Below are positions 1-64,000 of a stretch of DNA of 64,000 bases, in pieces (the first letter of the stretch is position 1; each line of letters starts with the position of its first letter). This stretch comes from Humisphaera borealis (GTDB taxonomy: Bacteria; Planctomycetota; Phycisphaerae; Tepidisphaerales; Tepidisphaeraceae). The stretch covers positions 2,914,001 through 2,978,000 of the forward strand of contig NZ_CP063458.1 of NCBI RefSeq assembly GCF_015169395.1, written 5' to 3'. The notes below the pieces were generated by a model. That model searched no databases, had not been told where the DNA came from, and worked only from the letters and a program-made list of their open reading frames with translations. Position numbers and translations under genes: made by a program.

Positions 1-1696
1 CGCCTTTGATTCCCAGCGTCAGACTCACATGCGCCGCACCGGCATTGGGGACGCCTTCGCTGAACAGCAGTGGATTGGCAGCGGGGATGCCTTCGTCCAC
101 GATCTGCTTGTAGTACTGCCCGCTGAACTCCGTACCGCCATGACTTGTGCCCAGGACGGCAGACAGGCTCTGGCAGTAGGCCTGGGTATCGGTGATGCCG
201 GCGTCTTGGAGGGCGCTGCCGGCGGCGGCGAGCATCAGCTTGACGTACGCGCTCATCCGCCGAACCCGTCGGGCGTTGATCAGGTGCGCGATGGCATCGT
301 CGGCGATCGGGCCCGAATCCGTCGCCGGGCCCGTCACGATCGGACTGTTGAGCAATTGAAGGAATGCGGGAATGCCGATCGCCCGGGGCAGGACAATGCC
401 GATGCCCGTCACGAACACTTCCCGGCGGTCGGCGCCACTGAACCGGCGGTCTACGACGGGTTGTGAAGTGACGACAGCCGCCGTGGCGTCGGCAGCCGGG
501 CCGAGCACCATGCTGGTGTTGGCACCGCCAAAACCAAGAGAGGTGCTGAGCGTCGCGCCAATCTTCGCCGGCCGAGCATGGTTGACGATCGTGAGGCCGG
601 GGAAATCAATATCGGCGGGCGTCACGTTGGCGCACGGTGGCACGACGCCCTCGTTCATCGCCGTCGCGGCGAGGATCAGCTCGACCGCTCCCGCACCGCC
701 CAGCGTATGGCCGACATGGCTCTTGAAACCGACAACCGGCGACGCCGCGAGCTTGTCGCCGAAGACGCGCGACAGCGCCGCGTACTCGCCGGCGTCATTG
801 TCGGGGGTGCCGGTGGCGTGGGCGACGATCAGGCCGATGTCGTCAGGCGTGCGACCGGCGGACTTAAGCGCCTGGGCAATCGCGCGGGACGCGCCGTCGC
901 CGGTCGGATGGGGCTGCGTCAGATGGTGCGCGTCGGCCGATTCGCCGTAGCCCAGCACGGTCGCCATCACCGGGGCGCCACGGCGTGAAGCGTCGGCGGC
1001 GCGCTCCAGGACGACAACGCCATAGCCTTCGGCGAGTTTCATGCCCTGGCGGTCGCGGGCGAACGGACGCAGCGGCTTGTCGGCCACCAGCCGCAGGCTG
1101 TTGAACCCGGCGTAAACGTACTCGCTGACCGGGTCGTACCCGCCGGCGACAATCAGGTCGAGCTTGCCTTCTCGCAGCAGGGTGACGCCCAGTGCGATGG
1201 CGCCGAGGCTCGACGAACAGGCCGAGCAGGTGGTGGCGGAAAACCCTTCGATCCCCAGCCCGCGCGTCGCCGACTTCAGCACGCTCGCGGCGAGAAACCG
1301 GGCCAGCGGCGAGGTGTCTCCGGTCCGCAGGTAGTCGCCGGCGGCGCGCATGCCGTGGAGTGTCGTGCCCATGATCAGCCCGCACCGCTCGGGGGCGTAG
1401 GGCAGGGTGCCGGCGGCGACGTTCGGACGGGTGATTCCAGCATCGCGCAGCGCATCGACGATCGCCCGGCGAAGGTAGCGAACCTCGCGCGGCTCGCCGG
1501 GTGATTCGTCCACCGGCAGTTCCGGCGCTTGTCCGCCGTGCTTGCCGTCGGGGGCGGGTTGTTCCAGCGCCGTCAGCGGGCCGATGCCGCACCGCCCCTG
1601 CCGAACCGCCTCCCAGGTGCTCTGACGATCCAGGCCCAGGCAGGTGACCATACCTGCCCCGGTGATGACAATGGGATCGAGGTACGGGTCAGGCAC
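1..1696 (-). CDS. Tandem beta-ketoacyl-ACP synthase (KAS-KAS fusion), partial
   Basis: Condensing enzyme of fatty-acid or polyene type, cut by the left window edge (565 codons seen). The first KAS domain (about residues 8-400) is complete: nucleophile Cys160 in TTCSACSSS, His293 in VAHATGTPDND and His330 in SHVGHTLGGAGAVE, the Cys-His-His triad of the FabF family. After a short linker near residue 410 the same frame starts a second KAS N-terminus (VFVTGIGIVLP, then LGTSHGG and NPLLFSEGVPNA), so two synthases are fused; its active site lies outside the window and it could be a chain-length-factor-like partner. A GTG start at 1696 is chosen because it overlaps the stop of the acyltransferase gene upstream (GTGCCTGA), which implies translational coupling. 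It is last of four operon genes seen here. Family assignment is firm; the product is unknown. Confidence 0.88.
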   Translation of the reverse strand, partial: MPDPYLDPIVITGAGMVTCLGLDRQSTWEAVRQGRCGIGPLTALEQPAPDGKHGGQAPELPVDESPGEPREVRYLRRAIVDALRDAGITRPNVAAGTLPYAPERCGLIMGTTLHGMRAAGDYLRTGDTSPLARFLAASVLKSATRGLGIEGFSATTCSACSSSLGAIALGVTLLREGKLDLIVAGGYDPVSEYVYAGFNSLRLVADKPLRPFARDRQGMKLAEGYGVVVLERAADASRRGAPVMATVLGYGESADAHHLTQPHPTGDGASRAIAQALKSAGRTPDDIGLIVAHATGTPDNDAGEYAALSRVFGDKLAASPVVGFKSHVGHTLGGAGAVELILAATAMNEGVVPPCANVTPADIDFPGLTIVNHARPAKIGATLSTSLGFGGANTSMVLGPAADATAAVVTSQPVVDRRFSGADRREVFVTGIGIVLPRAIGIPAFLQLLNSPIVTGPATDSGPIADDAIAHLINARRVRRMSAYVKLMLAAAGSALQDAGITDTQAYCQSLSAVLGTSHGGTEFSGQYYKQIVDEGIPAANPLLFSEGVPNAGAAHVSLTLGIKG

Positions 1697-2798
1697 GAGG
1701 TTTGTCCTTCTCGGGGAGGCGGGTGGGGTTGGACGTCGCGGGCTGGTCCTCGCAGAACGCCGGATGGAACATCAGCCATTGCTCGGGGTACGCGCGGACG
1801 TACTTCTGAATGACCAGCGAAAGCTTCCGCAGGAGCGGATCGACGCGGCGGGTCCCGATCGTCGGCGCAGAGGCGGCGGGCTCTTCCACATCGTCGGCGG
1901 GTGTGATGGGTGGCTCGATGAAGAGGTTGATCCTGCCGTCCGGCCGGCGGATGGAAAAGATGGGCACGATCCACGCGCCGCTCAGCCGAGCCAGCTTCGC
2001 CGGGCCCGGCGGCATCTCGAGGTGTCCGTGCAGGAAGGGCACCTTCTGCCCGCGCTGCCCGGGCATGACCCGATCGGCCTGCATCACCACCGCCTCCCCG
2101 CGAAGCAGTGCGTCGCGCAGGCTGATCCACATCGTCCAGCCGTTGTCGATCGGCGATTCATTGATGTTGAGCCGCTCGCGGAGACTCGACCTCTGACGCT
2201 CGAACAGGCCCTGCTCGTCGCGCTGAAAGATGACGTGCAGCTGCTGCCCCTGCATCGCCAGGCCGGAGAGCCCGACTTCGAACGAACCCATGTGCGCCGT
2301 CGCGATGATAAGCCCCTTGCCGCTGGCGCGGGCGCGATCGTAGTGCTCGCGACCCTCGACCGAAGCAATCTCGCCCAGCAGTTGCTCCGGTGTCATGTGG
2401 GCCGATCGGCCGACATCGATACAGAAGCGGAAGAAGCTTTCGACCACGCCGCGGGCCAGGGCGGTGCGGTGCCCCTCTGTGGAATCGGGTCCCAGGATGC
2501 GGGCGGCATTGGCCATCGTGGCATGGCGCACATTCGGGGCGAACATCAGCACGCCGCGACGAACCAGACCCGTCATGGAAAGCGGAATCCAGGTGGCCCG
2601 CTCGCTGGTAAAGAAAAGGGCCTTCAGCCAGAACGATGCGATCCGTCGGCCGATCGATGGCGAGGGGCGTTCCGCAACTGGGGCCTCGGGCGGGCGCCCG
2701 GATTCTTCGTGCGCGACGTAGGTGCCTGATGTCTCCGACGAGTACCGGGCCTGCGGCGGCGGCACCAGGCGGAGCGGAGTGGCGAGCGGGGATTTCAC
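1689..2798 (-). CDS. LpxL/HtrB-type lysophospholipid/lipid A acyltransferase
   Basis: Membrane-associated acyltransferase of the lipid A late-acyltransferase family, which moves an acyl chain from ACP to a lipid acceptor at the inner membrane. The catalytic HX4E box is visible as HMGSFE, followed by VVMQADRVMPGQRG and the conserved LARLSGAWIVPIF region. Length about 369 aa fits the family once a variable N-terminus is allowed. The start is uncertain: an ATG at 2930 would overlap the preceding LolA-like gene by 68 bp, so the GTG at 2798 is used. The stop overlaps the GTG of the KAS-KAS gene. Context (ACP, dehydratase, KAS) suggests it acylates with the product of this operon rather than acting in ordinary lipid A synthesis. 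Confidence 0.82.
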   Translation of the reverse strand: MKSPLATPLRLVPPPQARYSSETSGTYVAHEESGRPPEAPVAERPSPSIGRRIASFWLKALFFTSERATWIPLSMTGLVRRGVLMFAPNVRHATMANAARILGPDSTEGHRTALARGVVESFFRFCIDVGRSAHMTPEQLLGEIASVEGREHYDRARASGKGLIIATAHMGSFEVGLSGLAMQGQQLHVIFQRDEQGLFERQRSSLRERLNINESPIDNGWTMWISLRDALLRGEAVVMQADRVMPGQRGQKVPFLHGHLEMPPGPAKLARLSGAWIVPIFSIRRPDGRINLFIEPPITPADDVEEPAASAPTIGTRRVDPLLRKLSLVIQKYVRAYPEQWLMFHPAFCEDQPATSNPTRLPEKDKPRA

Positions 2799-2862
2799 GT
2801 CGGCGTGCAAGGTGGGTTCGATACGGTGGTTTTCTAAAGCTGTTCGTCGGCTCCCCGGTCGA

Positions 2863-3600
2863 TCATTTCCCCGTACCGGCTTCCAGGGGACGGGAGATCC
2901 GGGCGTCGGCGGGCGGCGAAAACGCCACATCTTGCGGAGTCAATCCGGTGTTCAGCCGGGCTTCACTGAATCGGATCACCGTCCGATCGCCCTCCTTGTC
3001 CACCGTCACCACACACAGCATAAAGGCCGACTTCTGGTCGAGCAACACGCGAACCTCTTCGATGTGCTGCTTGAGAAACTGCCCCGTCGGGCGGAGCCGA
3101 ATCGCGACACGGTCGGGACCGTCGGCGAGTGTTCCCGCGTCGGCTTTCATCTGCTCGGGCGTCATCGCTTCGAACGCAAAGTTCTCCCGCAGCGTCGCCA
3201 GCCTTGGCAGCGGGGATGCTGCCAGATCGCTCATCCGCTTGTCGATCGGGTAAATCTCCACCAGCTTCTGCTTCGGATAGTAGAGCCTGACCTCTTTGGC
3301 GTCGGCATGAAGGACCGCCGGGTCCGGCTTCTCGGTGTCCCATCGAACGACCGGGCCGAGCACGCGAACGACGCCCGTCGAAATCAGCGGCTTACGAAGC
3401 AAGGCGGTGTACTTCTGCTGTTCGAAACGTGCGACGTAATCCTTGATCTTGTCGGCGCGGGCGTCGATCTCTTTGAGCTTTGCTTCCAATACGGGGTCGG
3501 TGGCCGGCGGCGCGTCGGCGGTCAGGGGCCGTGGCAGCAGTGCCACCAGGAGAAACATTGCGCAAAAGACCAGGAAGAAGGGGCGTCGGTTCGTGGGCAT
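2863..3600 (-). CDS. LolA-like outer-membrane lipoprotein carrier protein
   Basis: Predicted exported protein of 245 aa. The N-terminus MPTNRRPFFLVFC is a typical signal peptide ending near LTADA; the ATG at 3600 is preceded by AGGAG at good spacing. The mature part starts with a coiled segment (EAKLKEIDARADKIKDYVAR) and then the half-barrel type strands typical of LolA (ARFEQQKYTALL, STGVVRVL, RLYYPKQKLVEIYPID). LolA-like proteins occur both in lipoprotein sorting and as a standard component of aryl-polyene-type clusters, where they are thought to help carry the lipid to the outer membrane; the neighbours here favour the second role. It follows the ACP-dehydratase gene by 28 bp. Confidence 0.75.
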   Translation of the reverse strand: MPTNRRPFFLVFCAMFLLVALLPRPLTADAPPATDPVLEAKLKEIDARADKIKDYVARFEQQKYTALLRKPLISTGVVRVLGPVVRWDTEKPDPAVLHADAKEVRLYYPKQKLVEIYPIDKRMSDLAASPLPRLATLRENFAFEAMTPEQMKADAGTLADGPDRVAIRLRPTGQFLKQHIEEVRVLLDQKSAFMLCVVTVDKEGDRTVIRFSEARLNTGLTPQDVAFSPPADARISRPLEAGTGK

Positions 3601-3628
3601 CTGGAATCTCCTGGTCAGTCCCGACCGA

Positions 3629-4384
3629 TCAGCCGCCGCCCACTGCGGCCGCAACGATCGGCGAGCAATTGAGCGTAAGCGTCCCGCGCGACACCACCAT
3701 CGAACCGACCGAAGCCGTCACACTGAACTGGCTCAAACCGGCGATCGTGCGCTGGTGCTGGCAGCGGATGACGATCTCGGCCGGCGGCACGACCGGCTGC
3801 TCGAAACGAACGTCCACCTGCACCAGCTTGCCGTCAATGGCGACACCCTCCTGCGGCGGCGGCGTCGCCAGCCCACAGGCCTGCGCCATCGCCTCGGCGA
3901 TCAAGACGCCCGGTACGATCGGCCTGCCGGGGAAGTGACCGGCGAAGAAAGGTTCATCACCCTTGATCACCCAAACCGCCTCGGCTGATTCTCCCGTGCG
4001 GACGGAGACGGCGCGGGTGAGGAACCGGAACTCCGGTCCGTGGGGCAGGCGGGACAGCGGATCGGTCGCCGGCGACACCGGCGCTGCCGAGGCGAGTGCA
4101 TCGGGGTTGCCGCGGACGAGCTGCTCCTCGATGTATCCGACCAGGGTCGCCACCGATTCAAAGACCTGTCGCCCCACCGCTTCGTTAGGAATCCGGATCG
4201 CGAATTCCTTTTCCACGCTTCCCAGCAGCAAGAGCACGTCAAGCGAATCGATGTCGGCTTCGCCGCCGAAGAAAGGCATGTCGTCTGCAATAGGAAAGTC
4301 GGAACCGAGCTTAAGGTCGCGTCGCATGATCTTCTTGACGCGGTCGATGATCTCGGAATGGGGGATCGGGGATGTGGGGGTCAT
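3629..4384 (-). CDS. Acyl carrier protein - FabZ-type dehydratase fusion
   Basis: Two-domain 251-aa protein. Residues 9-90 form an acyl carrier protein with the phosphopantetheine attachment Ser47 in DIDSLDVLLLL. Residues about 115-250 form a hot-dog 3-hydroxyacyl-ACP dehydratase with the FabZ hallmark FFAGHFPGRPIVPGVL: catalytic His150 and Glu164 in LIAEAMAQ. Carrying substrate and dehydratase on one chain is unusual; FabZ and ACP are normally separate. The frame is open further upstream, but the ATG at 4384 gives a normal ACP N-terminus. First gene of the operon with the LolA-like, acyltransferase and KAS-KAS genes; together they look like an aryl-polyene/resorcinol-like or unusual fatty-acid assembly line. 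Confidence 0.87.
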   Translation of the reverse strand: MTPTSPIPHSEIIDRVKKIMRRDLKLGSDFPIADDMPFFGGEADIDSLDVLLLLGSVEKEFAIRIPNEAVGRQVFESVATLVGYIEEQLVRGNPDALASAAPVSPATDPLSRLPHGPEFRFLTRAVSVRTGESAEAVWVIKGDEPFFAGHFPGRPIVPGVLIAEAMAQACGLATPPPQEGVAIDGKLVQVDVRFEQPVVPPAEIVIRCQHQRTIAGLSQFSVTASVGSMVVSRGTLTLNCSPIVAAAVGGG

Positions 4385-4616
4385 TCGTTCTCGTCGCGGG
4401 GCAATCGCGGGTGCCGTCAAAAGTGCGAGCCCGGAAGCTCGCAACGGTCGTCACGGCGATGCGCCCGCGTGCCATCACCGTCCGTTCCATTGAACACACC
4501 TCGCAAGACCCGGCAGGATCTCGCGAGTAGCGTTCGCCGTAATCAGATTCTGTTAGCTAGCAGGCTTTCTGACAAGCTTAGAAATGTCGATGTGTTCTGG
4601 CACGCCGGCGATCAGA

Positions 4617-6527
4617 TCATCGTGCCGAGGCCGTGACGGGCATTTTGGCTGCCGCGATGTCGATCTGCATCAGCCGCAGCGCGGCCCGTTGGACGAAGTA
4701 ACCGTTTTCCGCGCGGGAGTCGCTGTTCTGGTCGATGCCCGCCAGTGACTCCAGGCTCACGCGAACGAAGGCGTACAGCGTCGCGAGGGCCTTGGGCTGG
4801 TCGATGTAGTCCTTGGCGGTCTCCCGGGTGATTCCATGGGGCATGCCCGCCATGTTCAGCAGGTATCGCCAATCGGGGATGAACGCCAGACGACGCGACA
4901 GCGCGTTCGGGGGGAACAGGATCGGCTCGGACTCACCGGGCGTGTAGAACCGCAGCTCCAAGGCCTGGTAGCGTGCCTCTGCGTTGACGTAGTCCGTCCT
5001 GGCCTGCTCCAGGAGCACACGCTTTTCCGCCGGATTGTTCGACAGGATCGACCGCAGATACGCCAGGTCGGCCCGGGTCATGATCTCGTCGGCTTCCAGG
5101 CCGTCGAGGTGGGACGTGTAGTCCTGCATCCGCCGAATCGTTTCGGTCGGGTTGATCAGATGGCGGGTGTACTCGGCCCGCGCGTCACGTGCCAGACGGT
5201 TGGCCAGTTCGAGCGACGCGACTGCTTCGCGGGCGGCGGCGATGTCCTGTGGCACAGCGGACGGTGAGACTGACGCGGTCGGAATCAGGCTCGTGTGCCG
5301 CTGCTGCGTGACCTTGCGTCCGAAGGCACGGGCCTCGGCGACCATCCCGCGGTCCCACTCACTCTCGCCCCACTGGCGAAGTTCCAACCCGGGGCGGCTA
5401 TCGACCACGCTCGGCCCCGACTGCGCCGGACGCTGCCCGGTCCGGTTCATCAGCACCTGCGCACGCTTGCCATAGTTGAAGCCCAGCGCCAGCGGAGAAA
5501 CCCCGTCCGGGTAGGGTTCATACCGTTTGAGATACTGCAGGTCGCTGCCGTCGTTCCAGTCGGCGTAGACGAACCGGATGCCGATATGACGGTACAGCAG
5601 CGGCTCGATCTTCAACGCCGTCGATTCCGGCACGGCAATGACCAGTTCCTTCGTGCCTGCCGGCGGGGAAAGCTGCCCGTCAGGAAGCGAGACCCCGGCC
5701 GTCGCGGCGGCGGCCTTGAGCGCGGGGATGTCGCTCGTCAGCAGCGCGATCCGCGTGGTCATGTCCGTCGGCCGCGGCGAACGCGGCTTGACCAGGGGCG
5801 CCAGAACCCGGCCGTCCTTGTCGAGCACCGGCGGCATGCGCTGATTCAGCGCCCCCACGCTGTCGCCGGTACTTTCACGCCATTTGCTGTCGGCGCGAAC
5901 CTGCCGCGTGTAGTAGATGCTGTCGCCGGCGGTCGATCCCAGCTTGTGCTGGAAGATCTTGTTGAGCTCCAGCAGGATGTTGAGGTTGTTGGGCCGGGAC
6001 TTGTCGACCTTCCTGCCGTACTCCACCGCATCCAGGATGATCGCATACTTGTTCGGCAGGCTCGCGATCTGCGCGCTGATGTTGTAGGCCTTGTTCCACA
6101 TCTGAAAGATGTGGACCGAGTCGAACTCCGGCTGGAGCAGGCGGATCAGTTCGACCTTGGTGTCGAAGTCTTCCAGGTCGCGCTCGTTCTTCTGGCTTTC
6201 GCTGCTGGTCCACAGGAACATCACCAGCGGGCCCCGCAGGCCGCCCAGCAACAGGATCAGGAAGTAGCTGTCCAGGCTCCCCAGCGTGGGGCCGGCTGTG
6301 CCGGCGGCGGACGTGTCGTCGGCACCGGCACCCTCCGATGGCGCGTACGGACCGGCCATGTACGCCTGCCTCTGCAGGCCCATCGCCCATTGGCGACTCA
6401 GGCCGGAGATCACTAGGCCCAGGATCAGCAGCCCCACAATCCCGAGGCGGCCCAGCCGGGCACTGCCATTGGATCGGACCTGGCCGGTGGCGGGGGAAGA
6501 CGGTTCGGTGGTGGGATTACTACTCAT
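4617..6527 (-). CDS. Membrane-anchored hypothetical protein of an ABC transporter operon
   Basis: 636-aa protein not recognised beyond its setting. One clear membrane segment near residues 28-45 (GRLGIVGLLILGLVISGL) and a second hydrophobic stretch near 85-105 (YFLILLLGGLRGPLVMFLW); the rest is long, soluble and helix-rich, with TPR-like spacing around PEFDSVHIFQMWNKAYNISAQ. Its ATG overlaps the stop of the upstream permease gene by ATGA, so the two are translated together and it is very probably a dedicated partner of that ABC transporter. It ends close to the promoter region of the next operon. Function is unknown. Confidence 0.7.
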   Translation of the reverse strand: MSSNPTTEPSSPATGQVRSNGSARLGRLGIVGLLILGLVISGLSRQWAMGLQRQAYMAGPYAPSEGAGADDTSAAGTAGPTLGSLDSYFLILLLGGLRGPLVMFLWTSSESQKNERDLEDFDTKVELIRLLQPEFDSVHIFQMWNKAYNISAQIASLPNKYAIILDAVEYGRKVDKSRPNNLNILLELNKIFQHKLGSTAGDSIYYTRQVRADSKWRESTGDSVGALNQRMPPVLDKDGRVLAPLVKPRSPRPTDMTTRIALLTSDIPALKAAAATAGVSLPDGQLSPPAGTKELVIAVPESTALKIEPLLYRHIGIRFVYADWNDGSDLQYLKRYEPYPDGVSPLALGFNYGKRAQVLMNRTGQRPAQSGPSVVDSRPGLELRQWGESEWDRGMVAEARAFGRKVTQQRHTSLIPTASVSPSAVPQDIAAAREAVASLELANRLARDARAEYTRHLINPTETIRRMQDYTSHLDGLEADEIMTRADLAYLRSILSNNPAEKRVLLEQARTDYVNAEARYQALELRFYTPGESEPILFPPNALSRRLAFIPDWRYLLNMAGMPHGITRETAKDYIDQPKALATLYAFVRVSLESLAGIDQNSDSRAENGYFVQRAALRLMQIDIAAAKMPVTASAR

Positions 6528-8701
6528 GGGGCCACCTCTTTTCTCTTCAGGACCACGTAGGTCAACATCAGCAGCGGCACGCCGTACACCAGCAGTTCCA
6601 GAAGGGCCCGCGTCATCTTGTGAATCGGAATGCTGACGCCGCGGTCCAGGTCTTCCATCAGCGGGAACTGGTTAACGTCGGGCAGCAGGGGCGCGACGTT
6701 TCGCAGCACGGACGACAACGCCTCAAGCGAATCAGTGACCGCCCGGGTCTTGGTCGCGTCCTTGGTTTTGAACAGGTCCTGCACCACGCTGCGCGATGCG
6801 CCGGCGTTGAGCGAATCGCCGAGCTGGTTCACGCCCCACCGCCCCATCAGCAGCAGCAGCGTCAGCACGACCGCGATCGGCCAGGAGAGGAATGTCGAGC
6901 AGAACACCGAGATCGTCACGACGAGGATCGACAACATCCAGAGCAGCAGAAGGCCCTTGAAGAGGTTGATTCCGAACCAGTGATCTGCCTCGACCAGCGC
7001 GATCGACGGGACCGATGCCGTCAGGCCGTGGAGGCCCAGGGACTGGCCGGGCGTGCGGCCGCGGACCAGGACGTCGAAATCGCCGCCGTCCACGGCGGCA
7101 AAGGGTACCCGGATGTCGATCAGGCGATTGGTGTCAGGTTCGATCATCGCCGGAGGGCTCGTAAAGCCGCTATTGACGTTGCGGACCGTCACCGACGCGA
7201 CCGACGCCTTGTAGCGGTCGGCGTCGAGGTCGCCGGAACGGTCGATGCTGATCTTGGTCTGCAACGTCACCTGGTCGTCGTCGGCCTTGACGGCCGAACC
7301 ACGGAAACTGTAGACGGCGACCGGGCCGTCCCCGTCTTCCGGCGGACGCCCCGAGACCTGCATCCCGACCCGGCCGAACCGCGAATAAAAGCGCGGCCCG
7401 GGAGGCTCCGGGCGCGCCAGGTCGGCGATGCCCGGTTTCACCGGCTGCACGGTTTCGGTCTCGCTGGAGCGGATCGCCACCACTTCGGTCGGTGGCCGCC
7501 GGTTGTCCTTGTCCACGTCGTAGACGGACAGCGAAACCGGTTGCTTACCGACGCCATACTCATACGTCGGGGTCAGGCCGGTAATCTCCAGGTTGAACTT
7601 GCCGGCATTCAGCAGTTCTTCCAAAGCGAGGTTGGTGGTGATCGGCGCCACGAACTGCCGAAGGCCCCCGGGCACCCATCCGCGATCCCGGATCGCCGAG
7701 ACCGGCTTGTCGCCGGCGAAATCCGACTGGGCGAGGATGCGGCCGTCCTTCTGGGCCCGGGCGATGATCGACAGCCGGGGCGTCGGCAGCGACGGCCGGC
7801 TCGTCGGTAGCGCCGGTCCGAACGCCGGCTCATCGTCGGTGGGGTTCTGGCCGGAGGCGAGCTCCTCCTTCTCCGACGCCGACAACGTTTTTCGCTGATC
7901 GACCTTGAGGGTGATGGAAAACACCGGCCCGGCACCGGCGTTCACCGCCTGCACGACCGCGGCCTTGTCCTGCTCCGAAATCACAAACGGCACGACGAAG
8001 AACGTCTGGCTCCCGCCGGCGGCCCAGCGGGTGCCGTCGGGCGAGGGTTCCTTCGCGAACACCTGCATCTCCGCCGGCCAGATCACCGACTTGGTGCGGA
8101 GCAAACCCTGGTCGGCGTAACGCTGCAGATTGGCCCGCTTGGCACCTTCGGGAATCTGGCCGCTGGCCAGCGCCGCCTTGATCTGCGATTCGAACGACGT
8201 GGCACGGAACTCGAGGAACGCGAGCGTGAACAGCCCCATGATCAGCAGGATTATCCCGCTGACCATCGCAAAGCCCATGACCTTGCCCAGCACGATCTCC
8301 AGCCGGGTCGTGGGCTTGGTGACGATGGTGAAAATGACCCGGCTTTCGATTTCCTTCGGAAGATTGGCGCACGCCAGCAGAATCGCCGTCAGCACCGTGA
8401 CCAGCCCGGTCGCGAACAGGCAATACTTGATCGTCTGGCGCACCGCATCCTGCGCGTCGAGAGGGCGCGTTAACTGTGAAACGGAGATGATGCCAATGAT
8501 CGCCAGCGGCGTGATCCACAGGACGCGGCGGCGGATGGCTTCGGTGAAGCAGATGCCGGCGATCGCCCGGACCCGGGCGAAGCGGAACCGCGAGACGTCG
8601 CCCACGCTGAGCAGCAGCACCAGAACGGTGATTGCCGACGCCACGATGGGGACGGCGTAGGTCGTCCAGTCGAACGGGGCTGATTGGGCCAACAGTTTCA
8701 T
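6524..8701 (-). CDS. ABC-2 type transporter permease
   Basis: Inner-membrane permease, 725 aa. Hydrophobic segments cluster at the N-terminus (about residues 12-35, 65-80, 100-120 and 145-170) and at the C-terminus (LLLLWMLSILVVTISVF and onwards), separated by a long extracytoplasmic region of about 400 aa that contains beta-rich sequence. The motif RVIFTIVTKPTTRLEIVLGK is typical of ABC-2/NosY-like permeases. The ATG at 8701 is preferred over an in-frame TTG at 8713. It lies 125 bp downstream of its ATPase gene and overlaps the next gene by ATGA. Cargo cannot be inferred. Confidence 0.82.
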   Translation of the reverse strand: MKLLAQSAPFDWTTYAVPIVASAITVLVLLLSVGDVSRFRFARVRAIAGICFTEAIRRRVLWITPLAIIGIISVSQLTRPLDAQDAVRQTIKYCLFATGLVTVLTAILLACANLPKEIESRVIFTIVTKPTTRLEIVLGKVMGFAMVSGIILLIMGLFTLAFLEFRATSFESQIKAALASGQIPEGAKRANLQRYADQGLLRTKSVIWPAEMQVFAKEPSPDGTRWAAGGSQTFFVVPFVISEQDKAAVVQAVNAGAGPVFSITLKVDQRKTLSASEKEELASGQNPTDDEPAFGPALPTSRPSLPTPRLSIIARAQKDGRILAQSDFAGDKPVSAIRDRGWVPGGLRQFVAPITTNLALEELLNAGKFNLEITGLTPTYEYGVGKQPVSLSVYDVDKDNRRPPTEVVAIRSSETETVQPVKPGIADLARPEPPGPRFYSRFGRVGMQVSGRPPEDGDGPVAVYSFRGSAVKADDDQVTLQTKISIDRSGDLDADRYKASVASVTVRNVNSGFTSPPAMIEPDTNRLIDIRVPFAAVDGGDFDVLVRGRTPGQSLGLHGLTASVPSIALVEADHWFGINLFKGLLLLWMLSILVVTISVFCSTFLSWPIAVVLTLLLLMGRWGVNQLGDSLNAGASRSVVQDLFKTKDATKTRAVTDSLEALSSVLRNVAPLLPDVNQFPLMEDLDRGVSIPIHKMTRALLELLVYGVPLLMLTYVVLKRKEVAP

Positions 8702-8826
8702 TGGATGTCTCAACTACAAGCAGTCTTAGCGGCCTGGAAACGGTCGACGCTGGAGGAATTGATCACCCAAGCAAGCGAACGCCAAATCGCCGCGATATCG
8801 CCAGCTCCGCCCGACCTCAGCCAAGG

Positions 8827-9756
8827 CTATCCTGCCTTGCCATTCGCCTTGCCCCCCGTCTGCACGTCAGAACTGACCGACGAGAGTCCTCCACGCGTGT
8901 TCTCGTTCACGATGCGGATGAACAGGTCTTCCAGTGTCGTCGTCGGATGGGTGACCCGCGCGTCGGCGACCCCCATCTGCGCCATGAACTTTCGAACTTC
9001 CTCCACCTGCTGATCGGTCAGCCCCTTGGTCTCGATCTGCGTGACGTCCCTAACCTGCAGCAGGCTCTTGACCTCCCCCTGTTCCTGCATCTTGCCGCGG
9101 AACAGGATCGTGATGCGATCGCAGACGTCCTGCACGTCGGCCAACAGATGGCTGCACAGCAGGACCGTCTTCCCCTGCGCCTTAAGCGACAGGATCAGGT
9201 CCTTCATCTCGCGGGTGCCGATGGGGTCCAGGCCGGTGGTGGGCTCGTCGAGCAGGATCAGTTCCGGTTCATTGATCAGCGCCTGCGCCAGGCCGATACG
9301 GCGGGCCATGCCCTTAGAGTATTCGCGGAGCTTTCGCTTGCGGGCCTTAGAGTCGAGACCCACGGTATCCAGCAGGATCGGCACGCGCTTGTCGAGCACG
9401 TCTTTGGGGATTTTGAACAGCTTGCCGTAGAACCGCAGCGTCTCTTCGCCGGACAGGAACTTGTACAGGTACGACTCTTCGGGGAGGAAGCCGATCTTCT
9501 CGTTGATGTCGGTGGAACCGGCTTCCTTGCCCAGCACCCACGCCTTGCCCTGCGAAGCGAAAATCAGGCCCAGGAGCAGCTTGATGGTCGTGCTCTTGCC
9601 CGAACCATTGGGGCCGAGGAGCCCGAAAACCTCGCCGCGATGGATCGTCAGATTGAGATCGCTCAGCGCAGTGACCTTGGGCCTGCCCCAAAAGTCCTTG
9701 TAGACCTTTGTCAGTCCCTCGGTGTGAATCGCCGCTTGCTCCGCCGGGTTCGCCAT
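8827..9756 (-). CDS. ABC transporter ATP-binding protein
   Basis: Cytoplasmic ATPase of an ABC-2 exporter, 309 aa. Walker A GPNGSGKST, Q-loop around FLPEESYLY, signature YSKGMARR in place of LSGGQ (usual in the CcmA/NatA branch), Walker B LILLDEP and H-loop CSHLL are all present, so it should hydrolyse ATP. A C-terminal extension (about residues 220-309) is typical of this branch. The ATG at 9756 is chosen because the upstream frame (PHHQPLPAC) has no similarity to the family. First gene of a three-gene transport operon. Confidence 0.92.
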   Translation of the reverse strand: MANPAEQAAIHTEGLTKVYKDFWGRPKVTALSDLNLTIHRGEVFGLLGPNGSGKSTTIKLLLGLIFASQGKAWVLGKEAGSTDINEKIGFLPEESYLYKFLSGEETLRFYGKLFKIPKDVLDKRVPILLDTVGLDSKARKRKLREYSKGMARRIGLAQALINEPELILLDEPTTGLDPIGTREMKDLILSLKAQGKTVLLCSHLLADVQDVCDRITILFRGKMQEQGEVKSLLQVRDVTQIETKGLTDQQVEEVRKFMAQMGVADARVTHPTTTLEDLFIRIVNENTRGGLSSVSSDVQTGGKANGKAG

Positions 9757-10001
9757 GGTCGTTTCGATTTTGGAGGCCGGGTGGCTCAATGTAAAGCGGC
9801 GGGCGCCGAGACTGGAACAGGCCGGCAGCGGTTGGTGGTGCGGGCTGGCGGCCCGCATTCCCGGTAGACAAACTTACCCGTGCACCAGCTTACCCGTGCA
9901 CGAACCTACCGCTGCATGAACCCGCCGAGCCACGCCGACGACGCCGGCAACAACAGCACCGCCGCCGCCATCGTCAACTGCTTCCTCGCCGCTCAAACAA
10001 C

Positions 10002-10027
10002 GCTACCCCGGTAAGGGCCGGGGTAGC
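10002..10027 (-). terminator. Candidate terminator hairpin
   Basis: GCTACCCCGG and CCGGGGTAGC form a 10-bp GC-rich stem with a 6-nt loop. Read on the minus strand it is followed by GTTGTTTG, only weakly T-rich. It lies downstream of bS21 and upstream of the ABC operon, so it may separate the two units. Confidence 0.4.
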
Positions 10028-10148
10028 AACTTCTGAGTCGAATTGTACGCCCTGTCCAACTGATCAGGCCACTGTGAATCGGCCTGTGAATCGGACGCTA
10101 ACAAGGGGGCCGGGAATGCCAGCGCGATTCGGCACTTCCGAGGCTTCC

Positions 10149-10184
10149 GGGTGCCATGGGCTGCGGTACTCCGCTGCCCGTGGC
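10149..10184 (+). repeat. Dispersed repeat, single arm (family shared with 14602-14762)
   Basis: The 36-nt segment beginning GGGTGCCATGGGCTGCGG is identical to the reverse complement of the right arm of the large inverted repeat at 14602-14762. Only one arm is present here, so it looks like a degraded or solo copy. Confidence 0.7.
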
Positions 10185-10259
10185 CGTGTCACCGGCCCGC
10201 GCACGCGCTGCGTCAAAAACCACTAGAGGCGCGATAAGGCGTTCAGACCAGACGGCCGT

Positions 10260-10487
10260 TCAGCGCATCTGGCCGCCGCCACCGCCGCCACCACCACCGC
10301 TGCTCGGGCCGCCCATGCCCATCAGGCGGGGCTTGCTGCGCGACCGGCGACGACGCTTCTCGCTTGGCTTCTCGTAATACGCGACCCGCTTGATGTCCTT
10401 CGTGAGGCCTTCCTTCTCACAGGCCTTCTTGAAACGACGGATCATCTGTTCGACGGTTTCGTTGCCGCGGGACTTCACCTTAATCAT
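10260..10487 (-). CDS. rpsU: 30S ribosomal protein bS21
   Basis: Small ribosomal subunit protein, 75 aa. MIKVKSRGNETVEQMIRRFK with KEGLTKDIKRVAYYEKPSEKRRRRS is the complete bS21 signature: short helices plus a basic C-terminal tail. The last 20 residues are an added Met/Gly-rich tail (MGMGGPSSGGGG...QMR) beyond the usual family length. The ATG at 10487 has AAAGG about 10 nt upstream. A longer in-frame extension exists but has no similarity and is rejected. Monocistronic, with its own promoter at 10606-10633. Confidence 0.95.
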   Translation of the reverse strand: MIKVKSRGNETVEQMIRRFKKACEKEGLTKDIKRVAYYEKPSEKRRRRSRSKPRLMGMGGPSSGGGGGGGGGQMR

Positions 10488-10605
10488 GTGCCGAGCGCCT
10501 TTCGATCCGGGACCGTGCCCGGCTGGTTGAACCCTACCAAAACGTACTTCCGAACACGCCCGCACCGAGCCTACAACCCTCGCGCAGCCTGCTTCGGAGC
10601 CCCAC

Positions 10606-10633
10606 ATTGTACCAAGCGTCGCCCGTTGAGCAA
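10606..10633 (-). promoter_or_regulatory. sigma70-like promoter of rpsU
   Basis: On the minus strand TTGCTC (10633-10628), a 16-nt spacer and TACAAT (10611-10606) lie about 120 nt upstream of rpsU. The same 16-nt spacing and TACAAT box recur at the array promoters near 18.4 and 34.6 kb. Confidence 0.55.
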
Positions 10634-10798
10634 GGCGTGGAACGGCGTTTTGACGCCGATTTCCGGGTTTCAGCGACTTGGCCGCGCCCCAAAATGGGGC
10701 GTGCACGCTCGCAATGCCGTCCGCACAATGGGTTGCGGCGTCCGATCCCTTAACTCGATCCCGCCCAGTTGGATGTCAACTTTCCCCGACATCCGTCA

Positions 10799-11347
10799 AT
10801 GTATGCAGAATCAACGATGCACAAAGCCTTTGACATCCTGGCGGAGCAGCATCGGGCCATGCTCCTGGTCTACGTGGCCGCGCTATTCCACGGAAACCCG
10901 CGCGATGCCGAAGATGTCGTCCAGGAAACCTTTTTGACCGCCTACCGACAGCTGGGAAAGTTCACCGAAGGCCAAAACTTCGCCCGCTGGCTGCGCGGCA
11001 TCGCCCGCAACAAGGTGCTTGAACACTGTCGCGCCTCCGGGCGGCAAGATGTCGTGACGGACAGCCGGGTCCTCGAAGGCATCGAGGACGTCTGCGGCGT
11101 GCTTGACGGGCCCGCGGCCGGCGACGAGCCATGGCACGATCGTGCCCGCCGCTGGCTGGACCACTGTATCTCACTGCTCAGCGATCACCTCAAAGCCGCG
11201 ATCGTTCGAGTCTATCAGCAGGACCTGACTCTCGCCGAGGCCGCCGAGATGGAGCGGACCACGTTCGCCGCGATGGCCCAGCGACTGTCGCGGTCGCGCG
11301 AACAGCTTCGCCGGTGCGTCCAGGCGCAGATGGAGCAGGAAGCATGA
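10799..11347 (+). CDS. ECF-type RNA polymerase sigma factor
   Basis: Alternative sigma factor, 182 aa from this start. Region 2 is clear (LLVYVAALFHGNPRDAEDVVQETFLTAYRQL, then NFARWLRGIARNKVLEHCR), and region 4 follows as LSDHLKAAIVRVYQQDLTLAEAAEMERTTFAAMAQRLSRSR, weaker than average. The start is either ATG 10799 or ATG 10817; neither has a good ribosome site. Its stop overlaps the ATG of the next gene by ATGA, so the sigma factor and the membrane protein downstream are translated together and probably form a sigma/anti-sigma pair. Confidence 0.88.
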   Translation: MYAESTMHKAFDILAEQHRAMLLVYVAALFHGNPRDAEDVVQETFLTAYRQLGKFTEGQNFARWLRGIARNKVLEHCRASGRQDVVTDSRVLEGIEDVCGVLDGPAAGDEPWHDRARRWLDHCISLLSDHLKAAIVRVYQQDLTLAEAAEMERTTFAAMAQRLSRSREQLRRCVQAQMEQEA

Positions 11348-13194
11348 GCGATTCACCCGGCAACCCGCGTCTGGAGCCGCCCGGATCCGACGATCAGTCC
11401 CTGCGGGACTATGGCCGCCAGCTGGCGATGGACGCCCTGCTGCAATCAGTGCTCAAAAGCGACAAGGTCGTCCAGCTGCCAGCGCCTGAACGATCGCTTT
11501 GGCAACAGCACCGCACGGGTCTGGCGCTCGCGGCGTGCCTGCTTCTGTGCATCGGAATCGCGGGGGTGGTCGTCTACCAGGAAGGACGGTCGATCAGCAA
11601 GGTCAGGCCACATCCTCCCGGTGCGGCGATCGTGCTGGCGGCAGACTGGAAGATCAGCCCCGGCCCGTCGGCTTCGTATCGCGTGGTGGGGACCCACGCG
11701 GTGCAACTCGACCGTGGCGAATTGTTCGTTCATTCGGTCCCCGCCTCCGCCGATGGCCCCCGTGCGGCGCTGTCGGTCACAACGCCAGGCGGCACCGTCA
11801 GTGCGTCGGAGACGCAGTGTTATGTCGGAACCTTTCAGAGCAAAGCGACACAATCAGGAGAAACCATGATCAGCTCGACACGCGTACTGGTACTCGCCGG
11901 CATGGTCACGCTGACCAACGCCCTGGGAACGATTTCCGGGCGGAGCAATGACGTCCTCGCGGCCGACACCGACCAGGCCCCGGCCGAGGTCATGAAACTC
12001 GTGCCGCCACAGAAGTCACGGCCATCTGGTTCGACGCTGTTCCAAATGTTCGTGCGCGAGAAGGACGACATCGCCGCCGCGTGGGAGTTCGACCCCGCCG
12101 CGCAGGATCAGCCTGTTACGCAGCGTTGCGTGTTCCGCAAATCGCACTGGCAGGCCGACCCGATCTCCGATCGCCTGATCCGGCTGCAATGGCCGCAGGC
12201 CGGCAAGCTGTATTCCGTCGATCTCTATTCGGTCAACTTCGCCGACTGGTCGCTTCGACCTGTCCTCTCCGGTGGCTCGGCCCACTCGATTGGCGTGATG
12301 CCCGGGCGGACCTACCTGCAAACCAGCGACGGCCCGCGGGTATTCGATGAAAAGACCGGAACCTTGGCTCCTTCTCCCGTCAAGTCGGTCGTCCACCAAC
12401 TCAAGACCGACTGGATTGTCGAGCTGGATCGTAAGGACAAGCCCGTCTATGCATTGTTCGATCCGGCAACCGGCAACATCAAGCGCGAACTGAAGGACTT
12501 CCCCGTCGGCACCGACGAGCCCGGCGCCCGCGGGTTCACACTCGACCACGATGAGCGCTACTGCGTCGTCAACGGCGACTATTCAAAGGACGAGAACCTG
12601 CAGTTTGGCGTTGAATCCATCATCGACCAGACGATGACTTTGTACGACATGAAGGAAGGCACCCGGAAGAACTTTACCGCTCGGATCCGGGCCGAGGGCG
12701 GCTCTGGATTCCGGGTTCTTACCGCCGGATCGGCGATCGCTTTCGGCAAGGATAATCTGCGGTACACGAGCATTCCCGCCGGCGCGAAGGTTCCAGGGCA
12801 ACTCGAATGGGTCGTCGTGGACCTGAAGACCGGGAAGGAAGTGTCACGCGAGCCGGCGGATGCCGCAGCCGTGGATCGGATGAACGAGCCCGTCGCCGAA
12901 CCGGTACCGGCGCACCTGACGAAGTACCTGGGGCAGGGTGCCGCGACGCGCAACTGGTTGGAATGCGTTGCGGTGGAACTGATCCGCGCGAAGTCGCTGA
13001 TTCCCGAGGCGCAGCTGCAGGACGTGAAGTTCAACTTCGTGGAGTTATCGCCGGACCAGCAGAAACTCCTGGCGATGCGCGACGGGAGTTTCTACTACTT
13101 TGACCTGCAGAAGGAGACATCCCGAGTGATTCCCGTGCCGGACAAGCTGAAGGACGCCTATCCGATCACGGTCCGCACGGTTCAGATTCCCTGA
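11344..13194 (+). CDS. Membrane-anchored FecR-like putative anti-sigma protein
   Basis: 616 aa. Residues 1-55 are cytoplasmic and rich in charged residues, a single membrane helix follows (TGLALAACLLLCIGIAGVVVY), then a FecR-like strand region (GAAIVLAADWKISPGPS, HAVQLDRGELFVHSV, ALSVTTPGGTVSASETQCYVG). The distal half (about residue 240 onward) has repeated beta-strand blocks (LYSVDLYSVNFADWSLRPV, YALFDPATGNIKRELKDF, WVVVDLKTGKEVSREP) resembling a beta-propeller sensor. Order and ATGA coupling with the ECF factor indicate an anti-sigma or sensor role, inferred from context. Confidence 0.72.
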   Translation: MSDSPGNPRLEPPGSDDQSLRDYGRQLAMDALLQSVLKSDKVVQLPAPERSLWQQHRTGLALAACLLLCIGIAGVVVYQEGRSISKVRPHPPGAAIVLAADWKISPGPSASYRVVGTHAVQLDRGELFVHSVPASADGPRAALSVTTPGGTVSASETQCYVGTFQSKATQSGETMISSTRVLVLAGMVTLTNALGTISGRSNDVLAADTDQAPAEVMKLVPPQKSRPSGSTLFQMFVREKDDIAAAWEFDPAAQDQPVTQRCVFRKSHWQADPISDRLIRLQWPQAGKLYSVDLYSVNFADWSLRPVLSGGSAHSIGVMPGRTYLQTSDGPRVFDEKTGTLAPSPVKSVVHQLKTDWIVELDRKDKPVYALFDPATGNIKRELKDFPVGTDEPGARGFTLDHDERYCVVNGDYSKDENLQFGVESIIDQTMTLYDMKEGTRKNFTARIRAEGGSGFRVLTAGSAIAFGKDNLRYTSIPAGAKVPGQLEWVVVDLKTGKEVSREPADAAAVDRMNEPVAEPVPAHLTKYLGQGAATRNWLECVAVELIRAKSLIPEAQLQDVKFNFVELSPDQQKLLAMRDGSFYYFDLQKETSRVIPVPDKLKDAYPITVRTVQIP

Positions 13195-13498
13195 ATCCGC
13201 GGTCGATCCGGAGGCGCCGAGCCCGTCCCCCCGGCGGTCCGAAATGGGGGGGCCCGAAAGACGAGGCCAGAAGCCAAAAGTCAGACGCCAATCGATACTC
13301 CGCTGCCTTCCACCTTCGTCGGTCACTCGGTCCATGACATGGCAGACGACGCCGTCCGAGAATCACTGGCGTGCGAGTCATGAGCCTGCGCTAAACCCGC
13401 GTCTCCCTCTGAAGGCAACAGCGTCGGACCCCTCCCCTTGCTCGTCCCAATCCAATAGCAAATCCCGCATGAAGCGGGTTAGGTGAACCGCCGAAAGC
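13195..13498. other. Intergenic region
   Basis: 304 bp between the anti-sigma and TadG-like genes. A short hairpin CCCGCATGAAGCGGG lies about 13464-13478. No ORF or repeat family recognised. Confidence 0.5.
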
Positions 13499-14563
13499 AT
13501 GGATATGGATGTCCGTGCCGCCCGCTTTCTGCGCCGCCGTTCTGGCGCGTTTGTCCTGATCTACGTCACCTTCGCGATGCCAGTGCTTCTGGCGATCGCG
13601 TCGCTGGCGGTGGATTGGGGGCACGTCGTCCTGGTGAAGACGGAACTGTCGCGCCTGTCTGACGCCGCCGCCCGAGCCGCTGCAGGACAGATGGACAACG
13701 GAGCGATTGCCGCTCGAAATGCGGCGAAACTGGTTGCTCAGTACAACCCCATCGACGGCGCTACATTCACCTTGACCGACGACGATATCGTTTTCGGCAC
13801 GTGGAGTGCCGGCGTCTTCAGCGCCGTCCCGGATGACAGTTTCTCCAGCGCCACTGCCGTCCGCATCACCGCGGCCAGGTCCACGGCGCGGAGCTCGCCC
13901 ATACCCATGTTTTTTGCGGGCAGCGTCGGCCAGGGGCCGATCGAGGTGACCTGCTCCACGGTCGCGACCCGTGGTTCAGCAAGCAATACTGGTACCGCGA
14001 CCGTCACCGGCAAGGCCAATGTCTGGTTCGCCGGGCTGCCGTCCAACGCGACCTGCGCTAAAGGCGGATATGTCGACACCAACACAAACTGCCCCGCCGT
14101 TCAGTTCAACGGCTTTCCCATCAGCTCCGGCTCATCGCTGCAACTGAGCGCCACCGGCAGCCTCAGCAACGTCCCCACCGGCGGAAGCCCGCTCGACGGC
14201 GGCTCCTGGACCGCCGACAACCAGACCAACAATCTCGGCGGCAAATCCAACGCCACGCTGCCGGCCAATGCACTGATCGGTGTCTTCCTCTCCAACGACG
14301 ATCCCACCGCCACCCCGGCGCCGCCCGATCTCAACTTCAGCTCTGCGGGTTCGCGCAACTACACGAGCCTTTCGCCGCTGCTGAAGCAGGTCTTCTTTAT
14401 CGGAGACGGCAAGGCAAACGGCGTCCAGCAGACCATCGTCGCCCCCAACGGCGCGACACGCCTCTTCTTCGGCTCCTACGACAACTACGGCTGGTCCAAC
14501 AACTCCGGCAGCGCCACAATCACCGTGAACAGCGTCGGCGGGAGCGTCTCGATCGTGAAGTGA
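13499..14563 (+). CDS. TadG-like pilus-type protein with C-terminal lectin-like domain
   Basis: 354 aa. The N-terminus has the TadE/TadG layout: a basic stretch (RFLRRRSGAF), a membrane helix (VLIYVTFAMPVLLAIASLAVDWGH) and a helix with LSRLSDAAARAAAGQM. The C-terminal 130 residues, with ALIGVFLSNDD, QVFFIGDG and LFFGSYDNYGWSNNSGS, resemble the PA-IL (LecA) fold found in many secreted environmental proteins, where an Asp-Asn rich loop binds calcium and sugar. It precedes a giant surface protein and may be part of a surface-display system. The TadG part is confident; the lectin part is an inference from motif shape. Confidence 0.7.
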   Translation: MDMDVRAARFLRRRSGAFVLIYVTFAMPVLLAIASLAVDWGHVVLVKTELSRLSDAAARAAAGQMDNGAIAARNAAKLVAQYNPIDGATFTLTDDDIVFGTWSAGVFSAVPDDSFSSATAVRITAARSTARSSPIPMFFAGSVGQGPIEVTCSTVATRGSASNTGTATVTGKANVWFAGLPSNATCAKGGYVDTNTNCPAVQFNGFPISSGSSLQLSATGSLSNVPTGGSPLDGGSWTADNQTNNLGGKSNATLPANALIGVFLSNDDPTATPAPPDLNFSSAGSRNYTSLSPLLKQVFFIGDGKANGVQQTIVAPNGATRLFFGSYDNYGWSNNSGSATITVNSVGGSVSIVK

Positions 14564-14601
14564 AGAGAAGCGCGGCGCCGCAGAACTGTACCGTCTCTGA
14601 C

Positions 14602-14762
14602 CCGGGTGTAGTGCTCAATCTTGGCGGTTTCCGGGTGCCATGGGCTGGCGTACTCGCCTGACGCGTGGCCTCGCGCGGACAACGTCGCGCCACGGGCAGC
14701 GGAGTACCGCAGCCCATGGCACCCAGGAATTGAGATTCCGCCAAGATCGTGCGCTACACCCT
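14602..14762. repeat. Long imperfect inverted repeat (palindromic element)
   Basis: Two arms of roughly 60-70 nt face each other. The left arm begins CCGGGTGTAGTGCTC and continues GGGTGCCATGGGCTGG; the right arm ends with CCCATGGCACCC, then CCGCCAAGATCGTGCGC and TACACCC. The inner right arm is identical (36 nt) to the solo copy at 10149. It occupies the gap between the TadG-like and Calx-beta genes and could fold into a strong hairpin in RNA. Confidence 0.8.
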
Positions 14763-14992
14763 CGCGCCACTCGTCTGTTCATCAAGACACAACTCATCAC
14801 AACGCATTCTTATCGCCCGTTTCCATTCGTTGCGACCGCCGCGATCTTTCTTGTGGCACCGTTCCGCATTCGATAGACTTCTACCGGCGGGCAACGCCGG
14901 ATGTCGATGGGGCCGCCAGAAATGCTTGGGGCAGTGGGGAACTCACGCTAGTCCCGAATCCGACGGGTGGAAATCGTACAGGGACTTCCAAA

Positions 14993-17900
14993 GTGCAAAA
15001 CGCAAATCGATCTCACCCACTTAGTCGGGCAACGGCCGAAGTGTTGGAACGTCGTCAGCTGCTGGCGGGAAATGTGCCCCATGTCTCCCTCGAACTCCTC
15101 GATGGGACGGCATCGGAAATTGGAAACGACACCGCCCGGCTTCGCGTGTCCCGATCGGGGGACACAACCCAGCCCCTCGTCGTTGCCATGGAACCCGTCG
15201 GCATCGCGCCCGATCGCCGGCTGAATCTTCCCTCGGACGGCACGCCCTATTGGAATGACCCCTTCGATGTATCGACACCGGGATACAAAAACGAACGGCT
15301 GACCATTCCAGCCGGGTCGGCGTCGATCGAAATCCCATTCATTCCTGTTACCGACACCATCACGGAAGGCGAGGAGCGCGCGCTCTTTGTCATCGCAGAA
15401 AACCGAAACGCGCCCGGCAGCTACACCTTTGACCCTTCCATCAACGCCGACGTCAGAGTGCAGGATGGTGCAGGACCTCAGATTGTCAGCATCGAAGCGA
15501 CCGATCCCACGGGTTCTGAACTCGGGGACGATCCGGCGTTCTTCACGGTACGGCGCAGCGGCGACCTCACGCAACGGACGGTGATCAGTCTTGAATCGTC
15601 CGGTACCTTCAAGTACCAGGAAGACTCGCATTCGGGCAATACCATCGTCATCTTCAATGCCGGCGACACCGAACAGGTCGTCTATGTAGCCCCCTTCAGT
15701 GACGATCTGGTTGAACCTGTCGAGACCTTCACCTACACGCTTGTTCCCTTCGGCCCCGTGACGATCAGCGGAAGCCCGTCGGCGACGGTCTCGATTTCCG
15801 ATGGTCCGATCACTCAGAAGGTCACGCTCTCCGCGATCGCCGATGCCTGGGTCGGCAACGGCGGCGAGGCAAACCTGCAGAACGGTGCCAGCCCGGAACT
15901 GCTGCTGCTGGACAACAGGGGCACGGGGGCGAGGCGCGATGTCTACATCAAGTTCGACATTTCCCAGGTCCCCAGCATCGCCAGCGCGGAGATCCAGTTT
16001 TCCGCCTCGTGGACGGGTGTTGACGGGGGCGGTGGAGGGTACGACGTCTACGGAGTCGAGAACGCGGTCTGGGACGAATCCACGATCACATGGAACAACC
16101 GGCCGACGGAGCCACTGTCATCCACCCGTGCGGGCTCAGGTATCACCTCCGTCTACGGCCCCGGACCGCGGTTGAATCAGAACAGCATGACGGACTTTGT
16201 TGTCCGGCAGAAGCTCCTGGGCGCGACGACCGTTACTTTCTTGATCCGGCCGTCATTCGACGACCGGCGATCGCCGTACGGCATGTACGGGTCCATCGGC
16301 AGCCGTGAGTCCGGCGCGCCACCGAAGCTTGTGTTGGAAACCGCTCCGGGCGCAGACAGCCCGGCGGGCGTGTCGCACCGTAGACTAACGGTCGCCGAAG
16401 GCGATTCCGCGAAGGCCTGGGTCATCGCATATGACGGCAGCCCTTACTACCCGGTGAACATTATGAAGGTGCCGGGTGGCGATCCCGACATCAACATCGA
16501 CCAGCAGTTGCTCACCTATCCGCTGGCCAACAACGGTCCAATCGCCCGCCCAATCACCTTCACTGCAACGCCGGACACGGACCAGGTGTCGGGCAGTGCG
16601 ACGTTCATCGTCAGCCTCTTCGGCGTCATTGGCGTGATCACCGTTTCGGAAGCCGATACGGGCTCGAATCTCCCCCCGATCGACGCCAACACGGTGATCG
16701 TGCCGGTAACGGCGGACGGCTTCGTCCGGCAAGGCGCGGGTGTAGGAGGCGGCCTTGCTTCGAGTCTCGAGGTCCAGAACACGGCGACCGACCAGGGCGA
16801 GGAAGAATCGTTCCTGCACTTCGATCTGACGTCGTTGCCCAGTTCTGATCAGATCGCCTCGGCAAAGGTTCGGCTCTACGGAGGCGCGGGCCCGCAAGCG
16901 GGATTGGGCGCGATGGGCACTGGGGCCGCGGCGTCACCAGTCGCTGTCAACGCTTACGCCACTGCCGAATCGGATTGGTTCTGGGACGAGTTCAACCTTC
17001 AGTGGACGCTTCGGCCGGCAAGTGCCGGCGGCATTGTCGCTTCTCAGACGGTCGCTCAGACCGGTTGGTATGAGTTTGACGTCGCCAACCTGCTCCGGGC
17101 GAGAAAGGCGGCCGGGGATAAGATGGTGTCGATTGCCCTCAAGGGTGCCGTAGCGGGTTCGACGGCGGCCATTTTTGCCAGCGATGAAGCGCTGAGCAAT
17201 CGACCCACCCTGTTGGTAACCAGGGGTACGGTTCCACCACCGCCGCCACCGCCACCCCCAACCGCTGCAATCAAGGTCAATTTCCAACCCGCCGCTGCAC
17301 CGTCGGTAAGTGGCTACCTGGTCGACGCCGGGCAGACGTACGCCGCACGTAACGGGCAAGCCTACGGCTGGACGGTCAGCCATACGAGTCTGGTCTTCGA
17401 TCGCAACAAGAACAGCGACCAGTTGCTGGACACCAATGTGTCCGTAAATGCCGGGGCGAAGTGGGAGCTGGCCGTTCCCAACGGCACCTACACGGTCAAA
17501 GTCGGAGTCGGTGACGCCGGGGCGACCTCCAGAAGCAATGTCTATGTCGAAGGCCAGCAACTATTCAACTACCAGGCGCTGACGGCAAACGCATTCGCCA
17601 ACAAGTCGATCACGGTCGCCGTCTCCGACGGCAAGCTGACGCTGGGAATCGGATCGGCCGCGTCGGGAACTACGAAGATCGACTTCATCGAGGTGTCGTC
17701 GGCAACGTCGTCTCCGCCGACATCACCCCCTACATCGCCGCCGCCCACGGTCCCTCCGCCGCCTGCAACGTCGGCCGGTGTGAAGGTTCACTTCCAGCCA
17801 GCGACAGCACCCGCTGTTTCAGGATATCTGGTCGACGCCGGCCAGACCTACGCCGCCAGAAATGGGAAGACCTATGGTTGGCTCACGAGCCATACGGATG

Positions 17901-18211
17901 TCGTCATCGATCGCAACAAGAACAGTGATCAGCTCCTCGACACCAATGTCGGTGTCAAAGCCGCCGGCAAGTGGGAGCTGGCCGTTCCCAACGGCACCTA
18001 CACTGTGAAAGTAGGCGTCGGTGACTCCGGCGGTGCGAGCAAGAACAACGTCTACATCGAAGGCGCTCTGCTCTTTAACTACCAATCGCTGGCGGCCAAC
18101 GTCTTTGCGACCAAGTCCATCACCGTGAACGTGACGGATGGCAAGTTGACGCTCGGCATCGGCTCTTCCGCGGCGGGGTTGACCCGCATTAACTTTATTG
18201 AGGTCACTTAG
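14993..18211 (+). CDS. Giant secreted surface protein: Calx-beta, DNRLRE and duplicated malectin-like modules
   Basis: 1072 aa. The N-terminus lacks a classical signal peptide but has LERRQLLAG, the planctomycete-type surface/export signature, which fixes the start near the GTG at 14993 (AGGGA upstream). Order: two Calx-beta-type domains (about residues 35-275; SGDTTQPLVVAM, SGDLTQRTVISLE); two DNRLRE/CBM96-like domains (about 275-440 and 565-740; DVYIKFDISQVP, SFLHFDLTSLP); a poly-Pro linker; then two near-identical malectin-like modules of about 145 aa separated by a Pro/Thr/Ser linker. Both copies share SGYLVDAGQTYAARNG and WELAVPNGTYTVKVGVGD. Probably a polysaccharide-binding or adhesion protein. 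Confidence 0.8.
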   Translation: MQNANRSHPLSRATAEVLERRQLLAGNVPHVSLELLDGTASEIGNDTARLRVSRSGDTTQPLVVAMEPVGIAPDRRLNLPSDGTPYWNDPFDVSTPGYKNERLTIPAGSASIEIPFIPVTDTITEGEERALFVIAENRNAPGSYTFDPSINADVRVQDGAGPQIVSIEATDPTGSELGDDPAFFTVRRSGDLTQRTVISLESSGTFKYQEDSHSGNTIVIFNAGDTEQVVYVAPFSDDLVEPVETFTYTLVPFGPVTISGSPSATVSISDGPITQKVTLSAIADAWVGNGGEANLQNGASPELLLLDNRGTGARRDVYIKFDISQVPSIASAEIQFSASWTGVDGGGGGYDVYGVENAVWDESTITWNNRPTEPLSSTRAGSGITSVYGPGPRLNQNSMTDFVVRQKLLGATTVTFLIRPSFDDRRSPYGMYGSIGSRESGAPPKLVLETAPGADSPAGVSHRRLTVAEGDSAKAWVIAYDGSPYYPVNIMKVPGGDPDINIDQQLLTYPLANNGPIARPITFTATPDTDQVSGSATFIVSLFGVIGVITVSEADTGSNLPPIDANTVIVPVTADGFVRQGAGVGGGLASSLEVQNTATDQGEEESFLHFDLTSLPSSDQIASAKVRLYGGAGPQAGLGAMGTGAAASPVAVNAYATAESDWFWDEFNLQWTLRPASAGGIVASQTVAQTGWYEFDVANLLRARKAAGDKMVSIALKGAVAGSTAAIFASDEALSNRPTLLVTRGTVPPPPPPPPPTAAIKVNFQPAAAPSVSGYLVDAGQTYAARNGQAYGWTVSHTSLVFDRNKNSDQLLDTNVSVNAGAKWELAVPNGTYTVKVGVGDAGATSRSNVYVEGQQLFNYQALTANAFANKSITVAVSDGKLTLGIGSAASGTTKIDFIEVSSATSSPPTSPPTSPPPTVPPPPATSAGVKVHFQPATAPAVSGYLVDAGQTYAARNGKTYGWLTSHTDVVIDRNKNSDQLLDTNVGVKAAGKWELAVPNGTYTVKVGVGDSGGASKNNVYIEGALLFNYQSLAANVFATKSITVNVTDGKLTLGIGSSAAGLTRINFIEVT
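17254..18205 (+). repeat. Internal tandem duplication encoding two malectin-like modules
   Basis: About 17260-17690 and 17775-18205 are a direct duplication at protein level and largely at DNA level; CAACAAGAACAGCGACCAG versus CAACAAGAACAGTGATCAG, and TGGGAGCTGGCCGTTCCC are shared, indicating a recent intragenic duplication. Confidence 0.8.
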
Positions 18212-18291
18212 CCCGTGAAGCGGCGAAAAGCGGTGGGACGGCATCAGGGCAATCACACAACGTACATGCGATCTCCCAAGGCACCTGAGCC

Positions 18292-18400
18292 GGGTGTGGC
18301 CATTTTCCCGGGCGGCCATTGCGGTGCGGGCTTTCAGCCTGCATTTCCGCTGCACAAACATTGTTTGTTCCATAACGCTCGGAAAGATGGTCACGCCCCC
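18292..18400. repeat. Palindromic element, copy 1 (family shared with 51808-51913)
   Basis: Imperfect inverted repeat: the left end GGCCATTTTCCCGGGCGGC faces a right end whose complement reads GACCATCTTTCCGAGCG. The internal GTGCGGGCTTTCAGCCTGCA is also in copy 2. It lies 38 nt upstream of the promoter of the 13-mer array. Confidence 0.8.
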
Positions 18401-18423
18401 TGAGCCGGCCGCCACGATTTTGC

Positions 18424-18451
18424 TTGATTGACCTCTCGCATACCGTACAAT
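18424..18451 (+). promoter_or_regulatory. sigma70-like promoter leading array A
   Basis: TTGATT (18424-18429), 16-nt spacer, TACAAT (18446-18451), inside an AT-rich patch (18439-18462) that matches the patch at 34606-34629 in 21 of 24 positions. It points toward the 13-mer array and the thioesterase gene. Confidence 0.55.
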
Positions 18452-18647
18452 ATACGAACAATATCGCGCCGAGGCAAGGTGTGTCTGAACGATTCGGGCG
18501 ACCGGGTCCCTGGCGACGACCCTGGGTTTCGACGGTGCTGCGGCCGTGGGAAGCGACTTTTATGCGCGAACTTCAGCACCAATGCGGCTGTCGATCGACG
18601 CGGGTGACGCGTGCAACGGTCAACTCGTGCAACGGCCAGACAAGCTC

Positions 18648-18880
18648 GGGTTCGTTCGGCCAACAAGCCGACGGCGCAGCGTACCCGCGGAGCCTCGGGT
18701 GCCGGATGTCGCCTCGGGTTCGTTCGGCAAATGGCGCGGGCGATTCGGTGTTCGACGTTCGATGTTCGATGTCGCCGGGTTCGTTGGGCGATGTCGGGCC
18801 GCGAACCTCGGACGGCGAACCCCCTCCCTATCCCTCCCCCGGAGTACCGGAGGAGGAAATGGATCTCGGGTTCGTTCGGC
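18648..18880 (+). repeat. Array A of the 13-mer GGGTTCGTTCGGC (4 copies)
   Basis: Copies start at 18648, 18716, 18777 (one mismatch, GGGC end) and 18868; spacing 68, 61 and 91 bp. Intervening DNA is not repeated, except that 18823-18857 matches the end of the palindromic element at 28939-29073. The rest of the 18212-18960 gap holds the hairpin and promoter described separately. Confidence 0.85.
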
Positions 18881-18960
18881 GATGTCTTGGCGCAAGTGTC
18901 AGCCGGCTCGGTTCTGCCGGCTTGTCGGCACGGCGACTCTGGCTTAGCCTCGGCCTTGCC

Positions 18961-19350
18961 ATGCTTGAGCACACGATCGCCATCCGCGTCCGTTACCCCG
19001 AATGCGACCCGATGGGTTATCTGCATCACAGCATCTTCCTGCAGTACTTCGAGATGGGGCGGGTGGAGCTGTTGCGGTCGCAGGGCCATCAATATGCCGA
19101 GCTGGAACAGAAAGGGTTGTTCTTCGTCGTCGTCAAGATTGAGGTCCGGTACAAGGCCCCGGCGCGGTACGACGACGAGCTGACGCTGACGACCAAAGTG
19201 GTGAAACAAACCCACGTCCGGATCGACCATGCTTACGTGCTGCGGAAGGGTCAGACGGTGCTCGCAGAGGCGACTTCGACCATCGCGTGTGTCGGGCGGG
19301 ACGGGCAATTGCAGGCGATTCCCGAGTTTCTCGCCGCCCCAGCGACCTAG
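18961..19350 (+). CDS. YbgC/4-hydroxybenzoyl-CoA-type acyl-CoA thioesterase
   Basis: Hot-dog thioesterase of 129 aa that hydrolyses acyl-CoA or acyl-ACP thioesters in the cytoplasm. The family motif is clear: RVRYPECDPMGYLHHSIF with the catalytic Asp in ECDPMG, followed by YFEMGRVELLRSQG. Total length matches YbgC (about 130 aa). The frame is open for more than 500 bp upstream through the 13-mer array, but similarity starts only at the ATG at 18961, so the longer reading is rejected. No strong ribosome site. Expression may depend on the array promoter at 18424. Confidence 0.88.
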   Translation: MLEHTIAIRVRYPECDPMGYLHHSIFLQYFEMGRVELLRSQGHQYAELEQKGLFFVVVKIEVRYKAPARYDDELTLTTKVVKQTHVRIDHAYVLRKGQTVLAEATSTIACVGRDGQLQAIPEFLAAPAT

Positions 19351-19380
19351 CGCCCGTTGCCGCCGGCATTGTCGAAGCCG

Positions 19381-19806
19381 TTACCGGCGCTCGGCGGCCA
19401 GGGCACGGTACTGATCGAGTGGCGGGAGTTGATCATCGCCGAGGGTCAGGGCGGTCGCCCCGCCGCGGCGGCGGTCGCGCGGTTCGACGTAGGTCGCGAC
19501 AACCGAAACACGGCGACTGCTTTCGGTCACGCCGATCGTGTAGTCGATGGTGAAGTAGTACCGGTAGTTCTCGCCGTCCATGCCGTAGATGAGGTTATGG
19601 ACCCGCAGGGCGCTGACGCCGGGCACGGGAAACCGCCCGGCGATCCGACCGGAGAGTTGCAACGTGTCGAGGGCGGCGAAGTTCATCCGCCATTCACCGG
19701 CGAGTTGGCGGACGGCGTCGCGTCGGCGACCGCTGCGGACGCCGTTGACGATCAGGACGACCAGCGTCGCCGCGACCAGTGCTGTCAGGAACAGATGGGG
19801 TGTCAT
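19381..19806 (-). CDS. Small membrane-anchored hypothetical protein
   Basis: 141 aa, not recognised. An N-terminal membrane helix (LFLTALVAATLVVLIVNGV) is followed by a basic stretch (RSGRRRDAVR) and a beta-rich domain with VSALRVHNLIYGMDGENYRYYFTIDY and RVSVVATYVEPRDRR. ATG 19806 is chosen over an in-frame TTG six bases earlier. It faces the thioesterase gene (convergent) and lies 88 bp downstream of the CX4CH gene on the same strand, so the two may be cotranscribed. Confidence 0.6.
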   Translation of the reverse strand: MTPHLFLTALVAATLVVLIVNGVRSGRRRDAVRQLAGEWRMNFAALDTLQLSGRIAGRFPVPGVSALRVHNLIYGMDGENYRYYFTIDYTIGVTESSRRVSVVATYVEPRDRRRGGATALTLGDDQLPPLDQYRALAAERR

Positions 19807-19894
19807 GGACAAAGGCGTGCATCAACAGGAGCAGCCGCGCGAGTGGCGGCGGCGGAAGCGGCCGTACGGACGGCTCGTGGCACTACGCCGGCAA

Positions 19895-21106
19895 TCACTT
19901 GCCCGGTGCCGGCTTGACCTCGGGCTTGACTTCCGGCTTGGCCGGCGGCGGCTGCGACAGGTTGATGTCTTCGTACGACGGTGCGATGACGTTCAGGCCG
20001 TTGGTCAGCCAGTCGCGGGTGGCGACAAAGCCGGCGTCGTTCGCGGTCTTGACGGCCGGCTTGAAGCCGGGCACTTCCGGGTGCGGGACGCGCGAGATCG
20101 ACGCCGGCAGCATGAACCCAAGCAGTGCCGAGTTCGCCGGGTTGGCGCGGTCGATCATCAGTCGGCGGACCCCGTCGATGGTGCGGTCGGTACGTTGCAG
20201 GATGACAAAGTTGCTGAGAACCGCTTCTTCTTCATTGGTCGTGAAGAGCCGCAGCGTTTTGCTGTCGGCCGCGCCGTGGCAGCTCGACGCGGCACACCCG
20301 CTGACGATGATCTTGTTCACCTTCATCTTGTATTCGTTGAGCGCGACGGGGTCGGCCAGCAGCTTCAGTTCGGAGATCATCGCCGGCGTGCCCTGCGACA
20401 GAATGAGCGAGGCCAGCTCCGGCGGTTGAACTTTGCTGATCTGATTGGCCGGCACCAGCCCGGCATCGATCACCTGCTTGCGGAGCGCCGGCGAGATCTG
20501 CACCCGAAGCTTTTCTCCCTGCTTGATCTCCCGCAGGCGAACGCTTTGCACCTCGTCGGCCGTCAGCGTGCGGATCGCCGGGCCGGCCACCGCCTCGACC
20601 GGCTTGGTGGCGGGCTTCGTCGCCGGTACCACTTCCGGCTTAACCTCGACCTTGGGCATGAGCGCCCCGACCTGCTTTTCGAGGGCGATCAGCTCGGCGT
20701 TGTTGGCATCGATCGCCCTGCCGGCCTTGACCGCTTCGGCAGCCAGCAGCGGCTCGTTCTTGCTCAGCGCCCAGCGAGCCAGCGCGATCCGGCCCGGGAC
20801 GTCCTGGCGGCCGAGGTTGGCCAGGCGGGCCTCGAACTCTTCCTTTGGCGAGTTGAAGTATGCGATCGAATCGACGGCCTGCTTGAACAGCTCGACCTTC
20901 TGGCCGTTGGCCTGGGTGATGACCACCTTGCCGGGGATCGCCTCTTCATCGACCTGGCCCTGGAAGACGTAGCCACCCTTGGCTTTGACCAGCCCGGGCT
21001 TGGGCGCGGCATCGGCGTGATGGACCAGCCCTGCGACCAGGGACCCCGCCACACACGCCACTGCTACCAGGCGCGTCCAGTTCATACGTTGCAAGCCGAA
21101 AGCCAT
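19895..21106 (-). CDS. Secreted protein with CX4CH putative haem site
   Basis: 403 aa, exported (signal peptide with core RLVAVACVAGSLVAGLV, cut near HADAA). The ATG at 21106 has GAGGAGA upstream at ideal spacing. The N-terminal part (KGGYVFQGQVDEEAIPGKVVI) is beta-rich, the middle is a Lys/Pro/Val linker (VEVKPEVVPATKPATKP), and near residue 265 is SGCAASSCHGAAD: a CX4CH box instead of the CXXCH of cytochrome c. Planctomycete proteins of this layout exist but have no known function. A C-terminal tail PAKPEVKPEVKPAPGK repeats the linker composition. Covalent haem binding is an inference. Confidence 0.68.
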   Translation of the reverse strand: MAFGLQRMNWTRLVAVACVAGSLVAGLVHHADAAPKPGLVKAKGGYVFQGQVDEEAIPGKVVITQANGQKVELFKQAVDSIAYFNSPKEEFEARLANLGRQDVPGRIALARWALSKNEPLLAAEAVKAGRAIDANNAELIALEKQVGALMPKVEVKPEVVPATKPATKPVEAVAGPAIRTLTADEVQSVRLREIKQGEKLRVQISPALRKQVIDAGLVPANQISKVQPPELASLILSQGTPAMISELKLLADPVALNEYKMKVNKIIVSGCAASSCHGAADSKTLRLFTTNEEEAVLSNFVILQRTDRTIDGVRRLMIDRANPANSALLGFMLPASISRVPHPEVPGFKPAVKTANDAGFVATRDWLTNGLNVIAPSYEDINLSQPPPAKPEVKPEVKPAPGK

Positions 21107-21212
21107 CGATTGATCTCCTCGCAAGTGCGGCCCTCATCGTAAGTGTGGCTGGGGGAAGGGGCAAGAGATTTCGGGGCCCGGGCGACAGTTGCCGTGAATC
21201 ACGGTCGTGCAT

Positions 21213-22796
21213 CTAGACGACGTCAGGTTCGGAACTCCCGGTATCCAGGGCGGCGGCGATCGCAGCGGCGGCGGCGGCCAAGAAGTAGTAGTTCGCGAAC
21301 GCCTGCTTGCTGAGGGCAAAGAAGATGAGCAACGCCGCCCCGGTCGCCCCGGCGAAGCTGGCGGCCGATCGCGGCATCCGCCAGATCGCCAACGCCTGCA
21401 CGCCCGCCAGCGCCAAGAACGCCGGCCAGCCCGGCGGAATGGCGCCCGTCAGCCGGTACCAGAGGGTTTGCAAGCTGAGCGCATCGTCACGGAAAGGCTG
21501 CTGAAGCTGCAGCGCGACCGCACTGTGCCAGAACGCCGGGATATCCATCAGCACGAGCGGCAGCGTGACGACCGCGCTGACGATGAGCGATGTAACGAGG
21601 AGTTTTGTCCGAGAGAATCCGGTGTCAGAGCCTGCCTGCGAAGACCCGGACTCTCCCCGATTAGCGGTCGCACCGAAGGTGCACTCTTCCTCGCTCCTGA
21701 CATCAGAAGAGTGCACCTGCGGTGCGACCGCTAATCGGGAACGATCCGGGTCTTCGTTGGTCGCTCGCCCCGTTCGCCCCCGGGGCAAGAGGAGCATCAG
21801 CGGTGCCGTCAGCGGAACGTACTGCTTGACCGCCCAGAACAGCCCGAGCGGAACGCCCGTCAGCGTCGGCCGTCGCGCCGCCACGCAGACCGTGGTCGCC
21901 AGCAGGAGCGCGACCAGAGGCTCGGTCCAGCCATTGACGATGACGAGCGGTCCGATCGGCGTGAGCAGGAACAGCCCCGCGGCCAGGCCACTGGCGGGCG
22001 ATCGGCGGGTCAGCGCGATCACAGCGCCGATCAGCGTCACGCACAGCGCATGGCTATAACGGAAGTCGCCGAGCAGTAGCGTCGCCGGCACGACCGCGAA
22101 CAAGCTCAGAGGAGGATAAGGAAAACCGAACAGCAGTTTGCCGTCGGCCTGCAGGCCCGGGCCGTAGTGCGGCGACATTCCGCCGGACAGGTCGGGATAG
22201 GTCATCGCGTACGGGTTGCCGCCATCGATCAGCATCTGTGCCGCCTGGTCCTGGAAGACGATCACGTCCATCGGCGGGACGGCCGACCGGACGATCGAGG
22301 CTCCGCTCACCAGGTGCGACACCAGCATCACCGCCACGCCGACAACAACCGGCCATTGGCTCGGCGACTGCCGAATCGCCGCGATGCCGCAGATCAACAC
22401 CCCCGCCACGATGCCGATGACCCCGCCCAATGCCGCCGACAGCGCGTCAGGATCAATCCCGCCACCGGCGCGGAACATCGGCGCAGCCAGCAACGCCACC
22501 GCCTGCACAACGATTCCGCACACCAGGACCATGGCGAACGATCGCGACGACAGCCGCCGTTCGGCGATTCCCCTCGGATTGCCGACGGCGACGAGCGAGA
22601 TCAGCGCCGCGACAACGATCAATCCGATCGCGGCCGGGTGATAGTTGCCGTCGGCGATGCGCACGGCGACGCCCACCAGCACGCACACGCCGGCGAACAG
22701 CGCCTGCCGCACGGTGGCCGAAGCGGGCGAGGACGTCGGCGCTTTCGGCGAAGCCTTCACCGCCTCTGCCGGCGATCGCTTGCGGTCGCCGCTCAC
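21213..22796 (-). CDS. Polytopic membrane protein, GT87/DUF2029-like glycosyltransferase
   Basis: 527 aa with about ten hydrophobic segments, no signal peptide, and an extracytoplasmic loop near MDVIVFQDQAAQMLIDGGNPYAMTYPD typical of polyprenol-dependent glycosyltransferases of the GT87/DUF2029 group. The GTG at 22796 overlaps the stop of the methyltransferase gene as GTGA, so the genes are coupled. Residues about 347-385 are encoded by a 116-bp palindromic element (21640-21755) that keeps the frame open and adds a charged segment (RSEEECTFGATANR) in a loop between membrane segments. C-terminal membrane segments after the insertion look intact, so the protein is probably still made. Confidence 0.72.
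   Translation of the reverse strand: MSGDRKRSPAEAVKASPKAPTSSPASATVRQALFAGVCVLVGVAVRIADGNYHPAAIGLIVVAALISLVAVGNPRGIAERRLSSRSFAMVLVCGIVVQAVALLAAPMFRAGGGIDPDALSAALGGVIGIVAGVLICGIAAIRQSPSQWPVVVGVAVMLVSHLVSGASIVRSAVPPMDVIVFQDQAAQMLIDGGNPYAMTYPDLSGGMSPHYGPGLQADGKLLFGFPYPPLSLFAVVPATLLLGDFRYSHALCVTLIGAVIALTRRSPASGLAAGLFLLTPIGPLVIVNGWTEPLVALLLATTVCVAARRPTLTGVPLGLFWAVKQYVPLTAPLMLLLPRGRTGRATNEDPDRSRLAVAPQVHSSDVRSEEECTFGATANRGESGSSQAGSDTGFSRTKLLVTSLIVSAVVTLPLVLMDIPAFWHSAVALQLQQPFRDDALSLQTLWYRLTGAIPPGWPAFLALAGVQALAIWRMPRSAASFAGATGAALLIFFALSKQAFANYYFLAAAAAAIAAALDTGSSEPDVV
21640..21755. repeat. Palindromic element inserted in frame in a coding sequence
   Basis: Arms 21640-21689 and 21706-21755 (50 nt each) pair with about five mismatches around a 16-nt loop; each arm starts or ends with GAAGACCCGGA or its complement and holds CCCGATTAGCGGTCGCACCG. 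It lies wholly inside the GT87-like gene. Confidence 0.9.
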
Positions 22797-23854
22797 CGCT
22801 TGACCCCCGCCAGCACGCCGCAATGCACCAGCGTCGGCACGACCGGCTCTGGCGTAAGCCCGGCGGACGTCAGCATCGCGCCGTACTCGGCCGCGCTGTA
22901 GGCCCGCCCTTCGGTCACGCTGAACAGCGCCGCCGAGTACAGCGCCAGCGGCAGCGGGCCGTCCATCGTGTCGTTCAGGAAGACATCATGAATCAGCAGC
23001 CGTCCGCCCGGCGGCAGCGCCCCGGCCAGCCGTCGCACCAGCACGTTACACTCGGGGATGTCCCAGTCGTGCAGGATGTTGGACAGCAGAATCGCATCGC
23101 ACCCCTGCGGCACCTCGCCGGCAAACATGTCGCCGGCGCGAAGCTCGACGCGGTCCAGCAGCTGGTGCTCTTCGGCGAACTCCCGGGCGACCTTCAGCAC
23201 CTCGGGGCGGTCCCAGATGATCGCCTTGAGGCTGGGGTTGGCCCGCAGCAGCGCCAGGCTGTAGATACCCGTTCCGCCGCCGACATCGAGCAGCGTTTTC
23301 ACGCCAGACAGCCTCAGCTTCGCCGCCATTGCGGGCGCAACGTTCTTCGCCCGCCCGGCTAACGCGAGCGTCAGCTTGCGGGCCGACGCCTCATGATCCA
23401 TCGCCGACTCGCCAGCCCCTTCGCGAAAGGTGAACGCGGTCGTGGCGGCACCGGTGTCGGTCTTTTCCGGCGTCGCGGTGTTCTGCTTCAGCCGGCGGAC
23501 CATCTCCAGCACGCCCGGCGACTCGGCCGACAGCCCGACGTAATCCCCCACGTAAAACGCCCCGCCGGGAAGCAGGTGTTCGCGGGCGATCGGCGTCAGT
23601 TCCAGCTGATCGGGCCAGCGCCCGGCGACCAGCCCCATCGCCCGCAGCGCCACCAGCAGCACCGTCGCTGGCCGCTCGGCCAGCCCGAGTGCCGACCGCA
23701 GCGCCGTCAAGGACATCGGCGCATGGGCCAGGTGCGAGAAGAGGTTCAGGTGTTCGACGGCCGCCGTGAGCAACTCGGTCCCGTAGGAGCCGCGGTAGTG
23801 CTCGAAGATCGGCGTCGGATCGGTCTGCGGTTGCGGGAGCGGTGATGGGTTCAT
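22793..23854 (-). CDS. SAM-dependent O-methyltransferase (family 2)
   Basis: 353-aa small-molecule methyltransferase. An N-terminal winged-helix dimerisation domain (about residues 20-115; LTAAVEHLNLFSHLAHAPMSLTALRSALGL) is followed by a Rossmann fold with the SAM-binding motif LLDVGGGTGIYSLALLRANP and the acidic-loop region AIIWDRPEVLKVA; LLSNILHDWDIPEC is the post-III motif with the family HDW signature. Such enzymes methylate phenolic or polyketide hydroxyls. It is translated just ahead of, and overlaps, the GT87-like gene, suggesting both act on one glycoconjugate or lipid-linked substrate. Confidence 0.85.
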   Translation of the reverse strand: MNPSPLPQPQTDPTPIFEHYRGSYGTELLTAAVEHLNLFSHLAHAPMSLTALRSALGLAERPATVLLVALRAMGLVAGRWPDQLELTPIAREHLLPGGAFYVGDYVGLSAESPGVLEMVRRLKQNTATPEKTDTGAATTAFTFREGAGESAMDHEASARKLTLALAGRAKNVAPAMAAKLRLSGVKTLLDVGGGTGIYSLALLRANPSLKAIIWDRPEVLKVAREFAEEHQLLDRVELRAGDMFAGEVPQGCDAILLSNILHDWDIPECNVLVRRLAGALPPGGRLLIHDVFLNDTMDGPLPLALYSAALFSVTEGRAYSAAEYGAMLTSAGLTPEPVVPTLVHCGVLAGVKR

Positions 23855-23899
23855 CGGGCGGCAACGTAGCAGCGTGGCGGCGGAGTGGAAAGCGGGAAG

Positions 23900-24448
23900 T
23901 CATCGCGTGGGCGCTGCATCGGTTGCGGCGGCCGTCAGATCAGGCACGGTGACGGGAGAGGAAAGTGCGTCCGAAGGCGATGTTGCCGGCGACCCGGTGG
24001 AAGGGCGGGAGGCTGGCGGCGGACAGACAATTCCCATCATCGGAGCCATGATCCGCACAGGCGTTACGACAGCAGGCGCGGGGACGGGCACTACCTGCCG
24101 GCCCTGCCACGCGTTGGCGATCGCCGACATGCCGGCACCGATCAGTCCGATGCCTGTCCAGAACCTCCACCCTTTGCGCGGCCGCGTGCGGAGCGAGCTC
24201 TGATACCCGACCGGCGACGTCGCAATTGGCGTTGCCGTCATCTGCACCGCCATCCGCACACACAGCCGCCCCGCCGCCTCGCACACCAGCCGCTCGGCCT
24301 CCTCGCGCGGCATCGCCGTCAGGTCGTGAACCTGCAACTGGCACGCCTGGCAGAACCGGCTCCGATTGTCGCCGGTCATCGCGTCCCAACTCGCCGGGCA
24401 AGGGGTTTCGATCCGAAGCTGTTCGAGTGAAACACGCGGCGTGGACAT
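23900..24448 (-). CDS. Cys-rich N-terminal domain membrane protein
   Basis: 182 aa. The first 65 residues hold the widespread pattern PCPASWDAMTGDNRSRFC plus QACQLQVHDLTAMPREEAERLV, a small Cys-containing domain (Cys of CPASW and the CQAC pair) found before many secreted or membrane bacterial proteins. One membrane helix follows (WRFWTGIGLIGAGMSAIANA) and a Pro/Thr/Ser-rich tail. ATG 24448 has a perfect GGGAGGT upstream. Function unknown; the Cys pattern may bind metal. Confidence 0.62.
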   Translation of the reverse strand: MSTPRVSLEQLRIETPCPASWDAMTGDNRSRFCQACQLQVHDLTAMPREEAERLVCEAAGRLCVRMAVQMTATPIATSPVGYQSSLRTRPRKGWRFWTGIGLIGAGMSAIANAWQGRQVVPVPAPAVVTPVRIMAPMMGIVCPPPASRPSTGSPATSPSDALSSPVTVPDLTAAATDAAPTR

Positions 24449-24571
24449 AGGCGACCTCCCATCAAGCAACGAATGACTTACGCCACTGTTCGACGCCGAC
24501 TGCTATGGAAAGTTCCCCGCCAACCCATGTTTCTCGACACCTTGCCACTAGCGCCCCGGGTTCGCCCCCCG

Positions 24572-25957
24572 TCACTCCGCCAACGCCTCCTTCAGCACCT
24601 TCCCCTGCACGTCTTTCATCTCCTGCCCCAAGAGGTGCGCGGCCGTCGGGGCGATGTCGATGTTCTCGATCACGCCGAGCCGGCCGCCCTTCTTGATTCC
24701 CCGGCCCGACGCGACGAACACCGCGTTCATCTCCGGGTTGGTGTTGATGTACCCGTGGTTGCCGATCGTCCACTTGATCGTGTCGGTCTTCACCACCGTT
24801 TCGGCGCCCGTCGCGACATTGCTGAATGCATATCCGTTGTCGGCCAGCAGGATCAGGTCCGGGGCCTGCTTTGACGTCTGCGCCGTCGGCACGCCCATCG
24901 CCGCGAAGTCCTTCGGCTCGACGATCGACGCAATCCCCTCCTGCCCCTTCAGTAGTTCAATCACCTTCGCCCGGTCGGCGGCCGCCGTCTCGGGGTTGTT
25001 CAGGTAAACCATCGCCGACCCCCCTTCTGAGAAGATCTGGGCATGGGCCCGCACCACCGCCGTCGTCGGGGCGACGGTCAGCAAGCCTGCATCGCGAAAA
25101 ATCACGTTCGGCAGCACCAGCTTCCGGGCCGTCGCAAAGCCGTGATCGGCGACGATGAAGATCGTCGTCTTCTGGCGGATGCCCGCCTCATCTAGCGCCG
25201 CCAGCAGATCGCGAATGTTCTGGTCGGCCAGCGCCAGCGCCGTATACCCGGCCGGCGTTTTGGGGCCGTACTTATGGTGGATGCCGTCGGTGTTCAGGAT
25301 GTGGTACGTCATGAAGTGCGGCTTGCGGGCCCGGATCGCCTGGCACGCCGCCGCCGACCAGACCGCGTCCTTCTGCGGGCTGCTCATCGCCATGAACGAC
25401 TTCTGCGTCTCGTCGGGCAGCGCGCCGGCCTTTACCAGTTCCTGCCGCAGGATCGGCGACATCACACCAACCTGGTCGGGAACATCGGGGAAGTTGTCGT
25501 CGATGTTTTCGCTGCCGCGCGTGCAGGGCCAGTTGATCGCCGCCGTGCGATAGCCCAGCGGCTTAAGCAGTTCGTAAATCGTCGGCCCGGTGACCAGTTC
25601 CGCCTGCGTTTTGGCCGGCTCCACCCGCACCGGCCGGCCGGGTTCGCCGCGTGTCAACACGCCGTTAAACAGCACGCCATGCCGATCCGGCCGCACACCG
25701 GTGATCAGCGTCGTGTGGTTCGGCCAGGTGACCGACGGATTCACCGGCCGCATGCCCTCGGCAGTGGTGCCCTCCGCGGCGAGTTTGCGAATCGTCGGGA
25801 TCGGCGACTGCGGGTCGTCCAGCAGGTACGCCGCGAAACCGTCGATGGTGACCACGATCACATGTGCGTCTACCGGCCCGACCGCCGCAGCCGGCGTCGC
25901 GTGGCAAACCCACAACAGTCCGAGAGTCACGATCGCCGCCAGTGCCCATCGATGCAT
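24572..25957 (-). CDS. Exported type I phosphodiesterase/alkaline phosphatase-superfamily protein
   Basis: 461 aa, signal peptide at the N-terminus (HRWALAAIVTLGLLWVCHATPAAA). Metal-binding and nucleophile motifs of the nucleotide pyrophosphatase/phosphodiesterase branch are present: VVTIDGF (Asp), NPSVTWPNHTTLITG (nucleophile Thr in the WPNHTTL box), NTDGIHHKYGP (Asp and His), VADHGF (Asp-His) and GNHGY (His). It should hydrolyse phosphodiester or phosphonate bonds in the periplasm with two metal ions. CGGAGGA stands before the ATG at 25957. A 124-bp gap separates it from the Cys-rich protein gene on the same strand. Confidence 0.88.
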   Translation of the reverse strand: MHRWALAAIVTLGLLWVCHATPAAAVGPVDAHVIVVTIDGFAAYLLDDPQSPIPTIRKLAAEGTTAEGMRPVNPSVTWPNHTTLITGVRPDRHGVLFNGVLTRGEPGRPVRVEPAKTQAELVTGPTIYELLKPLGYRTAAINWPCTRGSENIDDNFPDVPDQVGVMSPILRQELVKAGALPDETQKSFMAMSSPQKDAVWSAAACQAIRARKPHFMTYHILNTDGIHHKYGPKTPAGYTALALADQNIRDLLAALDEAGIRQKTTIFIVADHGFATARKLVLPNVIFRDAGLLTVAPTTAVVRAHAQIFSEGGSAMVYLNNPETAAADRAKVIELLKGQEGIASIVEPKDFAAMGVPTAQTSKQAPDLILLADNGYAFSNVATGAETVVKTDTIKWTIGNHGYINTNPEMNAVFVASGRGIKKGGRLGVIENIDIAPTAAHLLGQEMKDVQGKVLKEALAE

Positions 25958-26091
25958 CACAGGTCCTCCGTCTCGCGCAAAAGAAATCAAGCCCGGCGAC
26001 CCCAGATACAGGCCGGCCGGCGGCCGGGACTATACGGCAGCCGAAGCCTTTTTTGTGGGTTGGTGCGGGCCTACCGCTACCAAAACAATCG

Positions 26092-26189
26092 AAGAGAACG
26101 CGAAGGCGCGAAGCCGCGAAGGAATCGCGAAGGCAACGCACTTTATAAAAGCTCCTCTTCGCGTCGTCTTCGCGCCTTCGCGTTCTCTT
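26092..26189. repeat. Hairpin element made of GCGAAG-type simple repeats
   Basis: Left arm AAGAGAACGCGAAGGCGCG and its complement on the right flank TTTATAAAAGC. It fills the divergent gap (25958-26287) between the phosphodiesterase and the next gene; no other feature was seen there. Confidence 0.75.
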
Positions 26190-26287
26190 TGCTTGCGTCC
26201 CAGCGCGACGCGGCGGCGACGACGCCACAAAATCGATCGCCAGCGCGAACCCGGAAACTTTCCCGGCGTTCGTCCGTCCAATCCGCC

Positions 26288-26956
26288 ATGAAACACGCCA
26301 CCAACGCTCGTATCGTCAAGAAGGTCACCGCCTTCGCGATCGCCGCCGTCGCCAGCCTGTGGATCGGAGCGCTGCCGGCCAATGCCGCCCCCCCCGCCGA
26401 AACCCCCAAGACCGCGACCGGCGTCAAAACCACCCAGGTGACCGACACCCGCACCCTGCTCGAACGCCACAAGCAGGACAAGGCGTTGCCCGAGGGCCTG
26501 CTCATTCGCGTCAGTGCGTGCCTCGGCGCACCCGACGAGAACGCCGGCCCCAATGTTCCCCAGGGGATGAACGAAACCTGGGAGTTCTCGTCCAACGCCG
26601 TCCACCGCATCGACCTCAGCTTCAAGAACGGCGAGCCGGTCTACACTCGGGTCGAATCCCGGCCGTTCGTTTCGAAGGACCTCTGCAAGACACTGCTCGA
26701 CGGCAAGGCGATTGAGATCGGGGCCCGCAAGGGCGAGGGCCCGCAGGCCGGCCTGGTGGGCACCATCTATCGCCGAGGCTCGCGCTCGATCGAAGTCGTC
26801 TGGCAGGGCAAGACGATGCTCGACCTCGGCGAAACCAACGGCCCGATGCTCCATTTCTACCGCGAGACCGACGCCAAGGCGTTCGGAGCGCTCTACGAAG
26901 CCCTGGCCGTCCAGGCCCGCGAAGTGTTCAAGGCCAAGGCCGAACCCGCCAAATAG
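26288..26956 (+). CDS. Secreted hypothetical protein
   Basis: 222 aa, not recognised. The signal peptide is clear (KKVTAFAIAAVASLWIGALPANAA). The mature protein has a helical start (DTRTLLERHKQDKALPEG), then strand-rich sequence (NETWEFSSNAVHRIDLSFKNGEPVYTRVES, RSIEVVWQGKTMLDLG) and a C-terminal helix (AKAFGALYEALAVQAREVFKAKAEP). Monocistronic, between two hairpin-rich gaps. Frame use and signal peptide support a real gene. Confidence 0.65.
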   Translation: MKHATNARIVKKVTAFAIAAVASLWIGALPANAAPPAETPKTATGVKTTQVTDTRTLLERHKQDKALPEGLLIRVSACLGAPDENAGPNVPQGMNETWEFSSNAVHRIDLSFKNGEPVYTRVESRPFVSKDLCKTLLDGKAIEIGARKGEGPQAGLVGTIYRRGSRSIEVVWQGKTMLDLGETNGPMLHFYRETDAKAFGALYEALAVQAREVFKAKAEPAK

Positions 26957-26983
26957 CCGTATGATTCGCGCCACGGGCATTGC

Positions 26984-27042
26984 GGTGGGGCAGACATTCT
27001 TGTCTGCCGCGAGGCACGCAACGCCGGCATTCCTGCGACGCC
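26984..27042 (+). repeat. Dispersed repeat GGTGGGGCAGACATT, copy 1
   Basis: About 55 nt (GGTGGGGCAGACATTCTTGT onwards, with GTCTGCCGCGA and CGCCGGCATTCCTGC) also present at 28634-28691. Contains the small palindrome GGCAGACATTCTTGTCTGCC. Confidence 0.75.
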
Positions 27043-27054
27043 AGCGCCAAGGTT

Positions 27055-27130
27055 GAACGCCGAGACGCCGAGACGCCAAGAACGCATTCGAAGGCAATGC
27101 AACTCTTGGAATCTCGGCGTCTTGGCGTTC
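27055..27130. repeat. Hairpin element made of GACGCC/GAGACGCC simple repeats
   Basis: GAACGCCGAGACGCCGAGAC at the left pairs with CTCGGCGTCTTGGCGTTC at the right. Same design as the hairpins at 26092, 36567, 45018 and 54431 (short tandem repeats within each arm) but a different core unit. Confidence 0.75.
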
Positions 27131-27334
27131 ATCACTTCTGTCGTCGGAGCAGGCCACGGCGTTCACTGAATCAAAGACGGGGAAGAGAACGATGAGCTAC
27201 TCGAGCGATTCATCGGACTTGCAGGCCGCGCCGACCACCGAGAATGGCGATCGACGGCCGGGTGAGCAGGCCCAACGGGCCGTCGTTCTATAGCCCAGAG
27301 CAACGCCCTGGGACAACTGGCCCCCACGCGCTCC

Positions 27335-27384
27335 AGGCCTGAAGGGCCGCGATACACCGTTCGATATCCCGGCCTTTCAGGCCT
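27335..27384. repeat. Hairpin AGGCCTGAAGGGCC...GGCCTTTCAGGCCT
   Basis: Palindrome of the same family as the large inverted repeat at 61008-61205 (shared core GGCCTGAAAGGCCGGGAT); a further family fragment (GCCCAGAGCAACGCCCTGG) lies just upstream at about 27292. Confidence 0.7.
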
Positions 27385-27393
27385 GTTGGTGCC

Positions 27394-27550
27394 GGGTGCC
27401 ATGCCCACGCAACCGATCGACATGCGGGCGGCAGTCCTGGCCTCCCGCGTGGGCATGTCGCGCGTCGCGCGATGAATGCCGAAGACATGCCCACGCGGGA
27501 AATCCGTGCGGACGTTCGAGGATGCCATCAGCGGCGTGGGCATGGCACCC
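27394..27550. repeat. Nested palindrome GGGTGCCATGCCCACGC...GCGTGGGCATGGCACCC
   Basis: The outer arms pair over 17 nt; an inner pair (CCCGCGTGGGCATGTC at about 27446 with GACATGCCCACGCGGG at about 27485) lies inside. With the three repeats before it, the 26957-27632 gap (676 bp) is composed almost entirely of palindromic elements of four families. Confidence 0.78.
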
Positions 27551-27632
27551 ACGAATCTTCCGACATCCCACCCGTCTCGTCTCGAGTCAGATTGCCCACC
27601 GCCGCCGGGTGAACCCTCTTTCGGCCGCACCG

Positions 27633-28487
27633 CTACGCGTCACGAATCAGCGCCTCACGGCGTCTGCGCTCGCGAACCACCAGCAGGAAGATCCCCGGGC
27701 CGAACAGCCAGACCAGCACCGTGCACCCGAAGACCAACGCCGTGTAAGAACCCCGGGCACAGTAGCAGTCGTAGTGGTCGTTCTGCGCCCGATTGGCCGC
27801 CCAGACATGGGCCGGGCCGGCGATCAGCAGTTCCAGGATCGTCCCCGCCAGCAGCCAGCGCGTCACCCGGCCGACGGCCGTCCGGTGATCGCGATCGCGC
27901 ATGAACCGGTAGAAGACAAAACCCCAGATGCCCCAGCAGACGCCCATCCCGCCGATGATGAGTCCCCAGCGCGTTGCCGTGCCGATGTCGGACGGCTGCG
28001 GCGAGCGCGCGCTGTCGAACAGTATCAACGGCTGCCAGACGCCGGCCAGGTCGAGCAGCATCGCCAGCACGCCCACCGTCAGCAGCGTGCCGGCCAGCCC
28101 GGCGGCCGCGCCGGAGATCACCGCCGACCGGCCCTGCCCGTGGGTGTGCAGCGTCAGCCGTCCCCGGGGAAAGAGAAAGAACCACTGCGCCAGCAGCAGC
28201 ACCACCAGGTAGCCGGCGGTTCGGATGCCCATTTGCTGGTGCAACGCCTCGTCCGACTGGTCCACGTCCAGTGGCATGACCGGCGTTCCCACAACCCCCA
28301 GTCCCAGAGACGATTCGATTTCGAAGTAGGGATTCAGCAGCAGTAACACGCCAAACGCAAACACAATCACCGCCGGCACCGCCCAGAAGATCACGCGGGC
28401 GGTCAGCTTCGCCGGCACCCGGCCGGACGACTCGTACCCGAGCAAAGTGGGCGGCGGCGGCGAACCTGGCTCGGTGGATGGGTCCAT
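27633..28487 (-). CDS. Polytopic membrane hypothetical protein
   Basis: 284 aa with seven hydrophobic stretches (for example VIFWAVPAVIVFAFGVLLLL, GYLVVLLLAQWFFLF, AAAGLAGTLLTVGVLAMLLDL, WLLAGTILELLIAGPAHVW, LVFGCTVLVWLFGPGIFLLVV). A loop holds QNDHYDCYCARGSY with a CXC pair. The chosen ATG 28487 begins MDPSTEPGSPPPP; an upstream extension reads through repeat DNA. No recognised family. It ends in a basic cytoplasmic tail (RERRRREALIRDA). Confidence 0.62.
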   Translation of the reverse strand: MDPSTEPGSPPPPTLLGYESSGRVPAKLTARVIFWAVPAVIVFAFGVLLLLNPYFEIESSLGLGVVGTPVMPLDVDQSDEALHQQMGIRTAGYLVVLLLAQWFFLFPRGRLTLHTHGQGRSAVISGAAAGLAGTLLTVGVLAMLLDLAGVWQPLILFDSARSPQPSDIGTATRWGLIIGGMGVCWGIWGFVFYRFMRDRDHRTAVGRVTRWLLAGTILELLIAGPAHVWAANRAQNDHYDCYCARGSYTALVFGCTVLVWLFGPGIFLLVVRERRRREALIRDA

Positions 28488-28633
28488 TCGTGTCGCAGCT
28501 CCAGCGTCGCAACTCCATCGGGCAACCTGCCACCCACTTATACCCGCCACGCGGCACCAGAAGCCAAGTGTCGGAGGATCAGGCATCCGGCGTCGGTCAT
28601 CGGGTGCCATGCCATTCGCCCGGCGGTTTCTCC

Positions 28634-28691
28634 GGTGGGGCAGACATTCCTGTCTGCCGCGATCCCGCGACGCCGGCATTCCTGCCGGCTT
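28634..28691 (+). repeat. Dispersed repeat GGTGGGGCAGACATT, copy 2
   Basis: Matches copy 1 at 26984-27042 over about 55 nt with few changes. It lies in the 28488-28829 gap, which holds nothing else recognisable. Confidence 0.75.
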
Positions 28692-28829
28692 GAGCGGGAT
28701 CGCAACCGAACGACGGCGAGCTCGGCATTCCCGGGCGCGAAGTGCCGTGAGCGTGGACACCCGTGGACTTCTCTCCGGCAAGGCAATCCGGCGTTTGGCC
28801 CACCACATCGCAGCCGCTAAAGTAGCCCC

Positions 28830-29289
28830 ATGCCGACCAAGGGGATCGATCACACCACCTGCCCGAGAGCCCGCGTTGCCCGTTCGCTATGGAGCGAGCC
28901 CGAGCAGCGCTTCGCCGACATCCTCAGGCGGGCGCTCTGGTCCCCTCCTCCGGTACGCCGGGGGAGGGCAAGGGTGGGGGTTCCGTCGATCGAATCTCCC
29001 CTGTGTTGCAAAGTAATACCAACGCCTGCAACCCCCACCCTAACCCTCCCCCGGCGTACCGGAGGAGGGGACCAAACGCCGGCTCTTCTTCTGGCAGGAC
29101 GTCCTCGGCGACAAGCACTTCGACTACGTCGTCTGCACCAAGGGCACGCTCCAGCCGCTGCTGGCGGTCGAGCTGGACGACCCGCGCGTCCGCAGGCGGA
29201 CGACCACCGCCGACGACGTCAAAACCACCGCCGCCCGCAAGGCGGGCTTCCCGCTTTCTCCGCGACGTCCACCTTGACCCCGGAGTTGG
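28830..29289 (+). pseudogene. DUF2726-like pseudogene interrupted by a palindromic element
   Basis: The 5' part reads ARSLWSEPEQRFADILRRAL, the usual start of DUF2726 nuclease-like proteins; the 3' part, in another frame, reads FFWQDVLGDKHFDYVVCTKG and LQPLLAVELDDPRVR with ARKAGFPL, the DUF2726 core and end. Between them sits a 135-bp inverted repeat (28939-29073). At least two frame changes and the missing central segment show the gene is dead. It borders the accessory island. Confidence 0.75.
28939..29073. repeat. Palindromic element GGTCCCCTCCTCCGGTACGC
   Basis: Arms of about 45 nt with roughly three mismatches: left GGTCCCCTCCTCCGGTACGC, right ending GTACCGGAGGAGGGGACC. Inserted in the DUF2726 gene. 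A fragment of the same family (CCCTCCCCCGGAGTACCGG) is in array locus A near 18831. Confidence 0.85.
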
Positions 29290-29432
29290 TGCTTCATGGC
29301 CAAGCGTCTGAGGCCGCAGCAGTCCGTCCGCCTGCAGGATTGGGCATCGTTGATCAGGTTTGGTGACTACTACCAACTTGGGGCCGGGAAACACACCCGG
29401 GTCGAGGGACATCACGCCCTCTAGGGCCGCGC

Positions 29433-30863
29433 TCATTTCAACGTATCCCACTTCGCGATATTCAACGCTTCCGAAATAGACAGGCGTGCAAAGAAGAATG
29501 TATCGCTATTTTCGATCTTTGATCTCTCCCTCCCCGCCTCTACGGCATTACGAAGCTTTTCGACGTCCGCAATTCCAGTAATAGTTGCAAGCTTCTGAAA
29601 ATTTTTGTGCTGCGCTGCTCGAATAAAAAAAGTATGCCCTCGGCTGTAAGACGAGTATATTAGAGTCTGCGGCCACCATCGGACTTCAGGCTTAATAAAC
29701 GTCATGAGAAGAACGACCAATTCGGCCTCCATGATCCTATCAAACGGTAAGTCTCCACGATCGGCCTGTCGCCTAATCAACTCTGCAGCAGGGCTTCGAA
29801 GCTTTGTACCCGGCTCCGCAAGAACGCTGTCAAGCATCTTAGAATAACCATAAAAGACGTCAAAGTTGTCAAACTGCGCAGCTCCATGTTGCTCGTCGAG
29901 TGGGCGAAGATAATGACTGGCGAATACGTCGTGGAGAACTTCAAATGATTGTGCCTTAATCAGTGCGGCGACAATGTATAGAAACGTCTCGTAGACAAAT
30001 ATCGAGTGAGCTTCAAACCAGTGTTCGTTATATGATCGGAGCTCACTCGGCCGCGACTTCAATGCGCGCAACCTTTCGAGACAAAGCAGAAGCGACTCGG
30101 AAAAGTCCCCAGATGGGGAACTGCCCGCTTCCAGCAAGACCCAATCAACAATATGATTGCGCACCGACCGAAGTTTTCCGCAATCCGCCAGAATTAGTTG
30201 CGCCAGGTCGCCTTGGGGCGCTTTCCTGACGCGCAATGAATCAGCATATTCCATACATGAATCTAGAAAGTCTTGCCGGTATAGCTTTAATCCCGGTTTG
30301 GCATGCAGAATAGCCTGCCTAAAATTATGAAATTTGGCAATTGCCGGGCTAGAAGGCGCTTCGGTCTCAGTCAGATATGCCGGCACCTTCCCAATTGCGG
30401 GCTTAACATAGAATGGCTTTCCATATAAAACCCGAACAAGCTGCTCCCAGTTCTCGTTTACGGCCTCAGGTGTCGAGAAGTCAATCCACTTACGAGAGCT
30501 TACAAAGGTAGGAAGGCACGGCTCACCGCTTGGATCCTTCTCGCACACAACTGGAAGGAATTTTGACTGGTCAACTTTCTCATACACTTCCTTAGAAATT
30601 ATTTGGGACTCGGTCCCGACTCCGGATTTTCGTGAGTTCGCTTTCTCTGCGTAAGCTCTGTCGGAAAGAAGTAGTACATGGCTTATTGTAGCGTCAGCAA
30701 CCATCTTCTCCATGAAGGCAAACTTGTCCTGTCCCTCCTTAAAGTCGTAAATATCAAGTACAACATCAACACCATCCGCTATTAGGCGATCTGCCCATTC
30801 CTTCACGGTGGCTTGATGTCCAGGTGACGACCAGCTGTAAGAAAGGAAAACCTTTGGTGTCAT
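29433..30863 (-). CDS. TIR/SEFIR-domain protein, putative defence effector
   Basis: 476 aa. Residues 1-140 form a SEFIR/TIR_2-like domain: KVFLSYSWSSPGHQATVKEW, then DGVDVVLDIYDFKEGQD and HVLLLSDRAYAEKANSRKSG, with GTESQIISKEVYEKV holding the Glu expected for NAD cleavage in active bacterial TIRs. Residues 165-476 are an unrecognised all-helical region that could be sensor or oligomerisation module. The gene is visibly AT-richer than its surroundings and uses AT-ending codons, which points to horizontal transfer. It stands alone on the minus strand between a pseudogene and a decayed nuclease fragment, in an island with an IS element. Defence role is inferred from domain and context. Confidence 0.8.
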   Translation of the reverse strand: MTPKVFLSYSWSSPGHQATVKEWADRLIADGVDVVLDIYDFKEGQDKFAFMEKMVADATISHVLLLSDRAYAEKANSRKSGVGTESQIISKEVYEKVDQSKFLPVVCEKDPSGEPCLPTFVSSRKWIDFSTPEAVNENWEQLVRVLYGKPFYVKPAIGKVPAYLTETEAPSSPAIAKFHNFRQAILHAKPGLKLYRQDFLDSCMEYADSLRVRKAPQGDLAQLILADCGKLRSVRNHIVDWVLLEAGSSPSGDFSESLLLCLERLRALKSRPSELRSYNEHWFEAHSIFVYETFLYIVAALIKAQSFEVLHDVFASHYLRPLDEQHGAAQFDNFDVFYGYSKMLDSVLAEPGTKLRSPAAELIRRQADRGDLPFDRIMEAELVVLLMTFIKPEVRWWPQTLIYSSYSRGHTFFIRAAQHKNFQKLATITGIADVEKLRNAVEAGRERSKIENSDTFFFARLSISEALNIAKWDTLK

Positions 30864-30937
30864 GTGCTCTCCGTTTAATGGATTTATCTCAAATCAGAAA
30901 TCACAACAGATACTCTGGTCGGAGAGTGCTCCGGTAT

Positions 30938-31124
30938 CACACACTCTCAATCTCGAACCGAAACAACAACTCGCGCAACGCATTATCCAACCAATCGATC
31001 TCCGCTTCCGCAGGCTCGATGAGCCTCATCCCGTGCTTGGCGTCGATCGCCTGCATCTTCGAATTACGAGGTCGGTACGGGGGTCGGATTCTCAGCCCGC
31101 GGATTCGAGGTAGGCACCTTTGCC
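30938..31124 (-). pseudogene. Decayed 3' fragment of the downstream nuclease gene
   Basis: 187 bp closely matching 33325-33513, the 3' end of the zinc-ribbon nuclease gene. On the minus strand one frame still reads AIDAKHGMRLIEPAEAEIDW and ends ELLFRFEIESV, like the intact IYAKHGMRLIELGDAEIE and LLRFGIESV, but the earlier part has stops and a shift. It is the remnant of a second nuclease copy or of a duplicated border, in the same orientation as the intact gene. Confidence 0.8.
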
Positions 31125-31622
31125 TGAGCGCTTCAGAACATCAGGATCGCTAACACGGGAATCGCTACCAAAAGGATCACCATCTGCAGGCACCCCGGCG
31201 GTGTTACCGAGTACACCTCGCCGGTGGTCTGATTGGCGACACGAACGACCTTTCCGTTCTTTTGAGATACGCGAAGCCAATCGCCAGATCTCATCTCAAA
31301 GTCGTGCCAGGCGGCATTCGTAAATCGAATCACGTGCTCCGAGCCGGCTTCGTCGTATACGCGAATTGTGAAGTCACGAATGTTCCTCTTGCGGTCACCA
31401 CGCGAGTTTTTCGCGCGGACTCTGACCAGCCAGCTACCAGCTTCTTGTCGCCGTTCTACAGTCGTTTGCGCCGGTGGCGGTGAATAAACAGGTTGGTACT
31501 GTGGAACGGGGGCGGGATACCCGAATACCTGCGTTATTGGTAGCCAATCTTGGAATCCCGGGCCAAACACTGCGGCGGCTGTCGAAACCTGACCGTTAGC
31601 CACAAACACACGGATTTCATTT

Positions 31623-32964
31623 GGTTCTTCTCCCATCTGCGGGGAGTGAAGGATAGGAATAGAGCAACGGCAGCCGCTGCGTATCTTGGAGTTACCAGGC
31701 TTCAAGACGCAGGAGGCTGCCGTTGTCGATCGAAGAACTTACCGCCCTCCTCGGCGGCTGGAAAGGCTATACGCTCGGGACCGTCGGACGCGTCGAACCC
31801 GGCCAGCACGGACCGACCCTTCCGGAAGTTCACCTGGAACTCCATCCCGTCCGCGACCACCCCCGCGTCTGCTCCGGCTGCGGCAAGACCTGTCGCTCGA
31901 TTCATGATACCGCTGAACGCTGGGTCGACGATCTGCCGATTTTCGACGCCATGACCCGGCTGCTGGTGCATCGCGTTCGCGTCGCCTGTCCGGACTGCGG
32001 GCCGAAGGTCGAGAAGCTCGACTGGCTGGAGCCCTACGCCCGCGTGACCACCCGCATGGCCCGCAGCGTCGCGCAGCTCTGCCGGGTGCTGCCGATCAAG
32101 CATGTCGCCGACTACTTCGGGCTGAACTGGAAGACGGTCAAGAAGATCGACAAGGCCTGGCTCACGCGTACGCTCGGACCGGTCGACCTCGACGGCGTGA
32201 CGAAGCTGGCGATGGACGAGTTCGCGATCCAGAAGGGTCATCGCTATGCGACGGTCGTGATCGATCCGAACTGCAAACGCGTGCTTTGGGTGGGCCGCGG
32301 CCGCAGCCGGGAGGAGGTCCGGCCGTTCTTCGAACTGCTCGGCCCCGAGCGTTGCAAACGGATCGTGGCGGTGGCGATGGACATGAACGCCGCGTACGAC
32401 CTGGAGGTGCGGGAACACTGTCCCAACGCCGAGGTGGTGTACGACCTGTTCCACGTCGTCGCCAAGTACGGGCGTGAGGTGGTGGACCGGGTCCGCGTGG
32501 ACGAGGCGAACAAGGTGAAAGACGACAAGCCGGCGCGGAAGGTGATTAAGGGCTCACGCTGGCTGCTGCTGCGAAACGCCGACAACATCGAGAAGGAGCA
32601 GGACCGGATCCGGCTGGCGGAACTGCTCAAGGCCAACCGCAAGCTGGCGGCGGTCTATGTGCTGAAGGACGACCTGAAAGAGCTGTGGTTCTACCGGCAC
32701 GTGGGCTACGCGAAGCAGTTCTGGGATGAGTGGTACGGCAGAGCGATCCGCAGCCGGATCGATCCGCTGAAGCGGTTCGCCGGGAAGCTCAAGGGATACT
32801 TGCCGGGGATCCTGAGTCACTGCCGATTCCCGTTGAACACTAGCGTGCTGGAGGGGATCAACAACAAGATCAAGGTGATCAAGCGGATGGCCTACGGGTA
32901 TCGTGACGACGCCTATTTCTTCCTCAAGATCCGCCAGGCGTTCCCCGGAGTTGGGAGATGAACC
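31623..32964 (+). mobile_element. Complete ISL3-family insertion sequence
   Basis: About 1342 bp with 26-nt terminal inverted repeats that match at 21 positions: left GGTTCTTCTCCCATCTGCGG, right end complement GGTTCATCTCCCAACTCCGG. It is flanked by a perfect 8-bp target duplication TTTCATTT (31615-31622 and 32965-32972), the length expected for ISL3. One transposase gene fills it. The intact repeats and target copies indicate a recent insertion. Confidence 0.93.
31723..32961 (+). CDS. ISL3 family transposase
   Basis: 412-aa DDE transposase. N-terminal zinc-finger-like region CSGCGKTCRSIHD with a second pair VACPDCGPK, then a helix-turn-helix (VADYFGLNWKTVKKIDKAWL). The DDE core begins LAMDEFAIQKGHRYATVV (first Asp), followed by VAVAMDMNAAYDLEVREHCP with VVYDLFHVVAKYG (second Asp region) and the C-terminal Glu in SVLEGINNKIKVIKRMAYGY. 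Length fits ISL3 (about 400-430 aa). The frame is intact, so the element is probably active. Confidence 0.95.
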   Translation: MSIEELTALLGGWKGYTLGTVGRVEPGQHGPTLPEVHLELHPVRDHPRVCSGCGKTCRSIHDTAERWVDDLPIFDAMTRLLVHRVRVACPDCGPKVEKLDWLEPYARVTTRMARSVAQLCRVLPIKHVADYFGLNWKTVKKIDKAWLTRTLGPVDLDGVTKLAMDEFAIQKGHRYATVVIDPNCKRVLWVGRGRSREEVRPFFELLGPERCKRIVAVAMDMNAAYDLEVREHCPNAEVVYDLFHVVAKYGREVVDRVRVDEANKVKDDKPARKVIKGSRWLLLRNADNIEKEQDRIRLAELLKANRKLAAVYVLKDDLKELWFYRHVGYAKQFWDEWYGRAIRSRIDPLKRFAGKLKGYLPGILSHCRFPLNTSVLEGINNKIKVIKRMAYGYRDDAYFFLKIRQAFPGVGR

Positions 32965-33043
32965 TTTCATTTTCGGTGTACGGTCCCCACTGTTGTCCGT
33001 CTACGAACACATGCCAGTCCGACGTCACCCCTTGGTTCGACAT

Positions 33044-33324
33044 AGCGTCTCCCACTTTCGCTTCTACCCGCCGCCGCAGCCTGCTTAATCCTCCCGACTA
33101 TTGCCCTATATATAGGTAGTCTACAACGTGGGTAGCCCTGTGTCATCATTGTGGCGTATTGTCGCCAATCGCAGTGACTGACACACCGCACGCTGCCATG
33201 CTTCTGCGACGCACCGTCCCGATGGTACGCAGTGCGCCGATACCCGAAAGACCACAGTTTTCGCGTCGTTCCATCCATTCGAGTTGCAACCTCGTCGTTA
33301 CCGGCACAACCCACGCGAATGGGC
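33044..33324. other. Intergenic region of the DUF4339/nuclease pair
   Basis: 281 bp, AT-richer than average near 33105-33120 (TATATATAGG on the plus strand), which could be the promoter of the split DUF4339 gene. No ORF supported. Confidence 0.4.
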
Positions 33325-34488
33325 TCACACACTCTCAATCCCAAACCGCAACAACATCCTCGGCAACACATCATCCAACCGCTCGATCTCCGCGTCCCCG
33401 AGCTCGATGAGCCTCATCCCGTGCTTCGCGTAGATCGCCTGCTTCTTTGCCTTGCGGGCTCGGTAGGCGGGGTCCGATTCTCTTCCCCAGAACTCGATGT
33501 ACACGCCTTTGCCGCCGGTCCCGTGGCCGCCGGGGAGGTAGAAGTCGCAGTAGCACTCCTCCTCGATCGGCAGTCGGCGTTCGTACGCGTGTACCAGGCC
33601 CTGCATGTAGAGCCAGTTGTCGATCAGCACCTCCGCCCGGCTGCGCACCATGTGCCCGTCCTGCGTGCGGAACGTCGCCGGGAAGCGGGTGCGGAAATCG
33701 GCCGAGGCGTCTGTTGACGCGACGGGCGTCGCAAGCGGGGCCGCGCCGGCCCGGGTTGGGGCGGCTTTGCCGTTGGCGGTGGCGCGTTTTGCAGGGTCCG
33801 CCTCGCGGGCCGCGTCGGCCGACGGGGGCTCGGGCTTGCAGGCGGCTTCGGGTTCCGGGGCGGTCGCCACTTCCGCTGTCAATGCGGCCCCGCCGCCGGT
33901 CTGCTCGCCCACGCTCGAACCGAGCGCCTTGTTCGCCAGGATCGATTCCGGCCAGACGACGTAGGGCGTGCCGTTGCGCATCTCGCGGACGTTCGCGCCC
34001 AGCGCGTTGCCGGCGTCCGTCGGCACCCACCCTTTGACGTATTTCTCGACCCAGCCCAGCTCGGCGAGGATCAGGTTCATCTTGACGCTCGACAGGTTGA
34101 AGTGCCGGCCTAGCCGGGTGGACGAGAGCATGCCGGCGGGTGCCTGGTCTTCGGCGGGCTCGGGGGTGTCGGCGGTGGAAGTCGAACGGAGGGCCGAGCT
34201 TGAGCTCGGCGGTCCCGGGGGGTTGGAAGGGGCGCGCGATGCAGACGCCGGAGCCGAGCTTGAACTCGACGGTCCCGGGGGTGCTCCTGGGGGCGGTCCC
34301 GGGGACGTTCTCGGGGGCGACGGCTGGCGGCAAGTGTTGCACGCGGCTTGGCCGACCGGACGCCAGTGCCCGCACGCGGCGCAACGGACCAACTGGCCGT
34401 TGCGCTCGGCTTTCCAGTGATCGAGACAAAAAGCGTACCCTGCTTTGGTCACCCGTTGCCCGCACCCTGCCACCTGACATTCGTTCAT
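33325..34488 (-). CDS. Zinc-ribbon protein with PD-(D/E)XK-like nuclease domain
   Basis: 387 aa. Residues 1-55 have Cys/His pairs of two small zinc ribbons (CQVAGCG, CLDH, CAACGHW, CNTC). A low-complexity Pro/Ser linker follows. Residues 118-165 form a winged-helix-like module (STRLGRHFNLSSVKMNLILA then GWVPTDAGNALG). The C-terminal 110 residues have the order expected of a restriction-like fold: SRAEVLIDNWLY (Glu), EECYCDFYLPGG (Asp), VYIEFWG (Glu), then the helix RKAKKQAIYAKHGMRLIEL. Probably cuts or binds nucleic acid. Its 3' end is duplicated at 30938-31124. Confidence 0.75.
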   Translation of the reverse strand: MNECQVAGCGQRVTKAGYAFCLDHWKAERNGQLVRCAACGHWRPVGQAACNTCRQPSPPRTSPGPPPGAPPGPSSSSSAPASASRAPSNPPGPPSSSSALRSTSTADTPEPAEDQAPAGMLSSTRLGRHFNLSSVKMNLILAELGWVEKYVKGWVPTDAGNALGANVREMRNGTPYVVWPESILANKALGSSVGEQTGGGAALTAEVATAPEPEAACKPEPPSADAAREADPAKRATANGKAAPTRAGAAPLATPVASTDASADFRTRFPATFRTQDGHMVRSRAEVLIDNWLYMQGLVHAYERRLPIEEECYCDFYLPGGHGTGGKGVYIEFWGRESDPAYRARKAKKQAIYAKHGMRLIELGDAEIERLDDVLPRMLLRFGIESV

Positions 34489-34540
34489 AGACCTCGCTCC
34501 GCGGGCGGCAGTCTACACCTGCGGGCGGGTGATGTCATCG

Positions 34541-34594
34541 TGTCGACAGGCATGCTGTCGACAAACACCGCGGCTGGCGGAATGCCGGCCGCGG
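34541..34594 (+). terminator. Paired hairpins before promoter of array B
   Basis: A palindrome TGTCGACAG/CTGTCGACA (34541-34563) is followed by CCGCGGCTGGCGG/CCGGCCGCGG (34568-34594) and then ATTTTTGTTGT on the plus strand, the shape of a rho-independent terminator. It sits just ahead of the array B promoter. Confidence 0.55.
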
Positions 34595-34601
34595 ATTTTT
34601 G

Positions 34602-34629
34602 TTGTCATACCGAACATTATACGTACAAT
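34602..34629 (+). promoter_or_regulatory. sigma70-like promoter leading array B
   Basis: TTGTCA (34602-34607), 16-nt spacer, TACAAT (34624-34629). The AT-rich patch 34606-34629 matches 18439-18462 in 21 of 24 positions. It points toward the array. Confidence 0.6.
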
Positions 34630-34788
34630 AAGTGCGCTGTCAAGGTCGTGACTGGCGCTGCGCTCGTGCCTTGGAGGCTGGTGGGTGTGATCCGTCTGGC
34701 TTTCGGGTCGACTCGCGATCGCAGAGTTGGGCTTGCGGTGTGGCGGCGTCCTTTTGCCCGGACTTTCGGCCCGGAGAATGACCGCCTC

Positions 34789-35358
34789 GGGTTCGTTCGG
34801 CACAAAGAGCCGCGCACGAAGTAAGCGGGAACGGCGCGACTTTGCGTTGACGTCCGCTCACTCAGTGCGCGGCGCTTGAACGGTCGTGCGGTTTCGGGTG
34901 ACGTGATTGAGGATGGGCGGTTGGAGGATTCGCGGCTTCTGGTGTGTGACGCACCTTGCACGGCTTGGAAAGCTGTGTCACGGACAGCTGTCAGGAGGTC
35001 GCCTTGGGTTCGTTCGGCGAACTAGCCGTTGGCGCAGCGTACTCGCGACGCCCCGGGTCTGGGCGCGATCTCGGGTTCGTTCGGCCAAATCGTGGGGACT
35101 GAGGATTGACGTCTTCTGGTGCGTGACGCACCTCGCACGGCTTGGAAGGTGCGTGTCACTGACGGGGTCGCTCGGAAGGAGGTTCTTGGGTTCGTTTGGC
35201 GACGTTGCCGTGGGTTCGTTTGGCAAAGTGGATGTTGGAGGACGGGCGGTTTCTGGTGTGTGGCGCACCTTTCACGGCTTGGAAAGCCTTGTCACGGACA
35301 GCCCATCGGGCGGATCGCCTCAGGTTCGTTTGGCGGAGTGGCGCTGGGTTCGTTTGGC
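34789..35358 (+). repeat. Array B of the 13-mer GGGTTCGTTCGGC (7 copies)
   Basis: Copies start at 34789, 35006, 35073, 35188, 35212, 35322 and 35346; the last four carry TTTGGC in place of TTCGGC. From 34937 the array is built from three degenerate longer units (34937-34988, 35113-35163, 35251-35302), each starting TTCTGGTG, containing GCACGGCTTGGAA or a variant and each followed by two 13-mers. The whole 34489-35421 gap is otherwise gene-free. Confidence 0.88.
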
Positions 35359-35421
35359 GGGAGGGGACGTCTATGCCGCGAACCCCCACACTTGCCCGAC
35401 GCCCGACATTCAACCGTCGCC

Positions 35422-36414
<993 letters not shown>

Positions 36415-36566
36415 GAGGGCAACTCCTTATGCGTCGCCGGGGCGCGGTCCCGGGGAGCGGGAGCGCAGCACGGCGTTGTTACTCTATCGGCTAACGCGGG
36501 ATAACGGTCGCGGCGGGAAGGGTCAATGGGCAGAATCGGTGGGACGAACAGGTCCGTCCAGAAGAT

Positions 36567-36726
36567 TCACCACGGAGAACACGCAGTTTACGGAGATGAC
36601 GACTGAGAAAAGACTTATGAGTGAGGCGGAAAGTTATTGGTCTTGCGGGTTGCGCCATCCACACAGATGCGATATGGCTGGGGTTTCTCTGCGATTTCTC
36701 CGTGTTCTCAGTGTCCTCCGTGGTGA
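36567..36726. repeat. Hairpin element with CACGGAG-type simple repeats
   Basis: TCACCACGGAGAACACGCAG faces a right end whose complement starts TCACCACGGAGGACACTGAG. Same design as the hairpins at 26092, 27055, 45018 and 54431. Nothing else recognised in the 36415-36910 gap except a probable promoter zone near 36820-36900. Confidence 0.75.
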
Positions 36727-36910
36727 CTGGCAACGCCCGGGTTAGCAGTTTGCTGTGTCGGCGGGAGGTGGCTGCGGGCGGCGGTGCGCCGCGTAATATT
36801 TCGTAGCGTTTGAACGGTCCCATCGGTTATTATTGGCCTAGGGGCTGTGGTCCGCGCCGCGGGAACCGGGCTTTCCGCAGTTGTGTATCGCGCGTCATCA
36901 GGAGACACAC

Positions 36911-38026
36911 ATGGTGTTGTTGCATCGGAGGCATGGTGGCGTTGCACGCCGGCTGGGTTCGGCTGCAGTGGTCGCGCTGACGGCGATAACCTTGACGTCG
37001 GGGCGGGCCTCGGCCCAGGTGGCACCACAAGTGGTATCGACTCCGGGTGGCACCGAGTGGTATCGGCAGGCCCCTGCGCAGCCGGTACCGGCGGCACCGC
37101 AGCAGGTGATTCCCCAGGCGCAAGTTCAGCCGGCCCAGATGCAGCCTGCACCGTTTCAGCCTGCACCTGTGCAGCCGGCACAGCCGGTCATGCCCGCGGC
37201 CCAGCCAGCACCGCAGCCCAATGTCCCGCCGGCTAACGCGGTCCAGCCGAACGGCTTTCCCGGCGGTGTGTTCGCCCAGCCGGCGATGAACCCGGCCCTT
37301 CGCCCGTACCAGATGCCCGGCGTGTACAGCCCTTACGGGGGCGGCGGGTCGGTGTCGGGGATCTATCCGTCGGCGGAGATGAACAGCTACGTCAACGCGA
37401 CCGCCCGCGCCGCCACCGCCCGCGCCCTGTTCCGCCAGGCCGAAAGCGAACTGAATCAGGCCTATCGCGCGGCCCAGCGGTTCTTCGATAACGCACCCCA
37501 GTACAAGCAGTCCATCAAGGAAGAGCAGGACGCGTTCGCGGCCCTCTCGAACGCCCGCACCAAGGCGCTAAGCTCGCTCGAGAGCGACCAGAAGTACCAG
37601 CGTCTGCTGGCGTTGCGTGAGGATCTGGGCGAGAAGCTGCTCGACGGGCGCATCCACCGCAGCCTGAGCCACGAGGAGGTCGTCGCGATGGCGAGCCTCA
37701 AGATGAGCTACGCCACCGAGATGCGTGCGATCGAGGCCACGGCGCTCGCGAACGAGCCTTCGGTTAAGGAAGCGCAGGATCGGCTCGTGCAAGCCGGGGC
37801 GCGCGTGTCGGAGATGCGGCAGGGGTTTGAGGAATCGCTCAGGATTAATCCCGACATCCTGCTGGCCCGCCGTAACCTCGACGATGCCCGGATCGCCAGG
37901 CTCACGAGCGAGGCGTATCTGCGTGCGACGATGGTGAACGGCAGCTACGCGCTGGACTACGCGTATTACCTCTACCGCACGCCCACGCAGTACGACCGGA
38001 ACGGCGGGTTTGGTTACGGGTATTGA
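36911..38026 (+). CDS. Exported Pro/Gln-rich protein with helical C-terminal half
   Basis: 371 aa, not recognised. Signal peptide (RLGSAAVVALTAITLTSGRASA), then a low-complexity Pro/Ala/Gln region of about 100 residues (QVQPAQMQPAPFQPAPVQPA), then a helical domain from about residue 160 (ATARALFRQAESELNQAYRA, DQKYQRLLALREDLGEKLLD) typical of coiled-coil periplasmic proteins. ATG 36911 has AGGAGA upstream. It ends with a short Tyr/Gly tail (GGFGYGY). Cell-envelope role is likely but unproven. Confidence 0.65.
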   Translation: MVLLHRRHGGVARRLGSAAVVALTAITLTSGRASAQVAPQVVSTPGGTEWYRQAPAQPVPAAPQQVIPQAQVQPAQMQPAPFQPAPVQPAQPVMPAAQPAPQPNVPPANAVQPNGFPGGVFAQPAMNPALRPYQMPGVYSPYGGGGSVSGIYPSAEMNSYVNATARAATARALFRQAESELNQAYRAAQRFFDNAPQYKQSIKEEQDAFAALSNARTKALSSLESDQKYQRLLALREDLGEKLLDGRIHRSLSHEEVVAMASLKMSYATEMRAIEATALANEPSVKEAQDRLVQAGARVSEMRQGFEESLRINPDILLARRNLDDARIARLTSEAYLRATMVNGSYALDYAYYLYRTPTQYDRNGGFGYGY

Positions 38027-38228
38027 GGGGTTGATCGGGCGACCGGGGCAGGCGAAAGTGGGTTTCCCAAGTACCGCAGTTGAAGACTGCTTTAGGGGTT
38101 GGTGTCTTTTCAGTGATGTCGTGCTGAGTGCCTTCGGCTTGTGCTAATTAGAGCGTCAAAGCGGTGCCGCGTCCCGACGGATCGGGCCGGCGACTTCTTC
38201 GTTCGCAGCCGAAGGGACGTGACTGACG

Positions 38229-38912
38229 ATGCACGGTACGACTACGCCTGACATCGAAACCTCGCGCGGCATTCAGATCGAGCCTGCGGTTCAGATCAAA
38301 CCCGCGCCGCCGTTTTTGTTCCGCTTTCTGGCCGACTTCAAACAGGTTGCGAGCATCGCGCCGTCGAGCCGATGGCTTGCCGCGGCGACCTGTCGGCATG
38401 TGTCGTCGGACCGGCCGCAGACGATTCTGGAACTGGGTGCCGGAACCGGCGCGATCACCGCCGCCGCCTGCCGTAAGATGCACCCGCAGAGCAGGTTGAT
38501 CGCGATCGAGATCGACGCCGGCTTCGCCGACCACCTGGCGGTCCGGTGCCCGCGGGCCGAGGTTGTCCGCGGCGACGTACGTCACCTGGATGCCGAACTC
38601 GATCGCCTGGGCGTCGGCAACCTCGACCTGGTGCTCAACGGCCTGCCCACGCCGAGCCTGCCGGCCGCCGTCAACCAGGCGGTGTTCGAAACGCTCGGGC
38701 GTCGGGCGTCGTCGGCGTGGATCAGCCAGCTCACGGTGATGCCCTGGGTGTACAAGCCGATGTACCATCGGCTGTTCCAAGATGTGATCTTTGACCTGGT
38801 CCCGCTGAACATTCCGCCGGGCGGGGTCTACCACTGCCGCAGCCTGAAGCACGATTGGGCCGAGCAGTTGCCCGGCATCCGCAAGATCTTCGGCCGGCGC
38901 AAGTCGGCGTGA
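38229..38912 (+). CDS. PmtA/OlsG-like phospholipid or ornithine-lipid N-methyltransferase
   Basis: 227-aa SAM-dependent methyltransferase. LFRFLADFKQVASIAPSSRW is the opening typical of PmtA-type phosphatidylethanolamine methyltransferases, followed by motif I ILELGAGTGAITAAAC, motif II LIAIEIDAGFADHL and LDLVLNGLPTPSLP. The planctomycete ornithine-lipid methyltransferase OlsG belongs to the same group, so the natural substrate could be ornithine lipid or phosphatidylethanolamine. Stand-alone gene, terminated by the hairpin at 38936-38975. Confidence 0.78.
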   Translation: MHGTTTPDIETSRGIQIEPAVQIKPAPPFLFRFLADFKQVASIAPSSRWLAAATCRHVSSDRPQTILELGAGTGAITAAACRKMHPQSRLIAIEIDAGFADHLAVRCPRAEVVRGDVRHLDAELDRLGVGNLDLVLNGLPTPSLPAAVNQAVFETLGRRASSAWISQLTVMPWVYKPMYHRLFQDVIFDLVPLNIPPGGVYHCRSLKHDWAEQLPGIRKIFGRRKSA

Positions 38913-38935
38913 GGGTGAGTCGCAGTGCAGAAAAG

Positions 38936-38975
38936 AAAGACGCCGGCCGCAAAGCAATTCGCAGCAGGCGTCTTT
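38936..38975. terminator. Bidirectional terminator hairpin
   Basis: Stem AAAGACGCC/GGCGTCTTT (9 bp) between convergent genes; A-rich on the left and T-rich on the right, so it can stop transcription from both the methyltransferase and the HtrA gene. Confidence 0.65.
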
Positions 38976-39003
38976 AAGTTGATATCGCGATTGCGGTCGA
39001 GCG

Positions 39004-40575
39004 TTACTTGCCGTCGACTTCGATAAAAACGAACCGCCCGCCGCCGGCGCTGGTCACGTACAGCCGCACGCCCTTGCTGAGGTCCTGCTTGCTGAGCGCG
39101 GCGGCGGCTTCGACGCCGTTCTTCACTTCGGTCTCGCCGACCTGGGTGATGACGTCACCGACGCGGATGCCCGCCTTGGCCGACGGTGACTGCGGGGCGA
39201 CCTGCACCACGACCGCGCCGTTCTTGCCGCTGAGGCCGAATCGCTCGAGCGTGGGGTCGTTGGGATTGGCAAATCGCAGGCCCAGCTTTGCCGGGGACTT
39301 TGCCTCCTCCGCTCGCGGCGACAGGTCCGACTGCTTGGTCGCGACGGCCATCAGATCGTCCGGCTGCTCGCCGATCGTCAGGTCGACGCTGGTGAACTCG
39401 CCGTTGCGGTAGACGCGCATCTTGACGGTCGCATTGGGAGCGATCGCGGCGACCTTGTTCCGCAGTTCCTGCACGTCGCTGACGGGCTTGCCATCGAGCT
39501 CGGTGACAATGTCCCCGGGCTTGAGCTTGCCGTTGGCGGGCGTGTTGGCGAAGGTCTGTTCGACCAGCACTCCCTTGTCGCCTTTGAAGCCGAAGCTCTG
39601 CGCCTTGGGCAGATCACGGGCGACATCCGAAATACTGACGCCCAGCCAGCCGCGAACCACCTTGCCCTTGCCCTTGAGCTGTTCGAAAACGTACTTGGCC
39701 TGGTTCGAGGGGATGGCGAAGCCGATGCCCGAGAAGCTGCCGGTTCGGCTCGCGATCGCGGTATTAATGCCGACGACTTCCCCTTTGAGGTTGGTCAGCG
39801 GGCCGCCGGAATTGCCGGGGTTGATGGGGCAATCGACCTGGATGAAGCTCTCGTACCCCTGACGGTCGGCGAGGATGCCGGCCTGGCGGTTGAGGGCACT
39901 GACGATGCCGTGGGTCATCGACCCGACGTAGCCGAACGGGCTCCCGAAGGCCATCACAAAGTCGCCGCGCTCCATGACGTCGCTGTCACCCCACTTGGCG
40001 GGGATGAGCCGAGGTTCCTTGATCTCGATGACGGCCAGGTCGGTCTTGGCGTCGGTGCCGAGGAGCTTGCCGTTTTTGATCTGGCGCCCGTCGGCGAGGG
40101 TGATGGTCATCTCCGTCGCGCCGCCGGCGACATGGTTGTTGGTAAGGATGAACCCGCTGCCACCATCGACATGCATGATGACGCCGGAGCCGGTGCCCAT
40201 GCTGTCGCGGGGGACGTCGTCGAACCCGCCGCCGTCGCCGAAGCCTTCGGGCAGATCGGGCTGGCCGTCGCCGTCGCGGTCGGGGAAGAACTTGCGGAGG
40301 GCGTCGTTGTCGAAGGGTAGCGCCCGCGGGCCGGTCTTGGCGGCCCTGTGAACGATGATGTTGACCACCGAGGGCTCCATCACCTTGCCGACCTTGCGGA
40401 AGATGTTGGACAGCTGGCCGGCATCGGCACCGCTCAACTCCGAACGCGTGCTCTCAATGGCGTCGCGGGCCCGGGCGTACTGGGCGTCCTTCAACAAGGC
40501 GTTGCCGACCAGCGCCGCCGCCGCCGAAACGCCCGCAACCACGATGAACGCAAATGGCTTTTTGAGACGAGACAT
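39004..40575 (-). CDS. HtrA/DegP-family periplasmic serine protease
   Basis: 523 aa, anchored by an N-terminal helix (FAFIVVAGVSAAAALVGNALL). Trypsin-like domain with catalytic His148 (NNHVA), Asp179 (TDLAVIEI) and Ser256 (NPGNSGGPL), followed by two PDZ domains (about residues 300-390 and 420-520). Between the N-terminal helix and the protease lies a calcium-type loop DRDGDGQPDLPE (about 99-110), not usual in DegP. AGGAG stands before the ATG. It follows panB by 22 bp and is probably cotranscribed. Role: quality control of envelope proteins. Confidence 0.92.
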   Translation of the reverse strand: MSRLKKPFAFIVVAGVSAAAALVGNALLKDAQYARARDAIESTRSELSGADAGQLSNIFRKVGKVMEPSVVNIIVHRAAKTGPRALPFDNDALRKFFPDRDGDGQPDLPEGFGDGGGFDDVPRDSMGTGSGVIMHVDGGSGFILTNNHVAGGATEMTITLADGRQIKNGKLLGTDAKTDLAVIEIKEPRLIPAKWGDSDVMERGDFVMAFGSPFGYVGSMTHGIVSALNRQAGILADRQGYESFIQVDCPINPGNSGGPLTNLKGEVVGINTAIASRTGSFSGIGFAIPSNQAKYVFEQLKGKGKVVRGWLGVSISDVARDLPKAQSFGFKGDKGVLVEQTFANTPANGKLKPGDIVTELDGKPVSDVQELRNKVAAIAPNATVKMRVYRNGEFTSVDLTIGEQPDDLMAVATKQSDLSPRAEEAKSPAKLGLRFANPNDPTLERFGLSGKNGAVVVQVAPQSPSAKAGIRVGDVITQVGETEVKNGVEAAAALSKQDLSKGVRLYVTSAGGGRFVFIEVDGK

Positions 40576-40597
40576 TTCCAGACACTCCTGCTGTGAA

Positions 40598-41443
40598 TCA
40601 GAATGGCTTGCCGAATTCCGCTCGCTCCGCCGCTGGCATCTCGTAGCCGTGCTCGGCGGAGGGGTATCGGCCCTCGCTTACCTGTTGTACGTACCGGCGA
40701 TAGCACTCGATCGCCGGTGTTGCCAGGTCGCCCAGTTTCGGGGCGAACCTCGGCGTATGGTCGGTCAGTCCGACCGCATCATGGGTCACGAAGACAAACC
40801 CGTGACAGCTCGGCCCGGCGCCGCAGCCGATCACCGGCAGCGACGTCTGCTCGACGATCGCGGCACTGACTTCGTTCGGAACGGCTTCGAGCAGAATCGC
40901 GACCGCGCCGGCCTGCTCCATGGCGCGGGCCGTTGCGACGATCTCGTCTGCCTGCCTGGCCGTGCGGCCCTGGGCCTTGTAGCCACCGAGAGTGGCGACA
41001 CTCTGCGGGCGAAGGCCCAGGTGAGCCATCACCGCGACGCCGGCATCGGCCAGCGACCGCACGAGCTTGCTGTGGCCGACCGTGACTTCCAGTTTGACCG
41101 CGTCGCAGCCACTGCGGCTGGCCATCTGACAGACGTGCCTCACCGCCGTTCCTAACGAACCGGCATAGCTTCCGAAAGGCATATCGGCGACGACGAACGC
41201 GGCTGGTGCCCCGCGTCGAACGGCGGCCGCGATTTCGATCATGAACGAAAGCGGCACCGGAAGGGTCGTCGGGTGCCCGAGGATGACGTTAGCCGCCGAA
41301 TCCCCCACCAGCAGCGCCGGCACCCCCGCCTGCTGCATCAGCCTGGCGGTGGTGTAGTCGTAGCAGGTAAGCATCGGGACCTTGGTCCCTTCCGTACGAG
41401 CGGCACGGAGATTGGCGAGCGTAAACTTGCTGGAGAGCGGCAT
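40598..41443 (-). CDS. panB: 3-methyl-2-oxobutanoate hydroxymethyltransferase
   Basis: 281-aa enzyme of pantothenate (CoA) synthesis, transferring hydroxymethyl from methylene-tetrahydrofolate to 2-oxoisovalerate. Landmarks: LTCYDYTTARL, the metal Asp of VGDSAAN, ADMPFGSY (Asp), AVKLEVT (Glu), HLGLRPQSV and the catalytic Glu in LLEAVPNEV. The usual GDSLGM is GDSAAN here, a substitution next to the metal ligand. The first ATG with family similarity is 41443. In an operon with the HtrA gene downstream. Confidence 0.93.
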   Translation of the reverse strand: MPLSSKFTLANLRAARTEGTKVPMLTCYDYTTARLMQQAGVPALLVGDSAANVILGHPTTLPVPLSFMIEIAAAVRRGAPAAFVVADMPFGSYAGSLGTAVRHVCQMASRSGCDAVKLEVTVGHSKLVRSLADAGVAVMAHLGLRPQSVATLGGYKAQGRTARQADEIVATARAMEQAGAVAILLEAVPNEVSAAIVEQTSLPVIGCGAGPSCHGFVFVTHDAVGLTDHTPRFAPKLGDLATPAIECYRRYVQQVSEGRYPSAEHGYEMPAAERAEFGKPF

Positions 41444-41668
41444 TGGAGCAATTGTATCACGCCAAATGGCGCCCGGCAGGACTGGGCGCCATTCGGACGA
41501 GCTATCCCCCATCCCAGGCCGGCATAAGCGTCACGATCACACCTGCCGTGGCAGAGATGCGGTCGAATGACCTTCGCTAGTTCACATCCCGTTTCATCGC
41601 GAGTAGTCTCTTCCGACTACACCCGCAGGCGCGACGCCTGATCGCTACATCCCAACGAGGCCGAATAG

Positions 41669-43222
41669 ATGTCCCAGACCGAACCGAGCTCCGTCACCGA
41701 AGCCGCGTTGAAACCCATCGAGCACGCACCGCCGGCGACATCCAGCAAGGGCGCGATGATGGTGCTGCTCGCCGCGTTCCTCGGCTGGATGTTCGACGGG
41801 CTGGAGATGGGCATCTACCCCCAGGTCGCCCGGCCGTCGCTGCGCGACCTTCTGCCCGGCGCTGCCGAGGGTGACATCGGTTTCTGGCACAACGTGGTCG
41901 ATGCGCTGTTCCTCTCTGGCGCGGCGCTCGGCGGCCTGGTGTTCGGATACCTGGGCGACAAGATCGGCCGGGTGCGTGCGATGTCGTTGTCGATCCTGGT
42001 CTATTCGCTGTTCACGGGATTCTGTTACTTCGCCCAGGCTCCCTGGCAGATGGGCGCGCTGCGTTTCATCGCCGCGATCGGCATGGGCGGGGAATGGTCG
42101 CTCGGCGTGGCGCTGGTGATGGAAGTCTGGCCCGCCAAACACCGCCCGCTGCTGGCGGGCGTGATCGGGGCGGCGTCGAACGTCGGCTTCCTGCTCATCT
42201 CGTTCATCTGCTTTGTCTTCCCCGTCAGTGAGAACAACTGGCGGTTCATCATGCTCGCCGGTGCGGCGCCGGCGCTGCTGACGTTCTTCGTCCGGCTCTT
42301 CGTCCCCGAAAGCGAAAAGTGGCAGGAAAGCCAGAAGCACGGGCCCACCGCTCCGCTGAAGGAAGCTTTCACCGGCAAGACCGCCAGGAGCATGTGGCTG
42401 GCGATCGTGTTCGCCTCGGTCGCCCTGCTGGGAACATGGGGCGCGGTGCAGAAGATCCCGGCGTGGGTGGACAACCTGCCCGCCGAGCACAGCGTGCGGA
42501 TCGGCGTCGAAGGCAAGGCCGATGCGTCGGGACTGCTAGTCACCAAGGTCTCGCCCAAGTCGCTGGCCGAGTCGGCCGGCATCACCGCCGGCACGATCGT
42601 TCAGTCTGTTGAAGGACAGGCGATCAAGACGGAGATGGCGATCTACGAGGCGATTCAGGCGAAGCAAAAGAAGCTCGGCGACACCATCACCGCGCAGGTG
42701 TCGCAGGACGGCATCGTCCGAACGGTGTCACTCACGATCGACAAGTGGTCCTCGAACCCCCGCGCCAAAGCCGTCTGCGGCATGCTGATGGCCGTCGGCG
42801 CGATCATCGGCTGCCTGATCGCCCCGCTGATCGGCGCGAAGCTCGGCCGTCGACCGGCGTACTTCCTGCTGTGCCTGGCGTCGCTTGTGGTCTGCGCCTT
42901 CATGTTCCGCGCGTTCGACCGGTACGACGGGGCATTCATGGCGATGGCCTTTCTGGCCGGTGGAACCTCGGCGGCGTTCTACGGCTGGTTGCCGCTCTAC
43001 CTGCCGGAACTCTTCCCCACGCGCGTCCGGGCGACAGCGCAGGGCATCGCGTTCAACTTCGGACGCATCTTCGCCGCCGCCGGCGCGCTGATGGGTGGCC
43101 AGCTCATGCTGCTGTGGGGCGACTACGCCAAGATGGGCGCGGCGATCTCGCTGATCTATGTAGTCGGGATGGTTGTCATCTGGTTCGCCCCGGAGACCCG
43201 CGGCAAGCCGCTGCCGGAATGA
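41669..43222 (+). CDS. MFS transporter with inserted PDZ-like domain
   Basis: 517-aa carrier of the sugar/organic-anion MFS type. Twelve hydrophobic segments; MFS motif A at DKIGRVRAMS after segment 2 and its pseudo-repeat AKLGRRPAYFL in the second half. Between segments 7 and 8, residues about 268-360 form an extra soluble domain (VRIGVEGKADASGLLVTKVS, PKSLAESAGITAGTIVQSVE then GQAIKTEMAIYEAI and VSLTIDKWSS), with the PDZ order: binding loop, SAGI then AGTIV, and a final strand. MFS carriers normally have no such domain. Substrate unknown. Confidence 0.83.
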   Translation: MSQTEPSSVTEAALKPIEHAPPATSSKGAMMVLLAAFLGWMFDGLEMGIYPQVARPSLRDLLPGAAEGDIGFWHNVVDALFLSGAALGGLVFGYLGDKIGRVRAMSLSILVYSLFTGFCYFAQAPWQMGALRFIAAIGMGGEWSLGVALVMEVWPAKHRPLLAGVIGAASNVGFLLISFICFVFPVSENNWRFIMLAGAAPALLTFFVRLFVPESEKWQESQKHGPTAPLKEAFTGKTARSMWLAIVFASVALLGTWGAVQKIPAWVDNLPAEHSVRIGVEGKADASGLLVTKVSPKSLAESAGITAGTIVQSVEGQAIKTEMAIYEAIQAKQKKLGDTITAQVSQDGIVRTVSLTIDKWSSNPRAKAVCGMLMAVGAIIGCLIAPLIGAKLGRRPAYFLLCLASLVVCAFMFRAFDRYDGAFMAMAFLAGGTSAAFYGWLPLYLPELFPTRVRATAQGIAFNFGRIFAAAGALMGGQLMLLWGDYAKMGAAISLIYVVGMVVIWFAPETRGKPLPE

Positions 43223-43384
43223 CTTTGCCGTCTACTCGCTCGCAAACCCTGCCGTCATAGGGCGGGGCGATCGTTTTCGGCCCGTTCTTGTTGAGCCTTC
43301 GTTTTATATGCAGCACGATCCCCGCCCGGTGTATCATCTTGGGTAAGCGGGCGGGATGGTCCGCCCGCTGCGAGGGATTACGCC

Positions 43385-52180: not shown

Positions 52181-54355
52181 ATGGGTGGTTGGCAATCAGT
52201 CTTTCGCGGGCGGCGATGCCCGTGGGTCCTTTGCGTTCTCGTTTGCCTGACGGCGACGCCTATGCCCGTTCGGTCGCAGGTCAGGCCGGGGTCGCCTTCG
52301 GACATCCCGCTGCCGGTTCGTTTCCGGGTCATTCAGACCCCCTATTACGTGATCACCACCGACCTGCCTCCCGAGGAGGCGCAGGAAGCGGCGCTCCGCA
52401 TGACGCGGATGGCCGAGGAATACGCCGAGCGGACCAAGGGGTTCTCCGGGCGGGTCACAAAACGGCTGCCGTTCTACCTGTTCCAGGATATCCGCGACTA
52501 CAACACCTATGGCGGGCCGGTGGGGTCGGCGGGCGTCTTCCAGATCCAGGGCAACGACAGGCGCCTGCTCGCGTTTGCCGGCGAGGCGACCAACCCGCGC
52601 CGCTGGGAAGTCATCCAGCACGAAGGGTTTCACCAGTTCGCCGACGCGGCGATCGGCCGGCTTCCGCCCTGGATCGACGAAGGGCTCGCCGAGTACTTCG
52701 GCGAAGCGATCTGGACCGGCGACGGCTTCGTCACCGGTGCCATCCCGCCCGAGCGCCTCAAGCGGCTTCGTGCACGAATGACCGAAGGCCGGCTGCTCGC
52801 CGTCCGCGACATGATGCAGCTGCAGCCTGATCAATGGAACTTCATGATCTCGCCGAACAATTACCATCAGGCGTGGTCGATGACGCAGTTCCTGGCCCAC
52901 GGTGACAACGGCAAGTACCAGGCGGGATTCAACAACTTCATGCGGGCCGTCAACCGGAAGGTGCCGTGGGAGAAGGCGTGGGTCGATACGTTCGGTGCCA
53001 CCGACGGTTTTGAACCAAAATGGTCGGGTTGGTACGCCAAGCTGCCTGACGATCCGACGGCGGAGCTATACACCCGGGCAACGTTGTCCACGATCGCCAG
53101 TTTCGTCGCCCGGGCGCACGCGGAGCGGCGTGGTTACCGAACGCTCGAAGACCTCGCGGCGGCGATGAAAGTGGGCGAGTTCAAGCCCACCGGCGAGAAC
53201 TGGCTGCCCTACCGACTGCTGGAGGAAGCCGTGGTGCGGTCCCGGCGCGACGCGACGACGTTTTCCATCGAGCCTGCGCGGGTGAAGTCCGATCCCCCCG
53301 CCGTGGTCGCCGTCAGACCGGACGGCACGCGCCTGGTGGCGACGAGCCCGGCGCGGTTTGCGGTTCCGGTCAAGGTCACGATCACCGCGACATCGGGTGC
53401 GGTCGCGGTGCGTCCAGTGCCGTCAATCGCACCGCCAACGGCCAATCCCGGCACTCCCCCGGCGTTCAATCCCCCGGCGAACGCACCCGGCCTTCCGCCG
53501 GCGACGCCCGCCAGGCCCCCGGAGCCGCCGAAAGTGGCCGTCGCCCCGCCGGACGCATCGGCCAGGCCACCGATGACTCCGCCGGTGCTGGTCCGACCCG
53601 AGGCCCCCGCCGGTGTCGGCCCGAATCTGCCCGCCGCGGGAGGACCCATTCAAGTGGCGGCGGGCGTGTCCCCGGGGCGCGAAAAAGCGGTCGAGTTCGT
53701 CGCGGCGAACAACGTCTTCGGTCCCGACCATGATGTGGTCGCCAAAGTCATCAAGGCCAGTGCCGAAGTCGCCAAGACGGGTTCGAACCTCCGCGTCACC
53801 CTGGGACCCAAGATGATGAAGAGCGGCCGCCTCACCGATGTCATCGTTCTAGAAGAACGCTGCTTCGTAATCGAGTACACGCCGCAGCAGCGCGCCCGGA
53901 TAGACATAGGCGATAAGACGGTGATGACCATGCGTTTCGGCATGCCCCCCTGGACGCGCACGCTTCAGACCGTGGACCAGGTCACCACATTGTTCACACC
54001 GATGCCCCTGTCGGCGGATGAGCCGCTGAAGTGGAAGACCAAAATCGACCGCTCCGACGCACCCGATGAACGCCCCTACGCCACGCGCGTGCGGTACCTG
54101 CTGGCCAACGGCAACTCATTCGAGAACACCGCGATCTACAAGTCGGCGCCCAAGGCCGGCGCAATCCTGTCGTACCAGAGCCACAAGATGCCCAAGCTCG
54201 AAGGGCCGGAACCGATCCTGGCATTCGTCGATGTGGTCCATCCGGCGACCGAGACGGACAAGATCGAGATCCTGAGCAACACGATGGCGTTCGTCCTCGA
54301 CGTTGCGGTCCAGCCCGAGGGAGATCCGGCCGCCCCCGCGAAGCCCGTGGAATGA
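52181..54355 (+). CDS. Exported DUF1570-type zinc-metallopeptidase-like protein
   Basis: 724 aa, signal peptide (WVLCVLVCLTATPMPVRSQ). Residues about 60-330 are the DUF1570-type domain with VIQHEGFHQFADAAIGRLP, an HEXXH-like zinc site whose distal Glu is in WIDEGLAEYFGEA, i.e. a gluzincin layout. A long Pro-rich linker (ANAPGLPPATPARPPEPPKV) leads to an unrecognised beta-rich C-terminal domain (NLRVTLGPKMMKSGRLTD). ATG 52181 with GGGAGG upstream; an earlier in-frame ATG at 52142 is rejected. Activity is an inference. Confidence 0.75.
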   Translation: MGGWQSVFRGRRCPWVLCVLVCLTATPMPVRSQVRPGSPSDIPLPVRFRVIQTPYYVITTDLPPEEAQEAALRMTRMAEEYAERTKGFSGRVTKRLPFYLFQDIRDYNTYGGPVGSAGVFQIQGNDRRLLAFAGEATNPRRWEVIQHEGFHQFADAAIGRLPPWIDEGLAEYFGEAIWTGDGFVTGAIPPERLKRLRARMTEGRLLAVRDMMQLQPDQWNFMISPNNYHQAWSMTQFLAHGDNGKYQAGFNNFMRAVNRKVPWEKAWVDTFGATDGFEPKWSGWYAKLPDDPTAELYTRATLSTIASFVARAHAERRGYRTLEDLAAAMKVGEFKPTGENWLPYRLLEEAVVRSRRDATTFSIEPARVKSDPPAVVAVRPDGTRLVATSPARFAVPVKVTITATSGAVAVRPVPSIAPPTANPGTPPAFNPPANAPGLPPATPARPPEPPKVAVAPPDASARPPMTPPVLVRPEAPAGVGPNLPAAGGPIQVAAGVSPGREKAVEFVAANNVFGPDHDVVAKVIKASAEVAKTGSNLRVTLGPKMMKSGRLTDVIVLEERCFVIEYTPQQRARIDIGDKTVMTMRFGMPPWTRTLQTVDQVTTLFTPMPLSADEPLKWKTKIDRSDAPDERPYATRVRYLLANGNSFENTAIYKSAPKAGAILSYQSHKMPKLEGPEPILAFVDVVHPATETDKIEILSNTMAFVLDVAVQPEGDPAAPAKPVE

Positions 54356-54430
54356 GCTGAATTTCAGTGAGAGACGTGCGGCGGCGCACCCCCTTGATCC
54401 GCGAATGAATGCCACTGTACGTTCCGTTTT

Positions 54431-54551
54431 GCCACGAAGTCACCAAGGGCACGAAGGCACACGTAGAAGAATCAGCGGAATGGGAAATCGTGGGAATCGC
54501 GAGAGATTTCAGGTTCTTCTTCGTGTCCTTCGTGACTTCGTGCCTTCGTGG
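54431..54551. repeat. Hairpin element with CACGAAGG-type simple repeats
   Basis: GCCACGAAGTCACCAAGGGC at the left faces GTGACTTCGTGCCTTCGTGG at the right. Between the DUF1570 and phytase-like genes. The core unit also occurs in the exporter gene at 50025. Confidence 0.78.
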
Positions 54552-54697
54552 TAAATCCCTGTTTCGAACGTCGCTCGCCGAATCCAGAGAGATCGTTGCT
54601 GGCGTTGGGTGCCACGCGTGGTACCGCGACCCCTGAGGTCGCGCCGTTCCCGCATACTTCGTGCGCGGCTCCTGAAGAACTCAACGCGCAAACAAGA

Positions 54698-54724
54698 AAG
54701 GGGCACCCGTGTCGGGTGCCCCTT
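54698..54724 (-). terminator. Rho-independent terminator of the phytase-like gene
   Basis: AAGGGGCACCCG/CGGGTGCCCCTT (12-bp stem, 3-nt loop). On the minus strand it is followed by TCTTGTTTG, 30 nt after the stop of the 1384-aa gene. Confidence 0.75.
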
Positions 54725-54756
54725 GACGATTCTACGGGGAATGACGCTCAGAACGA

Positions 54757-57700
54757 TCAGTCGTCGTTCACGATCGTTCCCGTCGCCTTGGCGACCGCGA
54801 TCGTTGCAGCCGTCGGGTTCGACAGCGTCACGAAGAACGTCTCGTTGATGCTCTTGGTCGTGTCGCCCTTGACGGTCACGAAGATCGTCCTGGTCGTCTG
54901 ACCGGCGTTGAACGTCAGCGTGCCGTTGGTGGCGAGGTAATCCAGGCCCGCCGTCGCGGAGCCGTTGCTGGTGGCGTACTTGACGGTGATCGGGCCGCTG
55001 GCGGCCTTGTCGAGCGTCACCAGGAACGAGAACAGCTTGGTCCCGCTGTTGCCCTCGGCGGCGCTGAAGCCGGCGATGCTGAGCTTCGGCAGAACCACCG
55101 GCGTCGGGTCGTCGTTGACGATGGTCGCCTTGCCCTGGCTGTCGGCGATGGTCGCATTGACCGGAGCCGAGAGGTTCAGGAAGAACGTCTCGGTCGCTTC
55201 GACCGTGGTGTCTCCCTTGACCGTCACGCTGACCGTCTTGCTTGTCTGGCCGGAGAAGAACGTCAGTTGGCCGCCGTTACTGACGTAGTCGCCGGGGGCC
55301 GACGCGGTGCCGTTGGCGGTGGCGTAGTTGACCGTCACGGTGTCCGGCGAAGCCGAGTCCAGTTTGACGGTAAACGTCAGCACCTTGGTGCCGCTGTTGC
55401 CCTCGGTCACGCTGACGTCGTTGACGGAGATTTTCGCCGGGCCGTCGTCATTGGTGATGTTGCCCGTCGCGACGGAGGACTTGATGAAGCCGTTGACGGG
55501 GTTCGAAAGTTCGACATCGACCGAGTTGTCGGGCTCGATCGTGGTATCGCCGTACACCTTCACCTTGACGACCTTGGAGGTCTCACCGGCCGCGAAGATG
55601 ACCGAGCCGGAGGTGGCTTCGTAATCCACGCCCGCCGTCGAGTTGCCACCGATGGTTGCGAAATCGACGCCGGCCACACCGGCCGATGAGTCGCGGGTGA
55701 CGGTGTATTCGAGGTAACTGAATCCGCTGTTGCCCTCGACGATGGTCGTGCCGGCAATCGAGAAGTCGCTGATATTGACGACGTTCACGTTCACGACGGC
55801 CGTGTCGAAGTCGTTCGGCAGCGGGTTGCCGATGTCGGTCACCTTCACGTCGAGTACGAAGGTGGGGTTGACGTCGAAGACTAGTACGGCGGGGTTGGCG
55901 ACGGTGATCTCGCCGGTGTTCGAGTTGATCGCGAACGCCCCGACGGTGTTGCCGCCGGTGATCTCGTAGCTCAGCGTCTGGTTGGGGTTGGCATCGTTCG
56001 CGACGACCGTGCCGACGACCGTGCCGACCGCGCTCTTTTCGTTGACCGAGAAGCCCTGATCGTTGACGACCGGCTTCTGGTTGACGTTGATCGAGTAGAA
56101 GGTTGCGGTGCCGCTGACTTCGTTGCCGGTGACGACCAGCGGCGTGCCGGTCGGGCTGTTGGCGGCGGAGATGAAGATGATGCCTTCGGGGCTGATGTCG
56201 GTCTTGCCCGGTGCGCCGACCGCGCCCACCGCCGGGTTGGTGTAGGTGACGAAGACCGGCTGGAGCGGGTTGCTCACATCGTAAGTGATGAATCCGCCGA
56301 CGCGTTCCAGGCCGACGAACGCGTAGGTCTTGCCGTCGATGACCCCGATCGTAACGCCTTCGGGCTCGGGGCCCTTGTTGTCCGATCGGGTGTCGAACGA
56401 CGCCGCCGCGCCATCGCTGTTGAACAGCGCCGGCACCTGGGCGGCGGTGATCTGCTCCAGGGCGTCGCCGGAATCGAACACGCGATTGCCGGCCGAGTCC
56501 CAGATGCTGAACGAACGCGCGCCGTACGCCTGGATGCGCTCGAACTGGGTGTCGCCGTCGAGGTTGCCGTCGAAGCTCGACACCGTGAGGCGGCCGAGGT
56601 TCTGGTTGAGCTTGAGGGTGGCGGCGTTGGGGAACACCGTCGCGTCCAGTCCATAGCCGCCGGCACCGACACGGATGGTTTCATCAGGATTGATGAAGTC
56701 GTCGCGGTCGTCACCTTCGTTGGCGCTGATGAAGTAGTTCTGTCCGCCGGCCGAATAAGCCGCGACGCCATCGGGCATGTACATGCCGAAAACCGGCTGC
56801 TTGTTGATGCTGATCTTGCCACCGCCACCCGATGTCCCATCGACGTCGCGATCGCTGGCGTCCAGGCCGTTGGAACCCGTGAAGTCGATGAGCCCCAGCC
56901 GAATCGGTTCGGGGTTCGGATTGATCGGGGCCGAACCGTCCTTGGCAATCGCGCCGAGCATCTGGAAGTCATTGTCGTTGATCAGCGCGAACGTGTCGGC
57001 ATCGACACGGGCCAGGCCTTCCAGCTTGCTCACGCCGGTGTAGCCGATCGCGGCCGCGTTGACGACCAGCCGCTTGTCCACCGGGCGGATGCCGTTGGTG
57101 ACCAGGCCGGCGGCGTTGAGGCTTTCCAGCGTCGTGCCGCTGGTGGCCGTCGCGATCGGCGTTCCGGTGACATTCGTCGCCCCGCCGAGGGTGATCTCGT
57201 AGATGAGCTTGTTGGAGTCGGCGGTCGTCCGGTCGTCGCGCTCGACGACCAGGAACTTGCCGCCGCCCAGGGCCACCGCGTCGCCGATCTTGTCGGTCTT
57301 GGCGGTGCCGGCGGCGGTGGTGTCGCGCATCACGTAGACGTACTCGCCGGTCGTCGTGTTGGTCGCGGTGTCGAACTCGACGATGCGGATGACGCCATTG
57401 TTGCGGACGGCGGCAGAACCTGTCGGGTTGTCGAGGTTGGTCTGGATGAACGTATAGACCTTGGTGCCTTCGATCGCGATCGCCTCGAAGCCCCGGTTGG
57501 CTCGGCGGAACTGCCCGTAAACCGCCGGCAGCGACTCCGTGCCGTAGGTTCCGGCCGGAGCGCCGACGGATGCCGCGGTACCGGCGGGAATGAACCGGTC
57601 GATCAGCTTGCCGGTCGAATCGAAGTGGTAAATCGCCGGGCGATACTCGTCGGGGCACCAGAAGCTGCCGTCGGCGGCGACGACGACGCCTTCGAGGTCG

Positions 57701-58911
57701 GCTCCGAATGTGTCATTGGTAATCAGCACGCCGTTGAGATCAACGCCCACTTCGTCGGTGTATGGCGTGCCCTGGGCGCCGGCCTGGAGGTTGGGCAGGC
57801 CGGTCAGCGGGGAACCGTCGGCCTTGGTCAGCAGGATCTGGCCGGTGATGGTGATCGCGCCGGTCGTCTGGTTCAGGTTGAACCGTACCAGCCGGGGCTG
57901 GAAGTTGGGCAGGGCGAACGGCCGCTCGTTGCCGGCGATGCCGGGCAGGATGTCGCTGGGTTCGCCGTTGGGGCCGCGGTCCGTGTTGGCGATGAACTTC
58001 AGTTCGCCGGTGCTGCCGTCGATGCCTTCAAAGTGCAGGCCCGAGAAGCCGCCGAGCTTGAGGTTCTGCCCGGCCGGGGTGGTACCGATCGACGGGAGGG
58101 TCGATTCGTTGAAATCGTAGGTGGTGACCGTCGGCGTGCCGGTGCTGTAGTCCTTCAGGCCCAGCGCCTGGATCGAGGTAATCGTGCCGGTGGCGATGTT
58201 CAGCACGGCAAACGCGTTGTTCTCCTGAAGCGTCACGCGGGCGGTCAGGCCGTCGGGTGCCACCGCGATGTATTCGGGCTCGGCATCGACCGAGAAGGCC
58301 TTGCCGGCGGTGATGCGGACACCTTGCAGCCGCAGGTTGGCTTCCTGCCCGTTGAACGCGGTGAAGGTTGCGGTCGTGACCGAGGCCGACGCCACGCCGC
58401 CGGCGATGTTGATGATGCTCACCGAGCCGTCGGGGTTGACGGTGTCGCCGACATTGGGCTCGGCTTCATTGGCGACGAGCACCTTCTGGCCGTCGGGGGT
58501 GAAGGTGAGCATGTCGGGCTGGGCACCGACGTTCACGCTGTTGAGGAACGAGCCGAAGGTGTTGAAGAAGACGACTTTGCCCGGATCGGTTTTGGGCCCG
58601 GCTTCCATCGCGACCGCGACGACGCCGTTTTTCACTGCCACGCTGTTCGGAACCGCCCCGTACGCCGACAGCGAGATTTCAAAGACCTTGGTCGGGTTGG
58701 TCGGATCGGAGATGTCCAGCACGTCCAGGCGATTGTTGGTGCCGTTGAGGCTGAACACTTTCTGCGACGCCGGATCATGGGCAATGATCTCCGCGACGGC
58801 AGTATTGCCGCTGACGAACGTGCCGATGGGCGCGATCTCCAGGACGTTGGACGGCGTCGGGACCGAGAAAAGCGTGCGAGTCTCAAGAGACTCGAAGCGA
58901 GCGCGGTGCAT
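54757..58911 (-). CDS. Giant secreted protein: esterase-like phytase/choice-of-anchor-type and Calx-beta domains
   Basis: 1384 aa. FESLETRTLFS at the N-terminus is the planctomycete-type surface signature and supports the start. Order: a beta-propeller-like region (about 20-270; RLDVLDISDPTNPTKVFEIS); an esterase-like-activity-of-phytase type domain (about 270-660; ADLEGVVVAADGSFWCPDEY, FEAIAIEGTKVYTFIQTNL); a choice-of-anchor I-like second part (about 690-960); a cadherin-like domain (NDQGFSVNEKSAVGTVVG); and three Calx-beta domains (VEGNSGFSYLEYTVTRD, VTEGNSGTKVLTFTVKLD, AAEGNSGTKLFSFLVTLD). Probably a cell-surface hydrolase that binds calcium; terminated by the hairpin at 54698. Confidence 0.82.
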   Translation of the reverse strand: MHRARFESLETRTLFSVPTPSNVLEIAPIGTFVSGNTAVAEIIAHDPASQKVFSLNGTNNRLDVLDISDPTNPTKVFEISLSAYGAVPNSVAVKNGVVAVAMEAGPKTDPGKVVFFNTFGSFLNSVNVGAQPDMLTFTPDGQKVLVANEAEPNVGDTVNPDGSVSIINIAGGVASASVTTATFTAFNGQEANLRLQGVRITAGKAFSVDAEPEYIAVAPDGLTARVTLQENNAFAVLNIATGTITSIQALGLKDYSTGTPTVTTYDFNESTLPSIGTTPAGQNLKLGGFSGLHFEGIDGSTGELKFIANTDRGPNGEPSDILPGIAGNERPFALPNFQPRLVRFNLNQTTGAITITGQILLTKADGSPLTGLPNLQAGAQGTPYTDEVGVDLNGVLITNDTFGADLEGVVVAADGSFWCPDEYRPAIYHFDSTGKLIDRFIPAGTAASVGAPAGTYGTESLPAVYGQFRRANRGFEAIAIEGTKVYTFIQTNLDNPTGSAAVRNNGVIRIVEFDTATNTTTGEYVYVMRDTTAAGTAKTDKIGDAVALGGGKFLVVERDDRTTADSNKLIYEITLGGATNVTGTPIATATSGTTLESLNAAGLVTNGIRPVDKRLVVNAAAIGYTGVSKLEGLARVDADTFALINDNDFQMLGAIAKDGSAPINPNPEPIRLGLIDFTGSNGLDASDRDVDGTSGGGGKISINKQPVFGMYMPDGVAAYSAGGQNYFISANEGDDRDDFINPDETIRVGAGGYGLDATVFPNAATLKLNQNLGRLTVSSFDGNLDGDTQFERIQAYGARSFSIWDSAGNRVFDSGDALEQITAAQVPALFNSDGAAASFDTRSDNKGPEPEGVTIGVIDGKTYAFVGLERVGGFITYDVSNPLQPVFVTYTNPAVGAVGAPGKTDISPEGIIFISAANSPTGTPLVVTGNEVSGTATFYSINVNQKPVVNDQGFSVNEKSAVGTVVGTVVANDANPNQTLSYEITGGNTVGAFAINSNTGEITVANPAVLVFDVNPTFVLDVKVTDIGNPLPNDFDTAVVNVNVVNISDFSIAGTTIVEGNSGFSYLEYTVTRDSSAGVAGVDFATIGGNSTAGVDYEATSGSVIFAAGETSKVVKVKVYGDTTIEPDNSVDVELSNPVNGFIKSSVATGNITNDDGPAKISVNDVSVTEGNSGTKVLTFTVKLDSASPDTVTVNYATANGTASAPGDYVSNGGQLTFFSGQTSKTVSVTVKGDTTVEATETFFLNLSAPVNATIADSQGKATIVNDDPTPVVLPKLSIAGFSAAEGNSGTKLFSFLVTLDKAASGPITVKYATSNGSATAGLDYLATNGTLTFNAGQTTRTIFVTVKGDTTKSINETFFVTLSNPTAATIAVAKATGTIVNDD

Positions 58912-59223
58912 GGTTTCTTCCCTTTCGTTCTGAACAATCAGTCTGAATAACCCACTTAGGTGACCCCGAGATGCCGGGGGCGAGAACGTCGCGGCCTTTC
59001 GCTAGCGACTGATTAAGACATCAAGAGATTCCTGTTATTTCAGGGGTTTACGTAGCGCCCCTCACGCCGGGGTCAGGCTTCGCCGCCTCCATGCCGGACC
59101 AATAGTGAGCTGCTCCCAAGGCGAAGATCCCGAGCCTCCGACGGGTAAAGACCGCAGCGGATCGAAAATCCCTGCCGATTCCCGTACACTGTCAGAAACG
59201 CACACGAACGAGGCCCACTCCAC
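58912..59223. other. Divergent promoter region
   Basis: 312 bp between the giant surface gene (minus) and the helicase (plus). AT-richer stretches at about 58920-58950 and 59010-59050 may hold the two promoters; no repeat element was found. Confidence 0.45.
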
Positions 59224-60897
59224 TTGAGCGATAAAACCGAACACCCGCCCGTCCCCGAGGCTTTTGCCGCACTCGGAGTCCGTAATTCCATCCTCCGCGG
59301 CCTGGCCGAGGCGAAGTTTGTCACGCCTTCGGAGATCCAGGCACTGCTGATCCCGCGCGCGCTGACGGGGGTGGATATTCTCGGCCAGGCCCGCACCGGC
59401 ACCGGCAAGACTGCCGCCTTTGGCATCCCGGTGTTGCAGAAGGCAACCCGTGGCGTCGCCACGCAGGCGATCATCCTCGTGCCGACGCGCGAACTGTGCG
59501 TGCAGGTGGAATCGGAGCTCAAGCGGCTCGCCCAGTTCACGCCCATCCGCGTGGTCGCGGTCTACGGCGGACAGCGCATCAGCGCGCAGATGAAGTTCCT
59601 CAAGAGCGGCCCGGAGATTCTCGTCGGCACGCCTGGCCGCGTGATCGACCTGCTCGACCGCCGCATCATTCGATTTGAAAACGTCCGGTTTGTGATTCTC
59701 GACGAAGTGGACCGGATGCTGGACATCGGGTTTCGCGACGACATTCGAAACATCCTGTCGCGCGTCCGCGGCATGAAACGCCGCCTCCCGCCCGACGCCC
59801 GCGAAGGCCAGGCCGACGACGGTGGTGACGGCGGCGACAACAGCTATCGGCAGGACGATCGGGACGACCGCCAGAACGACCAGCGCGAAGACCGATCCGC
59901 CCGAAGCGATTCCGGCCCCATCCAGGCGATGGCCGGCTACTTCGACGACGACGATGCGGCAGCGGAAGGTGACGATCGTGAAGGCAGTGATCGCGACGGC
60001 AACGATCGCGACGGCGACCGAAAAGAAACCAAGCCGTCCCGCAAGGCCCCGCAGGCCGAGGACGACCACGTCGAGGGACCCGTCGCCGCGGGTCACCAGA
60101 CGATCTTCGTCTCGGCGACGATATCCGACGAGATCGAACGCCTCGCCCGCCGGTACATGCGCGACCCGGAAAAGCTGATCGCCCCCGGCGCCGACGACAA
60201 GCCGACCGTCGAGAAGGTCGAACAGTTCTTCTTCGCGGTCGAACCGTGGGACAAGTACCGCCTGCTGAAGATGCTGCTGGAGCGCGAGAACCCCGACCTG
60301 GCGATCGTGTTCTGCCGCACGAAGCACGGTGCCGAGAAGCTGGCCAAGCGGCTTCATGGCGACGGCATCGAGTGCCGCGAGATCCACGGCAACCTGAACC
60401 AGAACCAGCGCGAAAAGGTGATGAAGAACTTCCGCACCGGCAAGTTCGATATCCTGGTCGCGACCGACCTGGCCAGCCGCGGCATCGACGTCGCCGACAT
60501 CAGCCATATCGTGAACTACGACCTGCCGGACGACCCCGAGGTGTACGTCCACCGCGTGGGCCGAACCGCCCGCATGGGTGCCAAGGGCAAGGCGTACACG
60601 TTTGTTTCGCGCGGCCAGGGCCCGGAACTGACCAAGGTGGAGAACTTGATCAATATGGTCATCCACCAGGGACAGTTGGAAGGCTGGCAACCCAATCCCC
60701 AGCCCGCCGACTGGAAAGAAGGCAAGCCCGGCGGATTTGGTGGCGGTGGTGGATTTGGCGGCGGTGGTGGCAATGGCGGTGGATCGCCCCAGACACCCGC
60801 CGCCCCGGTCACCGACCACCCCGCAGTCCCCCTGCCCCCGCCGAGAAGACTGGGCAGCAAGCTGCCCCTGAGCCGACGGCACAAGCGACTGCGGTGA
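59224..60897 (+). CDS. DEAD-box RNA helicase with charged insert
   Basis: 557 aa. Q motif FVTPSEIQ, motif I ARTGTGKT, Ia PTRELC, GTPGR, motif II DEVD (Asp-Glu-Val-Asp instead of DEAD), III SAT, IV IVFCRT, V ATDLASRGIDVAD, VI HRVGRTARMG. Between motif II and motif III lies an insert of about 100 residues (roughly 185-290) of Asp/Arg/Glu/Gly low complexity (RQDDRDDRQNDQREDRSARS). Family helicases have almost nothing there, so the insert adds a disordered charged arm to RecA domain 1. Start TTG 59224 with GAGG upstream. A Gly-rich patch (GGFGGGGGFGGGGG) ends the protein. Confidence 0.85.
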   Translation: MSDKTEHPPVPEAFAALGVRNSILRGLAEAKFVTPSEIQALLIPRALTGVDILGQARTGTGKTAAFGIPVLQKATRGVATQAIILVPTRELCVQVESELKRLAQFTPIRVVAVYGGQRISAQMKFLKSGPEILVGTPGRVIDLLDRRIIRFENVRFVILDEVDRMLDIGFRDDIRNILSRVRGMKRRLPPDAREGQADDGGDGGDNSYRQDDRDDRQNDQREDRSARSDSGPIQAMAGYFDDDDAAAEGDDREGSDRDGNDRDGDRKETKPSRKAPQAEDDHVEGPVAAGHQTIFVSATISDEIERLARRYMRDPEKLIAPGADDKPTVEKVEQFFFAVEPWDKYRLLKMLLERENPDLAIVFCRTKHGAEKLAKRLHGDGIECREIHGNLNQNQREKVMKNFRTGKFDILVATDLASRGIDVADISHIVNYDLPDDPEVYVHRVGRTARMGAKGKAYTFVSRGQGPELTKVENLINMVIHQGQLEGWQPNPQPADWKEGKPGGFGGGGGFGGGGGNGGGSPQTPAAPVTDHPAVPLPPPRRLGSKLPLSRRHKRLR

Positions 60898-61007
60898 GTT
60901 TCGAGCCTGCTCGGAGTGGAGCGTGGGATTGTTTCCGACGACTGGCGTCGATGCCCACTCAAAGACTCGCGCCGATGCCGATTCCACGACGTGGCGATGC
61001 ACGGCCG

Positions 61008-61205
61008 TCTTCGGCCTGAAAGGCCGGGATCGCTCAGCCCAGGGCAACGCCCTGGGTTCTCGATGATCGAGAGCGACGCGGACTGAAAGTCCGCGATATC
61101 GAACTTCCGCAACGCACGATCGCGGCCCTTCAGGCCGCCACAAGCTCGCCCGACGACCCAGGGCGTTGCCCTGGTCTGAGCGATCCCGGCCTTTCAGGCC
61201 GAAGA
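61008..61205. repeat. Large near-perfect inverted repeat
   Basis: Left arm 61008 onward (TCTTCGGCCTGAAAGGCCGG) and right arm ending 61205 pair over about 50 nt with one mismatch; inner shorter palindromes (GGACTGAAAGTCC) lie between. It sits between convergent genes (60898-61278), so it may also stop transcription. A fragment of the family is at 27335. Confidence 0.88.
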
Positions 61206-61278
61206 GCGCATTCGGTCATTTCCCTTTCAGGATCGTATCACCGCAGCATTCCGCATTCCGCATTGCACTCCACCCGTT

Positions 61279-63063
61279 TCATCGAATCCGGTTCAAATCC
61301 AAAATCACCCAATCCTTGTCCGAAAAGACCGCTGCGCGATCGGCCTCGGACCGCGCGGCCGGCTGATGGGTGCCCAGCGCCTCACGCGCCTTCTTCGCAT
61401 ATCCGTCGAACGGCGGGAAATAGCTCGGCGCGGTCGCGCCGTACAGATCGCTGCTGACGATCACGTGCGTTGCCCCGAACTCGTCGCGAAGGCGGACCAG
61501 CGCCGCCGGGTCACGCGAATACAGGCCGTCGATCACCGCCTGCACGCGTTTGCGCATGATGTCGGCGTACTTGCGATGGAAGGTCTGGTGCCCGTCGCGC
61601 GTCGCCAGGGCTGCCTGCGACGTCAGGTACTGCACGCCGTCCAGTTCCGCCGGCCAGCCGGCAACCATCGATCGCGGCGGCAGCGCCCGGATGAACCGGT
61701 ACGCTTCGTGGTGGTCGTTCAGGGTGGTGTCCAGGCCCGCGGTTGCCAGTTCGCCGGGACCGAACTGCGGCTTGATTCGGTAGCCGGCAAAGATGAGGAC
61801 GAACAGCCCGACCGCCGCGGCCATGACCAGCGCCTGTGTCCGCCGTTGATCGGTGTGTGTGACAATGACCGTCGCGAGGTGGGCGATGCCGGCGGGCACG
61901 ATGACAAGGGCCGCGATAGCCATCGGGTACAGCTGATAGCGCGCCGGCAGGTAAAGCCGCGGTGCCGCCAGAGCCGACAGCACATACGCCGCCACCGCCA
62001 TCGCCGGCAGCAGCAGCACGCGCCTCGCCGGCGGGCTGGGCTTGAGCAGCAGGATAAAGCCAGCAAGCCCCGCGGCGGCGAGCACCATCAGCACGATCTG
62101 CTTGATATCGAGCAACAGCCCGGCGTCGCCGGGGTTCCACGCCCCGCCCAGCCCGGCGAGCGGCGCTTCGACGAAGTTCTTCAGCGCGGTCAGACTGAAT
62201 GAGCCGGTCGAGCGATCTTCGACCTGGTACGGCCCCTTGGCCATCTCCGGGTATTCCTTCACGCTTTCGGCGCCGAGCACGGGGCCCCATTCGTCGGTCG
62301 CGTAGATGGTCGGTACCACGAAAGCGGCCGCCACAAACGCCGCGATGAGTATCAACCCCAGACGCCGGCCCAGGCTCCAGGTCTCGGCGTTCCCGCGGGC
62401 GGTCGCCGGCAGGCAAAGCAGCCAGACCGCCAGCGCCAGGCCGCACACCACACTGACCACCGGATAGAACCCCGCCGACAGCCCGACGACGACGGCCATC
62501 AGGATCGGCTTGCCGCGGGCCAGCGCGAGCATCGCCACCGCCAGGAACGGAAACGCGAACGCCCGGGGTAGTCCGCCGGTCATGCGTTCGAGGTAGAGCG
62601 TTGCGCCCAGGCAGAGGGCGGCGGCGCCCCAGCCGGCGGCCGGGCCGCGAATCCGCCTTGCCGCCCGCGCGGCCGCCCAGACTGTTACCCCCAACAGCAC
62701 GTAGGTCAGGATCCGCCCGAGCAGCCGGGGATCGATGAGCGAACCGAGCGTCATGTAGACCGCTTTGAACCCGATCGGGAATGACGCCATGAAGTAATCG
62801 GCGATCGGATCGGAATGGAACAACTGATCGTCGTAGTAGCGCATCAGCGGCCAGAACTGCTGGCGGGCCGAGGCGTTGAGCGTTGCCGGGTTGGCGGCGA
62901 ACACCGCATGACGGACGTACAGCGGCAGGAAATAGGCGACCATCAACGCCAGCACGAGCAGCCCCGGCCACCGCTTGGGTCCGCCGGTGGTGGCAGGAAT
63001 CGGCCGGGATGGCATGGGGGCAGTGGCGACGGACGGATTCGGCAGCGGCGGCGGCGTGTCCAT
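61279..63063 (-). CDS. Polytopic membrane protein (glycosyltransferase-like, unassigned)
   Basis: 594 aa with about 12 hydrophobic segments (for example WPGLLVLALMVAYFLPLYV, ILTYVLLGVTVWAAARAARR, LGLILIAAFVAAAFVVPTIY, AAVGLFVLIFAGYRI) and a soluble C-terminal part from about residue 450 (LDTTLNDHHEAYRFIRALPP, GATHVIVSSDLYG). The shape resembles GT-C glycosyltransferases, but no catalytic Asp pattern is clear. ATG 63063 (MDTPPPLPNPSV); an upstream extension has no support. Function unknown. Confidence 0.65.
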   Translation of the reverse strand: MDTPPPLPNPSVATAPMPSRPIPATTGGPKRWPGLLVLALMVAYFLPLYVRHAVFAANPATLNASARQQFWPLMRYYDDQLFHSDPIADYFMASFPIGFKAVYMTLGSLIDPRLLGRILTYVLLGVTVWAAARAARRIRGPAAGWGAAALCLGATLYLERMTGGLPRAFAFPFLAVAMLALARGKPILMAVVVGLSAGFYPVVSVVCGLALAVWLLCLPATARGNAETWSLGRRLGLILIAAFVAAAFVVPTIYATDEWGPVLGAESVKEYPEMAKGPYQVEDRSTGSFSLTALKNFVEAPLAGLGGAWNPGDAGLLLDIKQIVLMVLAAAGLAGFILLLKPSPPARRVLLLPAMAVAAYVLSALAAPRLYLPARYQLYPMAIAALVIVPAGIAHLATVIVTHTDQRRTQALVMAAAVGLFVLIFAGYRIKPQFGPGELATAGLDTTLNDHHEAYRFIRALPPRSMVAGWPAELDGVQYLTSQAALATRDGHQTFHRKYADIMRKRVQAVIDGLYSRDPAALVRLRDEFGATHVIVSSDLYGATAPSYFPPFDGYAKKAREALGTHQPAARSEADRAAVFSDKDWVILDLNRIR

Positions 63064-63223
63064 GGGGCGAAGTCTACCGACGGACCACTTTGTAGCACAG
63101 GCGTCGCCGCCGCACCGGCATTGGAATGTCGATCGACAATCGACGCTCGACATTCCGTAGTGCACATTCGACAATCCACGCCGGCAATTCCCTGTCGTCT
63201 GACATTCACCCCGGAGGCCGACC

Positions 63224-64000
63224 ATGACCCGCCAACCGCACGACCCCATCTCTCGCCGACAGCTCCTGACCGCCGCCGCCGCAATCGCCGTCGCCGCACC
63301 AGCCGCGACCGCGTTCGCCGAGGCCGACGCGCCGGCGCTCAAGGGAAACATTCGCCAGAGCGTCTGTCACTGGTGTTATGGCAAGCTGTCGCTGGAAGAC
63401 ATGTGCATCGGGGCCGTCAAAGCCGGCTGTAAGGGGATCGACCTGGTGAAGCCTTCGGACTGGCCGACGCTCAAGAAATACAACCTGGTCGGCACGATGA
63501 CCCCGAGCCACTCGATCGAGAAGGGGCTGAACCGCAAGGAAAACTGGGAATCCTGCCTCGGCAGCATTCGCGACGGCATCGAAAAATCCGCCGAGGCCGG
63601 CTACCCGAATGTCATCTGCTTCTCCGGTAACCGTGGCGGGATGGACGACGAAGAGGGCATTAGGAATTGTGCCGAGGCGCTGAAGCAGGTCGTCGGCTTG
63701 GCCGAGCAGAAGAAAGTCACCATCTGCATGGAACTGCTCAACAGCAAGGTGAACCACAAGGACTACATGTGCGATCACACCGAATGGGGTGTGAAGCTCG
63801 CCAAGGCCGTCGGAAGTGATCGATTCAAACTGCTCTACGACATCTACCACATGCAGATCATGGAAGGCGACGTCATCGCGACGTTGACGAAGCACAAGGA
63901 CTACATCGGCCACTACCACACCGCCGGCGTGCCTGGCCGGCACGAACTGGACGACACGCAGGAACTGAACTACCCGCCGATCATCCGCGCCATCCTCGCG
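63224..64000 (+). CDS. Hydroxypyruvate isomerase-like protein, Tat-exported, partial
   Basis: First 259 residues of a TIM-barrel sugar isomerase family protein, cut by the right edge. The N-terminus has a Tat-type signal (SRRQLLTAAAAIAVAAPAATAFA). Landmarks of hydroxypyruvate isomerase: NIRQSVCHWCYGKLSLEDMC, NVICFSGNRGGM, ICMELLNSKVNHKDYMCDHT (metal Glu), LLYDIYHMQIMEGDVIATL (metal Asp) and IGHYHTAGVPGRHELDDTQ (His/Glu). ATG 63224 is preceded by CGGAGG. Exported isomerases of this type are common in planctomycetes. Confidence 0.9.
   Translation, partial: MTRQPHDPISRRQLLTAAAAIAVAAPAATAFAEADAPALKGNIRQSVCHWCYGKLSLEDMCIGAVKAGCKGIDLVKPSDWPTLKKYNLVGTMTPSHSIEKGLNRKENWESCLGSIRDGIEKSAEAGYPNVICFSGNRGGMDDEEGIRNCAEALKQVVGLAEQKKVTICMELLNSKVNHKDYMCDHTEWGVKLAKAVGSDRFKLLYDIYHMQIMEGDVIATLTKHKDYIGHYHTAGVPGRHELDDTQELNYPPIIRAILA

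Follow-up and report, generated by a model that had tools for sequence, protein, structure and literature searches.

Arrays of a 13-nt repeat in the window and in the chromosome

The window, a stretch of 64,000 nucleotides of the Humisphaera borealis chromosome (G000; 7.19 Mb, single contig), shows three clusters of the direct repeat GGGTTCGTTYGGC, named loci A, B and C, each of them preceded on its own strand by a start signature. The features are listed below in window positions.

18292 to 18400, no strand: palindrome upstream of locus A, which belongs to an independent repeat family and lies outside the array design
18417 to 18464, plus strand: locus A start signature, with TTGATT at 18424, 16 nt, TACAAT at 18446-18451, and, 11 bp further on, a second KWACA box
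18648 to 18660, plus strand: locus A 13-mer copy 1, exact
18661 to 18715, plus strand: locus A spacer module of family C, found in 10 arrays and nowhere outside arrays in 1.18 Mb
18716 to 18728, plus strand: locus A 13-mer copy 2, exact
18729 to 18776, plus strand: locus A spacer module of ATTCGGTGTTCGATG type, family A cluster, recurring
18777 to 18789, plus strand: locus A 13-mer copy 3, one mismatch
18790 to 18867, plus strand: locus A spacer module of CCCTCCCTAACCCTCCCCCGG type, family D, recurring in 6 arrays
18868 to 18880, plus strand: locus A 13-mer copy 4, exact
34584 to 34631, plus strand: locus B start signature, with TTGTCA at 34602, 16 nt, TACAAT, and boxes GAACATTATACGTACA
34789 to 35358, plus strand: locus B array, seven 13-mers at 34789, 35006, 35073, 35188, 35212, 35322 and 35346
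51737 to 51784, minus strand: locus C start signature, with TTGACC at 51780, 16 nt, TATAAC, and boxes TAACATATACCAAACA
51274 to 51545, minus strand: locus C array, seven 13-mers, reading down, at 51545, 51504, 51480, 51454, 51413, 51309 and 51286

The sequence-only reading of this DNA had reported 18 copies of the repeat at three promoter-led loci, and these were all found (four in A and seven in each of B and C, allowing up to two mismatches), with the promoters in place, exactly 16 nt between the hexamers of each, and every copy within a cluster pointing away from its promoter. The layout that it had described as common to the three loci holds for the promoter followed by directional 13-mers but not for the hairpin, since B has a hairpin of different sequence from that of A, which puts this element outside the shared layout. 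The palindrome, of about 107 bp, is present at 18292-18400 and 51808-51913 of the window; its copies are 75-93% identical, and three of the six found in 1.18 Mb stand 10-60 kb from any array. Locus B has spacers of families B and C and of an 11-nt type. Neighbours of the three loci, where nameable, are unrelated and include carbohydrate-binding, thioesterase, epimerase and DUF1570 proteins.

The 18-copy, three-cluster observation is confirmed, and the repeat is far larger in extent than first described. Exact GGGTTCGTTYGGC occurs 508 times in the chromosome (297 + 211 on the two strands) and the reversed pattern, used as control, does not occur. The copies are clustered, so that an even spread at background frequency, which would have spoken against the first description, does not apply. 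The proposed comparison with shuffled sequence pointed the same way: 23 matches with up to two mismatches in the 64-kb window, where 4.65 were expected and the highest of 100 shuffles gave 10. Arrays were sampled in about 40 regions chosen by place, in a contiguous stretch of 1.18 Mb and in 80 kb around an integrase gene, which together gave 55 arrays with 341 sites, around half of those in the genome. The 15 arrays of the contiguous stretch indicate roughly 100 for this genome, and the copies of GGGTTCGTTYGGC are accordingly taken to sit in about 100 intergenic clusters, a figure extrapolated from the 55 arrays examined. Among the 341 sites, 296 are exact (with Y at position 10), 38 show one difference and seven show two. 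The 13-mer, which extends as YTY before and RA after, is near-invariant by contrast with the 69 spacers of 11 nt, whose mean pairwise identity is 49%.

The 13-mer contains no inverted repeat and does not have the palindromic unit of REP, ERIC or BOX elements, hairpin repeats being present as spacers only. A protein-coding repeat was rejected: the reading frame is interrupted by gaps of 19, 23, 68, 95, 125 and 134 nt, two frames are in use among the coding copies, and homologous downstream sequence in the Phycisphaerae metagenome-assembled genome (MAG) OFTM321 is in different frames. A phage origin of the arrays was rejected as well, the tandem pair being absent from the viral contig collection searched. 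Literature searches for GGGTTCGTTYGGC and its core variants did not return the 13-mer, and core variants appeared in unrelated work only; no description of the repeat or of the NALKHGL protein treated below was found in the literature searched, integron and repeat topics included.

Start signature, spacer modules and genomic context

The start signature is 47 bp long, contains a TTG-16-TANNAT promoter and lies upstream of 34 of the 55 arrays on the same strand, in support of the proposed family in which a promoter leads directional 13-mers; a recognisable signature is missing at the other 21. Control positions for the same 55 arrays gave none downstream and one in each of the two opposite-strand positions. 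The median distance from signature to array is 221 nt. In 33 aligned distinct signatures conservation is confined to -28 to +19 around ACC[G/T][A/T]ACA, in the order ATT, TTG (a -35-like hexamer), 16 nt, TAACAT or TACAAT (-10-like), and a KWACA box 11 bp further on. A strict form of the signature occurs 70 times genome-wide (2 for its control), and 10 of its 14 matches in 1.26 Mb precede an array. Its form, and in coding copies its position ahead of an ATG with a ribosome-binding-like sequence, mark the 47-bp signature as a predicted promoter.

According to gene calls made by hexamer scoring for this analysis, the arrays are intergenic, and the distance between their last 13-mer and the following gene, whichever its strand, is mostly 10-160 nt. 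That they are the leader of one class of downstream genes was rejected, with about equal numbers of same-strand and convergent genes and unrelated products, and so was a conserved structured leader (median z -0.5). In OFTM321 the arrays (L031 3290-3350 and L032 1900-1840) are followed by a conserved stretch containing TAACGTNNGGGGTGATCTGT and then TTGAGAATTGGCG, which resembles CGGGTGTGATCCGT in many H. borealis leaders, including those of loci B and C.

Spacers range from 5 to 362 nt, with 6, 10 and 11 nt predominating. The sequence between copies had been described as unrepeated, which does not hold: 99 of the 140 spacers of at least 28 nt recur and form 13 families. The module order of locus A, C-A-D, is shown in part or entirely by several other arrays. 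Some modules are hairpin repeats that are also present outside arrays, and family C is found inside arrays only. Where arrays are homologous to one another, the homology stops at a 13-mer, or no more than 6 nt from one, in 77% of cases versus 39% at random, part of the former figure being due to the 13-mer common to all arrays. The exclusion of CRISPR was right, since recurring spacers of 5-362 nt are set against the unique, constant-length spacers that CRISPR requires. Tandem units of 19, 23, 24 and 117-134 bp also occur within arrays; L057 (G000:C1:846949-847132) has a 19-bp unit, the 13-mer plus TGACTC, in ten perfect tandem copies, a recent expansion. Insertion-sequence-like repeats of 1.1-1.4 kb, 99.6-100% identical, are found within or beside arrays at L053 (G000:C1:153600-164900), L033 and L070, and divide one array into pieces.

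The NALKHGL genes and the repeat core in relatives

Four arrays have their signature 800-1140 nt upstream, and after it come a purine-rich ribosome-binding sequence, an ATG and an open reading frame, with the 13-mers near the end of that frame. These belong to the NALKHGL gene family, which comprises ten close paralogues and a distant one in this genome. All ten close paralogues contain two to five 13-mers at the 3' end, read as SRVRSAE or as GSFG; the use of two different frames indicates that the constraint acts on nucleotides. The C/T position of the 13-mer is the wobble base of the GSFG frame. The signature is recognisable upstream of nine of the ten; for L169 the signature scan was negative, and its upstream DNA nonetheless matches array signatures by blast. 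The distant eleventh paralogue, L178 (G000:C1:2104141-2104389), contains neither 13-mer nor core.

The NALKHGL protein shows no match of note in Pfam, NCBIfam or PHROGs, and no transposase family among them. Its predicted model is helical (mean pLDDT 72.7), and comparison with solved structures gave no PDB match with E below 1. With no family or structure match, a DNA-binding role of the protein stays putative.

Array L070 matches the leader of coding copies up to and including the ribosome-binding site and ATG (E 7e-19) and has lost the open reading frame, which identifies it as a deletion derivative of a coding copy. It is the only clear one, most non-coding leaders being not alignable to coding leaders. 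A search for target-site duplications or empty sites found none.

In the search of related genomes that the sequence-only reading had proposed, exact GGGTTCGTTYGGC is rare in 60 relatives (0-5 copies each; one of them is of the same genus and 65% complete), and arrays are present in OFTM321, the sole match of the tandem-pair pattern in a collection of named genomes, with 24 copies. No NALKHGL-type gene was found in OFTM321 at E<=0.001. The 9-bp core is conserved beside the gene, in further genera and families as well: AACRAACCC, the reverse complement of core GGGTTYGTT, lies within 300 nt of the stop codon in all ten homologous genes with a complete 3' end (five in G004, two in G036, and one in each of G021, G050 and G295), for about 0.005 expected per gene. 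Its orientation relative to the gene in H. borealis is opposite to that in all of these relatives. The viral-collection contigs L220 and L225 show the core at the gene 3' end, and most viral-collection relatives do not.

GGGTTYGTTYKGC is enriched over its control in a minority of genomes of the class: G011 (71 versus 4), G021 (50 versus 1), G295 (82 versus 1), G198 (46 versus 3), G095 (43 versus 1) and G160 (36 versus 0). G295, from another family, has one NALKHGL-type gene in 800 kb, with core copies at +11, +101, +112 and +123 past the stop codon, spaced like those of its solo arrays. Across 61 genomes, gene presence co-occurs with motif enrichment (Fisher p=0.0009, with an enriched class set by hand as G000, G004, G005, G011, G020 and G021). 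In family f20 the arrays consist of AATTGGGTTYGTTTT units that end in GCATAA, and as a rule some 90 nt precede the last copy. The reverse strand of these arrays (L190-L219) reads as MQNEPNF and NKPNQTQF peptides; annotations of Phycisphaerae include hypothetical proteins rich in these motifs, which would be spurious translations of the f20 repeat.

Known systems and the nature of the repeat

The design had been thought to have no counterpart in any known family, a statement corrected by the STAR elements of Staphylococcus aureus, intergenic 14-bp direct repeats of the form T(G/A/T)TGTTG(G/T)GGCCC(C/A) whose recurring spacers measure 40 bp or more (PMC3532100). The likeness extends to intergenic arrays of a short direct repeat, recurring spacers, a start signature at the head, and a copy number very different among related species. 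Sharing of modules between loci is common here and was unseen at the STAR loci studied (PMC3532100). The repeat also differs from STAR in its motif, GGGTTCGTTYGGC and not the STAR 14-mer, in a start signature that is a predicted promoter of different sequence (34 of 55 arrays), in spacers of 5-362 nt that include hairpin repeats and form 13 families, and in the presence of the repeat in copies of a gene family whose homologues elsewhere carry its core.

A REPtron consists of a RAYT transposase gene flanked by REP/BIME repeats. Here too there is a repeat-carrying gene together with solo copies (10 of 10 close paralogues in H. borealis, 10 of 10 complete genes in relatives), but the repeated unit is a 13-mer that is direct and non-palindromic and stands in arrays, and the NALKHGL protein, the one compared, shows no Y1 (RAYT) transposase match in Pfam, NCBIfam or PHROGs.

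The best explanation, put forward tentatively, is a dispersed family of STAR-like direct repeats with a REPtron-like organisation, that is, a gene bearing the repeat at the 3' end alongside numerous solo copies, in which the 13-mer may be a DNA site, most likely for the NALKHGL protein or a partner. The flip in core orientation between H. borealis and its relatives fits a DNA site and makes an RNA element of the gene's transcript unlikely.

The original proposal, a family of non-coding RNAs whose 13-mers bind a protein or an RNA as a sponge or scaffold, is improbable. In CsrB/RsmY-type sponge RNAs a short site is repeated many times behind a promoter, and the arrays share this layout, with a dedicated promoter, a fixed 16-nt spacer and all sites in the direction of transcription; C/T at position 10 would preserve pairing with G, and array regions are more structured than shuffles. 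The single-stranded binding sites that such transcripts would need did not bear out, however: the unpaired probability of the 13-mer is 0.288 versus 0.298 with shuffled spacers (p=0.32), and ten members are protein-coding. In contrast with CsrB/RsmY, there are about 100 loci, sites that are not loop-exposed, and no known cognate RNA-binding protein. The reversed core beside the homologous gene of relatives would give an RNA of different sequence, the Rfam search returned no family (tRNAs were the sole matches), leader structure is inconsistent, again with a median z of -0.5, and about half of the arrays meet convergent genes at close range.

Neutral minisatellites, driven by slippage, spread by gene conversion and segmental duplication and served by no cognate protein, are an equally doubtful account. 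The tandem units, among them the ten perfect copies in L057, and the C-A-D order common to several arrays speak for it, but the 13-mer is conserved far beyond the adjacent spacers, promoter and 13-mer stay together at many loci, and different bacterial families retain the 9-bp core at the same gene.

The genome contains one true integron integrase (IntI; 347 bits, cut-off 265), G000:C1:6021297-6022262 (L113; L117), whose stop codon lies within TGATCGATCACTTGGGCTCTTTCGGC and is followed by array-type modules; a second array starts about 1.7 kb from intI on its other side. Integron-like cassette arrays, with the 13-mer as the recombination site of this IntI and the spacers as cassettes, are very unlikely: the promoter, the modules bounded by 13-mers, the integrase and the match of TGATCGATCACTTGGGCTCTTTCGGC to the head site in about ten of the 55 arrays resemble integron arrays and CALINs, but there is no attC-type R''/R' pair within 80 kb around intI, spacers of 6 and 11 nt are too short for attC folds and none contains genes, dispersal is chromosome-wide, intI ends in relatives lack the site, and G006 has IntI without enrichment. 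The lack of attC and the two enriched relatives without integrase (G011 and G095) suggest that IntI is a neighbour that acquired an array and not the engine. At G000:C1:3346462-3348829 (L091) three tyrosine recombinase genes stand side by side, like recombinase-in-trio elements.

Under the DNA-site explanation, the 13-mer would be a sequence-specific site, and we infer that the NALKHGL protein or a partner is its most likely recogniser, the protein's step in the mechanism being likewise inferred. Coding copies would supply the protein in trans, and non-coding copies would retain two cis parts, the start signature and the site array, and spread, or be maintained, as non-autonomous derivatives. 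Spacers would have become diverse through slippage, the copying of segments and insertions of common hairpin repeats. The pay-off may lie in selfish spread or in a role for the host, for example in regulation or in the organisation of the chromosome.

Together, the repeat and the protein look like a system not studied before, and not like a handful of unusual RNAs. Quite possibly it is a new two-part system of Phycisphaerae, in which an uncharacterised protein family would recognise, by a 9-13-bp core (GGGTTYGTT...), the 3' end of its own gene and tens to hundreds of dispersed arrays, some of them promoter-led, and which would be either a new kind of mobile element or a network that regulates or organises the whole chromosome. 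For STAR-like interspersed direct repeats neither function nor spreading mechanism had been established at the time of their review (PMC3532100). The present case shows a single genome accumulating about 100 array copies, most with a predicted promoter, and a repeat tied to one protein family across several bacterial families, which provides a candidate partner that can be expressed.

Follow-up and report, generated by a model that had tools for sequence, protein, structure and literature searches.

The small dispersed repeats (SDRs) of Nostoc studied by Elhai and colleagues are reportedly very short sequences that appear to insert and to tandemise, and we know of no partner gene, promoter or leader for them. 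The antitoxin repeats of type III toxin-antitoxin systems are short tandem RNA repeats linked to a protein gene. In REPIN/RAYT systems, a short repeat is amplified in one genome and is found as well beside its presumed partner gene, as described in an excerpt of PMC3116915, which also names the SDRs of Nostoc.

Here we describe a 13-mer, GGGTTCGTTYGGC, that has been amplified in the genome of Humisphaera borealis (a single contig of 7,189,892 bases) and that is carried by arrays such as locus B, situated in the 64,000-nucleotide stretch of this genome that we analyzed (the window; positions below are window positions). Like a REPIN, this 13-mer was amplified in one genome and occurs beside a dedicated gene, but two defining features of REPIN/RAYT were lacking, since the 13-mer is nonpalindromic and the family of the gene is not a Y1 (HUH) tyrosine transposase; moreover, its copies stand in promoter-led, one-directional arrays. 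Thus, to judge from its sequences, the system resembles REPIN/RAYT in logic, as far as the excerpt of PMC3116915 defines it, and is not a member. With regard to SDRs, a comparison at the protein level showed extra segments at the 13-mers of one gene. In contrast to SDRs, a candidate partner gene, a promoter and a leader are all seen here. Unlike type III antitoxin repeats, the arrays lie away from the protein genes of the family, number about a hundred per genome and have variable spacing. In the open literature that we searched, nothing was found on the 13-mers or on the gene family, and the consulted part of PMC11266412 makes no mention of repeats.

Anatomy of locus B and the other arrays of the window

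The hairpins, the promoter and the seven-copy array that an initial annotation had proposed for locus B were all confirmed in the sequence. The locus starts with a perfect palindrome, TGTCGACAGGCATGCTGTCGACA (34541-34563, no strand assigned), and continues on the plus strand with a G+C-rich hairpin that precedes a T run (34568-34600), an arrangement that is terminator-like by sequence. Next comes the predicted promoter TTGTCA-16-TACAAT, with TTGTCA at 34602-34607, 16 bp and TACAAT at 34624-34629 (+), overlapped by an AT-rich patch, ATACCGAACATTATACGTACAATA (34607-34630, +), which indeed shares 21 of its 24 positions with the patch of locus A (18440-18463), as had been claimed. The leader (34631-34788, +) includes a hairpin box common to other arrays, GGGTGTGATCCGT (34683-34695), and gives way to the array itself (34790-35358, +), in which seven 12/13-mers point in a single direction. 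The 12-mer GGTTCGTTYGGC starts at 34790, 35007, 35074, 35189, 35213, 35323 and 35347; six of these seven copies are full 13-mers, and the one at 35323 reads AGGTTCG, without the first G of the 13-mer. The variant TTCGGC is found in copies 1-3, and TTTGGC in copies 4-7.

The 13-mers are interspersed with modules. A hairpin module made of the inverted repeat AAGAGCCGCGCACGAAGTAAGCGG / CCGCTCACTCAGTGCGCGGCGCTT (34805-34877, +) also occurs in several leaders among L052-L063, and module iii, of the AACAAGCCG..GCGCAGCGTAC..GCCCCGGGT type (35019-35073, +), was recognized by eye in locus A as well as at L004, L008, L013, L019, L023, L037, L056 and L058. Palindrome module ii is present in three copies (34936-35006, 35112-35188 and 35250-35322, all +), which correspond to the three larger units of the initial annotation. 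These TTCTGGTG units do exist, as three copies of 69 nt at 34920, 35097 and 35234 that are 65-88% identical to the first unit without gaps. It had been stated that two 13-mers follow each unit; units 2 and 3 are each followed by a tight pair 24 nt apart, but behind unit 1 another module separates the two 13-mers, which are 67 nt apart.

Growth of the arrays by unit duplication, as suggested previously, was clear at some loci, namely, L024 with ten identical 19-nt copies and L002 with three 117-nt units, but it could not be made out at locus B, the units of which fit an interspersed palindrome. By the bit scores of two identically scored blastn runs, unit 1 found matches at L045 and L055 as good as its own neighbor (76.0 and 75.3 versus 72.1 bits), L097 provided a better match for unit 2 than the neighboring units (65.7 versus 54.6 bits), and unit 3 was the only one closest to a local unit (72.1 versus 61.8 bits). 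Judged by these scores, each of the three units is a copy of an interspersed, genome-wide palindrome rather than a simple local duplicate. The proposed drift from TTCGGC to TTTGGC away from the promoter was borne out across the arrays read, with the T form in 11/67 first copies and 28/67 last copies (Fisher p = 0.002) when coding arrays, the homogeneous L024 and arrays with fewer than three copies were left out; an earlier, smaller count had given 14/60 versus 27/60 (p = 0.02). This drift can be read, among other ways, as decay from the distal end.

The gene upstream of the array, which had no Pfam match (33325-34488, minus), faces away from it, and galE (35422-36414, minus) adjoins it with its end, so that no gene downstream in the direction of the array could be its target. 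An ISL3-family transposase gene lies near locus B (31723-32961, +), and the window also encodes a SEFIR/TIR-domain protein of 476 aa (29433-30863, -).

Two further arrays were found in the window. Locus A (18440-18880, +) consists of the AT patch and three exact 12-mers, and locus C (51274-51756, -) of a patch (51741-51756), a leader RNA and six exact 12-mers; the leader of locus C matched our leader model R1 (see below) at 51589-51675 and was one of the 11 sequences used to build it. No match at the gathering score of Rfam 15 was obtained within the window. When the whole window was scanned for the repeat with 2 mismatches allowed, 30 matches were counted, against a mean of 20 (sd 5) in shuffles. 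This is not far above the shuffles, and it is the exact copies at the genome scale that are decisive.

Promoter-led arrays across the genome

The 7.19-Mb genome contained 508 copies of the 13-mer (297 forward, 211 reverse) and none of the control read backwards, while none of 245 further genomes from the phylum had more than 5. Likewise, there were 522 copies of the 12-mer here, against a maximum of 8 per genome among 60 relatives, in which the backwards control was about equally frequent. These counts indicate that the expansion of the 13-mer is species-specific among the genomes searched. The 12-mer was absent from the only other genome listed for the genus, a 65% complete bin, and from ten arbitrary 20-kb regions of the H. 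borealis genome that were chosen without regard to the repeat. Pairs of 13-mers outside this genome were found in four stretches from four genomes (Coriobacteriales, Pseudolabrys, Isosphaeraceae and Collinsella), the form used to scan the genome contigs being one that omits most of the genome's own copies. In the alphaproteobacterial Pseudolabrys bin, three GGTTCGTTYGGC with TTGGGTTCGTTYGGCCAA flanks lie in about 110 bp (L042:7255-7309). Neither the 13-mer pair nor the patch with the leader box was found in virus contigs.

We read 76 arrays with 403 copies in 85 stretches of the genome (970 kb), most of which were chosen for holding 13-mers, such that the densities of arrays and copies in them are those of nonrandom samples. 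All arrays were one-directional, as 0/403 copies were opposed within 300 nt. The starts of consecutive copies lay between 18 and 410 nt apart, with maxima at distances of 19 (33 cases), 23-24 (86 cases) and 30-31 nt (15 cases), and the extended consensus of the 13-mer was CTYGGGTTCGTTYGGCRR. A CRISPR array was rejected on account of these variable gaps and of modules that recur between loci, in place of near-constant repeats and spacers and unique spacer sequences. The possibility that the flanks of the 13-mer pair into a hairpin was rejected as well, since 301 distinct copies gave no strong mutual information between the two sides, and by inspection GGGTTCGTTYGGC has neither self-complementary arms nor attC arms. 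By dividing the 522 twelve-mers by about 5.3 per array, we estimated that the genome holds ~100 paralogous loci of the order promoter, leader and 13-mer array, locus B among them.

The association of the AT patch with the arrays was evaluated with three forms of the patch, drawn from the same arrays, over 600 nt upstream. Six loci with 13-mers in coding sequence were dropped, as were arrays with less than 600 nt of upstream or 500 nt of downstream flank, which reduced the 76 arrays to 70. Within 2 mismatches, the patch was present upstream in sense at 53/70 arrays, upstream in antisense at 1/70 and downstream at 0/70. Aligning 40 sites on the patch revealed a conserved predicted promoter that corresponds to TTGTCA-16-TACAAT of locus B, TTGCAA-16-TAACATATACCGTACA (TTGCAA, 16 bp and TAACAT), with base frequencies of T 0.93, T 0.85 and G 0.88 in TTGCAA and of 0.95-1.0 per base in TAACAT, and a conserved ATACCGTACA behind TAACAT. 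In a forward test on 13 further patch sites, 11 had an array in the same sense 144-412 nt downstream; the misses were L069 and L079, and the absence at L069 was already implied by the genome-wide count of the 13-mer.

The leaders form a family in which one hairpin carries the box GGGTGTGATCYGT and a second hairpin ends in GGTCTGGTTT or a similar sequence. In 11 aligned leaders, the common structure paired 97.5% of the cells, compared with at most 49.6% for slid versions, although the RNAalifold structure was derived from the same 11 sequences and is thereby biased in its favor. The covariation score was 0.332 versus 0.256 for shuffled alignments and was reached in 0/500 of them, and 5 pairs were altered on both sides where 2.4 were expected from the shuffles, a number reached in 2/500. 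Model R1, built from these leaders, matched 25 places in this genome and none in 80 relatives, and the search added four loci (L090, L092, L094 and L097), at all of which segments between 13-mers were read; locus B holds the leader box yet is not among the 25 places. The leader is a candidate new structured RNA present at 25 places in one genome, and promoter and leader together suggest that the arrays are transcribed. Rfam searches at E values up to 1 returned 14 matches in L016, L022, L023, L037, L055 and L063, none of which was taken as the leader. At L063, two copies of a group II intron lie close to an array, one on each strand.

Among the segments of at least 40 nt between copies (164 in total), 114 from 56 arrays fell into one linked group and the others into small groups. 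Palindromes among these segments were also found at 149 places in 907 kb outside the arrays. Module ii, CACGGGCTGGAAGCCCGTGTCAC, flanks a Y1-transposase gene on both sides in inverted orientation (L068, G000:C1:3416068-3416292), which by its layout is a classical RAYT-REP arrangement in a planctomycete; 11 Y1 matches were found in the genome, and of the four compared (L065-L068) this was the only one with array modules, namely, module ii. Given the genome-wide occurrence of module ii and its position around that gene, the larger units described initially are, as read from these data, REP-type passengers of the arrays. They are of the same general sort as the GTAG/CGTC-tagged REPs treated in the consulted part of PMC3733652, from which they differ in role, being passengers of arrays here.

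A gene family with the 13-mer in its coding tail

At six of the loci read, 13-mers lie inside open frames, always in the sense of the frame. An acetyltransferase frame (Pfam Acetyltransf_1, 5.1e-9) stays open with seven 13-mers, and a membrane protein has two 13-mers in two extra segments that are absent from nine homologues, one of which has an insertion of its own at the second place. The remaining four coding loci turned out to be paralogues of one gene family, for which a genome search yielded 11 members. Exact 12/13-mers were present in the 3′ coding tail of 10/10 close paralogues, while the eleventh and most divergent member (L109, 34% identity) had no 13-mer. Around the family genes, with up to 4 mismatches allowed, the only trace of the AT patch was one weak site at L108.

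The family protein has the motif GPxTxxGKxxSxxNAxxHG. It matched no Pfam entry, Y1_Tnp included, and no NCBIfam entry, and domain and profile searches revealed no recognizable nuclease or recombinase domain. A profile search against PDB gave weak matches only, the best of which (14-3-3, E 0.13) was judged to be due to chance.

Homologues of the family were detected in 14/100 relatives. At 27 of their loci, the pattern AAACRAACCC, which was chosen after inspection of these same loci, occurred 28 times sense-downstream, once in antisense and never upstream (within 900 nt), compared with a mean of 0.07 and a maximum of 2 in mononucleotide shuffles. It was present at 17/27 loci, from 9 genera and 4 families; of the ten loci that lack it, three are truncated by the end of a contig. 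The pattern falls in the coding tail in G249, G265, G266 and G260 and past the stop codon in G279, G324, G142 and G320, and the strand of the core in the relatives' genes is opposite to that in this genome. In 231 kb of G249, G324, G265 and G279, AACGAACCC was found 6 times, 3 of them at a family gene; the motif is not amplified in the sampled stretches of the relatives. Two distant family relatives are located on plasmids; that of Planctomyces sp. SH-PL62 (L170, 3581) carries the motif with one mismatch, AATCGAACCC, on the sense strand of its tail, and the cyanobacterial one has no motif downstream. The family protein had no match in virus contigs and no relative in phage records.

Possible origins of the arrays

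With the core in the tails of 10/10 close paralogues here and at 17 loci of relatives, the gene family and the repeat point to a putative, hitherto unrecognized gene-and-repeat partnership. Our preferred reading, to which we give slightly less than an even chance, is that the 13-mer serves this uncharacterized family as a companion site and was amplified as a nonautonomous micro-repeat in promoter-led loci. The family gene would bear the site at its own 3′ end; the site would have multiplied in this lineage as a tiny nonautonomous repeat, in promoter-led intergenic transcription units and occasionally in genes; and the arrays would then have grown by tandem duplication and by the uptake of REP-type palindromes. 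Recognition of DNA would be likelier than recognition of RNA, given that the gene reads AAACRAACCC on its sense strand in the relatives and the reverse complement here. Taken together with the genome-wide amplification in one species, the conserved link between family and motif and the change of strand between lineages suggest that the family protein reads a DNA site. Against this reading, no mobility was seen, either as a polymorphic site or as an empty orthologous site at the DNA level. Also weighing against it are the lack of a recognizable nuclease or recombinase domain, the ten loci of relatives and L109 that lack the motif, the choice of the pattern after inspection, the absence of amplification in the sampled stretches of the relatives, the lack of a match to model R1 in 80 relatives and the near absence of the patch around the family genes. 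A bolder form of it, which we regard as possible while leaning against it, would make the family a widespread active partner that reads a short nonpalindromic sequence, RAACGAACCC, kept at its gene's 3′ end, and would define a new class of micro-mobile DNA, the site having escaped here to produce ~100 promoter-led arrays and in-frame copies inside genes.

The main rival to a DNA site is a system at the RNA level, which we consider unlikely: the arrays would be ~100 noncoding RNAs that bind the family protein through repeated, hairpin-spaced copies of single-stranded GGGUUCGUUYGGC, and the motif in the mRNA tail would serve autoregulation. CsrB is a precedent for a sponge-type RNA, and sigma70-type promoters of their own, the structured leader, 13-mers spaced by hairpins and the strict sense orientation in this genome, in arrays and coding cases alike, would also fit an RNA role. 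However, the mRNA strand of the relatives carries AAACRAACCC, the complement, such that one family would have to read two RNA sequences; in addition, there is no covariation across the 13-mer, and ~100 sponge genes would be extravagant. The tandem runs, perfect in the ten 19-nt copies of L024 and seen also in the 117-nt units of L002, and the drift of variants along the array would be expected if a promoter-led family of loci had been duplicated by neutral satellite growth with no partner, the 13-mer being a slippage-prone spacer and its match to gene tails a side effect. We find this distinctly improbable, as it leaves unexplained why the same core stands behind the same family in 9 other genera with a 28:1 strand bias and in 10/10 paralogues here. 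Still less probable, in our estimate, is an integron- or cassette-like array with the 13-mer as recombination site and the hairpin modules as exchangeable noncoding cassettes behind a leader promoter; the single direction, the leader-proximal promoter and the modules of similar length reordered across many loci agree with it, but ordinary genes would not fit into such short segments, and the modules at 149 places in 907 kb outside the arrays mark them as interspersed palindromes in their own right.

If the pairing of family and 13-mer is real, it would provide a first functional handle on a multicopy protein family without annotation and, in addition to REP/RAYT, a second independent case of a tiny repeat long retained beside a dedicated gene. 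The system is directly testable, as it involves one protein, one site of 10-13 bp and a clear strand prediction.

Two minor observations concern the surroundings of these loci. L021 and L036 share a transposase-like stretch of about 1.1 kb that is 99.6% identical and lies among arrays at L021. The clades of the family with 13-mers in the coding tail (L105-L107, L108 and L099-L104) differ in the palindrome modules found within or just past this tail, and these are the same modules as in the arrays.
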